From the NCBI GenBank assembly GCA_021300195.1, contig JAJTIE010000029.1:1-46278 (forward strand): 46,278 nucleotides of DNA, read 5' to 3'. The translations under genes were made by a program, and so were the position numbers. The stretch's first letter is position 1. Every line of letters begins with the position of its first letter. The notes beneath the pieces were generated by a model, which was not told where the DNA came from, did no database searches, and saw only the letters and a list, made by a program, of their open reading frames with translations. The stretch comes from Bacteroidota bacterium. Lineage in GTDB: Bacteria; Bacteroidota; Bacteroidia; J057; JAJTIE01. This document shows, in pieces, positions 1 through 46,278 of this stretch.

Positions 1-79
1 CTTCGGCCAGCTGTAGTACGCTCAGCCGCTTGTGCGCTACTTTCTCGGCGGGGTCTTTGGTGGTTATTCGTGTCTTCAT
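1..79 (-). CDS. IS481-like transposase, N-terminal fragment cut by the window edge
   Basis: The frame starts at an ATG (77-79, leftward) and stays open to the window edge, giving 26 residues that begin MKTRITTKDP and continue with KRLSVLQLAE. A basic start followed by an RLSVLxLAExLGN-like helix-turn-helix is what I recall from IS481-family transposases, which are DDE recombinases with an N-terminal HTH. A TAAATTTA box at 95-102 (leftward) resembles the Bacteroidota -7 element and could drive it. Only the first helix is visible, so the family call rests on little sequence and on the IS-like end at 172. Confidence 0.4.
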   Translation of the reverse strand, partial: MKTRITTKDPAEKVAHKRLSVLQLAE

Positions 80-172
80 GACTTAACTTTTTTCTAAATT
101 TAATAAACTTAAATCGTTATGCATGAAGACTAGCTGTACATTTTATAATCATGTAAAGAAAACCGGGGGACA
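1..172 (-). mobile_element. End of an IS481-like insertion sequence (partial)
   Basis: The leftward reading frame starting at 79 looks like the N-terminus of an IS481-type transposase. Read leftward from 172, the sequence begins TGTCCCCCGGTTTTC, which fits the TGT...ACA ends typical of IS481 elements, so I place the element boundary at 172. The segment is visibly more A+T-rich than the flanking genes. The other end lies outside the window, so neither the matching inverted repeat nor a target duplication can be tested. The exact boundary is inference. Confidence 0.4.
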
Positions 173-275
173 TCTATTATTTGTTTTTTTGTTATTTTTT
201 TACTAAATTTGATCGAAGTAATCAGCGTGAGTCATACATAAGAATTATAAATAGTCCACAATCAATCCTCTATCC

Positions 276-1823
276 ATGAAAAAAGTCTTCCTTCTGCTTG
301 TTTTCTTTGCTCTTGCCCAGCATTCTGGTGTTGTGTTGGCCAATGCGGTTACCGTGGGCAGTGTGACCCGTACGGGTACCAGCACGGTTGAGTTTACACT
401 AGGCTGGCAAAACAGCTGGATGGTATCCGGCGCGCCCGGCAACCACGATGCCGTGTGGGTATTCGTCAAGTTCCGCCCCTGCGAGGCAAACGGCATTCCA
501 TTCAGCCACGCACTGCTGAGTACCACTCTGGCCGACCACAGCCTAAGTCCCGGCCTGGCCTTTGCTACACCCATCACCACCACCGACCGGCTGGGCAATG
601 CCGGTAACCACAATACCGGTGCCATGATCCGCCGCAGCACCCTAGGGGTGGGAGACATAACGGGCCAGACCGTAACCCTGAGCATCGTGGGTGCCACAGA
701 CGGTACAACCCTGCAGGCAGGCGTGGACTACGACATACGCGTGTACGCCATCGAGATGGTATGGGTGCCCCAAGCCGCCTACTTGGCCGGAGACCTAACC
801 GCATTTAAGGGTAATACATTCGGCGTGGTGGGCAGTGATAGATTCCGTGGCAATGCTGAAAATCGATCGATTAACTTGACCTCGATAAACAGCGAGGCCG
901 CCCTGAATCTGCCCATACACGGTGGGAGTGTGACCCTGTTGGCTGGTTATCCCAAAGGCTTTGCTGCCTTCTACTGCATGAAGTATGAGGTAAGTGCCGG
1001 CCAGTATGTGGACTTCCTGAATGCGCTGGGCTCTGTAGCTGCCTTTCGTTTTGCCAGTGCCTTCGGTCTATTCCGGAACACCATCACCGTTGGCCCACAG
1101 GGCTATGTGTCTACGGAGCCCAACCGCGCCAACAACTATATGGACGAGGCCGACCTACTCTCTTACCTAGACTGGGCAGCCCTGCGCCCCATGACCGAGC
1201 TGGAGTATGAAAAAGTGTGCAAGGGCGTGGGCTATTTTCCCGAGGGCGGATTTGCCTGGGGGGCAGATGTAAATAACCTTTCGCAGTTATTGCACCTCAC
1301 CACGCCCGAAAACGGAACCGAGCTGGCCGATGCCTCAAACGCAAACGCAAACTGCCATTACCGGGGCGCCAGTGGTTCTTACGGTATTTCTTCGGGTGGG
1401 GAGCTGAATGTAAGAGGCCCCCTGCCCGCCAATGCCGACCTGGGCTCGGGCCCGGTGGGCTGCGGCCTCTTTGCCCGCAATGCCAACGAAACCCGCCTTA
1501 CCTCCGGGGCTGCCTACTACGGTGCCATGGAGATGAGCGGGAATATATACGAGCTGGTTATTAATATAACTACGGATGGCGGCTTCGTCGGGAATCACCC
1601 TTATACCGGTGTGTGGGGCGATGGGCAGCTGAATGCCCTGGCACTCTACGATCAGCCGAATTGGCCGACCGAGAATACAACTGGACTTTTTGGTGTCCGT
1701 GGCGGCTCCTGGCTCGAGCACTGGGGCGCGGCTCTGGTAACGGCTCGTTTTTTTTGTACTGGTGCTGAACCTGGATTTGCTATGACCAGAGTCCTTGATG
1801 GCGGCGGCCGTGGGGTGCGCTGA
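276..1823 (+). CDS. Secreted SUMF1/FGE-sulfatase-domain protein
   Basis: This is a 515-residue protein with a signal peptide (residues 1 to about 23, ending VVLANA). An N-terminal beta-rich region (about 25-200) precedes a SUMF1-like (formylglycine-generating-enzyme fold) domain at about 210-515. Family marks are the FYCMKYEVSAGQYVDFLN stretch, RPMTELEYEKVCKG, GAMEMSGNIYELV, the VRGGSW block and the terminal GGRGVR. True FGE enzymes carry two catalytic cysteines just after RGGS; here those positions are not cysteine, so sulfatase activation is unlikely and a structural or binding role is more plausible. The gene sits 104 nt from a probable IS end and 54 nt before the giant T9SS protein, perhaps in one transcript. 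I see no T9SS sorting domain. The fold call is firm; the function is unknown. Confidence 0.8.
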   Translation: MKKVFLLLVFFALAQHSGVVLANAVTVGSVTRTGTSTVEFTLGWQNSWMVSGAPGNHDAVWVFVKFRPCEANGIPFSHALLSTTLADHSLSPGLAFATPITTTDRLGNAGNHNTGAMIRRSTLGVGDITGQTVTLSIVGATDGTTLQAGVDYDIRVYAIEMVWVPQAAYLAGDLTAFKGNTFGVVGSDRFRGNAENRSINLTSINSEAALNLPIHGGSVTLLAGYPKGFAAFYCMKYEVSAGQYVDFLNALGSVAAFRFASAFGLFRNTITVGPQGYVSTEPNRANNYMDEADLLSYLDWAALRPMTELEYEKVCKGVGYFPEGGFAWGADVNNLSQLLHLTTPENGTELADASNANANCHYRGASGSYGISSGGELNVRGPLPANADLGSGPVGCGLFARNANETRLTSGAAYYGAMEMSGNIYELVINITTDGGFVGNHPYTGVWGDGQLNALALYDQPNWPTENTTGLFGVRGGSWLEHWGAALVTARFFCTGAEPGFAMTRVLDGGGRGVR

Positions 1824-1877
1824 TGCCAAGATTGGGCCCTGCCTATCCACTTGTTTTATGATAGAGTGCACTAACAG

Positions 1878-4800
1878 ATGTTTTTCATGATTCGTCTACC
1901 ATTCATATTCTTCTTGCTTCTTTCGCTTCTGGCGAGTGATCTCTATGGGCAGAATAACTGCAACCAAGCCACACAAATCTCTCTGGGAGCCGGAAATTTC
2001 GGCTTGGGCAATTTTCAGTCCGCCCGCGTTTCGCTGGATGGCGCCACGCTGCAGCCGGGCGAGTACCTGCACAGCACGCAGACCAGCAGCGGCACGGACA
2101 AGAAGAGTATCTGGTATGCATTCGCGCTCCCTACCGCACGTTCGCTGGAGCTCGTTCTGTCTCAGGACAACAACCTGATCCCGCAGGATGCGGTGGGCTT
2201 TACGCTCTACCGTAGCAACACCTGTAGCCCTATGCCCGGCCTGCAGCAGATAACAGAGGCACGCCTTACCCCGCTTAACAAATTTGGTAGCAGCTTCAAC
2301 CCCTGTCTTTTGCCCGGAAACTACCTGGTGCAGGTTACCAGCAGGCAGGATGTAGACGATGAGGTTTTTGTAGAGCTACGGGTGGGCCTTCCCACTATTC
2401 TGAATGCATTCGACCGACCCACCACTGCACAGAATATGGGCGTGCTGAGTGGGGGTGTTACAACCACCTACGATGTAGGCTGCCAGACCATAGAGGATGC
2501 AGCAGAGGTATGCGCTGGGCTTGTAAACGCGGGCGAGTACACGCAGAGTACCTGGCACACCTTCACCACCGATGCCTTTGTGGATGGCGTGAGCCTAGAG
2601 CTAGCCGATGTAACGGTGGGTATTCCGTCTACCCGTAGGTGTGGGTATCGCCTGCTCCAGGGTGCCCCCACTGGCACACTTACCGAGGTGGTGCCCTGCA
2701 CCCCCCTGAATTTTGTGGGAGCCAATAATGGACTGCCACCCCGTGTCAGTGCCAACTTTATCTGCTCACTCCAGCCCAATACTCAGTATACTGTTCAGAT
2801 TTTTTACCATAGGGATGAGCAGTTTACAGCCCGGCTTAATTTCTTCGAGATCGGCAGCGGTGTAGCTACAGGCACCAATCCCCTCAGCCTACCGGCGGCC
2901 AACAGCTTTGGCAATCTGCCTACCAGCCTGGGTGGCACCACCACTACCCGCACGGATAACCTGAGCTGTGATAGCCGCCTGAGCCTTACGACTAGTGCGT
3001 GCCGCAATACCGTGATGCCTGTAGGAGGCGTAGACGGCTATGAGCTAAGCACCTGGTTCCGCTTTCGCCTGACAGGCGACAACAATGTTACCATAACGGC
3101 ACTATCCGCCGGTAGCTGTACAAACAACCTCCGGGTTCGCCTTTATCGCAGCACCACCGGCTATATGACCGGCTGCGATCCCCTTGCTCCGGCTGATCTA
3201 ACCCTATTCAATCAGTTCAACCACTCCAGCGCCTTCACCTGTATACCGGCAGGTTTCTACATGGTGCAGGTGTTGGGCGACTCGGCAGACATAAACTGGT
3301 GCGGATCGCACCTGGGCCGCGCCGTCCAGCTCTCCATACTGGGCCAGCAGGTAGAGGCCACCAGCAACTTTGACCTGGCAACCGCCGCCCGGATTGACAA
3401 CGTGAACGGGGGTGCCGCCCTGCCAGTAGGCGTTACTATTCCCGCCACCTTCGATCGTTTTGCCTGCAATAATACCGTGCTGCCAGCAGGCGATGTGTGT
3501 GGAGCCGGAAACGTAAAGGCTATCTACCGCCGTATCGTGATTGATCAGAACGGTATCCTGACCGTTGGTAACGGCAACTGGCAACGCTTTACCTACCGGC
3601 TATACCAAGGCGATGCTTCTACAGCTCCTCAGTCTGCAGGAATGATCTCGGGCCTGGTGGATCAGGCAAACTGCCAGGCACTGTTACACCCCATGCGGGT
3701 GTGCGTTACACCGGGCACATATACCCTTGTTTCATTTGGGGATATAGGCGATGTAGGGATAGGCGACCAGCCCAACTTCACCCTTACGGCTCCCATCGCC
3801 ACGTTTACAGACCCCAACGTTCCGAACGACATGGGAACCATAACCGGGGGGGTGGTCGATGCACAACTGGCTACCTGGACCTGCCTGGATAATCCACTCA
3901 CGATTGCAGTTCGCGCCCCTTGCAACGGTGCTACCAAGCAGATCTACCGGGTATTCCGCCTCACGGGCCCTACTTTTCTGAGTATAAACAGCAGTCATCA
4001 GTTCCGGCTTTTTTCCGGGGACATCCGGAATGGTGTAGGTACGCTCACACCTTATGCCGACAATTTTGTTGGCGAATGGGGATGTAGAGGAAATCAGATT
4101 AACACAAGCCCCTGCGCTCCATTACCTGCCCCAGGGGGCTGGTATACGATTGTTCAGTATGCTACTGGTGGAACCTTTACTAGCCCTACTTATACAAATG
4201 GACTAGGGGGAGATATCGGTTCTGGGGCTACACTTCGGATAACGGTAGGCGGCGGATTGGCCAGCGCACCCGGGCACCGCAGGCCTGCAGATGCCTGCGT
4301 GGCAAATAACGGCAATGCGCTGACCTGGAATCAACCCGGCACGGATGCAGTGCCCACAACCGGTGTCCTCTATACCCTGTGTACCGAATTTTTCGATTGT
4401 AGCAACGACCTTCCCTTCAGTGCGCACCCCATTACAGGCTGTACCAACTTTAACCGGACCGCTTATTACACCTTCCAACTGACTCAAGAGTCCTACGTTA
4501 ACATCCGGAATATCTTCCATACGCATCGTGTGCAGGTATATGTCGGCAATGCCCGTACCAACCCCGCTATCCTGAATGCCGCACCCCTGCAGCCCTGTAT
4601 TCAGATGAGCAATATCTGGCCTTGGTATAGCTATGATGCGCACGATGGTATAGAAATATGCCGGGCGCAACCCGGGGAATATACGCTGGTCGTCTTTGCA
4701 GACGATAGTCATATCGGGCGTGTCGTCCAGCCCCGCATCTACGTAGACCGAGTGGCTACCAGTCGTTTCGATCATGCCTCTGCTGCATATGACTTCGGTG

Positions 4801-7800
4801 TACTGCCCCGAAACGGATTGGAATACTCTGGAAGGGTGAACGACCCCGAGGCCGCAAACCCGGTGGAAGAGCAGCACCCTACCATAGTAGGCCGGCGTGC
4901 AAGCAGTGATATCTTTTACTGCACGACAGGTGCCCAGCCCACTGACCCCAGCGACAGGGCAACGGAGGGCGGTGGCGGAGACGACACGAAGTGCGAAATA
5001 GGCGAATCGCAAAACCCCGCAGGTGCGAGTGTTCCCTACCCCATGCCTATCAATACCGTTGTGTATCAGGATGATGCCCGCACCCAACCTTTCACCCGGC
5101 GAAACCTGTGGTATACATTTGTGATAAATGGTGCTGGACGAGTAACCGTACGGGTGCGCAACCGCACCAATGGAAAGATGATACAGGCTCCATTCACGGT
5201 CTATCGCTCCGATGTGGATGGAACCCTGGATTTTGCAACCGTACGCGCCAATGGCCAGATAGATAGCACTGTAGCCCAAGGCCTTACTTTTGTGGACAAT
5301 AGTTTTATCCACGGCTCACAATGGTGTAACCACGGCAACCTGGTGCGGTTTGAGCGCAACCCCTGTACCGAGACGGGCCGTGTGCGCTACTACGTGGTAG
5401 TGGATAACAACGGCTTCAACTTTGTAAACAGCCAGGTGGACGTGAGTGTACAGCACGAGGGCTTTGATGACCCGGGTCTGGTTCACGATTTTTGCGACGG
5501 CAGTGCCACCGGCACCTTAAACGCGTCGAACATGGGCGTGCTGACTGCCGGGGTAACGGTGGGCGATCAGTCGTCCTTTGCCTGTGCCACCCGAAGTGCT
5601 ACCGACCCCAACGAGTGTGGCAACAGAACGCTGTGGTATACGTTCGAAAGCACATTCTCCGGAAGGCTGAGGATCAACTACCAAATCGCCCCCTCAAACC
5701 AGATACTGTACAATGAAAGAGATATACAAATCTACAGAGCGGATAATTGCACCCAAGTGAATGGCACTAGCAGAGTGCCGCTGCAGGCTGTTACGGCAAC
5801 TGGCCAGCCCTGGGGCGAGGGCTGCCTCAACCCCGGCCGGTACTACGTGCTACTAACGGGTTGCAATCATACCATAGAGCAGGTAACGCCCAGCGTATGG
5901 CTGATACCGCAGGCGGGCGACCTGTGCACCTCTACAGATCCCGCCGGAGATGCAGTTAACGTAGTGGTCTCTCCCGCTATTGGCCAAAATGCACAAAGTT
6001 CTGAGGTGGTAAACATCGACTGCCACACCATAGGAGAGGCCTTTGGGGAAGATGGGAGCAATATGGGCTGCCTTTTCGGACCAGCCCAATTCAAGTCCAC
6101 CTGGTTTCGCATAACAGTCAATGCGCTCGAAAAAATAGACTTGAGTTTCCGCTTGGAGGAACAGACTTCTGTTCTGCCCGACCGGATACGCTACAGGGTT
6201 CTTTATGGCGGGTGTGGCGCGCTAAGCGCAGGACCCTGCAACACGAATGGACTGACAGAGTTCACGCTGAACTGTATGCAGCAGGGGGATTACTATGTTC
6301 AGGTAGTGATGCCTGCCGCCGCTACCGGCAACATTACCCTGACAGCCAGGACCAGCCCAACCCAAGACCAGGATTGCAATCCATTGAATCCGCTGCTGCC
6401 CATTGCCAACTTTACTGCCACTGGCGGCTGTGTGGGTGCCGACATTGAGTTCTCTAACTTCTCCACCCAGGGAACAGACATTGCCTATGAGTGGGATTTT
6501 GGTGTTACGCCCACGGTTACCTCTAATGACTTTAACCCCGTATATGCCTACACAACCCCCGGAACATACAATGTTACCCTGACGGTAACCAATACGGCAG
6601 CGGTTCCCCAGGTGCAGGCCTCTGTTACTATACCGATTACTATTTATCTGGTTCCGACTGGCAGTATCACCGTAGTAGATCCTGCTCCGACCGGTACAGA
6701 AGGCACGAATCCAACCTGTGATGTGATCATTGCGAGTGCCCCCTATGATTTCGGTTCCAATTCAACCAATGCGCAAAGTTGGTTCTGGGATTTTGCCAGT
6801 GGTGGCACCTCTACGCTTGAAAATCCGACCGATATTGAGTTCACCCAGCAGGGATCAAATCTGATTACGCTTGTGCTCACAAATGGAACCTGTACAGAGA
6901 CGATCACGCACTGCGTTATCGCAGGGCTAGAGCCCATCTATCAGGGTGGCCCCTTTGATGGATCCGACGAGGATGTACTGAGTGAGTGTGTTGAGCCTAT
7001 TGTGTATCAGGGTGGCCCCTTTGATGGATCCGACGAGGATGTACTGAGTGAGTGTGTTGAGCCTATTGTGTATCAGGGTGGCCCCTTTGACGGATCCGAC
7101 GAGGATGTACTGAGTGAGTGCGTGGAGCCACTTGTATATCAGGGTGGCCCCTTTGATGGTGCCGATGTGGGCCTACTGAGCGAGTGTGTGGAGCTCATCG
7201 TATACCAGGGTGGCCCCTTTGATGGTGCAGCCAACTTTAACAATGGCCCAACGCTGGAGGACCAGGGTGAAGCCCTGATTACCACCTGTCCTGGCGATCC
7301 GGTTACGCTGGACCTTACCCTGGCAGCCGGTGCCGGAACCGCGCTTAGCTTTTCCTGGTCAGTCAACGGAACTGTAATAAGCACCAATGCAAGCATAACA
7401 GTTTCTCCTATGGCAACTACCAATTATCTGGGGATTGTTACCTTCGAGTATCCCGGCGGCTGCGAGGCGACTTTGACAAATACTTATACGGTGTATGTAG
7501 CCGGTAACGTACCGGCCAATGCGGGTGCCGATGTCAGTTTTTGCGCAAATGGTACCGTTACACTGGGCTCGGCTGCCGTTGCAGGCTATACCTACAGCTG
7601 GTCGCCCGCCACGGGCCTCAGTGCCACCAATGTGGCTCAGCCCACCGCCACAGTTAGCACCACCACTACCTATACCCTTACGGTTACCGATCCATCGCTG
7701 TCGGGCACCTGCGCTACCTCCACCGATCAGGTTGTTGTTAGCATTCTGCCGCTGCCTGTAGTTACGCCCGGAAGTGATCAGGAGGTATGCCCCAGCGGGA

Positions 7801-10787
7801 CTACCACCATCACGGCAACGGTGTCTGCCGGCACTGGTTATGAGTGGTTTACCCTACATCCCACCACGCTTGCCGTTACCGGTACGCTGGGTACTGCCAG
7901 CAGCTACATCGTGGGCGCAGGCGTATATGGTGTGCGTGCTACAAACGCAGCTTGCCAGAGTGCTATCGCACCCATACGTGTTACCGAGATAAATGTAACT
8001 GCCCTGGACTACAGATCCCGGCAGAATGGAAACTGGAATACCCTCTCAACCTGGGAGATAAAGAATCCTCAAACGGGCCTGTGGGTGAATGCCGAGGACT
8101 ATACAACCTGTGGCGTGATCCGATATCCCACTGCGCAGAGCGACTCCGTATTGGTGCAGCATACCGTGGTTTACAACGTGGGCTACAACACCAGCGCTGC
8201 CTACTCTGCCACCAATAATCCGTTTGGTATCGACCAGACTACGATCTCCGCCGTCGGTTTGCTCCGGGTGCCTCTGAGTTCCGAGCTGGCGGTAGTGGAC
8301 ATGGGTACCTACGACCTGGTAAACCAGGGCCGTCTGGAGATAGAGGGTACCTTTACCGCAGTGGGTACGGGCTTACTGCAGAATAGTGACAACAGCACGG
8401 TGGCGTACACCCGCAGTGGAGATCAAACCATGTGGAATGGCACCTACGGAAACCTGGAGGTATCTGGTGGCTCTAGTAGCAAGGCCGTGGGCGGCAGCAG
8501 CACCATCGTGCGTACGGGTGTGCAGTTTAGCAGTGCCTTCATCGTGCTAGGCAACCGGAACATCACGCTGTGGGACAATGCCAGCCTAGCCGGATTCGGA
8601 TCGGCAACTGGGTATTTTGTGACCAATCAGTTTGGCGCGGTAGTGAAAAACGCGGTTGGTGGTACACCCTTCCTCTACCCTGTGGGCAGCAGTACCGCTA
8701 GCTATAACCCGCTGCTGGTGGATAATGACGGCACAGCAGACAACTACAGCCTGCGTGTAGAAGCCAATTTTGTAAACGACCTCTCATTCCCCGGTGATGA
8801 GCTGGAGGAGTTGAGCTCGCTGGATCGAACCTGGCACTTGAGTGAAGGCACTCCAGGGGGTAGCAACCTGTCGATTACCACCTACTGGGTAACTGCAGAT
8901 GAAAATGCCGGATTTGACCGCACCTCTTCCGCAAATGGGGTGTTCAACAGCGGTACGGGCTGGGCACGAGTTGGAAACCTGAAGCCTGCCCTGGGCAGCG
9001 GTACCTCTGCCGATATGTACAGCCAGACCAGCAGTGGGCAGACTACAGTAGGCCCAATAAGCGTGGGTAGCTGCAATATACTCCCGCTAGACTATCGCAC
9101 CATTGCCGATGGAAACTGGACCGATGTAAGCATCTGGGAGGTGTGGGATGTTGCTACTTCCACCTGGGTTTCGGCCAGCTTTGTGAACAACAGCTGCCTG
9201 CAGGTACAGTATCCCACCGCGCTGAGCCGCTACGTGCACGTCCGCCACAATGTGGACTACAATTTCACCATTCCTGGTGGCGTGGATCAGGTTATGATTG
9301 CCACCAATGCCCGGTTAACTGTGGCCCAGGGTATTGAATTGCGTATGGCTTTCGGATCTCAGGATGCAAACACGGTGGTGAGCACTACCTTGCCGCCGGC
9401 TGCTGCCAATCTTGTGGCCAACACGGATATCTACAACCTGGGTACCTTGGTCATTACCGGCGAGTTTGCGGTAATGAACGCGGCAAAGCTGAATAATGAT
9501 GACAACAGCTTGGTGCACTACAATGGAAATACCCAAACTATGTGGGCAGGCAAGTATGGCAGGCTACAAGTAAGCAGCCCGTCGGCCTCTGTGCTGAGCA
9601 ATAAGGCACTGGGCGGAGCGAACACCCGCGTGAATACGGACATCCGCTTTACGGGTGCCAAAGTGGTGTTGGGTAACCAGAACATTACCCTGGCAAATGC
9701 TGCCACCGTAAGTGGTGCTAGCCAAAGTGCCGGCTACATAGTGGCTACATCCGAGGGCTTCTGTGTATGGGAGTACGCTACAGGCGCACTGGTTGAGCAC
9801 AGCTTCCCCATAGGTGGAGATGAGTACAGTCCCTGTGTCGTCAGGTTTGACAATGTAACAGGAGCCGGCACGCTGCTAGGCCGTGTGCGCGAGTCTAGGC
9901 ACCCCACACTGGCCAGTGCTATACAGCGCTACTGGACGCTAGAAAGGGGAACCGTTTCCTTTGCCGGTAGCTATGTAGGCACCTTCAACTACAATGATGT
10001 GGATCTGCCCTACGTTACAACTTCACCCTCGTTGGAGCTGGATATGGTGAAAATAGCTGGAGCCTACAGCTCGGCCTACACCGAGCCCAATAACTGGAGG
10101 CTGTCTCCCACCAGTCTGGGTGTCTCTCACGACGTGAACAACAACTTGGGTTCCATCTCCAACAATGCCTTTAGTGACTTCACCTTCATGCCCGAGTTCA
10201 TAACGGTGCTACCCGTGGAGAACCTGGTGCTGAACGGAAAGTGGGAAGAGGAAAACGCCCAGCTAAACTGGCGGGTAGATAGCGAGACCAACGCCTACGG
10301 CTACACCCTGCTACGCAGCCTGGATGGCACCAGCTGGACAAACGTGGCCTGGCGCTCTGCCGTAGGTACCACCAGCCAACCCGTAGCCTACCAGCATCTG
10401 GATATGGATGTGGCTTCTATGCGGGCCCCATACTACTACTACCAGGTGCAGCAGCAAGACCTGGATGGACAGATAACCCATAGCAATACGGTGCTGCTAT
10501 CGCGCGGTGGGGCTAGCCTGGCAAAAGAGGACATACGCATATTCCCCAACCCCGTTGTGCGAAATCAGCAACTTAGCCTGATGCTGCAGCTGGAAGAGGC
10601 GGAGCAGGTGGAGATTGTAGTAACAGACGTACTGGGCAAACGCCTGTTTGCCGAGAGCGTGCAAGCCAGTGCCGGACAGAGCCTGCACAACCTGCGCGTG
10701 GGCACGCTGGCTGCCGGTAGCTACCATGTGCTGGTGATAACCGCCAGCAAGGTGCATACACAACGCGTAATTGTGCTGGATCAATAG
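1878..10787 (+). CDS. Giant modular surface protein with PKD, Ig-like and G8-like domains and a T9SS type A sorting domain
   Basis: This 2969-residue secreted protein has a signal peptide (1 to about 25, ending DLYGQ). Residues about 30-1500 hold some eight related beta-sandwich units of roughly 150-180 residues, each with a motif such as STWFRF, RNLWYTF or RTLWYTF, resembling pre-peptidase C-terminal (PPC) domains and rich in cysteine. Two PKD domains follow (about 1508-1581 with YEWDFG, and 1617-1683 with WFWDFASGG). Then come a 22-residue tandem repeat (1688-1783), Ig-like domains (about 1795-2035) and two G8-like modules (from 2043 and 2404, each starting with LDYR and GNW). An FN3-like unit lies at about 2778-2870. 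The C-terminus (about 2883-2969; FPNPVVRNQQLSL, GSYHVLVI) is a T9SS type A sorting domain. No catalytic domain is recognisable, so an adhesin or matrix role is inferred. A second ATG at 1887 is an alternative start. Confidence 0.9.
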   Translation: MFFMIRLPFIFFLLLSLLASDLYGQNNCNQATQISLGAGNFGLGNFQSARVSLDGATLQPGEYLHSTQTSSGTDKKSIWYAFALPTARSLELVLSQDNNLIPQDAVGFTLYRSNTCSPMPGLQQITEARLTPLNKFGSSFNPCLLPGNYLVQVTSRQDVDDEVFVELRVGLPTILNAFDRPTTAQNMGVLSGGVTTTYDVGCQTIEDAAEVCAGLVNAGEYTQSTWHTFTTDAFVDGVSLELADVTVGIPSTRRCGYRLLQGAPTGTLTEVVPCTPLNFVGANNGLPPRVSANFICSLQPNTQYTVQIFYHRDEQFTARLNFFEIGSGVATGTNPLSLPAANSFGNLPTSLGGTTTTRTDNLSCDSRLSLTTSACRNTVMPVGGVDGYELSTWFRFRLTGDNNVTITALSAGSCTNNLRVRLYRSTTGYMTGCDPLAPADLTLFNQFNHSSAFTCIPAGFYMVQVLGDSADINWCGSHLGRAVQLSILGQQVEATSNFDLATAARIDNVNGGAALPVGVTIPATFDRFACNNTVLPAGDVCGAGNVKAIYRRIVIDQNGILTVGNGNWQRFTYRLYQGDASTAPQSAGMISGLVDQANCQALLHPMRVCVTPGTYTLVSFGDIGDVGIGDQPNFTLTAPIATFTDPNVPNDMGTITGGVVDAQLATWTCLDNPLTIAVRAPCNGATKQIYRVFRLTGPTFLSINSSHQFRLFSGDIRNGVGTLTPYADNFVGEWGCRGNQINTSPCAPLPAPGGWYTIVQYATGGTFTSPTYTNGLGGDIGSGATLRITVGGGLASAPGHRRPADACVANNGNALTWNQPGTDAVPTTGVLYTLCTEFFDCSNDLPFSAHPITGCTNFNRTAYYTFQLTQESYVNIRNIFHTHRVQVYVGNARTNPAILNAAPLQPCIQMSNIWPWYSYDAHDGIEICRAQPGEYTLVVFADDSHIGRVVQPRIYVDRVATSRFDHASAAYDFGVLPRNGLEYSGRVNDPEAANPVEEQHPTIVGRRASSDIFYCTTGAQPTDPSDRATEGGGGDDTKCEIGESQNPAGASVPYPMPINTVVYQDDARTQPFTRRNLWYTFVINGAGRVTVRVRNRTNGKMIQAPFTVYRSDVDGTLDFATVRANGQIDSTVAQGLTFVDNSFIHGSQWCNHGNLVRFERNPCTETGRVRYYVVVDNNGFNFVNSQVDVSVQHEGFDDPGLVHDFCDGSATGTLNASNMGVLTAGVTVGDQSSFACATRSATDPNECGNRTLWYTFESTFSGRLRINYQIAPSNQILYNERDIQIYRADNCTQVNGTSRVPLQAVTATGQPWGEGCLNPGRYYVLLTGCNHTIEQVTPSVWLIPQAGDLCTSTDPAGDAVNVVVSPAIGQNAQSSEVVNIDCHTIGEAFGEDGSNMGCLFGPAQFKSTWFRITVNALEKIDLSFRLEEQTSVLPDRIRYRVLYGGCGALSAGPCNTNGLTEFTLNCMQQGDYYVQVVMPAAATGNITLTARTSPTQDQDCNPLNPLLPIANFTATGGCVGADIEFSNFSTQGTDIAYEWDFGVTPTVTSNDFNPVYAYTTPGTYNVTLTVTNTAAVPQVQASVTIPITIYLVPTGSITVVDPAPTGTEGTNPTCDVIIASAPYDFGSNSTNAQSWFWDFASGGTSTLENPTDIEFTQQGSNLITLVLTNGTCTETITHCVIAGLEPIYQGGPFDGSDEDVLSECVEPIVYQGGPFDGSDEDVLSECVEPIVYQGGPFDGSDEDVLSECVEPLVYQGGPFDGADVGLLSECVELIVYQGGPFDGAANFNNGPTLEDQGEALITTCPGDPVTLDLTLAAGAGTALSFSWSVNGTVISTNASITVSPMATTNYLGIVTFEYPGGCEATLTNTYTVYVAGNVPANAGADVSFCANGTVTLGSAAVAGYTYSWSPATGLSATNVAQPTATVSTTTTYTLTVTDPSLSGTCATSTDQVVVSILPLPVVTPGSDQEVCPSGTTTITATVSAGTGYEWFTLHPTTLAVTGTLGTASSYIVGAGVYGVRATNAACQSAIAPIRVTEINVTALDYRSRQNGNWNTLSTWEIKNPQTGLWVNAEDYTTCGVIRYPTAQSDSVLVQHTVVYNVGYNTSAAYSATNNPFGIDQTTISAVGLLRVPLSSELAVVDMGTYDLVNQGRLEIEGTFTAVGTGLLQNSDNSTVAYTRSGDQTMWNGTYGNLEVSGGSSSKAVGGSSTIVRTGVQFSSAFIVLGNRNITLWDNASLAGFGSATGYFVTNQFGAVVKNAVGGTPFLYPVGSSTASYNPLLVDNDGTADNYSLRVEANFVNDLSFPGDELEELSSLDRTWHLSEGTPGGSNLSITTYWVTADENAGFDRTSSANGVFNSGTGWARVGNLKPALGSGTSADMYSQTSSGQTTVGPISVGSCNILPLDYRTIADGNWTDVSIWEVWDVATSTWVSASFVNNSCLQVQYPTALSRYVHVRHNVDYNFTIPGGVDQVMIATNARLTVAQGIELRMAFGSQDANTVVSTTLPPAAANLVANTDIYNLGTLVITGEFAVMNAAKLNNDDNSLVHYNGNTQTMWAGKYGRLQVSSPSASVLSNKALGGANTRVNTDIRFTGAKVVLGNQNITLANAATVSGASQSAGYIVATSEGFCVWEYATGALVEHSFPIGGDEYSPCVVRFDNVTGAGTLLGRVRESRHPTLASAIQRYWTLERGTVSFAGSYVGTFNYNDVDLPYVTTSPSLELDMVKIAGAYSSAYTEPNNWRLSPTSLGVSHDVNNNLGSISNNAFSDFTFMPEFITVLPVENLVLNGKWEEENAQLNWRVDSETNAYGYTLLRSLDGTSWTNVAWRSAVGTTSQPVAYQHLDMDVASMRAPYYYYQVQQQDLDGQITHSNTVLLSRGGASLAKEDIRIFPNPVVRNQQLSLMLQLEEAEQVEIVVTDVLGKRLFAESVQASAGQSLHNLRVGTLAAGSYHVLVITASKVHTQRVIVLDQ
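6939..7226 (+). repeat. Four and a third 66-nt tandem repeats inside the giant gene
   Basis: Units begin at 6939, 7005, 7071 and 7137, with a partial fifth at 7203. Each encodes 22 residues starting YQGGPFDG and ending with a SECVEP(I/L)V-like stretch. Units 1 and 2 look identical at the DNA level, unit 3 differs at a few third positions near its end, and units 4 and 5 diverge further. The reading frame is kept throughout. The array links the second PKD domain to the Ig-like region. Near identity, including silent sites, points to recent unit duplication or ongoing slippage. Confidence 0.95.
8004..10200 (+). repeat. Two diverged copies of a ~360-residue G8-like module within the giant gene
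   Basis: Copy 1 starts at 8004 and copy 2 at 9087. Both open with LDYR, then a GNW and W(E/D)-containing line, then YPTA followed by V(L/H)V(Q/R)H, as in G8 domains. Both then contain a DN(D)NS plus QTMW motif and a GNxNITL stretch. The copies are clearly homologous at protein level but well diverged in DNA, so this duplication is old compared with the 66-nt array upstream. The right-hand limit is approximate. Confidence 0.7.
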
Positions 10788-10830
10788 AACCTTATCTCCG
10801 ACTTGGGGTTTTGTTCATCCATTTTCGAAA

Positions 10831-10868
10831 CAGAGAGGGGGCCAGTATCGGCCCCCCTCTCTGTTTGT
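10831..10868 (+). terminator. Rho-independent terminator after the giant gene
   Basis: A 13-base arm (10831-10843) pairs with 10850-10863, allowing one bulged C, around a 6-nt loop, and TTTG follows. It lies 43 nt after the stop codon of the giant gene and upstream of the mutL promoter, so it probably separates the two units. Confidence 0.75.
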
Positions 10869-10914
10869 TGGGAGGCGAGTAAATAGGGGCTGATCGCACT
10901 CTCGGGATAGCTGC

Positions 10915-10922
10915 TATATTTG
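10915..10922 (+). promoter_or_regulatory. -7 box of mutL (TATATTTG)
   Basis: This is an exact match to the Bacteroidota TAnnTTTG -7 element, ending only 6 nt before the ATG at 10929. Transcription would start at or next to the start codon, giving a leaderless mRNA. It also argues against the TTG start at 10920, which lies inside the box. Confidence 0.65.
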
Positions 10923-10928
10923 AGGAAA

Positions 10929-12743
10929 ATGGAAAGGAGCCGAATCCAGCTACTGCCCGAGGCACTGGCAAACCAGATAGCAGCCGGAGAGGTGGTACAG
11001 CGCCCAGCCTCGGTGGTGAAGGAGCTGCTGGAAAATAGCCTGGATGCCGGTGCCACACAAATACGCCTGGTGATACAGGACGCGGGCAAAAAGCTGATAC
11101 AGGTGGTAGACAATGGCATGGGCATGAGCCCCACCGATGCTCGCATGAGCTTTGAGCGCCATGCTACCAGCAAGATCCGGAGTATAGAAGACCTGTTTCA
11201 GGTGCGCACCATGGGCTTCCGGGGCGAGGCACTGGCCAGTATAGCCGCCGTGGCGCAGGTGGAGCTAAAAACCCGTATGGCAGACGATGAGCTAGGCACC
11301 CGCCTGGACATACAGGGGGGCGAGCTGAAGGCCCAGGAGCCGACCCAAACGCCTGTGGGCACGGTGCTGAGTGTGCGAAACCTCTTCTACAACGTACCGG
11401 CACGACGAAACTTCCTGAAAAGCAATCCGGTAGAGTTTCGGCATATCCTGAATGAGTTTTACCACGCTGCGCTGAGCGAGCCGCAAGTGCAGATGGTGCT
11501 GGAAAACAACGGGCAGGTGGAGCTAGACCTGGCCCGCGCCGATAGCCTGCAGCGTATGCTAGACCTGCATAGTCCGCTGAAGAAAGAGGACCTGCTACCC
11601 ATCAGCTTCGACAGCGCGCTGCTGCGTGTTTCGGGCTACATAGGCACCCCACAGGTGGCCCGCAAAAGCCGGGGCCAGCAGTACTTCTTGGTGAATGGCC
11701 GCTATATCCGCAGTCCCTATCTGCACCATGCACTCGTAACCGGCTATGCAGATACCCTGCCTGCCGAGCAGCACCCCACCTATGTGGTATGTATCGAGAT
11801 TGACCCCAGCCAGGTGGACATCAATATCCACCCCACCAAGACGGAAATAAAATTTCAGGAAGAGCGGGAGGTATATGCCGCCCTGTTAGCGGCTGTGCGC
11901 ATGGCCCTGGGTAGCCTGCACAGCATGCCACACCCCGAGCTGCAGGGCACGCGCGAGGGGATGGTAAACACCGAGATCTATGGGCAGCGGCCTGGCCGTA
12001 GCAGCAGCGCCCCAGACCCCACATTGGGCCAGCTGCTGCACACCCGCCAGCAGCCCGCGCCTCGGGCCTTCGACTGGGAGCAGCTGTATCCGCCCGAGCT
12101 GCGGCAGCCGGCACGCCACCCCGTACTGCCCATTACCGATGTAGACGCCATTCCGGGCCTCTTTGCCCCCACCGAGTCTCTGCCCACCACCTTTCGCATC
12201 AGCCCGCGCCTGCTGCTATACCGCCATGCCGATGGCCTGTACTACATAGACCTGGAGCGGGCACACCGGCGCATCCTGTACGAGGGTTACCTGGCGCAGG
12301 CACGGAGCGCCCCGCTGCCGGTGCAGCGGCTGCTGTATCCGCTGGCCTTCACCTTCGATGCCGAAGACTACCTGCTGCTGAAAGAGGCCCTGCCCGACCT
12401 GCAGCGCATGGGCTTTGAGCTAGCCGCTACCGACGGCCATACGCTTACCCTTAGCGGAGCGCCCTACCATGAGCAGGAGGAGGATATACGCCTGCTGCTG
12501 GAGGGGCTGCTGGCCCTGCTGAAGGAATCGGGCGAGGTAGAAGATACCGTGCGCGAAACCCTGGCCCGAAGCCTGGCCCGCCGCCAGGCCATAGGCCCCG
12601 AGGTGCACCTGACACCCCAAGAGCAGCAGCGCCTGGTGCAGGACCTGTGGCAGTGCCACCACCCTGCCTACACCCCATCGGGCGAGCCGGTATGGCACTT
12701 TGTACCCTGGGCCGAACTGGATAAGGCGCTGCAAAGGAAATAG
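10929..12743 (+). CDS. mutL: DNA mismatch repair protein MutL
   Basis: This is a 604-residue mismatch-repair ATPase that links MutS recognition to strand removal. The N-terminal GHKL ATPase motifs are intact: NQIAAGEVVQRPASVVKEL with ENSLDAGAT (Mg/ATP asparagine), VDNGMGM, and FRGEALASI. The S5-like domain 2 has NVPARR(N)FLK and HPTK. A proline/glutamine-rich linker (about 330-410) leads to the C-terminal dimerisation domain. The usual endonuclease motif, DQHA or DQHRAH in related MutLs, reads DLERAHRRILYE here, so Gln and His are missing and nicking activity is doubtful. The ATG at 10929 is chosen because the -7 box ends 6 nt upstream; a TTG three codons earlier lies within that box. Length is normal. 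Confidence 0.95.
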   Translation: MERSRIQLLPEALANQIAAGEVVQRPASVVKELLENSLDAGATQIRLVIQDAGKKLIQVVDNGMGMSPTDARMSFERHATSKIRSIEDLFQVRTMGFRGEALASIAAVAQVELKTRMADDELGTRLDIQGGELKAQEPTQTPVGTVLSVRNLFYNVPARRNFLKSNPVEFRHILNEFYHAALSEPQVQMVLENNGQVELDLARADSLQRMLDLHSPLKKEDLLPISFDSALLRVSGYIGTPQVARKSRGQQYFLVNGRYIRSPYLHHALVTGYADTLPAEQHPTYVVCIEIDPSQVDINIHPTKTEIKFQEEREVYAALLAAVRMALGSLHSMPHPELQGTREGMVNTEIYGQRPGRSSSAPDPTLGQLLHTRQQPAPRAFDWEQLYPPELRQPARHPVLPITDVDAIPGLFAPTESLPTTFRISPRLLLYRHADGLYYIDLERAHRRILYEGYLAQARSAPLPVQRLLYPLAFTFDAEDYLLLKEALPDLQRMGFELAATDGHTLTLSGAPYHEQEEDIRLLLEGLLALLKESGEVEDTVRETLARSLARRQAIGPEVHLTPQEQQRLVQDLWQCHHPAYTPSGEPVWHFVPWAELDKALQRK

Positions 12744-12767
12744 GCCGAAAACCCCTAACTTCGCCCC

Positions 12768-13460
12768 ATGTTTTCGCTTACCCCCATTGTCCTGAATCTG
12801 CTGATTCTGAACGGACTCTTCTACATGCTGGAGATCGCCCTGCTCAATACGGACGCGGGCCTGATCCAGTACTTTATCCTGGGAAAGGTAGACCTACTAG
12901 GCATCCGCGAGGCGGTATACGGCTTTGAAATGCCGGTACCCTTTCCACTCCATGTATCCGAGTCTACCACCGTACCCATCACCTTCGAGCCCTACCAGCT
13001 GGTTACCTACTTCTTTTCGCATTCGCCCGACAGCATAATGCACATCCTGTTCAACATGCTGGCGCTGGTATTCCTGGGCCCACAGGTGGAGCGGGTAATC
13101 GGCTCCAGGCGTTTTTTGCAGAGCTACCTGGTTTCGGGCCTGCTGGGCGGACTCTTTATTGTGTTTTTCGATCCTTCGCCCGCACCGGTGCTGGGGGCAT
13201 CGGGGGCGGTATCGGGGGTGATGCTGCTTTTTGCCATGATTTACCCCGACGCGCGCATGATCCTGTTTCCCATCCCCATCCCTATCCGGGCCAAGTGGCT
13301 GATAACAGGCCTGATCGTAATATCTTGCTACTTCGTATACAGCGAGGTGCGCAACCCGGGCGCAGGAGGGGGCGTATCCCACTTCGGCCACCTGATGGGT
13401 ATGCTGGCCGTATTCCTGTATGTGCAGGGCATTCGGCTATACTATCAGCTGCGGCGGTAG
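12768..13460 (+). CDS. Rhomboid-family intramembrane serine protease
   Basis: This 230-residue polytopic membrane protein has about six hydrophobic segments. Rhomboid hallmarks are the HILFNMLAL segment (about 92-100), the GASGA motif with the predicted nucleophile Ser145, and SHFGHLMG carrying the catalytic His (about 205). A Ser-His dyad in the membrane is the established rhomboid mechanism; the substrate is unknown. The gene starts 24 nt after mutL. A TAACTTCG sequence (12756-12763) four nt before the ATG resembles a weak -7 box, so it may be transcribed both with mutL and alone. The loop between the first helix and HILFNM is longer than in minimal rhomboids. Confidence 0.9.
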   Translation: MFSLTPIVLNLLILNGLFYMLEIALLNTDAGLIQYFILGKVDLLGIREAVYGFEMPVPFPLHVSESTTVPITFEPYQLVTYFFSHSPDSIMHILFNMLALVFLGPQVERVIGSRRFLQSYLVSGLLGGLFIVFFDPSPAPVLGASGAVSGVMLLFAMIYPDARMILFPIPIPIRAKWLITGLIVISCYFVYSEVRNPGAGGGVSHFGHLMGMLAVFLYVQGIRLYYQLRR

Positions 13461-13576
13461 TAGCCGGGCACACATGCCGGGTCCGTTGGGGCTTTGCTGG
13501 CTATTAACTCCGTGTGCTGGCCATACTATTCAGTACAGCCAGCAGGAGCGTATGGGCCTTCCCATCCTATCATAAA

Positions 13577-14779
13577 TTATAGCTGCTGTATCATACTGGC
13601 CAGGTGGCGGCGGTAGCTGTAGGGCAGCGGCTCGGCACGGCCCACCATAACTAGCATCTGTGTTTTTCCTGGCTCGGATACACCGAGCAGGCTTGCCATT
13701 TCGGCCCTTGGGGTATCCATAGCCGCATACTCCTCCAGCGACTGGCTAAGCGGATGAAAATAAATCCCTAGTTCCGAAGCTGCCAGTTGCAGGCGGGCGT
13801 AGTCTCGCCCCACCTTCAGCCAGCTAAGCTGGGTGTTGTCCTGGGTTATCCAGCTGATAAAGCCCCTGTTTTTATCTATCTTTTTTCTGTAGTCCTTCAG
13901 CACCATCTTGGTGATGCTTTCTTTATGCCACACTTCGGGCTTGTAGCCTTCTAGCTGCTTTTCGCCAATCCTTAGTTTTAATCCGGTAGTCCCGCTTGTT
14001 CGCATGTTCAGGCCGTCTCGCTTCAGGGCTATATCGTCCTTCACACGAAACCAGATGCGGGTTTCATCTCCGGTTTCATAGTTTCGCGTTTCCGTTTCGA
14101 ATGCCTTATAGCACAGGTCGCCTATTTTCTTGCGCAGGGGCTCATCGGTGTACAGGGTGGTGGTAGCATGTGTTTTGCCGGCTAGTTGCAGCATTTTCTG
14201 TAGTTCATCCTGGGTTATTACCGCTCCCTTATACAGGCCACGGTTGGTCTGGCGCACAAAGAGCTGATTGTATAGGGGGCTGTGGGTGGTTTGGCTTGCT
14301 AGTTTAGTAAGGCGGATACGGGCTACGGGCTTTTTCCCAAGCTCCTCCAGGCCGTGTGCACCTGCTGGCAGTAGGTCAATATCCGTTTTGTAGCCTTCGC
14401 CCTCCATACCAATCTCCAGGTAAGCCAGGAAGCAGCCAGCCCCCATGTGCAGCTGGCGTGCGGGGGGATCCGTGGCGGTCAGCATGCGCTTTTCATCCAT
14501 ATACAGCAGGATGGACTGCGTATCTCGCTCTACCTCAAACTTCCAGGCCTGGGTATTGTGCGGGTTTGGGGCACTCATACCATAGGCCAGTGCCTTTAGC
14601 AGTGGGTGCTCATAGTCTGCAGGCCAGGGGCGGCGCATCTGTATGTCCTTCAGGTGCTCGCTCTCCGGCTGGGCAATGCCTGTACAGCTAGCCGCAAACG
14701 CACTCGGCGCAAGCATAGCGGCGCCCAGGGTGGTGGCCGATAGCACCACACCCCCCTTCAAGAAATCTCTTCGGTTCAT
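13577..14779 (-). CDS. Tat-exported nitroreductase-like (Acg-family FMN-binding) protein
   Basis: This 400-residue protein begins with a twin-arginine signal (MNRRDFLKGG, then a hydrophobic stretch ending SAFA). The start at 14779 puts this signal at the N-terminus; an upstream ATG at 14809 would bury it. The APNPHNTQAWKFE motif (about residue 70) and the later GLKLRIGEK and GRAEPLPYSYRR stretches fit the nitroreductase/Acg fold, which binds FMN. Export through Tat fits a protein that folds with its cofactor before crossing the membrane. It lies 80 nt downstream of a Crp/Fnr-type regulator on the same strand, so redox or oxygen-linked control is possible. The substrate is unknown. Confidence 0.75.
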   Translation of the reverse strand: MNRRDFLKGGVVLSATTLGAAMLAPSAFAASCTGIAQPESEHLKDIQMRRPWPADYEHPLLKALAYGMSAPNPHNTQAWKFEVERDTQSILLYMDEKRMLTATDPPARQLHMGAGCFLAYLEIGMEGEGYKTDIDLLPAGAHGLEELGKKPVARIRLTKLASQTTHSPLYNQLFVRQTNRGLYKGAVITQDELQKMLQLAGKTHATTTLYTDEPLRKKIGDLCYKAFETETRNYETGDETRIWFRVKDDIALKRDGLNMRTSGTTGLKLRIGEKQLEGYKPEVWHKESITKMVLKDYRKKIDKNRGFISWITQDNTQLSWLKVGRDYARLQLAASELGIYFHPLSQSLEEYAAMDTPRAEMASLLGVSEPGKTQMLVMVGRAEPLPYSYRRHLASMIQQL

Positions 14780-14859
14780 AGACGGTAGGTTAAGTTCAAC
14801 AAGCACCAAATAACAGCTTACCTGCCAAATCAGGCTGAATCTATGCTAAAAAATAGGGT

Positions 14860-15462
14860 TCAGGCGTTCTGTTTCCCTTTTTGGCGCGCTCTTAGGCGGC
14901 TCAGGTGCTGGGGGGTCATGGCCAGGAAGTCTGCCAGCATATGCAGGGGTACTAGCTGTAGCAGGTGGGGCCTGTTTTCCAGTATGTACCGATACTTCTC
15001 ATCTCCGGTGGCGTACTGCAGGTATATGCGTTCGTTGCGTAGACGGATGAATTCGACTTCGAGAATCTTTCGCTCCAGTTCCTTAATTTCTGGTCTCGCT
15101 GTTTTAATCTCCTCCATCGGCTCCCGGGGTATTCGGATGAGCTTACAAGCGCCCAGAGCCTGGCAGCAATAGCGGCTAGGCGTGCCCATCACATAGCTTT
15201 CGTGATCGCTTATAAACTCTCCGTCGGTAAAGAACTGGATCGTAGCGTCCTTGTGCTCCTTTTCAAAATAGAAACGAAAACATCCCTGTACCACAAAGCC
15301 TACCGAATCTACCACCTGGCCGGCCCGCCACAGCAGGCTGCGGGCGGGCACCTCTACCAGTGTCAGCTCATTTGCCAGGTGCAGCCAGTCTGCCTCCGAA
15401 ATAGCGTGATGAAGGTACATCCTTTGCCTAAGTTGTGCGAATGCAGGTTCTGTAGATTGCAT
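14860..15462 (-). CDS. Crp/Fnr-family transcriptional regulator
   Basis: This 200-residue regulator has an N-terminal cyclic-nucleotide-binding-like beta roll (VEVPARSLLWRAGQVVDSVGFVVQG, then FYFEKEHKDATIQFF) and a C-terminal winged helix ending MLADFLAMTPQHLSRLRA. There is no Fnr-type cysteine cluster, and the canonical cAMP-binding residues are not obvious, so the ligand is unknown, as for many Bacteroidota members. I chose the ATG at 15460-15462 because an exact -7 box (15492-15499) lies inside the longer frame that begins at 15504. It is divergent from yicC and upstream of the nitroreductase-like gene, which it may control. Confidence 0.85.
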   Translation of the reverse strand: MQSTEPAFAQLRQRMYLHHAISEADWLHLANELTLVEVPARSLLWRAGQVVDSVGFVVQGCFRFYFEKEHKDATIQFFTDGEFISDHESYVMGTPSRYCCQALGACKLIRIPREPMEEIKTARPEIKELERKILEVEFIRLRNERIYLQYATGDEKYRYILENRPHLLQLVPLHMLADFLAMTPQHLSRLRARQKGKQNA

Positions 15463-15491
15463 ATATATGGCTGGCGCAAGGTTGTGCCGCT

Positions 15492-15499
15492 CAAAATTA
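15492..15499 (-). promoter_or_regulatory. -7 box of the Crp/Fnr regulator (TAATTTTG)
   Basis: This is an exact TAnnTTTG match on the minus strand, 29 nt before the ATG at 15462. It overlaps the first codons of the longer open frame and so favours the shorter protein. Confidence 0.5.
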
Positions 15500-15697
15500 G
15501 TCATAAAGCAGGCGAAAGCAGCAGATTGGTATTACAAAGCCCGTGCCCCCCCTACCGGTGCACGACCGGTGCATTGCCATGCTTCCCCCTTTTTATTTAT
15601 AGGATGGGTATCATTTTTAGGAGAAGCCTACAGGCTGGGCATGCTATAACCTTGCGGCCACGGGCTCGTTATATGGCCTTTATTTCTTATTTGCAGG

Positions 15698-16582
15698 ATG
15701 ATACAGAGTATGACCGGCTACGGAATAGGCAAAGCCTCCGACGCAGACCTGCAGATTACGGCCGAGCTAAAGAGCCTGAACAGCCGAAACGCCGAGATAT
15801 ACATCCGGTTGCCCCCCGCTTATTTCCACCAGGAGATCCGCCTGAAAAACCTGCTGGCAGCCCGGCTGGAACGGGGCAAGATCAGCATGGTGCTGACGGT
15901 GGAGCGCCAGGGTGCCACCCAGGGCGAAAGCCCCGTACAGGTAAACACCCCCCTGCTGAAAGCCTACTACACAGCACTGAGCCAGCTACAGCTGGAGCTG
16001 GGCGATCCGCGCCCGCTGAGCCTGGAGAGCCTGCTGGGCCTGCCTGGGGTAGTGGCCGAGCAGCGGGCCGAGCAGGTGGGCGAGGACGAATGGAAGCTGG
16101 TGCAGGCTGCTGTAGACATGGCCCTGGACAACCTGCTGGCCGAGCGAAACAAGGAGGGCGCAGCCCTGCAGCAAGACCTGCAGGCACGCATACGCCAGGT
16201 GCGCAGGCTGGCCGCCCAGGTGCCACAGTATGCGCAGGGGCGGGTAGAGGCCATACGCAGCCGCATTACCGCTGCCTTTGGCGAGCTGGGCGAAGGCCTG
16301 AGCATGAGCGAAGAGCGCCTGCAGCAGGAGCTGATCTACTACCTGGAAAAATACGACATCAATGAGGAGCAAGTGCGCCTGGCCGCCCACCTGGACAACT
16401 TTGACCAGACCCTGGACGAGGAGAAAGGCCAGGGCCGAAAGCTGCTATTCATTGTGCAGGAGCTATGGCGAGAGGTGAACACCCTAGGGGTAAAGTCCTA
16501 CGACCTGCAGATTCAAAACCTGGTGGTGCAGATGAAGGACGAGCTGGAAAAGCTGAAGGAGCAACTGATGAACATTCTGTAG
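15698..16582 (+). CDS. yicC: YicC family endoribonuclease
   Basis: This 294-residue protein opens with the family signature IQSMTGYG and continues with a typical YicC N-terminal domain (ELKSLNSRNAEIYIRLP). It ends with the DUF1732 domain (HLDNFDQTLDEEKGQGRKLLFIVQELWREVNTLGVKS). E. coli YicC is an RNase acting on small RNAs; I infer similar activity here. It heads a run of housekeeping genes (yicC-gmk-nadD-pssA-methyltransferase). The yicC-gmk-nadD order is common in Bacteroidota. A TATTTG sequence lies just upstream of the ATG but lacks the two spacer bases of the -7 consensus. Confidence 0.93.
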   Translation: MIQSMTGYGIGKASDADLQITAELKSLNSRNAEIYIRLPPAYFHQEIRLKNLLAARLERGKISMVLTVERQGATQGESPVQVNTPLLKAYYTALSQLQLELGDPRPLSLESLLGLPGVVAEQRAEQVGEDEWKLVQAAVDMALDNLLAERNKEGAALQQDLQARIRQVRRLAAQVPQYAQGRVEAIRSRITAAFGELGEGLSMSEERLQQELIYYLEKYDINEEQVRLAAHLDNFDQTLDEEKGQGRKLLFIVQELWREVNTLGVKSYDLQIQNLVVQMKDELEKLKEQLMNIL

Positions 16583-16622
16583 GACGGCCCCTGTTTTTTT
16601 GGCTAATTTGTGCGCCCAAGCC

Positions 16623-17192
16623 ATGAAGGAAGGCCCCATCATCATCGTATCCGCCCCCAGTGGCGCAGGCAAGACCACCTTGGTGCGCGCTGTGATGAAG
16701 CAGATACCGGAGCTGATGTTCTCCGTATCGGCCACCACCCGCGCCCCCCGGCCCCACGAGCAGGAGGGGGTGGACTATTACTTCCTGTCGGTGCCCGAGT
16801 TCAAGGCACGCATAGCAGCGGGCCGCTTCATCGAGTGGGAAGAAGTGTACCAGGGCCGCTACTACGGCACCCAGCAAGATGAAGTGGAACGCATCCAGGC
16901 CCTTGGGCGCATCCCGTTATTTGAGCTGGATGCCATAGGGGGCATCCACCTGAAGCAGCAGTTTGGCACACATGCCCTCAGCATTTTTGTAAATCCCCCC
17001 AGCCTGGATATCCTGCGCCAGCGCCTCATTGCCCGCGGTACCGAGACCCCCGAGGACATAGAGCGCCGCCTGGATAAATCGGCCTACGAGCTGGCCATGG
17101 CCGATCAATTTGATGCACAAATCGTAAACGACCGGCTGGACCAGGCCACCCACCGGATGGAGACCCTCATCCGCCAGTTTACCCGCCTGTAG
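16623..17192 (+). CDS. gmk: Guanylate kinase
   Basis: This 189-residue enzyme phosphorylates GMP to GDP using ATP. The P-loop SAPSGAGKTTL sits at residues about 8-18. The GMP-binding region includes SATTRAPRPHEQEGVDYYF, EWEEVYQGRYYGT and the ELDAIGG line. I use the ATG at 16623, which gives the usual MKEGPIIIVSAPSG start; a TTG at 16599 would add eight residues, and a TAATTTG box (16604-16610) sits between the two. The gene follows yicC by 40 nt and precedes nadD by 3 nt. Confidence 0.96.
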   Translation: MKEGPIIIVSAPSGAGKTTLVRAVMKQIPELMFSVSATTRAPRPHEQEGVDYYFLSVPEFKARIAAGRFIEWEEVYQGRYYGTQQDEVERIQALGRIPLFELDAIGGIHLKQQFGTHALSIFVNPPSLDILRQRLIARGTETPEDIERRLDKSAYELAMADQFDAQIVNDRLDQATHRMETLIRQFTRL

Positions 17193-17195
17193 CAC

Positions 17196-17771
17196 ATGAA
17201 AGTAGGGCTTTTTTTCGGCAGCTTCAACCCTATCCACCTGGGCCACCTGGTTATTGCCGAGGCAATGGCAGACCAGACGGGCCTGGACCAGGTATGGCTG
17301 GTGGTATCGCCCCACAACCCCCTAAAGCCCAAAGCCCAACTGCTGAATGAGGTAGACCGCCTGCACCTGTGCGAGCTGGCACTGGCGGGCAATGAGCGGG
17401 TGCGGGCTAGCAACGTAGAGTTTGCCCTGCCCAAGCCCAGCTACACCATAGATACCCTGGGCGTGCTTAGCGCCCGCTACCCCCGCACCTCTTTCTGCCT
17501 CATCATGGGTGCCGATAACCTGGCCAGCCTGCACCGCTGGAAGAACTATGAGGCCATTGTGGCCCACTATCCCATCTACGTATATCCGCGCCCGGGGGTA
17601 GAGCTGCCAAGCGTGCACCACCCCCATGTGCGACTGGTAGAGGCACCCCTGATGGGGATTTCTGCCACGCGCATCCGCCAGCTGCTGGCCCAGGGCAGAT
17701 CGGCCCGCTACCTGGTGCCCGACCCTGCCCTGCACTACATCCAATCCCGACACCTCTATGGCCATCCGTAA
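17196..17771 (+). CDS. nadD: Nicotinate-nucleotide adenylyltransferase
   Basis: This 191-residue enzyme of NAD synthesis transfers AMP to nicotinate mononucleotide. The nucleotidyltransferase motif GSFNPIHLGHL (residues 8-18) and the C-terminal ISATRIRQLL motif (ISxTxxR) are intact. LPKPSYTIDTL and IMGADNLASLHRWKN are typical of NadD. It starts 3 nt after gmk and overlaps the start of pssA by 14 nt, so the three are co-transcribed. Confidence 0.95.
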   Translation: MKVGLFFGSFNPIHLGHLVIAEAMADQTGLDQVWLVVSPHNPLKPKAQLLNEVDRLHLCELALAGNERVRASNVEFALPKPSYTIDTLGVLSARYPRTSFCLIMGADNLASLHRWKNYEAIVAHYPIYVYPRPGVELPSVHHPHVRLVEAPLMGISATRIRQLLAQGRSARYLVPDPALHYIQSRHLYGHP

Positions 17772-18585
17772 GCATATACCCAACCTGCTGACCCTGGCGA
17801 ATGTGGCCTGTGGCACTGCCGCCGTAGCCTTCAGCTTTCCGCACCAGGGGTTTAGCCCTACCCATATCAGCCTGGCAGCCCTGCTTATCCTGCTGGCCTC
17901 CGTGTTCGACTTTCTGGATGGCTTTGCAGCCCGCAGGCTACAGGCCTACAGCGCCCAGGGCCAGGTGCTGGATAGCCTGGCAGACCTGGTAAGCTTTGGC
18001 GTAGCCCCAGGCGTACTACTCTTCAGCCTGGCCAGCAACTACCTGTATGCCAGCCCCACCGATTCCAACCAGGCCGACTGGAGCACCGCCGCGTGGCTGG
18101 CACGGCTGAGCTGCCTGCTGCTACCCACTGCGGCTGCCTGGCGCCTCAGCCGCTTTGCAGCCGACACTACCCCTCGGCCCTACTTTCAGGGCCTGCCCGC
18201 CCCAGCAGCGGGCTTGTTTGTGGCCCTGCTGGGGCTATTGTTCAACGATGCGCGGATGAGCCTGTGGTTCCTCTTCGAGGCACCCAATAATACCCTGCTG
18301 GCCTACAGCCTTATCCATCCGGCCTCGCTCTTCCTGATGAACCTGATCCTGGCGGGGCTTATGCTTAGTACCTGGCCCATGCTCTCCTTCAAGATGAAGA
18401 ACCTGAGCTGGCGGCAGCACCGCTACCACCTCATCTTCCTGGGCCTGGCAGGGGGCTTGCTAGCCTGGCTGGGTGGCTTGGCTGCCCTTCCCCTGGGCCT
18501 CGGCTACCTGCTGTGCTCGCTGCTGGCGCGCAAAACCTACCGAATGCAGCCCGCCACCCCACCCGAACCCGTGCAGCATGGCTAA
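17758..18585 (+). CDS. pssA: CDP-diacylglycerol-serine O-phosphatidyltransferase
   Basis: This 275-residue integral membrane enzyme makes phosphatidylserine, the precursor of phosphatidylethanolamine. The CDP-alcohol phosphotransferase motif is complete: DFLDGFAAR, then G eight residues on, then D with D four later (GQVLDSLAD), at about residues 42-70. It begins IRKHIPNLLTLANVACG, as expected for PssA, and has about seven hydrophobic segments. It overlaps nadD at its start and the methyltransferase gene by 8 nt at its end. Confidence 0.92.
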   Translation: MAIRKHIPNLLTLANVACGTAAVAFSFPHQGFSPTHISLAALLILLASVFDFLDGFAARRLQAYSAQGQVLDSLADLVSFGVAPGVLLFSLASNYLYASPTDSNQADWSTAAWLARLSCLLLPTAAAWRLSRFAADTTPRPYFQGLPAPAAGLFVALLGLLFNDARMSLWFLFEAPNNTLLAYSLIHPASLFLMNLILAGLMLSTWPMLSFKMKNLSWRQHRYHLIFLGLAGGLLAWLGGLAALPLGLGYLLCSLLARKTYRMQPATPPEPVQHG

Positions 18586-19522
18586 GTGGCTGCTGGAAGA
18601 ACCCCGCTACTTTGCAGACTATGAACTGCTGGATAGCGGTGGCTTTGAGAAACTAGAGCGCTTTGGGCAGCAGGTTCTTATCCGCCCCGAGCCACAGGCC
18701 GTGTGGCAGCCGCACGGGGCCCGAAAGGATTGGGACCGGCTGGCCCACCTGCGCTTTGAGCAGCAGGGTAGCCACAAGGGCAAGTGGCACCCCCTGAAGA
18801 AGGGAGTAGCTGAGCAGTGGCAGCTGGCCTACACACACCCGCAGTACCAGTTGCGCTTTCGCCTGGGGCTAACGGCTTTCAAGCACGTGGGCCTGTTTCC
18901 TGAGCAGGCTGCCAACTGGGACTATGCCTATGCCCAGTGCCGAAAGCACACGCAGCCCCGGGTGCTCAACCTTTTTGCCTACACCGGCGGGGCTACCCTG
19001 GCCTGCCAGGCAGCAGGGGCGCAGGTAACACACGTGGACAGTGTAAAGCAGGTGGTGAGCTGGGCAAACGAAAACCTGCGGCTAAGCAAGCTGGATGGTG
19101 TGCGCTGGCTGGTGGAGGATGCCCTGAAGTATGTGCAGCGTGCAGCCCGTAAGGGCCAGACCTATGAGGGGATTATTATGGATCCACCCGCCTTTGGCCA
19201 CGGCCCAAATGGGGAGCGCTGGAAGCTGGAGGACCTGGTGGATGAACTGGTGCAGCACGCCACCCGGATGCTAAACCCCGACAGGGCATTTATGGTCTTC
19301 AATGCGTACAGTATGGGTTTTTCCCCCCTTATTCTGGGCAACCTGCTGCAGAGCCACCTGCCCGCCCACAAGCTGGGCGAACTAGCCCTGGGCGAACTGG
19401 TGCTGCCAGAAACCGCCGGAAAGCGGCAGCTGCCCGCCGGCATTTTTGCCCGCCTACACTACGGGCATCCGGAGCATGCAAAGGCGGGTTCCGGGAAAAA
19501 TGCCCCGCAACAACAGGGATAG
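18578..19522 (+). CDS. Class I SAM-dependent rRNA methyltransferase-like protein (RlmI/RlmK related)
   Basis: This 314-residue protein has a Rossmann methyltransferase core. The SAM-binding motif is VLNLFAYTGGATLACQAAGA (about 128-147), followed by THVDSVKQVV and the catalytic-loop motif MDPPAFGHGPNG. This matches the Methyltrans_SAM family, whose characterised members modify 23S rRNA cytosines; the exact target is not known. No PUA domain is present. The ATG at 18578 overlaps pssA by 8 nt; the longer frame from 18473 is read wholly within pssA and is rejected. Confidence 0.85.
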   Translation: MAKWLLEEPRYFADYELLDSGGFEKLERFGQQVLIRPEPQAVWQPHGARKDWDRLAHLRFEQQGSHKGKWHPLKKGVAEQWQLAYTHPQYQLRFRLGLTAFKHVGLFPEQAANWDYAYAQCRKHTQPRVLNLFAYTGGATLACQAAGAQVTHVDSVKQVVSWANENLRLSKLDGVRWLVEDALKYVQRAARKGQTYEGIIMDPPAFGHGPNGERWKLEDLVDELVQHATRMLNPDRAFMVFNAYSMGFSPLILGNLLQSHLPAHKLGELALGELVLPETAGKRQLPAGIFARLHYGHPEHAKAGSGKNAPQQQG

Positions 19523-19581
19523 ACCGACATCTGGAATGGGAAATTTTAAACCATTTCGCCTGGTTCGCGTTATATACGTCG

Positions 19582-20310
19582 ATGTTAATACAACGAACAC
19601 CCCTGGGGTTTGCGTGGGAGGCACTGGTGCCGTTTATGGCCGAGCCAACTCTGCGGCTGCACTACGACAAGTACTACCCCACCTACCTGAACAAGCTGAA
19701 TGCCATCCTCAAAGTGAATCCCGGGCTGCAGTCTCTGCCCATCGAAAAGATGGTGGCCCACATGCGCCTGATGCCTGCCCCCATGCGCCGTACCCTGCGT
19801 AACTGTGGCGGCGGCCACCTGAACCATAGCTTATTCTACAGTTTGCTGAAACCGGGGGGCCCCCACCCAATCCCCCCCGAGCTGGAAGCGGTACTGAATG
19901 CGCGATTTGGTAGCCTGATGCGCTTCAAGGAGGAGTTTTCTGCCGCATCGGCAGGCCGATTTGGCTCGGGCTGGTGCTGGCTGGTATATGGCCCCGATGA
20001 GCTGTATCTCTACAGCACGGCCAACCAGGATCATCCCTACATGCCGCATGTGGAGCCGGGCGGCTATCCGCTCATTGGGTTAGACCTGTGGGAGCATGCC
20101 TACCTGTTCGACTTTGGCATCCGGCGGCCAGCCTACGTGCAGGCATTCTGGCAGGTGCTGAACTGGGAAGAGGTGTACTGCCGCTACCTGGAGGCCCAGA
20201 AACTGGCATTAACCGGCGGCCTGATCCCCCCATTGACACAGGATGAGCGTGCATGCCTGCGTAAGCAGTACGCACACCAGCCAGAGGAGCTGGAGCCAGA
20301 AGAGGACTAA
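19582..20310 (+). CDS. Superoxide dismutase, Fe/Mn family
   Basis: This 242-residue enzyme converts superoxide to peroxide and oxygen. All four metal ligands are visible: His in LHYDKYYPTYLNKLN, His in GGHLNHSLFYSLL, and Asp and His in DLWEHAY. GGHLNH and TANQDHP point to the manganese type (Gly77/Gln146 pattern). The residue equivalent to the conserved His30 is Tyr (HYDKYY instead of HHDKHH), while Tyr34 is kept. A roughly 35-residue C-terminal extension ends in an acidic tail (PEELEPEED). No signal peptide is present, so it is cytoplasmic. The start at 19582 gives the normal PLxFAWEALxPF opening. Confidence 0.93.
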   Translation: MLIQRTPLGFAWEALVPFMAEPTLRLHYDKYYPTYLNKLNAILKVNPGLQSLPIEKMVAHMRLMPAPMRRTLRNCGGGHLNHSLFYSLLKPGGPHPIPPELEAVLNARFGSLMRFKEEFSAASAGRFGSGWCWLVYGPDELYLYSTANQDHPYMPHVEPGGYPLIGLDLWEHAYLFDFGIRRPAYVQAFWQVLNWEEVYCRYLEAQKLALTGGLIPPLTQDERACLRKQYAHQPEELEPEED

Positions 20311-20341
20311 GCCCGCCGCGGACCAGGTGGGCAGCAAGGTA

Positions 20342-20818
20342 CTAGAGCCTGTGCTGATCGCGGATGTAGGCCAGCAGACCCGCAGTGCTGCGGTCCAGGA
20401 TGGCGTACACTTCGTCGAATGCGTCGTCGGACAGGCTGTAGGGGTCGGGCACCTCGTCGCCATCCTGCCGGGGGTCGAAGGTGCGTATCATCAGTAGCTC
20501 GCTGTCGGTCTCACGTGTCTGCCTCAGCTGCTGTACGGCCGCATAGTTCAGTACGTCCATCACCACCAGGTATCGGAATGTGCGCACATCCCTGGGCCGG
20601 ATCTGCCGCGCCCGGCCGGGGATCTCCAGCCCGTGCCTGGCTGCTACGGCTATGGACCGGCTGTCGGCTCGCTCGCCCTCATGCCAGCTGCCTGTGCCCG
20701 CGCTGTCTATCTCAAACTGATGCGCCAGGCCTGCTGCTTCCACCTTGGCTCTAAACAGAACCTCGGCCAGCGGGGAGCGGCAGATGTTTCCCATGCAGAT
20801 AAACAAGACACCGACCAT
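20342..20818 (-). CDS. Low-molecular-weight protein-tyrosine phosphatase
   Basis: This 158-residue phosphatase carries the P-loop CX5R near its N-terminus (FICMGNICRSP, Cys8 and Arg14) and the catalytic-acid loop VPDPY near residue 130. The start at 20818 is chosen because a -7 box ends four nt upstream; the longer frame from 20872 would run through that box. In bacteria such enzymes often oppose tyrosine kinases in capsule or exopolysaccharide control, but no kinase is nearby here. It lies 41 nt downstream of the AONS-like gene. Confidence 0.92.
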   Translation of the reverse strand: MVGVLFICMGNICRSPLAEVLFRAKVEAAGLAHQFEIDSAGTGSWHEGERADSRSIAVAARHGLEIPGRARQIRPRDVRTFRYLVVMDVLNYAAVQQLRQTRETDSELLMIRTFDPRQDGDEVPDPYSLSDDAFDEVYAILDRSTAGLLAYIRDQHRL

Positions 20819-20822
20819 GGCA

Positions 20823-20830
20823 CAAAAGTA
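20823..20830 (-). promoter_or_regulatory. -7 box of the tyrosine phosphatase gene (TACTTTTG)
   Basis: This exact TAnnTTTG match on the minus strand has only four bases between it and the ATG at 20818. It implies a leaderless transcript and independent expression from the upstream AONS-like gene. Confidence 0.6.
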
Positions 20831-20859
20831 GCGTTTTCGGCCCATTTGTGCCAGCCGTG

Positions 20860-21837
20860 CTAGCTTAGGCATCCGATGAGCAAGGACACATCATCGGGGG
20901 TATTGAAGCTGTGGAGGCAGATGCGCACCCGCTCTTGCCCCCGGGCTACGGTGGGGCTGCGCACAGGTAGTACCTGCACGGGGGCCAGTGCCTGCAGCAG
21001 CTGGGCCATATCTCCCCCCGCCAGTACCCCAAAGATGGGGCTGTCTCCACCCACAAAGGGGCGACCACTGGCCTGTAGCGCAGCCCGTAGCCGGCCCGTG
21101 TGCACCTGTAGTAGCTGGCGCTCGGCCTCTAGCCCCGGCAGCAGCTGGTAGGCCGCCTGCAGCGTATACAGCGTGTGTGCGGGGGGCGCTGTGGTGTAGA
21201 TAAAGCTACGGCAGAAATTGACCAAATAGTCTCGCAGGGTAGTGCTGCCCAGCACAATGGCCCCATGGCTGCCCAGTGCCTTGCCAAAGGTGTATACCCG
21301 TGCCAGGCACCAGGGGGCAATGGCTGGGTGTGTAGCCAGGCCGCGCCCCTGTGGGCCCAGTATTCCGTTGCTGTGGGCCTCGTCTACCACCAGGCGTGCA
21401 CCGGTGCGTGCGCACAGCTGGGCCAGGGCCCCCAGGGGGGCCGTGTCTCCCTCCATGCTGTATAGGGCCTCCACCGCTATCAGCACCCGGCCTGTGCCGG
21501 GCTGCGGTACGCGTGCCAGGCGTGCCTGCAGGTCGTCCAGGTCGTTGTGCCGAAAGCGAAAGGCCTGCGCCAGGCTCAGCCGGATGCCATCGCGCATGCT
21601 GGCATGTATGTGCTCGTCGTACAGGATGGTATCTCCCCGCCCGGCCAGTGCCTGGAATAGCCCCACATTGGCCTGATAGCCCGAGGCAAACAGCAGCCCC
21701 GCCTCTGCCCCATGGTAGGCGGCTATCTGTGCTTCTACCTGCATGGCCAGCTCGCTATTGCCCGCCAGTAGCCTGCTGCCTGTGCTGCCTGTGGGCGCAT
21801 CCTGGGCCAGGTGGGTGTCCCAGTCTGGCTCTGTCAT
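20860..21837 (-). CDS. AONS/BioF-like PLP-dependent alpha-oxoamine synthase, short at the N-terminus
   Basis: This 325-residue enzyme belongs to the alpha-oxoamine synthase family (BioF, KBL, serine palmitoyltransferase). Visible features are GSTGSRLLAGN, the His in DEHIHAS (about residue 78), VDEAHSNGILGPQGRG (Asp152, His155) and the PLP lysine in TFGKALGSHGA (Lys186). E. coli BioF has this lysine at 236, so about 50 N-terminal residues are absent, including the SNDYLGL segment. The upstream DNA is taken up by the ketoacyl synthase gene, whose stop overlaps this ATG by four bases, so the short start is probably real. Pairing with a ketoacyl synthase suggests condensation of an amino acid with an acyl chain, for example in biotin or lipid synthesis, but the product is not determined. 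Confidence 0.8.
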   Translation of the reverse strand: MTEPDWDTHLAQDAPTGSTGSRLLAGNSELAMQVEAQIAAYHGAEAGLLFASGYQANVGLFQALAGRGDTILYDEHIHASMRDGIRLSLAQAFRFRHNDLDDLQARLARVPQPGTGRVLIAVEALYSMEGDTAPLGALAQLCARTGARLVVDEAHSNGILGPQGRGLATHPAIAPWCLARVYTFGKALGSHGAIVLGSTTLRDYLVNFCRSFIYTTAPPAHTLYTLQAAYQLLPGLEAERQLLQVHTGRLRAALQASGRPFVGGDSPIFGVLAGGDMAQLLQALAPVQVLPVRSPTVARGQERVRICLHSFNTPDDVSLLIGCLS

Positions 21838-22955
21838 ACGCGGCTAATCAGGATCGATACGGCATTTCCGCCAAAACCCACGCTATTGATCAGGATGCGC
21901 TGCACCTGGTCGGGCTCGGGTGCACGCATTTCCGACTCGAAGGGCACGGGGGGCAGGGGTTCGCCCTGCAGCAGCCCCAGGGCCACCAGCAGGCTTATGC
22001 CGGCCGAGGCTCCAAAGGTGTGGCCCGTGTACCATTTGGTGCTGTAGCGTGCGGGCATAAGGGTGCCGAATAGGCGGCCCAGGGCGGCCTGTTCGGCAGA
22101 ATCGCCCACACGGGTGCCCGGGGCGTGCGCCAGCACCAGGTCTACGGCATCTGGCGTGCATCCGGCATCGGCCAGTGCTGCCTGCATACTGGCGTATAGG
22201 CAGTCGCCCGTGGGGGTAATACCCGTAGCACTGGGCACCCGCTCATTGCCAAACCCCAGGCCCAGGATGCGTGCCTGTGCCCCGGCGGTCTCCGTGGTCA
22301 GGGCAAACAGGGCGGCCCCCTCGCCCAATATCATCCCCCTGGCCTGGGCAGATAGGGGGCGGCAGGGCCAGGCGGTATAGGGTGCCTCGGCCGCAGCGTA
22401 GATGCCCAGTGCCTGCATCTGCGCCACTACAAAGGGGGTAAGCGGTGCCTCGGCCCCCCCGGCCAGGAAGCGGCTGACCATGCCGGCCCGCAGCCAGGCC
22501 ACGGCATTGGCCAGGGCAAAACCAGCACTGCTACAGGTGATGCTGTGCGAAAAAACCGGGCCGTTGGTGGCCCCCAGCTGCTGCGCCAGCAGGGCCGCCA
22601 GCTGGCCCGCAGTGGTGGAAGGCGAAGCCTGTGAATGCGTATAGCCCTGGTCGATAAACTGCCGGTGGTGATACTCCAGCTGCTCGGTAGCACCCCGTGC
22701 GCTCCCTACGTTTATGCCCATGGCCGTGCCAGGTTCCCAGCCTGCGGCTGCCATGGCAGTCCGGGCTGCCAGCAGGGCCAGCAGGGCCGATCGGTCTGCC
22801 CGCGCCAGGGCGTGCGCTGCACGCAGCTCGGCCAGCTGGGCCGCCCTGTGTGGGCCCAGCTGCACTACCGAAACCCCCAGGTGCACATCTGCCTCGGGCT
22901 GTGTGCCATACAGCCCGCCGGCACCTACTATGTAGATTCCTGTTCCGCTTGCCAT
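21834..22955 (-). CDS. Beta-ketoacyl synthase-like protein
   Basis: This 373-residue thiolase-fold condensing enzyme keeps the Cys-His-His set. The nucleophile is in ITCSSAGFAL (Cys141), the first His in LAHAPGTRVGD (normally HGTGT), and the second in KWYTGHTFGASAG, with the neighbouring Lys. GGAEAPLTP and ILINSVGFGGNAVSILI are also typical of KAS I/II relatives. The protein is somewhat short and its first-His loop is unusual. I start it at the ATG at 22955; the frame also reads back to a TTG at 22985. A -7 box lies at 22983-22990. It overlaps the AONS-like gene by four bases, so the two are translationally coupled. Confidence 0.85.
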   Translation of the reverse strand: MASGTGIYIVGAGGLYGTQPEADVHLGVSVVQLGPHRAAQLAELRAAHALARADRSALLALLAARTAMAAAGWEPGTAMGINVGSARGATEQLEYHHRQFIDQGYTHSQASPSTTAGQLAALLAQQLGATNGPVFSHSITCSSAGFALANAVAWLRAGMVSRFLAGGAEAPLTPFVVAQMQALGIYAAAEAPYTAWPCRPLSAQARGMILGEGAALFALTTETAGAQARILGLGFGNERVPSATGITPTGDCLYASMQAALADAGCTPDAVDLVLAHAPGTRVGDSAEQAALGRLFGTLMPARYSTKWYTGHTFGASAGISLLVALGLLQGEPLPPVPFESEMRAPEPDQVQRILINSVGFGGNAVSILISRV

Positions 22956-22982
22956 TTCTCCCAGGTACTCTCTACCCGGGTG

Positions 22983-22990
22983 CAAAGGTA
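22983..22990 (-). promoter_or_regulatory. -7 box of the ketoacyl synthase operon (TACCTTTG)
   Basis: This exact TAnnTTTG match on the minus strand lies 27 nt before the ATG at 22955. It overlaps the TTG at 22985, which argues against that codon as the start. It is divergent from the box at 23082. Confidence 0.55.
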
Positions 22991-23081
22991 CTAGCTTTGG
23001 CGGTTTATGGGCGCCCTTGCTGCCTGCTATGTGGGCTTACCCATGTTTGCAAAATCGCGTGCGGATTTGATCGGCTTTGTG

Positions 23082-23089
23082 TACTTTTG
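23082..23089 (+). promoter_or_regulatory. -7 box of the TPR-protease-barrel operon (TACTTTTG)
   Basis: This exact TAnnTTTG match lies 24 nt before the ATG at 23114, leaving a leader of under 20 nt. A well-spaced -33 TTTG is not evident. Confidence 0.55.
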
Positions 23090-23113
23090 CCCCGATAACT
23101 AATTGATAAAGCC

Positions 23114-23869
23114 ATGCGTTTGAATTTAGCAAATCTGATGGGGGTAGCTATGCTTGTGGTACTGGGCCTGCCTGGTAGCGGTGCCTATGCGCAGAAGCAG
23201 CGAACCAAGGCAGAGCCCACACCTGCCCCGGCGGCCACATCAGCCCCAAGTAGCCGGAGCGAGCACATGCAGGTGTACAGCCTGGCGCGTTCGTACAACG
23301 ACTTTCGGGCAGCGGCCAATGCCCTGTACTACGAGATAACCGCCCAGCCTGACAACATGGGCCTGAAGGACTCCCTCTCTGTGATGTTCTTCGCCATGGG
23401 GGCAAACCTGCAGGCCATCACCGTGGGTAATGAAGTGCTGGCCCAGCAGCCCGAAAACCAGCGTGTACTGGAGATTGTGGCTGTTTCGTACCAAAACATT
23501 GGAGCCGTAAAGGAGGCCCTGGATCATTATGAGCGGCTCTATAAACTGAGCGAATCCGCCTACCACCTGTACCAGATTGCGGTAATCCAGTATAGCCTGA
23601 AGCGCATGTTTGAGTGCGAACAGAGCCTGCAGCAGCTCCTCAATCACCCCCAGGCCGATGCCCAAAAGGTGCTGATTACCCTGGAGCAGAACCGGCAGCA
23701 AGAGGTGGTGGTAAAGGCAGCCGCCTACAATGTGCTGGGCGTGCTGCAGCGCGAGGCGGGAGACCTGGAAAAAGCCACGAAAAGCTTCGAGCAAGCCCTC
23801 GCCCTGGATAAGGACTTTGTCCTCCCCAAGGCTAACCTGGAGGATATGCAGAAAGCACCGAAGAAATAA
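23114..23869 (+). CDS. Exported tetratricopeptide-repeat protein
   Basis: This 251-residue protein has a signal peptide ending GAYAQ (about residue 27) and a proline/alanine/serine-rich linker. Helical TPR-like repeats follow from about residue 55 to the end, for example AITVGNEVLAQQPENQRVLEIVAVSYQNIG and a clear last repeat, AAYNVLGVLQREAGDLEKATKSFEQALALD. TPRs mediate protein contacts, and a periplasmic location is inferred. It is followed after 5 nt by a protease gene and then an outer-membrane barrel gene, so the three products may act together at the cell envelope. Confidence 0.8.
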   Translation: MRLNLANLMGVAMLVVLGLPGSGAYAQKQRTKAEPTPAPAATSAPSSRSEHMQVYSLARSYNDFRAAANALYYEITAQPDNMGLKDSLSVMFFAMGANLQAITVGNEVLAQQPENQRVLEIVAVSYQNIGAVKEALDHYERLYKLSESAYHLYQIAVIQYSLKRMFECEQSLQQLLNHPQADAQKVLITLEQNRQQEVVVKAAAYNVLGVLQREAGDLEKATKSFEQALALDKDFVLPKANLEDMQKAPKK

Positions 23870-23874
23870 CGAGC

Positions 23875-25521
23875 ATGAGGTTAAGCCGGATTCTACTTCT
23901 GTGCCAGCTGGCCCTGCTGCCCGGCGGGGTGGCTGTGGCCCAGTATGCGTGGGTACACCTGGCCGACAAGCAGGGAAGCACACTGGTACCTGCGGACTAC
24001 TTCAGCCCGCAAGCCCAGCTGCGTAGGCAGCTGCTGGGCCTGCCAAGCCATGCGTATACCGACCTGCCCGTGCGGGCAGATTACCTGCAGCAGGTATCGG
24101 AGCGTGTGGATACGGTGTACTATGCCAGCCGGTGGCTGAACGCCCTGGCAGTGCGTGCCACAGAGGCCCAGCTGGCAGCCCTGGAGCAGCTGCCCGGTGT
24201 GCGCCTGGTAGACCGCTACCAGCTGGTGGCCGAGGCACAGCCCGCAGCACTTGGGGCCCGTATGAGTAGCCAGGTGGGCGCTATGGGCGATGATAATGAG
24301 AAAGCTGAGGCCTACCGGGCCTACCAGATGCAGCGCCTGGGCATGGATAGCCTGCGGGCGCACGGCCTGACAGGCAAGGGCGTTACCGTTGCGGTGTTCG
24401 ACGCAGGCTTTCCGGAGGTAAACAAAGCTCCGGCTTTCTCGCACATGCGCATACTGAAAACCTGGGACTTTGTGGAGAGCACGGAAAATGTGTATGACCA
24501 TAACGACCATGGCACCATGGTACTGAGCTGCATAGGCGGTATGGCAGCCAGCAAGCCCATTGGTCTGGCTACGGAGGCAAGCTTCCTGCTGGCCCGTACG
24601 GAAAAGGCCGTGGGAGAACCCTTTGAGGAGGAGGTGTGGTGGATGCAAGCTGCCGAGTGGGCCGACAAGGAAGGGGCCGACATAATCAGCAGCTCACTGG
24701 GCTATAACCGGCCCCGCTACCATCCGAGCCAGATGGATGGACGCAGCAGCTACGTGAGCCGGGCAGCCAATGTAGCCGCCAGCAAAGGCATATTGGTCAT
24801 CAATGCTGCCGGAAATGAGGGCAGTAATAGCTGGAAATATCTGATAACACCTGCCGACGCAGACAGTGTGATGGCCGTGGGCGGCACCGACCCTACTACG
24901 GACTATGCCATTGGCTTTACCAGCTATGGCCCCACTGCCGATGGCCGGCTGAAGCCAAACGTATGTGCACCCGGCCATACTGCGGTGTACAATGGCGAGG
25001 AGCTGACCCTGGCATACGGCACCAGCTTTGCCGCGCCGCTGGTGGCGGGCTTTGCCGCATGTGCACGCCAGTACCTGCCCGGGTTGACGGCTATGGAGCT
25101 GAAGGCACGCATTGAGCGGACCGGGCACCTGGCGCCCTACTACGACTATGCCCACGGCTATGGCATACCGCAGGCACGCAAGCTGCTGCACGAAAATGCG
25201 CAGCCCGACACCACCGTGCGCATCCGGGTAAATGAGTACACAGAGGGTAAGCGCAAAGGCAAAAAATATCAGGAGGCCTACGCGCTGCTGGATCGGGTGC
25301 TACTCCCCGGAACTGACCAGCCCGGTATGATTTTTTACCACGTAGCCGACCAGGCAGGGGTACTGAAGGCGTTTTTTGTGGCACAGGTTACCGGTAAGGG
25401 TGTCATCAAGCTGAGCATCAATACCTACGATGCCAACTACCGCCTCGATCCTCAAACAGATGTTATTCGCTTCCATTATGAAGGTTTTACCCAAGCACTC
25501 CCCATCGGTCGGCATGATTAA
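23875..25521 (+). CDS. Exported subtilisin-like (S8) serine protease
   Basis: This 548-residue secreted protease has a signal peptide ending VAVAQ (about 23). Residues about 24-120 look like an inhibitor-type propeptide (RWLNALAVRATEAQLAALEQLPGV). The S8 domain has the catalytic Asp in VAVFDAGF (Asp176), His in NDHGTMV (His212), the oxyanion Asn in AAGNEG (Asn314) and Ser in YGTSFAAP (Ser384). A beta-rich tail (about 440-548) follows but is not a recognisable T9SS sorting domain, so it may stay in the periplasm. The stop overlaps the barrel gene by 8 nt. Confidence 0.93.
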   Translation: MRLSRILLLCQLALLPGGVAVAQYAWVHLADKQGSTLVPADYFSPQAQLRRQLLGLPSHAYTDLPVRADYLQQVSERVDTVYYASRWLNALAVRATEAQLAALEQLPGVRLVDRYQLVAEAQPAALGARMSSQVGAMGDDNEKAEAYRAYQMQRLGMDSLRAHGLTGKGVTVAVFDAGFPEVNKAPAFSHMRILKTWDFVESTENVYDHNDHGTMVLSCIGGMAASKPIGLATEASFLLARTEKAVGEPFEEEVWWMQAAEWADKEGADIISSSLGYNRPRYHPSQMDGRSSYVSRAANVAASKGILVINAAGNEGSNSWKYLITPADADSVMAVGGTDPTTDYAIGFTSYGPTADGRLKPNVCAPGHTAVYNGEELTLAYGTSFAAPLVAGFAACARQYLPGLTAMELKARIERTGHLAPYYDYAHGYGIPQARKLLHENAQPDTTVRIRVNEYTEGKRKGKKYQEAYALLDRVLLPGTDQPGMIFYHVADQAGVLKAFFVAQVTGKGVIKLSINTYDANYRLDPQTDVIRFHYEGFTQALPIGRHD

Positions 25522-26245
25522 GCCGGTTCTCATCCTGTTTCTGGCACTATGCGGTCCGGCGGCTGTAGGCCAGACCATTGTGCTGAGAGAAATTGTTCGC
25601 CTGCCAGACAGCGTGGACAATGAAGACGGACAATATAGGGCAAGTGGATCCCATTTTCTGGTGTCGAATTTTGGCTTCGGCTTTACCTACGGGGGTACCA
25701 GCGGGAACATCGAGGTAGACCCTACCAGTCGGGTTAGCCTGCATTATGGTCTGCAGTATCAGCTCCGCCACTTCTCTCGTCTCAGCAGCCTGTATGGCCT
25801 GCGCATAGCCACCACAGGCTACCGCTTTAATGAGGAGAAGAGCGAAAAGGTGTTTCCGGATTCCGTCGACTATCGAAAGCAAACGCTAAACCATGTAACC
25901 CTGGAACCCACCTTGGGCTTGCGTATTCACCTGAAGAAGCCCGATGAACAAAAGCTGGGAGCCTACCTGGATCTGGGTGCTTCGGCCCTGCTTACATTGG
26001 GCAATCGCCTGGTTACCCGCTTTGAGGATCCGCGAAATGGGAACGACATAGTAACACGGCGCGATATGCGCTTCTATCAGTCCACCTGGCTGAATTATGC
26101 TTTTTGGGGCCGCCTGGGCTGGAATGCTGTTTCGGTACACGTGCTCTACCGGCCCGAGGATCTATTCGATCAGGATGAGCTACCCGTTCAGCTGCCGAAG
26201 TACACGGTTTCGCTGGACTTCCTGATTGGTGCGGACGGCGACTAA
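25514..26245 (+). CDS. Outer-membrane beta-barrel protein
   Basis: This 243-residue protein has a signal peptide (MIKPVLILFLALCGPAAVGQ) and alternating-residue strands throughout, such as SLHYGLQYQL, LYGLRIATTGYRF, LGLRIHL, LGAYLDLGASALLTLG and VSLDFLIG. This fits an eight- to ten-stranded outer-membrane barrel of the OMP/PorT-like type common in Bacteroidota. The ATG at 25514 puts the signal at the N-terminus and overlaps the protease gene by 8 nt; the open frame from 25430 is rejected. Its specific role is unknown; coupling to the protease suggests an envelope module. Confidence 0.75.
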   Translation: MIKPVLILFLALCGPAAVGQTIVLREIVRLPDSVDNEDGQYRASGSHFLVSNFGFGFTYGGTSGNIEVDPTSRVSLHYGLQYQLRHFSRLSSLYGLRIATTGYRFNEEKSEKVFPDSVDYRKQTLNHVTLEPTLGLRIHLKKPDEQKLGAYLDLGASALLTLGNRLVTRFEDPRNGNDIVTRRDMRFYQSTWLNYAFWGRLGWNAVSVHVLYRPEDLFDQDELPVQLPKYTVSLDFLIGADGD

Positions 26246-26607
26246 TCTTTCCGATAGGTGTGCACTTTCTGTGCTGTGCCCTAGTGGGTTGCTTTGCATT
26301 TTCCAGATGCATGCAAGCGCATAGGAAGTTTCCTTTTATCACTAGCTAACTTAAGCCCGGAGTGTGTGAGGACTTTTTGGTATCCGATCCTGTAGGGGGT
26401 ATTTTCCTTAGCAGTGCGCTTTTTCTATCCCAGTCTTCAGGAATGTGCAGCAGCGCAGTTCTGGAACCGCCTACGCTACATACCCCGTCTAGGGAATAAA
26501 GAGGGCTGAAGGAAAGTTTGCCGCCCAGTGTGATGCTGATTTACGACCTCTCCGCATGGGGCAGCCTGCGCGGGTAGGTACCGCTCCGTACTAAGGCCGA
26601 TTCTTGC
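26246..26607 (+). other. Gene-free 362-nt stretch between convergent genes
   Basis: This lies between the barrel gene (rightward) and nuoB (leftward). I see no convincing small frame, tRNA, -7 box or stem with a T-run. Confidence 0.5.
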
Positions 26608-27090
26608 CTAGTCTTGCGCAATGGAGTGCTGCTCCTTTACCTTCTTCTGTATCTCCATCAGGCCGTGGATCACCACCTCGGGTCGGGGCGGGCATCCGGG
26701 CAGATACACATCTACAGGCAGGAAGTTATCGCAGCCCTGCACTACGCCATACACGCGGTGCATACCGCCTGTGCTGGCACAGGCCCCCATGGCCATACAC
26801 CACTTTGGGTCGGGCATCTGGTCCCACACACGCTTGATGGCGTGGACCATCTTGTAGGAGCACCAGCCAGCCACGATCATCAGGTCGGCCTGGCGAGGCG
26901 AGAAGCGCATTACCTCGCTACCAAAGCGGCTTGCGTCATACTTTGGGCCGGCAAAGGCCATCATCTCTATCGCGCAGCAGGCCAGGCCCATGGGCATAGG
27001 CCACATCGCATTGGCGCGTGCCCAGTTGGTCAGGGCATCCACGGTGGTGGTTACAAATCCGTTCTGTGCGAGTGCTTTTTCCAGTCCCAT
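26608..27090 (-). CDS. nuoB: NADH-quinone oxidoreductase subunit B
   Basis: This 160-residue peripheral-arm subunit of complex I carries cluster N2, the last iron-sulfur centre before quinone. The four ligands are visible: the Cys-Cys pair in GLACCAIEM, Cys in GACASTGG and Cys in PGCPPRPE. It lies 144 nt downstream of nuoA on the same strand, with an AGAGGA Shine-Dalgarno-like sequence before the ATG. No nuoC or later subunit follows; the next gene is convergent. Length is typical. Confidence 0.96.
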
Positions 27091-27234
27091 GTTCCTCTTT
27101 TATTTTTAGTAATACAATGGAAATGCTTGTTTGGTTTAGGTGCCGGCCTCCCCGGGTCTATGCGTTGTGGGGTGGGATGTTGCAGGGCTAGATTCTATAC
27201 CACTTCTGCTCTTTTCACCACCCGCTGGCAGTGG

Positions 27235-27603
27235 CTAGTCCCAGTTGAAGCCGCCCTTTTTGTAGAGGTATATGTATCCCACAAACAGGATGAGTACAAA
27301 GGCACCCATCTCCAGTAGCGGGTATAGGCCAAACATGGCGGTCAGCTCCTTGTACTGCACGGCCCAGGGGTACATAAAGATCACCTCGATATCGAATATA
27401 ATAAAGAGCATGGCTATCAGGTAGAACTTTACGCTGAAGCGGTCTCGGGCGCTACCTATGGGGTCCATGCCGCTCTCATAGGGCATCAGCTTCTTGTAGT
27501 TGGGCCTGCGTGGCCCCAGCAGCTGGTGCAGGATGGGTAGCGCAAGGCCCAGCAGGGCCGCTACGGCGAACATGACTACGAAGCCTAGATAATCCTGTAG
27601 CAT
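27235..27603 (-). CDS. nuoA: NADH-quinone oxidoreductase subunit A
   Basis: This 122-residue membrane subunit of complex I has three transmembrane segments (about 5-27, 62-82 and 90-112). The conserved loop PYESGMDPIGSAR and RFSVKFYLIAMLFIIFDIEVIFMYPWA are diagnostic. It begins 24 nt after the end of rsmG, and its -7 box overlaps the rsmG stop codon. With nuoB it forms an isolated two-gene fragment of the nuo operon; the remaining subunits must lie elsewhere. Confidence 0.96.
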   Translation of the reverse strand: MLQDYLGFVVMFAVAALLGLALPILHQLLGPRRPNYKKLMPYESGMDPIGSARDRFSVKFYLIAMLFIIFDIEVIFMYPWAVQYKELTAMFGLYPLLEMGAFVLILFVGYIYLYKKGGFNWD

Positions 27604-27622
27604 AGGGGTAGGGTAATGATTG

Positions 27623-27630
27623 CAAAGCTA
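27623..27630 (-). promoter_or_regulatory. -7 box of nuoA (TAGCTTTG)
   Basis: This exact TAnnTTTG match on the minus strand lies 19 nt before the nuoA ATG. Its first three bases are also the rsmG stop codon. Confidence 0.55.
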
Positions 27631-28290
27631 TCGGCAATCGTGCAAATAGACAAGCATTTTTGTTTCATAAAACGGAAGATCCAGGGGCTGAGTGAGGGGG
27701 AACAGCTGGTACTGGCAGCCCGCCTCCTCCAGTTCGCCTCGAAAGTCGCCTCCTTTCAGGTACAGGATTCCGCGATCCAGGTTTCCGGGCCTGGGCTCGG
27801 TGGCCGTCAGTGGGGGTTTTAGGTGGGGCTTGGCCAGCTGTACAAAGGCGGGAAGACGGGTAACGGCCCTGCCCAGCACATAGTCGTAGCGTGCGGGGTG
27901 CTGCTCGGCGCGGCCCCATATAGCCTGCACATTGGCCAGGCCCAGCTGCTGGGCCATGTCTCTTACCGCGTCTATTTTTTTGCCTATGCTGTCCAGTAGG
28001 GTGAACTGCACCTGCGGGAATAGCAGGGCCAGGGGTAGGCCTGGCAGGCCGCCCCCGCAGCCTATGTCTAGCACCTGTGCGCCTGGTGCCGGCTGCCAGT
28101 ATAGTGCAATAGACAGGCTGTGTAGCAGGTGGCGTTCGCTCAGGTTTTCCGCATCCTTGCGGCTCACCAGGTTTACGCGGGTGTTCCAGTCCAGAAAAGC
28201 AGTGGCTAGCTGACCCAGCTGCTGCAGCTGTGTCTCTGTCAGGCTGGGCAGGTAGCGCCCCAGGTCATTCGGTTGCATAGATGCGGGCAT
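27628..28290 (-). CDS. rsmG: 16S rRNA (guanine-N7) methyltransferase RsmG
   Basis: This 220-residue enzyme methylates G527 of 16S rRNA (E. coli numbering). Family marks are NLVSRKDAENLSERHLLHSL, the SAM motif VLDIGCGGGLPGLPLALLFP (about 73-92), LLDSIGKKIDAV and GRAVTRLPAFVQLAKP. A second ATG at 28278 gives MQPN as an alternative start. A terminator hairpin lies immediately upstream, so it must have its own promoter or depend on read-through. Confidence 0.95.
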   Translation of the reverse strand: MPASMQPNDLGRYLPSLTETQLQQLGQLATAFLDWNTRVNLVSRKDAENLSERHLLHSLSIALYWQPAPGAQVLDIGCGGGLPGLPLALLFPQVQFTLLDSIGKKIDAVRDMAQQLGLANVQAIWGRAEQHPARYDYVLGRAVTRLPAFVQLAKPHLKPPLTATEPRPGNLDRGILYLKGGDFRGELEEAGCQYQLFPLTQPLDLPFYETKMLVYLHDCR

Positions 28291-28291
28291 T

Positions 28292-28328
28292 AAAAAAGGC
28301 CGCCCAAAGCTGGCGACCTTTTCTTTTT
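28292..28328 (-). terminator. Terminator, T-rich on both sides, between the 80-residue gene and rsmG
   Basis: A 7-bp stem (28298-28304 with 28312-28318, one G-U pair) and 7-nt loop are flanked by an A-run on the left and a TTTTCTTTTT run on the right, so it can act on either strand. Leftward it would end the transcript of the small gene at 28371. Confidence 0.7.
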
Positions 28329-28370
28329 GGTTCTGTTTTGGCCCAGGTTACAACAGGATTCCAGGTGTGC

Positions 28371-28613
28371 CTAGTTCTTGCTGAGGCTCATTACGGTCTC
28401 TACAGAAGTGAGCACGCGCTCGATCTTTACGCTCTGCACATCCTCCAGCCTACGCAGGCCGGTACGCTCCACCTCGCGGATGATATCCAGGTGGTTGATG
28501 ATTTGGCGCAGTTCCAGTTGTGCCTGACCATCCTGTAGCTTACAGTGGGTCATTTCGGTATTCAGGAAACGCTTTGCCAGGAAAATGCGGTCTTGGAGTT
28601 CTTTCACGTTCAT
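28371..28613 (-). CDS. Small protein of unknown function (80 residues)
   Basis: I do not recognise this protein. It is 80 residues, highly charged and predicted mostly helical, with stretches such as ELQDRIFLAKRFLN and LELRQIINHLDIIREVERTGL, no signal peptide and one Cys. It is supported as real by an exact -7 box at 28655-28662 and a terminator just after its stop, so it forms a single-gene unit between def and rsmG. The antisense frame over this segment has no such signals. Confidence 0.7.
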   Translation of the reverse strand: MNVKELQDRIFLAKRFLNTEMTHCKLQDGQAQLELRQIINHLDIIREVERTGLRRLEDVQSVKIERVLTSVETVMSLSKN

Positions 28614-28654
28614 ATCTACAGATAAAAAATTCGATAACTACTCGTAAGAGGAAA

Positions 28655-28662
28655 CAAATATA
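28655..28662 (-). promoter_or_regulatory. -7 box of the 80-residue gene (TATATTTG)
   Basis: This exact TAnnTTTG match on the minus strand lies 41 nt before the ATG. It is preceded, about 20 nt further upstream, by a TTG that could be the -33 element. The surrounding sequence is A+T-rich. Confidence 0.55.
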
Positions 28663-28745
28663 ACAACTTTTTAACCCAGATTCAATGTGAGCGCTGTTAA
28701 TAGTCCTGAATATTACGTGAATGTTATATGAACGTGCGGTGCATT

Positions 28746-29315
28746 TTAGGGCAAAACGACCGGGTATCCCGGCTCGGCTCCGTGTTTTGCCATACGGCTC
28801 AGCTTGGGCCGCAGGAGCTGCTTGCGTAGGGGGCTTAGGTGATCGGTAAACAGGACGCCGCGTATGTGGTCATACTCGTGCTGAAACACACGTGCAGCCA
28901 GTCCGGTTAGCTGCTCATGCTGGGGCTGGAAGTTCTGATCCAGGTAGCGCACCTCAATGTCGGGCTGGCGGTGCACGGTTTCGCGTATGCCGGGTATGCT
29001 CAGGCAGCCTTCCTGAAAGCCCCAGGGCTTTCCGCTTTCATGCACCAGTTCCGGATTGATTACCACCCGGCGGTAGGTTTTCAGGAAGGTCTGCTCTTCT
29101 GTGTCCTCGGTACTCTCCGCCATGGCAGCGGCATCCACCACGAAGAGCAGCAGGTCTTGGCCTATCTGTGGGGCTGCCAGGCCTACGCCGCTGGCATGAT
29201 ACATGGTTTCGAACATGTTGTCGATCAACTGCTGTAGGCCGGGCATATCGGCCCCTACAGGGCGGCCCTGCTTGCGCAGTACTGGCTGGCCGTATAGGGT
29301 AATGGGTAGGATCAT
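28746..29315 (-). CDS. def: Peptide deformylase
   Basis: This 189-residue metalloenzyme removes the formyl group from nascent proteins. All three motifs are intact: GVGLAAPQIG, EGCLSIPG (metal Cys) and QHEYDH (two metal His and the catalytic Glu). It begins 9 nt after the end of ruvX, so the two share a transcript. A short acidic insert (STEDTEEQT) after the first motif is common in Bacteroidota members. Confidence 0.97.
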   Translation of the reverse strand: MILPITLYGQPVLRKQGRPVGADMPGLQQLIDNMFETMYHASGVGLAAPQIGQDLLLFVVDAAAMAESTEDTEEQTFLKTYRRVVINPELVHESGKPWGFQEGCLSIPGIRETVHRQPDIEVRYLDQNFQPQHEQLTGLAARVFQHEYDHIRGVLFTDHLSPLRKQLLRPKLSRMAKHGAEPGYPVVLP

Positions 29316-29324
29316 AGTTTATTG

Positions 29325-29726
29325 TTATTGAAGAAAATCCTGAAGCAAGATGGTGGCACTGATGCTGTTTTCCAGCATTTTATCCTGTTTCTGTTTCCGG
29401 CTGGCCTGCCCGGCATGCAGGGCCTGTTTGGCCAGCTTGCTCGTAAATCGTTCGTCTCGCAGGTGCAGCTGCACCTGGGGATACTCGGCCTGGAGGCGCG
29501 CTGCCAGTGCCCGTACCTGTTCGGTGATATGGGTGTCACTTCCGTCCATACGCGTGGGGTAGCCCAGCACAAGGGTGTCTACCTCTTGTGCTATCAGCCG
29601 CCGCAGCTGGGCATCCAGCTCGCGTGTGTGGCAGGCCGGCAGGGGCGTGGCTATCAGCCGCAGCGGGTCTGTCCAGGCCAGGCCGGTGCGCTTTTCTCCG
29701 TAGTCTATGGCCAGGGTACGCGGCAT
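29325..29726 (-). CDS. ruvX: Holliday junction resolvase-like protein, YqgF/RuvX family
   Basis: This 133-residue RNase H-fold protein has the first catalytic Asp in LAIDYGEKRTGLAW, the VLGYP motif (Asn-Pro region in other members) and DERFTSKLA containing the conserved Glu. The final acidic position seems to be within the DKMLENSISATILLQDFL line. E. coli YqgF acts in 16S rRNA maturation; a junction-resolving role is proposed for others. It precedes def by 9 nt. Its -7 box is at 29771-29778. Confidence 0.93.
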   Translation of the reverse strand: MPRTLAIDYGEKRTGLAWTDPLRLIATPLPACHTRELDAQLRRLIAQEVDTLVLGYPTRMDGSDTHITEQVRALAARLQAEYPQVQLHLRDERFTSKLAKQALHAGQASRKQKQDKMLENSISATILLQDFLQ

Positions 29727-29770
29727 TGTGTGTAGGCTGCGGGCCGGCTGTATTGCCCACCGCGCTTTTG

Positions 29771-29778
29771 CAAAGATA
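29771..29778 (-). promoter_or_regulatory. -7 box of ruvX-def (TATCTTTG)
   Basis: This exact TAnnTTTG match on the minus strand lies 44 nt before the ruvX ATG. Confidence 0.5.
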
Positions 29779-29822
29779 GGCAGGCAAGGGCGTATCTGCG
29801 CTATTCTGGCACTAGCGTGGCC

Positions 29823-30407
29823 CTACAGGCGGCTCAGCAGGTCGGCTTTTTTCTCTTCGTACTCCAGCAGGTTTAGCCGCCCATCCTGAAAGCGCTGGGC
29901 CAGCAGGTCGATGGTGCGCAGCACTTCATCGCGTATCTCCAGCCACTGTACGGCCTCGGGGCTGTAGCCCGCATAGGTTTTGGGTGCCGCATCTTGCAGC
30001 AGGCTGTCTGCCTGGGGTGCATAGATCAGGTGGTCAAAGAAATCGGCCAGTAGCCGGGCATCTGCCTCGCTGTCGCAGCGGAAGTCTACGCCCGTCAGGT
30101 TTCCGCTGCTCATGTTTACCTGAAACTGTAGCACTTTGCCTTCGTGGCCAACGCCGCGCAGGTCCTGCAGGGCAAACTGACCCCGGGGGTGGTGGCAGTG
30201 TGTGGGCGTGAGCACCAGGCTGCCGCTGCTGCCCACCAGGCCGCCATAGCGGTAGAAGGCTTGTATCTCCTTCTGTCGTAGCCGGGTATAGTCATTCAGC
30301 ACCTTGGCCAGGGGGCCATTGGGCAGCTGGGGCTGGCGGTACAGGCCGCGCTTTTCATCCAGGGGGAATTTACGTGCGATGAGGTCGCTAAACTCGGGTG
30401 TGTTCAT
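29823..30407 (-). CDS. Unknown protein with a SHOCT-like C-terminus
   Basis: This is a 194-residue protein starting MNTPEFSDLIARKF. I do not recognise the main domain (about 20-140), which is beta-rich and could be PH-like. The last 30 residues (LLAQRFQDGRLNLLEYEEKKADLLSRL, in two parts) look like a SHOCT motif, a short helical element often found at protein ends. The open frame extends back to 30698 but overlaps the glycosyltransferase gene with a low-complexity Pro/Ala-rich translation, so the ATG at 30407 is preferred. It follows the GT2 gene by 98 nt. No signal peptide or membrane segment is seen. Confidence 0.7.
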   Translation of the reverse strand: MNTPEFSDLIARKFPLDEKRGLYRQPQLPNGPLAKVLNDYTRLRQKEIQAFYRYGGLVGSSGSLVLTPTHCHHPRGQFALQDLRGVGHEGKVLQFQVNMSSGNLTGVDFRCDSEADARLLADFFDHLIYAPQADSLLQDAAPKTYAGYSPEAVQWLEIRDEVLRTIDLLAQRFQDGRLNLLEYEEKKADLLSRL

Positions 30408-30505
30408 AGAACCAGGGAAGCTTTGGGCGTTGGGATGGAAAGAGCCGGAATATACGCCAAATGGACATCGTGCCCGCCAGCAGGGGAACAGAAAAAGTGG
30501 GCGGG

Positions 30506-31609
30506 CTAATAGGTACGGCCCTTCCAGCGCACCCGGCCCGAAAAAGGGAAGTATAGCAGATACACAATCAGGTTTAGGGCCAGGTAGGGCTGGTAGAGGG
30601 GGAATAGCCACAGCAGACGCAGCTGCCGCAGGCGCACAGCTGCTGCCAGCAGCAGGGCCAGGTCTGCCAGGGCCTTGCCCACCAGCAGGGGCAGCCACAC
30701 AGCCACGGGCAGCAGTACGGCCCCCAGCAGCAGGGCCAGGTGGCAGCCGCTGCTAAGGCCAAAGCTGGCCAGCGCATAGCGGGGGCCAGCCTGCCCACCC
30801 CGAAACCAGCGCTTGCGCTGGGCAAGCAGGGTGCCGAGGCTGCGGATGGGCTGGCTGCGCACCAGCAGCCAGGGGTGCATCTGCCAGCGCAGGCGGTAGC
30901 CCAGGGGGCGCACGGCCTCCCACAGCTTGTAGTCCTCGGTAAGGCTGAAGGGGATGTGCGCATAGCCGCCCGTCTGCCAGTACACGCTGGTGCGTATGGC
31001 CATATTGTTCCCTACGGGGCTGATGGGTAGGCCCAGGTCATTGAATCCCTTCATCAGGCTGATGCCCATTAGCCAATCTAGTGCTTGTAGCCGGGTGCCC
31101 AGGCCACGCCCCTGTACCAGGGTGGCCGCTGTTACCATACCCGTGCCCGCATCTGCAAAGCCCGCTGCCAGGCGTGCTGCCCACTGGGGTGGGTGCACCA
31201 CATCGGCATCGGTAATGAGTATTAGCTCGCCCTGTGCGTGCGGCGCCAGCTGGGCCAGTACATTCTGCTTGCCCCCCTGGCCTGGCAGGCAGGTAGTTAT
31301 GGCGTGGTAGTGCAGCTGTGCATGCTGCGCGGCATAGTGCTGCACAATCTGCGCCGTATGGTCCGTACTGGCATCATCGCCTAGGTGTATGTCCAGCAGC
31401 TGGGCGGGATACTGCTGCGCCAGCAGGCTCTCCAGGCAGGCGGCTATGTTTGCCTCCTCATTTCTGGCTGCCACCAGGATGCTGAGCTTCCGGCTGTAGT
31501 CTGGCTCCTCCACTTCTATCCGGCGCAGCAGCACCCCCGCCAGCACCAGCTGGTGCAGTACATAGGCCCCCACCAGGCCCAGCAGGATCCACCCGAAAAC
31601 TACCAGCAT
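30506..31609 (-). CDS. Membrane glycosyltransferase, family 2
   Basis: This 367-residue protein has an N-terminal membrane helix (about 2-28), a GT-A domain and C-terminal membrane segments (about 285-355). Catalytic marks are LVAARNEEANI, GDDASTD, the metal-binding ITDADV (DxD), TEDYKLW (the ED base) and QRKRWFRGG (QxxRW). This set is typical of processive or polyprenyl-linked GT2 enzymes acting at the inner face of the membrane. It lies 43 nt downstream of a polysaccharide deacetylase gene, so a role in a cell-surface glycan is inferred. The donor sugar is unknown. Confidence 0.9.
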   Translation of the reverse strand: MLVVFGWILLGLVGAYVLHQLVLAGVLLRRIEVEEPDYSRKLSILVAARNEEANIAACLESLLAQQYPAQLLDIHLGDDASTDHTAQIVQHYAAQHAQLHYHAITTCLPGQGGKQNVLAQLAPHAQGELILITDADVVHPPQWAARLAAGFADAGTGMVTAATLVQGRGLGTRLQALDWLMGISLMKGFNDLGLPISPVGNNMAIRTSVYWQTGGYAHIPFSLTEDYKLWEAVRPLGYRLRWQMHPWLLVRSQPIRSLGTLLAQRKRWFRGGQAGPRYALASFGLSSGCHLALLLGAVLLPVAVWLPLLVGKALADLALLLAAAVRLRQLRLLWLFPLYQPYLALNLIVYLLYFPFSGRVRWKGRTY

Positions 31610-31652
31610 GGGGTAGGGGTGGCGGTGTACAGGGGTGGGGCAGCTACTGCCA

Positions 31653-32282
31653 TCAGGTCAGGGCTATGGGTTTCAGGTTCTGTGCCTGCAGGTAGTCCAG
31701 CAGCTCGGGCAATAGGGCCCGTAGCTTTACGGCACACTTCACGCTGTCGTGCAGCACAATGATGCTGCCCGCGCGGGTATGCCGCATCACGGCATCCAGG
31801 CAGTCGCTGGCACTGTAGCGGGGGTCAAAGTCGCGCGCCAGCACATCCCACATCACGATCCGGTACTGGCGCTGTATGGCCCACTTGGCAGGGATGTTCA
31901 GCTTGCCATACGGGGGGCGGAAAAGCTGGGCCTGCTGGCCTGTTACCCGCTGGATGATGCGCCGGGTGCGCGCCAGCTCCATCAGGTATTGGCGGGGGCC
32001 GGTCTTCCAGCCATTTGGGTGGTGGTAGGTGTGGTTGCCCAGCTGGTGGCCTTCGGCCACAATCTGCCTGGCCAGCTCGGGGTACTTGGCTACCCGGTGG
32101 CCCACCACAAAGAACGTGGCCTTGGCGCCGTAGGCACGCAGCACCTCTAGCACCCAGGGGGTGATGCCCGGCGTAGGCCCATCGTCAAAGGTAAGATAGA
32201 CAGCCCCCGCGCTGTGTGGCTGCCGCCACTGCATGCGCGGAAACAGGTGCTGAACCCACAGGGGAGTGTGCGTGACAGACAT
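31653..32282 (-). CDS. Polysaccharide deacetylase (CE4/NodB family)
   Basis: This 209-residue enzyme removes N-acetyl groups from glycans. The five NodB motifs are visible: TFDDGPTPG (catalytic base and metal Asp), GNHTYHH (metal His pair), RPPYGKLN, a WDV/ARDFDP segment and IVLHDS (catalytic His). No obvious signal peptide is present. A -7-like TACATTTA box ends four nt before the ATG, suggesting a leaderless transcript that also covers the GT2 gene. Confidence 0.93.
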   Translation of the reverse strand: MSVTHTPLWVQHLFPRMQWRQPHSAGAVYLTFDDGPTPGITPWVLEVLRAYGAKATFFVVGHRVAKYPELARQIVAEGHQLGNHTYHHPNGWKTGPRQYLMELARTRRIIQRVTGQQAQLFRPPYGKLNIPAKWAIQRQYRIVMWDVLARDFDPRYSASDCLDAVMRHTRAGSIIVLHDSVKCAVKLRALLPELLDYLQAQNLKPIALT

Positions 32283-32286
32283 GGAC

Positions 32287-32294
32287 TAAATGTA
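32287..32294 (-). promoter_or_regulatory. -7-like box of the deacetylase-GT2 operon (TACATTTA)
   Basis: It matches TAnnTTTG at all but the last base on the minus strand. Four bases separate it from the ATG at 32282. Confidence 0.4.
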
Positions 32295-32389
32295 CGAATT
32301 TGCCCCCGTGCTGCAAAGCGGGAAAAGAATGTGCGGGTGTTTTGATTTCTGGTGAAACCAAATGCGATGCAGGCATCGTTTATTCCGGT

Positions 32390-32881
32390 ATGAAAACAGT
32401 ACTTTCGTTCGTTGCTCTTGGGGTGATCCTTGCCCTTATGCCTGGGGGTAGTGCCTTTGCCCAGGTAGAAAAAATGTACTACAAGGAAATAGCCAAGGAG
32501 CTGCACAAGCCTGGCGACAAGATAAAGGTGGTGAACCTGTGGGCTACCTGGTGCAAGCCCTGTGTGGCCGAGCTGCCGTACTTCGATGCCTATGCCCAGG
32601 CCCATGCCGACGAGATAGAGATGGTGCTGGTGTCGCTAGACTTCCCCGCAGACCAGGATTCTCGCCTGCCCGCCTTTCTGGAGAAGAAAGGCATAAAAAG
32701 CAGGGTGATTGCCGTAAGGGATACAGACCCGAATGACTGGATACCCCTGGTAAATCCTGGCTGGCAGGGTGCCATCCCGGCCACCTATATTGTGGACAAG
32801 AAGGGCAAGATTGTGGCCTTTCATAGCGCCAGCCTACAGGAAAAGGAGCTGGATGAGCTGGTAAAAAAACATCTGAACTAG
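32390..32881 (+). CDS. Exported TlpA-like thiol-disulfide oxidoreductase
   Basis: This 163-residue protein starts MKTVLSFVALGV at 32390, giving a signal peptide ending SAFAQ (about 25). The thioredoxin fold shows VVNLWATWCKPCVAELP with the CKPC redox pair (about residues 50-53) and the cis-Pro line IPATYIVDKKGKIV. TlpA-type proteins reduce or isomerise disulfides in the periplasm, often for cytochrome maturation; the partner is unknown here. The upstream open frame from 32300 would hide the signal and is rejected. A second thioredoxin-fold gene follows after 40 nt. Confidence 0.9.
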   Translation: MKTVLSFVALGVILALMPGGSAFAQVEKMYYKEIAKELHKPGDKIKVVNLWATWCKPCVAELPYFDAYAQAHADEIEMVLVSLDFPADQDSRLPAFLEKKGIKSRVIAVRDTDPNDWIPLVNPGWQGAIPATYIVDKKGKIVAFHSASLQEKELDELVKKHLN

Positions 32882-32921
32882 AATCTGCATTGAGCTGTTC
32901 AGTACAACAAAAAAGCTAACC

Positions 32922-33515
32922 ATGAAAACACTGATTCTGATGATAGCGGCCATGGGCGCACTTGCCTATGCCGGCCCCGGAAAGGGCTACCAGGTAGGCG
33001 ACAAGGTGCGCGACTTTGAGCTGGAAAATGTGGATGGCAAGCTGGTGAAGCTGGCCGACTATGGCGACAAGAAGGCCCTGGTCGTGATCTTTACCTGCAA
33101 CCACTGCCCCTACTCCAAGGCATACGAAAATCGGATTATCCAGCTACAGAAAGAATATGGAGAGGTGGCACCCGTGCTCGCTATCAACCCAAACGCCCCA
33201 ACGGTGGAGGATGATAGCTACGAACAGATGAAGACACGTGCCAGGGAAAAAGGCTTCACCTTCCCCTACCTGCTGGACGCAGACCAGGCTGTCGCACAGC
33301 GTTTTGGCGCAGAGCGTACCCCCCACACCTACCTGCTGAAGCGGGTGGGAAAAGAGTGGGTAGTGGCCTACACCGGTGCGATAGATGACAACGCCGGAGA
33401 TGAGGAAGGTGTGCAAAAAACCTACCTGGCCGATGCCATAGAGGCCGTAGCCGCCGGAAAAGCACCCGAGCAACCTAACACAAAAGCCATAGGCTGCACC
33501 ATAAAGTGGCAGTAG
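32922..33515 (+). CDS. Exported peroxiredoxin-like thioredoxin-fold protein
   Basis: This 197-residue protein has a short signal peptide (MKTLILMIAAMGALAYA). It belongs to the AhpC/TSA-like group with the motif FTCNHCPYSKAYENRI (CNHC pair, about residues 49-52), APVLAINPNAP and the cis-Pro line ERTPHTYLL. The reaction of this PRX-like group is not well defined; thiol peroxidase or disulfide chemistry in the periplasm is plausible. It is probably co-transcribed with the TlpA-like gene and ends at a terminator. Confidence 0.88.
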   Translation: MKTLILMIAAMGALAYAGPGKGYQVGDKVRDFELENVDGKLVKLADYGDKKALVVIFTCNHCPYSKAYENRIIQLQKEYGEVAPVLAINPNAPTVEDDSYEQMKTRAREKGFTFPYLLDADQAVAQRFGAERTPHTYLLKRVGKEWVVAYTGAIDDNAGDEEGVQKTYLADAIEAVAAGKAPEQPNTKAIGCTIKWQ

Positions 33516-33541
33516 GCTCTGCCTAATTTGTGTACAAATGC

Positions 33542-33570
33542 AAAAGGGGGCGCAGGCTCCCTTTTTTGTG
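33542..33570 (+). terminator. Rho-independent terminator after the thioredoxin-like pair
   Basis: A GGGGGC/GCTCCC stem (one G-U pair) is flanked by AAAA on the left and followed by TTTTTTGTG, about 30 nt after the stop at 33515. Confidence 0.75.
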
Positions 33571-33664
33571 TTTCTAGCTGGTAGCAGGCCAATGCTGGGC
33601 GTGCCGAAGACAGGCGGTAGCGCATGCCTACACAACCTGGCCAACGGAGTTTGTACGCTATTCG

Positions 33665-33672
33665 TATATTTA
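33665..33672 (+). promoter_or_regulatory. -7-like box of the PgpH-type gene (TATATTTA)
   Basis: It ends five nt before the GTG at 33678 and lies inside the longer frame that opens at 33624, so it argues for the GTG start and a leaderless mRNA. Confidence 0.45.
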
Positions 33673-33677
33673 CGCTA

Positions 33678-35942
33678 GTGGCAAAGAAAATCGCTCCCCC
33701 CAAGTCTACTCCTGTTTTCCGCGAGCGGCGCTCCTGGTCAGGTGTTAGTGGTTTTTTTCAGCAGCGGCCCCGCCTGGCGCGTGTGTTTATGCTGGTGGCC
33801 TTTGTGCTCGCTGTGGCCCTCATTTTTCCCCGCTATGGCTACCTTGGGCACGACTACAGCCTGGGCAAGCCCTGGCAGGAAGAGGATCTGATAGCGCCTT
33901 TTGACTTTGCCATTATGAAAAGCCCCCGCGTGCTGAATCAGGAAAGGCAGCAGGCGCTAGCCGGTGCATATGCCGTATTTCTGCTAAATCAGCCCCAGCT
34001 GGCAGAGAACCGTGCCCGGCTTGAAAATTACTTCGACCAGGCAGCCCAGATCAACATACAGGCACTGGAGCGAGGGCCCGACTCCATTCGATACCGCATT
34101 CAGCGCGAGCTGCGAAACCTGCGCCCGCATACCAATGCCAATACCCTGGTGCTGGTGCAACACCAGTATGGGGGGCTGCCAGCACTAAAGAAACGAGCGC
34201 TGGAGATCTATGACCGAATCTACCAGCTGGGTTATATAGACAGGAGCCCCGACGAAATACAAAGCCCCATGGTGAGCCTGCGCAGTACTGTAAGCCAGGA
34301 GATGGTGCTGGACAAGAAAGCACTGATAAGCCCGGCCAGCCTGCCCCTGCTGCTACAGCAGGAGACCCAGAACCTGAGTGCCCACGCGGCCGAACTGGTG
34401 CGCAATGCCCTGGCCAAGTGGGCCGAGCCTAATTACCTGTTCGACCTGCACCTGACACAGGAGGAGCAGGCCAATGCTCTCCGCTACGTAAGCCCCATCT
34501 CAGGAAAAATAGAGAAAGGACGGGTGATTATACGCCACGGAGAAATTGTAACCCCTACTGTAGACCGGCAGATACGCAGCCTGTATGACGTGAAGTACCA
34601 CAAAATGGACTTTGCCAACTATCTGGCTACCCTGCTGGGCCAGATTATCCTGCTCAGCCTCCTGGCGGCTATTATGATCTTCTTCCTGCGCATCAACCGC
34701 CGAGAGATACACCGACGCACCAAGCGGGTAAGCATGATTTTCTTCATCTTCTTCCTCATGGTGCTGATCCTGTCGGCCATGAATGGCATGTCCGCCTACA
34801 TAAGCGATACGTACGAAATCAACCTGCTGTACCTGGTGCCCCTTAGCATGGCAGCCATCATGCTTACCGTTTTTTTCGACGATCGGGTAGGCTTTCTGGG
34901 CAATATCCTGATAGCCAGCATGGCGGCTATTGCAAACCACAACAACTTCGAGATCTTCTTCGTCCAGTTCATAGCCGGCTCGGTAGCCGTATTCAACCTG
35001 AAGTTCCTGCGCAAGCGCCAGCAGTTCTTCCTCACCACCGGCTGGCTACTGCTGGCCTACACGTCTGCCTACCTGGCTTATCAGATCTATTTGAAGAGTG
35101 GGTTTAGCTCGGTAAACTACCAGAACCTGGTGCTCTTTGTGGTCAATGCCTTTTTTACCCTGGCTACCTATCCGGTCATCTACATCTTCGAGCGGCTATT
35201 CAACCTGTCGAGCGACCTCACGTACATGGAGCTGCTGGATACGGACCACCCCCTGCTGAAAGACCTGGCCATAAAGGCCCCCGGCACCTACCAGCACAGC
35301 CTGCAGGTGGCCAACCTATCCGAAGAGGCGGCCAAGAAAATTGGCGCAAATGCCCTACAAGTGCATGCCGCTGCCCTGTTTCACGACATAGGCAAAATCT
35401 ATCAGCCCGAGTACTATACCGAGAACAAGGGCAGCGGCCCCAGCCCACACACCTTCCTGGAGCCACGGCAGAGTGCACAGATCATCATTAGCCACGTAAC
35501 CCTGGGCGAAACCCTGGCCCGCGACTACCGCCTGCCCGAGGAGATGATCGACTTCATCCGCACCCACCATGGCTACAGCCGGGTAGAGTTTTTCTACCAC
35601 AAATACATGAAAGACAACCCCGAGCAGCGGGGAAACAAAGTAATAGAGCGAGAGTTTCGTTATCCTGGCCCCCTGCCTACTACAAAGGAGCAAGCCATTG
35701 TGATGATAGCCGATAGCTGCGAGGCCGCCGCCCGTAGCCTGGATAACCCCACCAAGGAGGCGCTGGAAGAGATGATAGAGCGCATAGTGAACAGCAAGAT
35801 AAACGACAACCAGCTGATACTGGCCAAGATAACCTTTAGAGATCTGACGATCATCAAGCGGGAGATCCTGCGCATTCTATCCAGCGTGTATCACCACCGG
35901 GTGAAGTACCCCGACCAGCAGCCTGCCGAGCAACCTGCCTAG
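33678..35942 (+). CDS. PgpH/YqfF-type 7TM-HD cyclic-di-AMP phosphodiesterase
   Basis: With a GTG start at 33678 the protein is 754 residues. One N-terminal membrane helix (about 35-55) precedes an extracytoplasmic 7TMR-HDED domain (about 60-300). Seven or so membrane helices (about 310-510) and a cytoplasmic HD domain follow. The HD motifs are HSLQVANLSEEAAKK (first metal His, about 538), FHDIGK (His-Asp, about 568), HTFLEP and THHGYSRVEFFYHKY. Characterised PgpH enzymes hydrolyse c-di-AMP; no cyclase lies in the window. An ATG at 33624 would add 18 residues, but the -7-like box at 33665 lies inside that extension. Confidence 0.9.
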   Translation: MAKKIAPPKSTPVFRERRSWSGVSGFFQQRPRLARVFMLVAFVLAVALIFPRYGYLGHDYSLGKPWQEEDLIAPFDFAIMKSPRVLNQERQQALAGAYAVFLLNQPQLAENRARLENYFDQAAQINIQALERGPDSIRYRIQRELRNLRPHTNANTLVLVQHQYGGLPALKKRALEIYDRIYQLGYIDRSPDEIQSPMVSLRSTVSQEMVLDKKALISPASLPLLLQQETQNLSAHAAELVRNALAKWAEPNYLFDLHLTQEEQANALRYVSPISGKIEKGRVIIRHGEIVTPTVDRQIRSLYDVKYHKMDFANYLATLLGQIILLSLLAAIMIFFLRINRREIHRRTKRVSMIFFIFFLMVLILSAMNGMSAYISDTYEINLLYLVPLSMAAIMLTVFFDDRVGFLGNILIASMAAIANHNNFEIFFVQFIAGSVAVFNLKFLRKRQQFFLTTGWLLLAYTSAYLAYQIYLKSGFSSVNYQNLVLFVVNAFFTLATYPVIYIFERLFNLSSDLTYMELLDTDHPLLKDLAIKAPGTYQHSLQVANLSEEAAKKIGANALQVHAAALFHDIGKIYQPEYYTENKGSGPSPHTFLEPRQSAQIIISHVTLGETLARDYRLPEEMIDFIRTHHGYSRVEFFYHKYMKDNPEQRGNKVIEREFRYPGPLPTTKEQAIVMIADSCEAAARSLDNPTKEALEEMIERIVNSKINDNQLILAKITFRDLTIIKREILRILSSVYHHRVKYPDQQPAEQPA

Positions 35943-35979
35943 GCCAGATCCTCTCGCGCTTACCAGCCCCCCCACGCCC

Positions 35980-36912
35980 ATGCCCCATTCCGGCCCCAAG
36001 GCAGCGTATGCCGCACTCGTGCAGCCAGACACCCTCCTCTTTATGCAGCCACGCTGGCTGGACGCGGTGTGCCAGTGGGAGGCTGTGGTGGCTAAGGACA
36101 AAGGGGGGATGGCAGGCCTGGCCGTGCCCCGCATGCGCCGCTGGGGGCTGAGCCAGGCCGACAGGCCGCCGTTTACCCCCTACCTGGCCCCCGTCTTTCA
36201 GCCTGCCGATGGCACAGAAGCCAGCCGTGCATCCCGGTGCCAGGCCCAGCTGGTGCTGCAGCTGCTCAGCCAGCTCCCCCCCCGCGCCCGCTATCAGTTT
36301 CTGTTGCCCCCGGGCATGCCTGGCCTGGCCTTTCACCACGCCGGCTTTGGGCTCCACACCCGCTATACCTACCGGCTGAGCCTACAGGTGCCCGAGGCGC
36401 AACTGTGGAGCCAGCTGAAGAGCGAGCTGCGTACCCAGATACGCAAGGCTGAGCGCCAGCACCTGCTGCTGAATGTGGAGCCCAATCTTGCCGATTTTGG
36501 GGCACTGCTACAGGCATCGGATAATGCGGTGGCCGAGAAGGCGCGTGCCCTGCTGCCTGCCCGTGTGCTGGCGCTGCCAGGCGTGCACCGGCTGCTGATG
36601 GCCTACGATGCCCTGGGCACCCCCACTGCCTGTGTGCTACTGGTGCACGATGCCCATACGGTGTACCTGAACTACAGCTGTATCCGCAGCGCGCGGCAGG
36701 ATACGGGCGTAAACGCCTGGCTACACTGGCAGGCCATACGCTGGGCGCAGGCTGCGGGCTATGCGTACTTCGACTTTGAGGGTAGCATGCTGCCTGCCGT
36801 AGGCCGCTTTTACGCACAGTTTGGGGGCGAACTGTGCCCCTACCTGCTTGCCACCCGGGCGGCGCACCCCCTTATGCGCCTGCGGCAGGCACTGGCTATA
36901 CTGGGTGTGTAG
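35980..36912 (+). CDS. FemAB/GNAT-like acyltransferase
   Basis: This 310-residue protein resembles the BioF2/FemAB-like double-GNAT proteins common in Bacteroidota. Marks are TPYLAPVF near residue 70, LKSELRTQIRKAERQ in the middle, LVHDAHTVYLNYSC, and the closing motif YFDFEGSMLPAVGRFYAQFGG. Members transfer acyl or aminoacyl groups in cell-wall or lipid modification; the substrate is not known. It starts 37 nt after the PgpH-like gene, and its stop is only 11 nt from the convergent hslU stop, leaving no room for a terminator. Confidence 0.75.
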   Translation: MPHSGPKAAYAALVQPDTLLFMQPRWLDAVCQWEAVVAKDKGGMAGLAVPRMRRWGLSQADRPPFTPYLAPVFQPADGTEASRASRCQAQLVLQLLSQLPPRARYQFLLPPGMPGLAFHHAGFGLHTRYTYRLSLQVPEAQLWSQLKSELRTQIRKAERQHLLLNVEPNLADFGALLQASDNAVAEKARALLPARVLALPGVHRLLMAYDALGTPTACVLLVHDAHTVYLNYSCIRSARQDTGVNAWLHWQAIRWAQAAGYAYFDFEGSMLPAVGRFYAQFGGELCPYLLATRAAHPLMRLRQALAILGV

Positions 36913-36923
36913 GCCTGCGGTGC

Positions 36924-38309
36924 CTACAGGATGTAATGGCTCAGATCTTTCTGCTGCATTAGCCTGTCCAGTTTGGCTGCCACAAAGCCCGCATCGATGG
37001 TAAACGCGGGCGTGGGATCCAGGTCGGGCACCTGAAATAGAATGTCGTCCAGCAGGTTGCTCATCATGGTGTGCAGGCGGCGTGCACCGATGTTTTCCAC
37101 CTCCTGGTTTACCTGAAAGGCAAAGCGAGCCAGGGCCTCGATGGCATCGGGCTGAAAGCGAATGCTCACCCCCTCGCTCTGCAGCAGTGCCTGATACTGC
37201 CGGGTGAGGGCATTCTGCGGCTGCGTCAGGATCTGCACAAAGTCTGCCTCTGTCAGGCTCTCCAGCTCTACACGTATCGGCAGGCGGCCCTGTAGCTCGG
37301 GTATCATGTCCGAGGGTTTGCTTACATGGAATGCCCCTGCTGCGATAAACAAGATATGGTCGGTATGCACGGTGCCATACTTGGTGTTCACCGCCGATCC
37401 TTCAATGATGGGCAGCAAATCTCGCTGCACTCCCTCGCGCGATACATCGGGGCCACCCCCACGTGCACCGCCTCCGGCCACCACTTTGTCTATCTCGTCT
37501 ATAAAAATAATGCCACTGTTCTCAGCCCGCGCAATAGCCGTGCGCTGCACGCTTTCCATGTCTATCAGTTCCTGGGCCTGCTCCTCTGTCAGCAGCTGGC
37601 GGGCCTCTGCGATAGGCACTTTGCGTAGCTGTGTTTTTCGGGGCATCATATTGCTCAGCATATCCTGCAGGCCATCCAGGCCCTCCACTGCCCCGCCCCC
37701 CATGATCTGCACCTGGGGTTGTGGTGCCTTCAGCTCTATCTCTATCTCGCGGGTGTCCAGCTCGCCTTGTCGCAGCTTTTCTCGAAACTTTTCGCGCGTT
37801 CGTTCATTCAGCTCTGCATCACTGGCCCGGCCGGGATCAAAGGCGCGATCGGCAGGCTGGGTAAGCCCTATGCTTGGCCCCGTGGGGCGCATGGGGGGGA
37901 TCAGCTTGTCCAGGATGATTTCTTCGGCCAGCGTGGCGGCTTTTTCGCGGCATTTGGCCTTTTCCTCTTCGCGCACCATGTTTATGGAGAACTCCACCAG
38001 GTCGCGCACCATGCTCTCCACATCCCGGCCCACATAGCCCACTTCGGTAAACTTGCTGGCCTCCACCTTGATAAAAGGTGCCTGGGCCAGCTGTGCCAGC
38101 CTGCGGGCTATCTCGGTCTTGCCCACGCCAGTGGCGCCTATCATCAGGATGTTGTTGGGCATAATCTCGCGCTGCAGCTCTGCCGGTGCCTGCATACGGC
38201 GCCAGCGGTTTCGCAGGGCAATGGCCACCGCCTTCTTGGCCGCCTTCTGGCCAATGATGAAGCGGTCCAGCTCGGCCACAATGTGGCTGGGTGTTAGTGC
38301 CTTATCCAT
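36924..38309 (-). CDS. hslU: ATP-dependent protease ATPase subunit HslU
   Basis: This 461-residue AAA+ unfoldase feeds proteins to the HslV peptidase. Visible are Walker A (GATGVGKTE), the pore loop GYVGRD, Walker B ([10 protein letters not shown]), an I-domain (about 110-250), sensor residues in [13 protein letters not shown] and GARRL, and the C-terminal tail ending LSHYIL that activates HslV. No hslV is in the window. It follows lat by 16 nt on the same strand, so it is probably read from the lat promoter. Confidence 0.97.
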
Positions 38310-38325
38310 TCTGGCAGCAGGTTGT

Positions 38326-39663
38326 TCAGCCAGGCAGGGTGCCCAGCAGGGTGTCTATCACTTCCAGGCCTTTGTCCAGGTCTTCGCGGGTGATGGTGAG
38401 GGTGGGGCGGAAGCGGATGCTGCGATCGGCGCAGCCCAGAAACAGTACATTGTGCTGCATGCCCTGGGTGATGAACTGATCTCGCAGGTGGCGATTCGGC
38501 AGGTCGAAGGCCACGATCAGCCCACGGCCTCGCACATTGGTTACCCCCTTGTGCCTGGCGGCCAGTAGCTGCAGTTGGTCCGTAAAGTATTGGCCCTGTA
38601 GTGCCACGTGGTCCAGCACCTGGTCTGCTTCCATTACCTTCAGGATCTGCGAGGCCCGCACCATGTCTACCAGATTGCCCCCCCAAGTAGAGTTGATGCG
38701 GCTGGGCACGCGGAATACGTTGGTCTCCACCTCGTCCACCCTGGGGCCTGCCAGTATGCCACATACCTGCATCTTTTTGCCAAAAGAAATGATGTCTGGC
38801 CGTGCATTGGGGCCAAAGTGCTGATGCGCCCAGAATTTTCCGGTGGCACCCATCCCCATTTGTACCTCGTCGTAGATCAGCAGTGCCTCGTTCTCGTCGC
38901 ACAGGCGGCGCAGCTGCTCCATGTACACCGTGCGGAAGTGGTTGTCTCCCCCCTCGCCCTGTATCGGCTCTATGATTACGGCCGCAATCTCGTCTTTGTA
39001 TTCACGGAAGGCCCGCTCTATCTGGCGGAGGCTCAGGGCTTCGGCCTTGGCTACGTCTGCCAGGCTGGCCTCGTCCAGGGGGAAGCGCAGCTTGGGGTTC
39101 AGCACCCGGGGCCAGTCAAATTTGGCAAAGTACTTTACCTTCGTTGGGTCGGTATTGGTTACGCTCATGGTGTAGCCCGAGCGGCCGTGGAAGGCCTCGC
39201 GGAAGTGCAGGATGCGCGTTCCTTTCTCGTAGGTGTAGCCTTTTTCAAAGTTCTTTTGCACCTTCCAGTCCATCGCCACTTTCATGGCGTTCTCCACCGC
39301 CAGTGCACCCCCGGCTACAAAAAAAGCATGGGGCAGGTAGTCGGGGATGCCTACCCGGCCAAAGGTTTCCACAAAGTCTGCATACTGCTCGGTATACACA
39401 TCGCTGTTGCTGGGGTTGCCCAGGGCTGCAAGCAGCAGGTTGTCCATGAAGGCTTTGTCCTCCTTCAGCCCAGGATGGTTGTAGCCCAGGGGAATGGTGG
39501 CAAAACAGGTGAAGAAATCGAGCAACTCGCGCTGGCCCAGCGAGTCATACACATAGGAACCATGGCTGCGCTCCAGGTCCATTACGATATTCATGCCATC
39601 TGCCAGTATATGGCTACCTAACACTTTCTTTACTTCAGCTGGATTCATACCTGTTTTTACCAT
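38326..39663 (-). CDS. lat: L-lysine 6-aminotransferase
   Basis: This 445-residue class III PLP aminotransferase moves the epsilon-amino group of lysine to 2-oxoglutarate, the first step of one lysine-breakdown route. Diagnostic lines are [79 protein letters not shown] and the PLP lysine in [11 protein letters not shown]. No downstream lysine-catabolic gene is adjacent. The ATG at 39663 is supported by a -7 box seven nt upstream; a second ATG (MNPAEV) lies five codons in. Confidence 0.93.
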
Positions 39664-39670
39664 GTTTTCT

Positions 39671-39699
39671 CAAAGTTACGTAAACAAAAATAAGCCAAA
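39671..39699 (-). promoter_or_regulatory. lat-hslU promoter (TTTG, 17 nt, TAACTTTG)
   Basis: On the minus strand an exact -7 box (39671-39678) is preceded, after 17 nt, by a -33 TTTG (39696-39699). The -7 box ends seven nt before the lat ATG, so the mRNA should have almost no leader. This is one of the best-formed promoters in the window. Confidence 0.65.
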
Positions 39700-39936
39700 A
39701 AGGGCCAAATGCCATACCGGCTTTTTTTCGTGCACCGCCCTTCTCCATAGATTTGGCGGGCCCATTAGTGGAATTTAGGCTGAAGAGCAGGTTCGCTAGT
39801 GCCTTTTTTAACAGCAGGCAATCTGTTTTTCAAAAAAAATATTTCTGCTTTCTCACTCCGGCACCTTGCCTGGGTTCAGGGGGCGCTAGCGAGGGGTAGG
39901 TTTTGTGCTTGCTTGGCATACGTAGCCTTTGGTCTG

Positions 39937-40099
39937 GCCAACGGATGGGTTAATCGAATAAAATAACAAAAGCTGTATTTTCAGCCCATATTCGTATCAC
40001 TGACTCGGTACCTGCGGAGATCAACAATAACGCAACAACTACTCTACTGTCTGGAAGTGTAAGATAAGTCCGTAAACCTGGTTTGCGGACTTTCTTTTT
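39937..40099 (+). ncRNA. Candidate small RNA ending in a terminator
   Basis: No gene lies upstream on this strand, yet a strong terminator stands at 40068-40099. Upstream, CGAATA (39955-39960) can pair with TATTCG (39989-39994), enclosing a GCTG/CAGC hairpin (39972-39975 with 39982-39985). A TTTTG (39901-39905) followed after 17 nt by TAGCCTTTG (39923-39931) resembles a Bacteroidota promoter with one extra spacer base. No start codon opens a useful frame. The size (about 160 nt) would suit a 6S-like or regulatory RNA, but I cannot match it to a known family. The 5' end is a guess. Confidence 0.35.
40068..40099 (+). terminator. Strong rho-independent terminator without an upstream gene
   Basis: GTCCGTAAAC pairs with GTTTGCGGAC (one G-U pair) around a very short loop, and TTTCTTTTT follows on the plus strand. 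On the minus strand the bases after the stem are not T-rich, so it is oriented rightward, away from the PorE-like gene that ends at 40175. Confidence 0.75.
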
Positions 40100-40174
40100 G
40101 CGGCAATTGCCGGCAAGGTAGCGCTTTATACTTCAGAGCCCGTGTGCCACCCGCGTGCTCATTGTCTCGCATGT

Positions 40175-42079
40175 TTACCAGGACTGCAGGTAGAATACCA
40201 CGCGTCGGTTTTGCTGTCTTTCTGATTCCGTATCGTTTCCGGCTATGGGTAGCTGTGCCCCCCTGCCACGGGTCTGTAGCCGGTCTGGCCGCACGCCCTG
40301 TGTCAGCAGCCACTGGCGCACAGCCTCGGCCCGCTGCTCGCTCAGCTGCTGGTTGTAGGCTGGGTTGCCTACTGCATCGGTGTGGCCCTCTATTAGTAGC
40401 CGGATGTGTGGGTAGGCTGCCAGCAGGCGCAGCAGCAGGTGCAGCTCGGTCTGGCTTTCGGGCCGCAGGCTGGCTTTGTCGAAATCAAAAAACAGGTTGT
40501 GCAGGGTAAATGAGGCCCCGGTAGCCACCGGCTGTAGCTGTATGGTCAGCGTATCGGAGCGGCCATAGGCTGTGTCGGGCTCATAGTGTAGGCTGTGTGG
40601 CAGGTAGCCCTCGGCCTCGGTAAGTACGGCGTATTTCTTTCCGGTGGGGATGGCAGTCAGGAAGTTGCCCATCAGGGTGCGCAGGCTGCGCACTGTATCG
40701 CCGCGTGCCAGGTCTATAATGGACACCCGGGCTTCGCTGTCGGCCCCGGTGGCTATGCGCCCCTTCAGGTAGAAGGTGCTGCGTGGGCGGATGCGTGCAT
40801 CCAGCGGGGTACGGTACAGGTCCTGGCGGCCATAGCCCCCCAGGCGGTCGCTGTTCAGGTAGGCCGTAGTGCCGGCTGCATTGACGAAGAGGTCGAATTC
40901 ATCCCAGGGGGTATTGAGGGGATATCCCAGGTTCTGCGGGCGCTGCCATTGCCCGCCAGGGGCCCGCCTGCTTAGGAAGAGGTCGAACCCCCCGAAGCCA
41001 TCGTGCCAGTTGCTGCTGAAGTACAGGGTGCTGTCATCGGGGTGCATAAATACGTCAAACTCGTCTCCGGGTGTATTCAGGCTGGTACCGGCATTTTGGG
41101 GTTCGGTCCAGCTGGTATCCTGGCGGTGGCTATACCAAATGTCGAAGCCCCCGTATCCGCCCGGTCTGTCCGATATGAAGTAGAGGGTCTGTCCGTCGGC
41201 ACTCAGGCTGGGCCAGCTGTCGCAGTAGTCGCCATTCAGCGGCCCTGGCAGGGCCTGGGGCATCTGCCAGCCCGCCCGCGTCCGCAGGCTTTGGTACAGG
41301 TCGCAGTTGTAGCGCCCATCGCCGCGCCGCAGCGGGTGCCGGCCAAACACCAGCTGCTGCCCATCGGGGCTCAGGCAGAATTCTTTTTCGTGGCTTAGGC
41401 TATTCACGGGCCGCCCCAGGTTGGTGGCGGGCAGCCAGGCACCGCCCTGCCACCGGCTGGCATAGAAGTCTGAGCCATAGTCCTGATACACCCCCTCCAG
41501 GTAGCCGCCCAGGCAGCCCTCGCGGTGGCTGTTGAAATACAGCTGCCGGTCGTCAGCTGTCAGGCAGGCGTTGTAGTCCTCGCCAGGCCCATTTAGGGCA
41601 GCGCCCAGGTTTACGGGGGCAAAGGCCACCGAATCGGCCAGGTGTGCCAGGGCCCACTCCGCCTTGCGTCGGTTTTGCCGCACCAGTTCCTTTTGTTCAT
41701 GGTCGCTTGTGCGCGCGTTCAGAAAGCGCCCGTAGTGGTAGTAGGCCTGTGCATAGTCCAGGTTGAACAAGTAGGCATCGCCCAGATAGAGGTGTAGTAC
41801 CGGGTTCCACAGGCTGTCGAGCCGGTAGGCCTGCTGCAGGGGCTCCAGGCTTTCATCATGCAGGCCCAGCTGCTTCAGGCACAGGCCCAGGCTTAGCTGT
41901 GCGGGAAACCGATTGGGCTCCTCGGCCACCGCCTGCCGGTACAGGGGCAGGGCCCGCGTATAGTCTCCCTGCTGAAAGTAGTTCCAGGCCTGCTGCTCCG
42001 CAGTCCCGGGTGCCTGTGCCAGTAGGGTAGGGGGGAGCAGGAGCCAGAGCAGCAGGGCAGGCAGGGGGCAGTTCATCAT
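40175..42079 (-). CDS. PorE-like TPR / beta-propeller / CRD / OmpA-domain protein, copy 2
   Basis: This 634-residue envelope protein has a signal peptide ending TLLAQ (about 22). In order it carries TPR repeats (about 25-115; YFQQGDYTRALPLYRQAVAEEP), a PD40/WD40-like beta-propeller (about 155-430; repeats of SPDGQQLVF, SADGQTLYFISDRPGGYGG), a carboxypeptidase-regulatory-like domain (about 433-510) and an OmpA C-terminal peptidoglycan-binding domain (about 526-634; IEGHTDAVGNPAYN, LSEQRAEAVRQWL, QQNRRVVF). This order matches PorE of the T9SS as I recall it. The signal lacks a lipobox cysteine, unlike the lipoprotein form. It lies 33 nt downstream of a homologous gene. Confidence 0.85.
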   Translation of the reverse strand: MMNCPLPALLLWLLLPPTLLAQAPGTAEQQAWNYFQQGDYTRALPLYRQAVAEEPNRFPAQLSLGLCLKQLGLHDESLEPLQQAYRLDSLWNPVLHLYLGDAYLFNLDYAQAYYHYGRFLNARTSDHEQKELVRQNRRKAEWALAHLADSVAFAPVNLGAALNGPGEDYNACLTADDRQLYFNSHREGCLGGYLEGVYQDYGSDFYASRWQGGAWLPATNLGRPVNSLSHEKEFCLSPDGQQLVFGRHPLRRGDGRYNCDLYQSLRTRAGWQMPQALPGPLNGDYCDSWPSLSADGQTLYFISDRPGGYGGFDIWYSHRQDTSWTEPQNAGTSLNTPGDEFDVFMHPDDSTLYFSSNWHDGFGGFDLFLSRRAPGGQWQRPQNLGYPLNTPWDEFDLFVNAAGTTAYLNSDRLGGYGRQDLYRTPLDARIRPRSTFYLKGRIATGADSEARVSIIDLARGDTVRSLRTLMGNFLTAIPTGKKYAVLTEAEGYLPHSLHYEPDTAYGRSDTLTIQLQPVATGASFTLHNLFFDFDKASLRPESQTELHLLLRLLAAYPHIRLLIEGHTDAVGNPAYNQQLSEQRAEAVRQWLLTQGVRPDRLQTRGRGAQLPIAGNDTESERQQNRRVVFYLQSW

Positions 42080-42112
42080 GTGTGCAGGGGTGGGGCAGAT
42101 GTGGGTTTTGGG

Positions 42113-44122
42113 TTAGTTTGCCAGAATCAGAAACTCGGTACGGCGGTTGCGGGCACGGCCCTCGGCGGTGCTGTTGTCGGCCACCGGCTTGGCCTCTCCG
42201 TAGCCCTTGGCCTGCGTCCGCTCCTCGGCTATACCCGCCTGGATGAGCCAGGTTCGTACCGCCTCTGCCCGCCGCTGGCTCAGGTCCAGGTTGTAGGCCG
42301 GGCTGCCATCCGCGTCTGTGTGGCCCGAGATTTGTACCCGAACGCCCGGGTGCAGCTCCATGAAGCGTGCCACGGCCTGCAGTTCGGGGGTGCTGGTGGC
42401 CAGCAGTTCGGCCTTGTCCACCTCAAAGAACACATTGTCCAGGCGCACCAGTGCCCCTGCCACCAGCGGCTGCAGCTGTATCTCTAGCCCCACATAGGCC
42501 CCTTGGGGCTGGGCGGGCACTGCAAAGTGCTGGCTGTGGAATAGGTAGCCATTCTGCTCTATGTGGGCGGCATAGTCCGTACCCAGGGGCAGGCTTAGCA
42601 GGAACTCGCCCGTAGCGGCATTGCTCTCCACGCTGCGCACCGGGTAGCCGTCGCTCAGGCGGCGAAACTGGATGAGGGCCTGTACGGGCTGGCCAGTTTT
42701 TTGGTTTCGCACCCGGCCCTTTACGTAGGTTCCCGGCTTGGGGCGGATGCGCTCATCCAGCACAAACTGGTAAATATCGCTGCCACCCGGCCCGCCCGCA
42801 CGGGTAGTGCCTATGTAGCCTACCTCGCCCCGGGTATTCACCACCAGTGCCTGTTCATCCGCTTCGGTATTCAGGGGGTAGCCCAGGTTTCTCGGTTCGC
42901 TCCAGCTGCTGTCGGGCAGCAGGCTAGCCATAAACAGGTCGATGCCCCCTGCGCCCGGGTGGTAGTCGCTGCTGAAGTACAGGGTTTGTCCATCCGCAGC
43001 CAGGAAGGGATAAAACTCATCTCCCGGCGTGTTGATGGGTGCGCCCAGGTTATTGGGAGGCATCCAGCTTCCGTCGGCTGTGCGCTGGCTGTACCAGATG
43101 TCGTGCCCCCCTAGCCCCCCGGGCCGGTTGCTTACAAAATAGAGGTGCTGGCCATCGGGGCTCAGGCAGGGTTGGCTGTCCCAGTGCGGGCTGTTTAGTA
43201 CGGCGCTCATGTTTTGGGGTTCGGTCCAGCGCTGGCCTATCAGGCGCGCCACATACAGGTCGCAGCTACCCTCTCCGTCGCGGCGGCTGCAGCCGGTAAA
43301 GTACACCCACTGCCCATCCTGGCTAAAGCAGGCCGCCCCCTCGCTTTTATCCGTGTTGATGGGCGGCCCCAGGTTTACGGCTGTTTGCCAGCTGCCGTCG
43401 GCGTTCCGGCGTGCCCAGTAGAAGTCTTCGTTATAGCCCTGTGCCAGCCGGTCGTAGCCCCCCAGATTGCCCTCGCGGCGGCTGGTGAAGAAGAGCGTCT
43501 GTTCGTCTGCCGTTAGCTGCGGCATGTACTCATCGCCCGGGCTGTTTATTCCGCTGCCCAGCAGCCGGGGCTCGAAGCGGATGCTATCCTGGCGTATGCG
43601 TACGGCAAAGTCCAGTTTCTTCAGCATCTGTTCGCCCCGCTGCTGCTGGGCGGGTGTCAGGCTGGGCAGGGCCAGCAGGCTTTGTGCCTGCTGGCGCGCC
43701 TGCACATACTGGCCCTGGCCGGTGTACAGCTCGGCCAGCCACAGGTGGGCCGAGCCAAACGCGGCTTCGCCGGGCCTGAGTGCCAGGGCCTGGCTCAGGT
43801 GCTGGATGGCCTGGGGTATATGCGGGCTTTTCAGGTCGCCTGGCCGGATCAGCTCATAGTGGATGTAGCCCAGCTGGAAGTGGGCATGGGCAAAGCCGGG
43901 CTCCAGGGCCAGGGCCTCTTCCATCATCTGCCGGGCCGTCTCGTATCGGCGTGCGCGCAGTGCCAGGCTGGCCGTCTCGTATTTTTCCAGGGCTTTTTTG
44001 CTTTTTATGCCGTAGTAACTGGGTTTCTGGGCCACGGCTGTGCCTGCCAGCAGCAGTGCCAGCAGGAGGCACCGTACCAAGCTACAGGCTGCAAAGCCAT
44101 GACCCCATGCTAGCTGTTTCAT
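42113..44122 (-). CDS. PorE-like TPR / beta-propeller / CRD / OmpA-domain protein, copy 1
   Basis: This 669-residue protein has the same domain order as its downstream neighbour: signal peptide (to about 32, ending TAVAQ), TPRs (about 45-150), a PD40-type propeller (about 190-450; ADGQTLYFSSDYHPGAGG, SPDGQHLYFVSNRPGGLGG), a regulatory-like domain (about 462-535) and an OmpA domain (about 557-669; ISGHTDADGSPAYN, ARNRRTEFLI). Such proteins anchor T9SS or other outer-membrane complexes to peptidoglycan. The ATG at 44122 is chosen because a -7-like box ends four nt upstream and the signal peptide follows; the open frame from 44257 would add 45 residues. The two genes are likely a tandem duplication in one operon. 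Confidence 0.85.
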   Translation of the reverse strand: MKQLAWGHGFAACSLVRCLLLALLLAGTAVAQKPSYYGIKSKKALEKYETASLALRARRYETARQMMEEALALEPGFAHAHFQLGYIHYELIRPGDLKSPHIPQAIQHLSQALALRPGEAAFGSAHLWLAELYTGQGQYVQARQQAQSLLALPSLTPAQQQRGEQMLKKLDFAVRIRQDSIRFEPRLLGSGINSPGDEYMPQLTADEQTLFFTSRREGNLGGYDRLAQGYNEDFYWARRNADGSWQTAVNLGPPINTDKSEGAACFSQDGQWVYFTGCSRRDGEGSCDLYVARLIGQRWTEPQNMSAVLNSPHWDSQPCLSPDGQHLYFVSNRPGGLGGHDIWYSQRTADGSWMPPNNLGAPINTPGDEFYPFLAADGQTLYFSSDYHPGAGGIDLFMASLLPDSSWSEPRNLGYPLNTEADEQALVVNTRGEVGYIGTTRAGGPGGSDIYQFVLDERIRPKPGTYVKGRVRNQKTGQPVQALIQFRRLSDGYPVRSVESNAATGEFLLSLPLGTDYAAHIEQNGYLFHSQHFAVPAQPQGAYVGLEIQLQPLVAGALVRLDNVFFEVDKAELLATSTPELQAVARFMELHPGVRVQISGHTDADGSPAYNLDLSQRRAEAVRTWLIQAGIAEERTQAKGYGEAKPVADNSTAEGRARNRRTEFLILAN

Positions 44123-44126
44123 TCCG

Positions 44127-44134
44127 TAAATATA
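44127..44134 (-). promoter_or_regulatory. -7-like box of the PorE-like operon (TATATTTA)
   Basis: TAnnTTTG apart from the last base, on the minus strand, four nt before the ATG at 44122; a leaderless start is implied. Confidence 0.45.
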
Positions 44135-44250
44135 GCCCCTGCGGAACAGGGATGCTGGGTGCAGCCAAATATTCCGGGCATCGGGCACCGCAGCTGCGCC
44201 TGTAATACCCCCCCCCGTGCATGAACTTTTGGTGAAATCTACTTGCCTTA

Positions 44251-44281
44251 TTGACACAAGGCAGGGATTGTCCCTATTTTG
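44251..44281 (+). promoter_or_regulatory. Promoter of the repeat protein (TTGACA, 18 nt, TATTTTG)
   Basis: TTGACA (44251-44256) and TATTTTG (44275-44281) are spaced by 18 nt, with the ATG 17 nt further on at 44299. The -7 box lacks one spacer base relative to TAnnTTTG. Confidence 0.5.
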
Positions 44282-44298
44282 CTATACTCAAGAAGAAC

Positions 44299-46278
44299 AT
44301 GAAGCACCCCCGGCTTACTCTCCTAGCCCTACTGCTGCTAAACAGCGTGCTGAGTACCGCTCACGCCCAGCCTACTATCGAGTGGGATAGAACTCTGGGG
44401 GGGAGTGGTACTGATTTTTTGGCTGACTTTTGGCTGACTGCTGATGGTGGCTACATCCTGGGCGGATCGTCTCAATCTAACACCAGCGGAGAGAAAAGTG
44501 AAGACGGTCGAGGCGACTGGGATGTATGGGTGATGAAGCTAAACGCAGACAGAACCATACAATGGCAAAGAACTCTGGGAGGAAATAAATATGACGCTCT
44601 GTGTGACTTTTATCAGACAGTTGACGGCGGCTACATCTTGGGCGGAACTTCTAGCTCCAATGTCAGTGGCGAGAAGACCGAAAATAGCCGAGGTGGAAGC
44701 GATTATTGGGTCATAAAGTTGAGTGCAACTGGGACTATAGAATGGCAAAGAACCTTGGGAGGAAATGATTTGGACGAGCTAAATTCACTTTCTCCTACTG
44801 CGGATGGCGGCTATATACTGGGGGGCCGGTCCAGCTCCAATGTCAGTGGCGAGAAGACCGAAAACAGCCGAGGTGCAAACGATTATTGGGTCATAAAGTT
44901 GAGTGCAACTGGGACTATAGAATGGCAAAAGACCCTGGGTGGGAGCTCCCCGGATATGCTAAGATCCGTTCAGCAGACGACTGACGGCGGCTACATCTTG
45001 GGCGGAACTTCTAGCTCCAATGTCAGTGGCGAGAAGACCGAAAATAGCCGAGGTGGAAGCGATTATTGGGTCATAAAGTTGAGTGCAACTGGGACTATAG
45101 AATGGCAAAAGACCCTGGGCGGAAGCGCCAACGACGCGTTATATCCCGTTCGGCAGACCTCCGACGGCGGCTACATCCTGGGTGGAGAGTCTATTTCCAA
45201 CTCCAGTGGTGAGAAGACCCAAAATAGCCGGGGTGGCTATGACTATTGGGTAGTGAAGCTGAGTGCAACCGGTAACATTGAGTGGGATAGAACGCTTGGC
45301 GGTTCAGAGTGGGATTTACCAAGAATGCTCTGGCAAACTAGCGACGGCGGGTATATTCTGGGTGGAGAGTCTTTCTCTGACATCAGCGGCGAGAAGACCG
45401 AGAACAGTCGAGGTGAGCAGGATGGCTGGTTGATAAAGCTGGATGCTGCCGGCAACAAAGTATGGGATAAGACACTGGGCGGAAGTAAGGGGGATGGGTT
45501 TGGTTTATTTCAGCTAGCTGTAGACGGCGGGTATATTTTGGGTGGATGGTCTTCCTCTGACATCAGCGGCGAGAAGACCGAGAATAGTCGAGGTGGCTCT
45601 GACTACTGGCTCGTAAAGCTATGCGATACGCCTATAAAGCCCACCTTGGGCCCCGACTTCGCCATGGCCTGCCCCGGTTCCGAGCCCGACACCCTACGCA
45701 CCGATGAGATAGCCGGCCTGGACTACCACTGGTACCGCGTATCCGGCCCGGGTAGCGAAACCCCGCTGGCAGGCGACGCGCACGAGCTGGAAGTACTCAG
45801 CCCCGGCACCTACATCGTAGAGGTAGAAAATGACTGCGGCCTCACTGAACGAGACACCGTGGTGGTAAGCGAAAGCGCCCACCCCGATGCCAGCAGTTTA
45901 CTACCCGAGACTGCCGAATTATGTAGTGGCCCCGTTACCCTTGGCCCTGAAGTGAGCATTACGACCTATACCTTTGGCTGGGAAGACCTGGGCTGGGGCG
46001 GGATTAGCCCTCGTACCTTTACCGAGCCCGGCACCTATATTCTTCGGGTGATAGAGTTTTCTGCCCCCGACTGCCCCGGCTACGATACCGTAGTGGTATC
46101 CGGCGGCAGCGCCCCTACTAAGCCCACCCTAGGCCCCGACCGCCCCTGGTGCCGCTGGACAGACCAGAACGCCAACGACCCCGCCTATCCCCCCGCTGCC
46201 AGCAACCCCAGCCTGGCGGGCCCCGTGGGTAGCCTGCTCACCTACACGTGGTGGCGGAATGGCACCGAGCTGACCAGC
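44299..46278 (+). CDS. Secreted repeat protein with a probable seven-bladed propeller and Ig-like domains (3' end outside window)
   Basis: The frame from the ATG at 44299 is open to the window edge (660 codons). A signal peptide (MKHPRLTLLALLLLNSVL, then STAHAQ) is followed by seven 60-residue repeats (about residues 29-448). Each contains W(D/Q)(R/K)TLGG, DGGYILGG, SGEKTEN(S)RG and D(Y/W)WV(I/V)KL motifs. Seven such units suggest a beta-propeller. Ig-like domains follow from about 452 (KPTLGPDFAMACPGSEPDTL, then PGTYIVEVENDCG and PGTYILRVIE). Proteins of this build in Bacteroidota usually end in a T9SS sorting domain, which would lie beyond the window. No enzyme domain is seen; a surface or adhesive role is inferred. 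Confidence 0.85.
   Translation, partial: MKHPRLTLLALLLLNSVLSTAHAQPTIEWDRTLGGSGTDFLADFWLTADGGYILGGSSQSNTSGEKSEDGRGDWDVWVMKLNADRTIQWQRTLGGNKYDALCDFYQTVDGGYILGGTSSSNVSGEKTENSRGGSDYWVIKLSATGTIEWQRTLGGNDLDELNSLSPTADGGYILGGRSSSNVSGEKTENSRGANDYWVIKLSATGTIEWQKTLGGSSPDMLRSVQQTTDGGYILGGTSSSNVSGEKTENSRGGSDYWVIKLSATGTIEWQKTLGGSANDALYPVRQTSDGGYILGGESISNSSGEKTQNSRGGYDYWVVKLSATGNIEWDRTLGGSEWDLPRMLWQTSDGGYILGGESFSDISGEKTENSRGEQDGWLIKLDAAGNKVWDKTLGGSKGDGFGLFQLAVDGGYILGGWSSSDISGEKTENSRGGSDYWLVKLCDTPIKPTLGPDFAMACPGSEPDTLRTDEIAGLDYHWYRVSGPGSETPLAGDAHELEVLSPGTYIVEVENDCGLTERDTVVVSESAHPDASSLLPETAELCSGPVTLGPEVSITTYTFGWEDLGWGGISPRTFTEPGTYILRVIEFSAPDCPGYDTVVVSGGSAPTKPTLGPDRPWCRWTDQNANDPAYPPAASNPSLAGPVGSLLTYTWWRNGTELTS
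44383..45642 (+). repeat. Seven in-frame 180-nt tandem repeats
   Basis: The Trp codon opening each unit falls at 44383, 44563, 44743, 44923, 45103, 45283 and 45463, exactly 180 nt apart with no indels. Parts of units 2 and 4 are identical over more than 120 nt (about 44622-44749 against 44982-45109), and unit 3 is nearly so, including silent positions. Units 1, 6 and 7 are more diverged. This pattern suggests recent gene conversion or duplication in the middle of the array. Confidence 0.95.

Follow-up and report, generated by a model that had tools for sequence, protein, structure and literature searches.

A ketoacyl synthase (KAS) of the FabF type is a conserved part of the biotin operon in many Bacteroidota and, as far as we found, has not been described in that setting. 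In the literature searched on biotin and on FabF gating, at the level of titles and the beginnings of abstracts and with subscription papers and bioRxiv outside its coverage, no FabF-type KAS in biotin synthesis appeared. The role in biotin is strongly supported, and we consider it very likely that the enzyme serves biotin synthesis; its chemistry is put forward more cautiously. From the residues that set this KAS apart, we propose, with a probability of roughly 55%, that it is an arginine-gated, FabF-type analogue of BioZ, which would turn a dicarboxylyl primer into a pimeloyl-thioester without BioC and BioH.

The KAS gene lies next to a gene for a BioF (AONS)-like enzyme in the window, a stretch of 46,278 nucleotides that makes up contig 29 of a Bacteroidota genome (2.67 Mb in 71 contigs, 98.6% complete). 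The features of the pair are as follows.

21834–22955, minus strand: KAS gene of the biotin-operon type, 373 aa, FabF fold (PF00109/PF02801, AF2 model, clade membership)
20860–21837, minus strand: gene for a BioF/AONS-like PLP enzyme, 325 aa, without the N-terminal segment (TIGR00858)
21834–21837, minus strand: ATGA, the four-base stop/start overlap of the KAS and BioF genes (direct sequence reading; same in the sister genome G001)

As the original prediction had stated, the KAS stop codon (TGA, 21836–21834) overlaps the ATG of the AONS-like gene (21837–21835) by four bases, an arrangement that suggests co-translation of the two proteins. The KAS start codon is the ATG at 22955; a TTG at 22985, 10 codons upstream, would merely extend the ORF. 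The sister genome, G001, which is the only other genome of the same family among the first 100 relatives, shares this gene pair, its order and its ATGA. An ORF for a low-molecular-weight phosphotyrosine phosphatase (20342–20872, minus strand) begins at the bioF end and may share the bioF transcript.

A search for the KAS over 395 relatives returned 43 genomes at E ≤ 1e-30. Nine of these were set aside as paralogues (107.6–118.5 bits: G028, G050, G150, G251, G261, G283, G322, G384 and G387), and 34 neighbourhoods were examined, namely those from 33 of the 42 other genomes (the window's not counted), all scoring at least 119 bits, and that of G063, which scores 99 bits, was added to the clade as a bioF neighbour and raises the linkage count by one. 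The weakest KAS retained (G123, G286, G307 and G366) score 119–139 bits; the score alone hardly separates the clade from the paralogues, and it is the linkage, the tree and the motifs that do. A bio gene was found within 8 kb in 29 of the 34 clade neighbourhoods (the window not counted), on the same strand in 28 and directly adjacent in 25, while none of 15 control KAS loci was linked to a bio gene (Fisher 1e-8). The controls comprise the nine paralogues and six further KAS loci, one of which (L180) spans just 3.4 kb; the FabF-like KAS of G001 (L186) served as a 16th control sequence in the alignments and the tree only. The weakest linked case is G002, where bioF lies about 4 kb away on the other strand.

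The same association is seen in the public genome collection, in which 74 of the 80 best-matching loci have bio genes nearby. The layout among these 80 is mostly bioF-bioD-bioA-KAS, with bioB present or not, and 51 are directly adjacent; the frequent operon order in the clade of relatives is bioB-F-D-A-KAS. Most of the 80 loci carry Flavobacteriaceae titles and some belong to Hymenobacter, Pedobacter and other Bacteroidota, with Flavobacterium species among the listed loci that have the KAS in a bio operon. Conservation of the KAS-bio gene association in relatives, which had been named as a check on the pair, is thereby borne out in both sets. The tight coupling seen in the window is not general, because the KAS and its bio neighbour could share a stop/ATG overlap in 14 of the 34 clade loci (nearest ATG counted) and in only four of the best 80 public loci. 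A locus titled as a Bifidobacterium breve MAG (L237) holds a Bacteroidota-like bioF-KAS region and is probably a mislabelled or contaminated bin.

The linkage data also bear on the idea that the KAS makes a product unrelated to biotin and that its gene merely travels with bio genes. Five of the 34 clade members (G005, G006, G007, G155 and G239) and six of the best 80 public loci are indeed away from bio genes, and FAS genes can occur in mixed operons. We nevertheless regard this explanation as improbable, because the linkage extends across many families with different partners (bioA-KAS in 21 loci, KAS-bioB in five, KAS-bioF in two and bioF-KAS in one) and because the KAS co-occurs with bioB: all 10 carriers with at least 142 bits among the first 100 relatives fall within the 60 genomes that have bioB (Fisher 0.005, uncorrected for kinship and with the weaker paralogue matches of G028 and G050 not counted). 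In the window itself, bioF is the sole bio neighbour of the KAS.

The KAS contains the Pfam domains PF00109 and PF02801, and its AF2 model (pLDDT 93.6) has FabF structures as its best PDB matches (Z about 51–52, about 22–27% identity). The fold search on this model returns FabF-like and related KAS and does not tell function. On the FabF equivalog TIGR03150 the protein reaches 123.6 bits against a cut-off of 493.75, and the clade is split from the controls by a branch with an SH-aLRT of 100 (47 versus 16 rows; a quick method, and the program cautions that this is where long branches join). The alignment A1 used the KAS of 33 of 35, with L087 and L095 omitted. Active-site positions of the KAS are listed below.

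22695–22697, minus strand: Arg87, the KAS residue that aligns with FabF Ile108 (Arg in 35/35 clade members and 80/80 listed public loci)
22533–22535, minus strand: active-site Cys141 (Cys in 35/35 clade members and 80/80 listed public loci)
22113–22127, minus strand: HAPGT loop with the first catalytic His277 (H-x-P-G-T in 35/35 clade members, 0/16 controls)
22020–22037, minus strand: Lys307 to His312, active site (invariant in 35/35 clade members and 16/16 controls)

The four catalytic residues, Cys141, His277, Lys307 and His312, are invariant in the 35 clade members, and in the alignment of the best 80 public loci they are kept together with Arg87 in 80/80, with Pro279 in 78/80. At the Arg87 position, all 16 controls have a hydrophobic residue (Val in 14, Ile in two). 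Arg87 and the HxPGT loop are the two distinguishing features of the clade that lie in the active site, and Ser111 and Thr115 also distinguish the clade, with at most one control alike. The first-His loop reads H-G-T-x-T in 16/16 controls. The original prediction had described the loop of the window KAS as unusual; HAPGT is indeed present where HGTGT would stand, and within the clade it is not odd at all, since H-x-P-G-T occurs in 35/35 members and in 78 of the best 80 public loci. Judged from these alignments, the HxPGT loop is a clade signature, and it was the right lead. The two loci with HCTGT (L244 and L261), both from Capnocytophaga, have no bio genes in the fetched flanks and keep Arg87 and the catalytic residues.

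Arg87 aligns with the Ile of the G-S-G-I-G-G motif in solved FabF. The match to E. coli 1b3n/1kas starts at query residue 74, equivalent to chain residue 95, which places Arg87 at 108 if no gap intervenes. Residue Ile108 has been described as a gating residue in the acyl pocket of FabF (PMC7138838), and there is a structure of B. subtilis FabF I108F. The window KAS thus resembles FabF/KAS II in fold, catalytic residues and the GFGG loop and differs from it in having HxPGT rather than HGT[GAS]T, Arg rather than Ile/Val at 108 and a location in the biotin operon; an assignment as ordinary FabF was rejected on the TIGR03150 score, the loop and the pocket residue. Contig 11 of the window genome encodes a further KAS, which is FabF-like.

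A ketoacyl synthase in a biotin operon is also known from BioZ of Agrobacterium, other alpha-proteobacteria and Rhodothermus. Two reports describe BioZ as a KAS III whose condensation substrates are glutaryl-CoA and malonyl-ACP (PMC7645780, PMC8024396), and in the latter S84, R147 and S287 are proposed to neutralise the glutaryl carboxylate; the serines mattered more than R147, of which the Ala mutant was partly active (PMC8024396). BioZ is of the FabH type, with Cys-His-Asn and glutaryl-CoA as substrate, whereas the window KAS is of the FabF type, with Cys-His-His, PF00109/PF02801 and Arg at the Ile108 position. The window KAS was accordingly rejected as a BioZ on its PF00109 and PF02801 domains and its invariant second histidine, His312, which place it outside the KAS III family. 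Besides the place in the operon, the likeness would lie in the reaction, in that the window KAS, too, may elongate a free dicarboxylyl primer with malonyl-ACP and so bypass BioC-BioH. The pocket arginine suggests a BioZ-like solution that was reached independently, which is why we propose direct dicarboxylyl elongation.

In the proposed mechanism, the KAS would load a short dicarboxylyl group on Cys141, either glutaryl or, in two rounds, malonyl, with Arg87 in the acyl pocket holding the free carboxylate of the primer. It would then condense the loaded primer with malonyl-ACP, and the reductases and dehydratase of housekeeping FAS would convert the condensation product to the pimeloyl-thioester, making the BioC/BioH methyl-ester disguise unnecessary. 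BioF would join the pimeloyl-thioester to alanine, after which BioA, BioD and BioB, encoded elsewhere in the genome, would act. Substrate and product are here those that the active-site sequence suggests, and we put the specific dicarboxylyl-primer chemistry at about an even chance. The malonyl-primed form of it is more tentative: two rounds (C3 to C5 to C7) by one FabF-type synthase and housekeeping FAS could yield the pimeloyl-thioester as a free dicarboxylate with no methyl-ester masking, lysine-derived glutaryl-CoA or oxidative cleavage, and this could be a new BioC-free route in Bacteroidota.

The KAS might instead act in biotin synthesis by other chemistry, such as transfer of pimeloyl from ACP to CoA or the making of a long acyl chain for cleavage by a different enzyme. 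In line with such a function, EmBioF of Elizabethkingia reportedly uses pimeloyl-CoA only in vivo (PMC12915131), the NCBIfam matches below their cut-offs include AmcF, an acyltransferase subunit with a KAS fold, and the HxPGT loop replaces a Thr that is retained in 16/16 controls. The conservation of Cys-His-Lys-His in 35/35 clade members and 80/80 listed public loci argues against it, and a pocket arginine would fit a long hydrophobic chain poorly; we hold this explanation to be unlikely.

Turning to the other biotin genes, we found bioB, bioA and bioD of the window genome on contigs 18, 23 and 39, respectively, with bioF on a fourth contig. A complete standard biotin operon elsewhere, together with no co-occurrence of the pair, had been named as evidence against the proposal; instead, bioA, bioB and bioD are spread over three other contigs and the KAS co-occurs with bio genes. 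A Mrr-type restriction endonuclease gene directly follows bioB on contig 18 (L079:8488–9432). The suggested genome search for a full-length bioF found bioA, bioB and bioD, no bioF other than that of the window, which is the sole candidate found in the genome, and no BioC over the cut-off. Two paralogues were considered as a spare BioF and rejected: that on C28 is Kbl (703 bits, over the cut-off) and that on C35 is BioF/SPT-like and passes no cut-off.

In the window genome, the best BioC match has 54 bits (E 2e-14; cut-off 184.95), BioE has no match at E 1e-5 and BioW was not found, with the B. subtilis control positive. We surveyed these routes in 80 genomes, consisting of the 60 bioB-containing genomes of the first 100 relatives and 20 KAS-containing genomes from the wider set; 31 of the 80 have the KAS (30 at 142 bits or more, and G063). 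BioE was located by its diiron spacing from PMC12915131, and the protein then served as a query. One of the 80 genomes has a BioC that passes the cut-off, four have BioE and none has BioW; neither BioE nor a BioC over the cut-off occurs in any of the 31 KAS-containing genomes. The mutual exclusion of KAS and BioC/BioE is not significant (P 0.079), and the BioC model passes its cut-off in just one of 14 control genomes, so that divergent BioC may be missed; KAS-containing genomes may have a BioC far under the cut-off or a BioH-type esterase. The four genomes with BioE lack the KAS. The BioE-BioL system of Elizabethkingia and other Bacteroidota is similarly a BioC-free pimelate route of the same phylum with its gene beside bioF, and differs in that BioE, a diiron oxygenase, works by cleaving long acyl chains. 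BioE-like ORFs at L124:4382–5005 and L122:8201–9061 adjoin bioF as well as a divergent gene of regulator size (of the MocR type in L124); the L124 protein has no Pfam or NCBIfam match.

BioZ itself may be present in KAS-containing genomes with two or more KASIII genes, including the window genome, which has two. Within a sample of 30 genomes, only one KASIII gene (E 1e-8) is present in each of the KAS carriers G005, G058, G127 and G362, which hence have no spare FabH to act as BioZ; G007 also has one, in a genome that is only 56% complete. Among the 60 relatives with bioB, 55 show none of BioC, BioE and BioW and 44 show none of these or the KAS, and for this reason the missing of known routes does not by itself point to the KAS. 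In those 44 relatives, at least one other route, BioZ or undetected versions of the searched routes must operate. In two of them, G049 and G083, the genes bioB, F, D and A are clustered and there is just one KASIII, and a further pimelate route seems to exist there (G025 and G026 are also among the 44). Grouping of the unlabelled genes beside bio operons gave no recurrent recognisable candidate for a pimelate gene. The original prediction had offered either an alternative biotin route or a lipid-like product. The former is well supported, as the KAS is located in Bacteroidota biotin operons and the searches for BioC, BioE and BioW came up empty in the genomes that carry it; nothing in the data supports the latter.

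The BioF-like protein of the window is shorter than its relatives. It matches TIGR00858 only from profile position 47, with 288.6 bits against a cut-off of 426.45, which the full-length BioF of G001 (375 aa, with YSNDYLGL) likewise does not reach (336.8 bits). The core is 57–60% identical to that of G001, and the conserved PLP Lys is kept. In the alignment to G001, the window protein retains the first 8–10 residues and picks up again just ahead of the conserved G-S-R motif, so that the absence of N-terminal residues including SNDYLGL, noted originally, amounts to about 44–47 residues. The break is at the following position.

21790–21815, minus strand: approximate junction of an in-frame deletion in bioF, after about 8–10 codons (alignment to G001 and 28 other BioF)

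It looks as though about 44 codons have been lost, in frame, from a site close to the start of the gene; neither a late start nor a new type of enzyme seems to be involved, and the former is disfavoured because the overlap and the start codon are conserved in G001, whose BioF is full length. Neither the rest of the window nor the rest of the genome yielded the missing segment (best E in the genome 0.47, compared with 1e-37 for the G001 positive control). A supply of the segment from another site was therefore rejected, in agreement with the earlier statement that no upstream frame provides it.

The segment, [S/T]ND[Y/V][L/F]G, is kept in 29/29 aligned BioF relatives (alignment A2: 22 of the 26 bioF from KAS loci and seven others, with G337 (L159), L098, L165 and L167 omitted). 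In the public collection, SNDY[L/I]G is kept in 62 of the 64 bioF-holding loci among the best 80 matches (L in 46, I in 16), and the remaining two are interrupted by a contig end. The bioF of G337 (about 10008–11092 of L159) is split between two frames about two-thirds along with its N-terminus intact, a frameshift or sequencing error. A functional, N-terminally short AONS shared with relatives was dropped, given that relatives carry the longer form, a finding that the original prediction had itself named as counting against it. It is still conceivable, and in our judgement very improbable, that the window protein alone works as a specialised AONS, as first supposed: the ORF is retained, H78, D152, H155 and K186, which we take to be the PLP lysine and the His/Asp/His active-site residues, are invariant across 30 alignment rows including the window, and the AF2 model has a confident core. 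The universal retention of the [S/T]ND segment in the aligned relatives and in nearly all bioF-holding loci of the public list speaks against this, as do the remnant residues 1–19, which have a pLDDT under 50.

We see the shortening in this genome only and read it as a lesion of recent origin, a variant of the strain or a fault of the assembly. That it is an assembly or strain artefact, with a living population that has the full-length gene, is a real possibility, somewhat short of even odds: the evidence is from a single genome in 71 contigs, the first 100 relatives include no second member of the genus, and everything past the junction is intact and in frame, with even codon-position GC along the gene. 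On the other side, the junction is in mid-contig and exactly in frame, and de Bruijn assembly normally needs reads that span a junction. If the deletion is real, BioF function would be lost; either the biotin route is probably impaired in this genome, or we are looking at a variant of the strain or of the assembly.

The source of pimelate, which gives most of the carbons of biotin, is the variable part of biotin synthesis. A conserved operon gene together with a specific active-site prediction opens the pimelate question to direct tests in a tractable Flavobacterium and in E. coli bioC/bioH mutants. If the proposed chemistry is true, pimelate synthesis would have recruited a ketoacyl synthase for a second time and independently, here from the FabF branch and not from the FabH branch.
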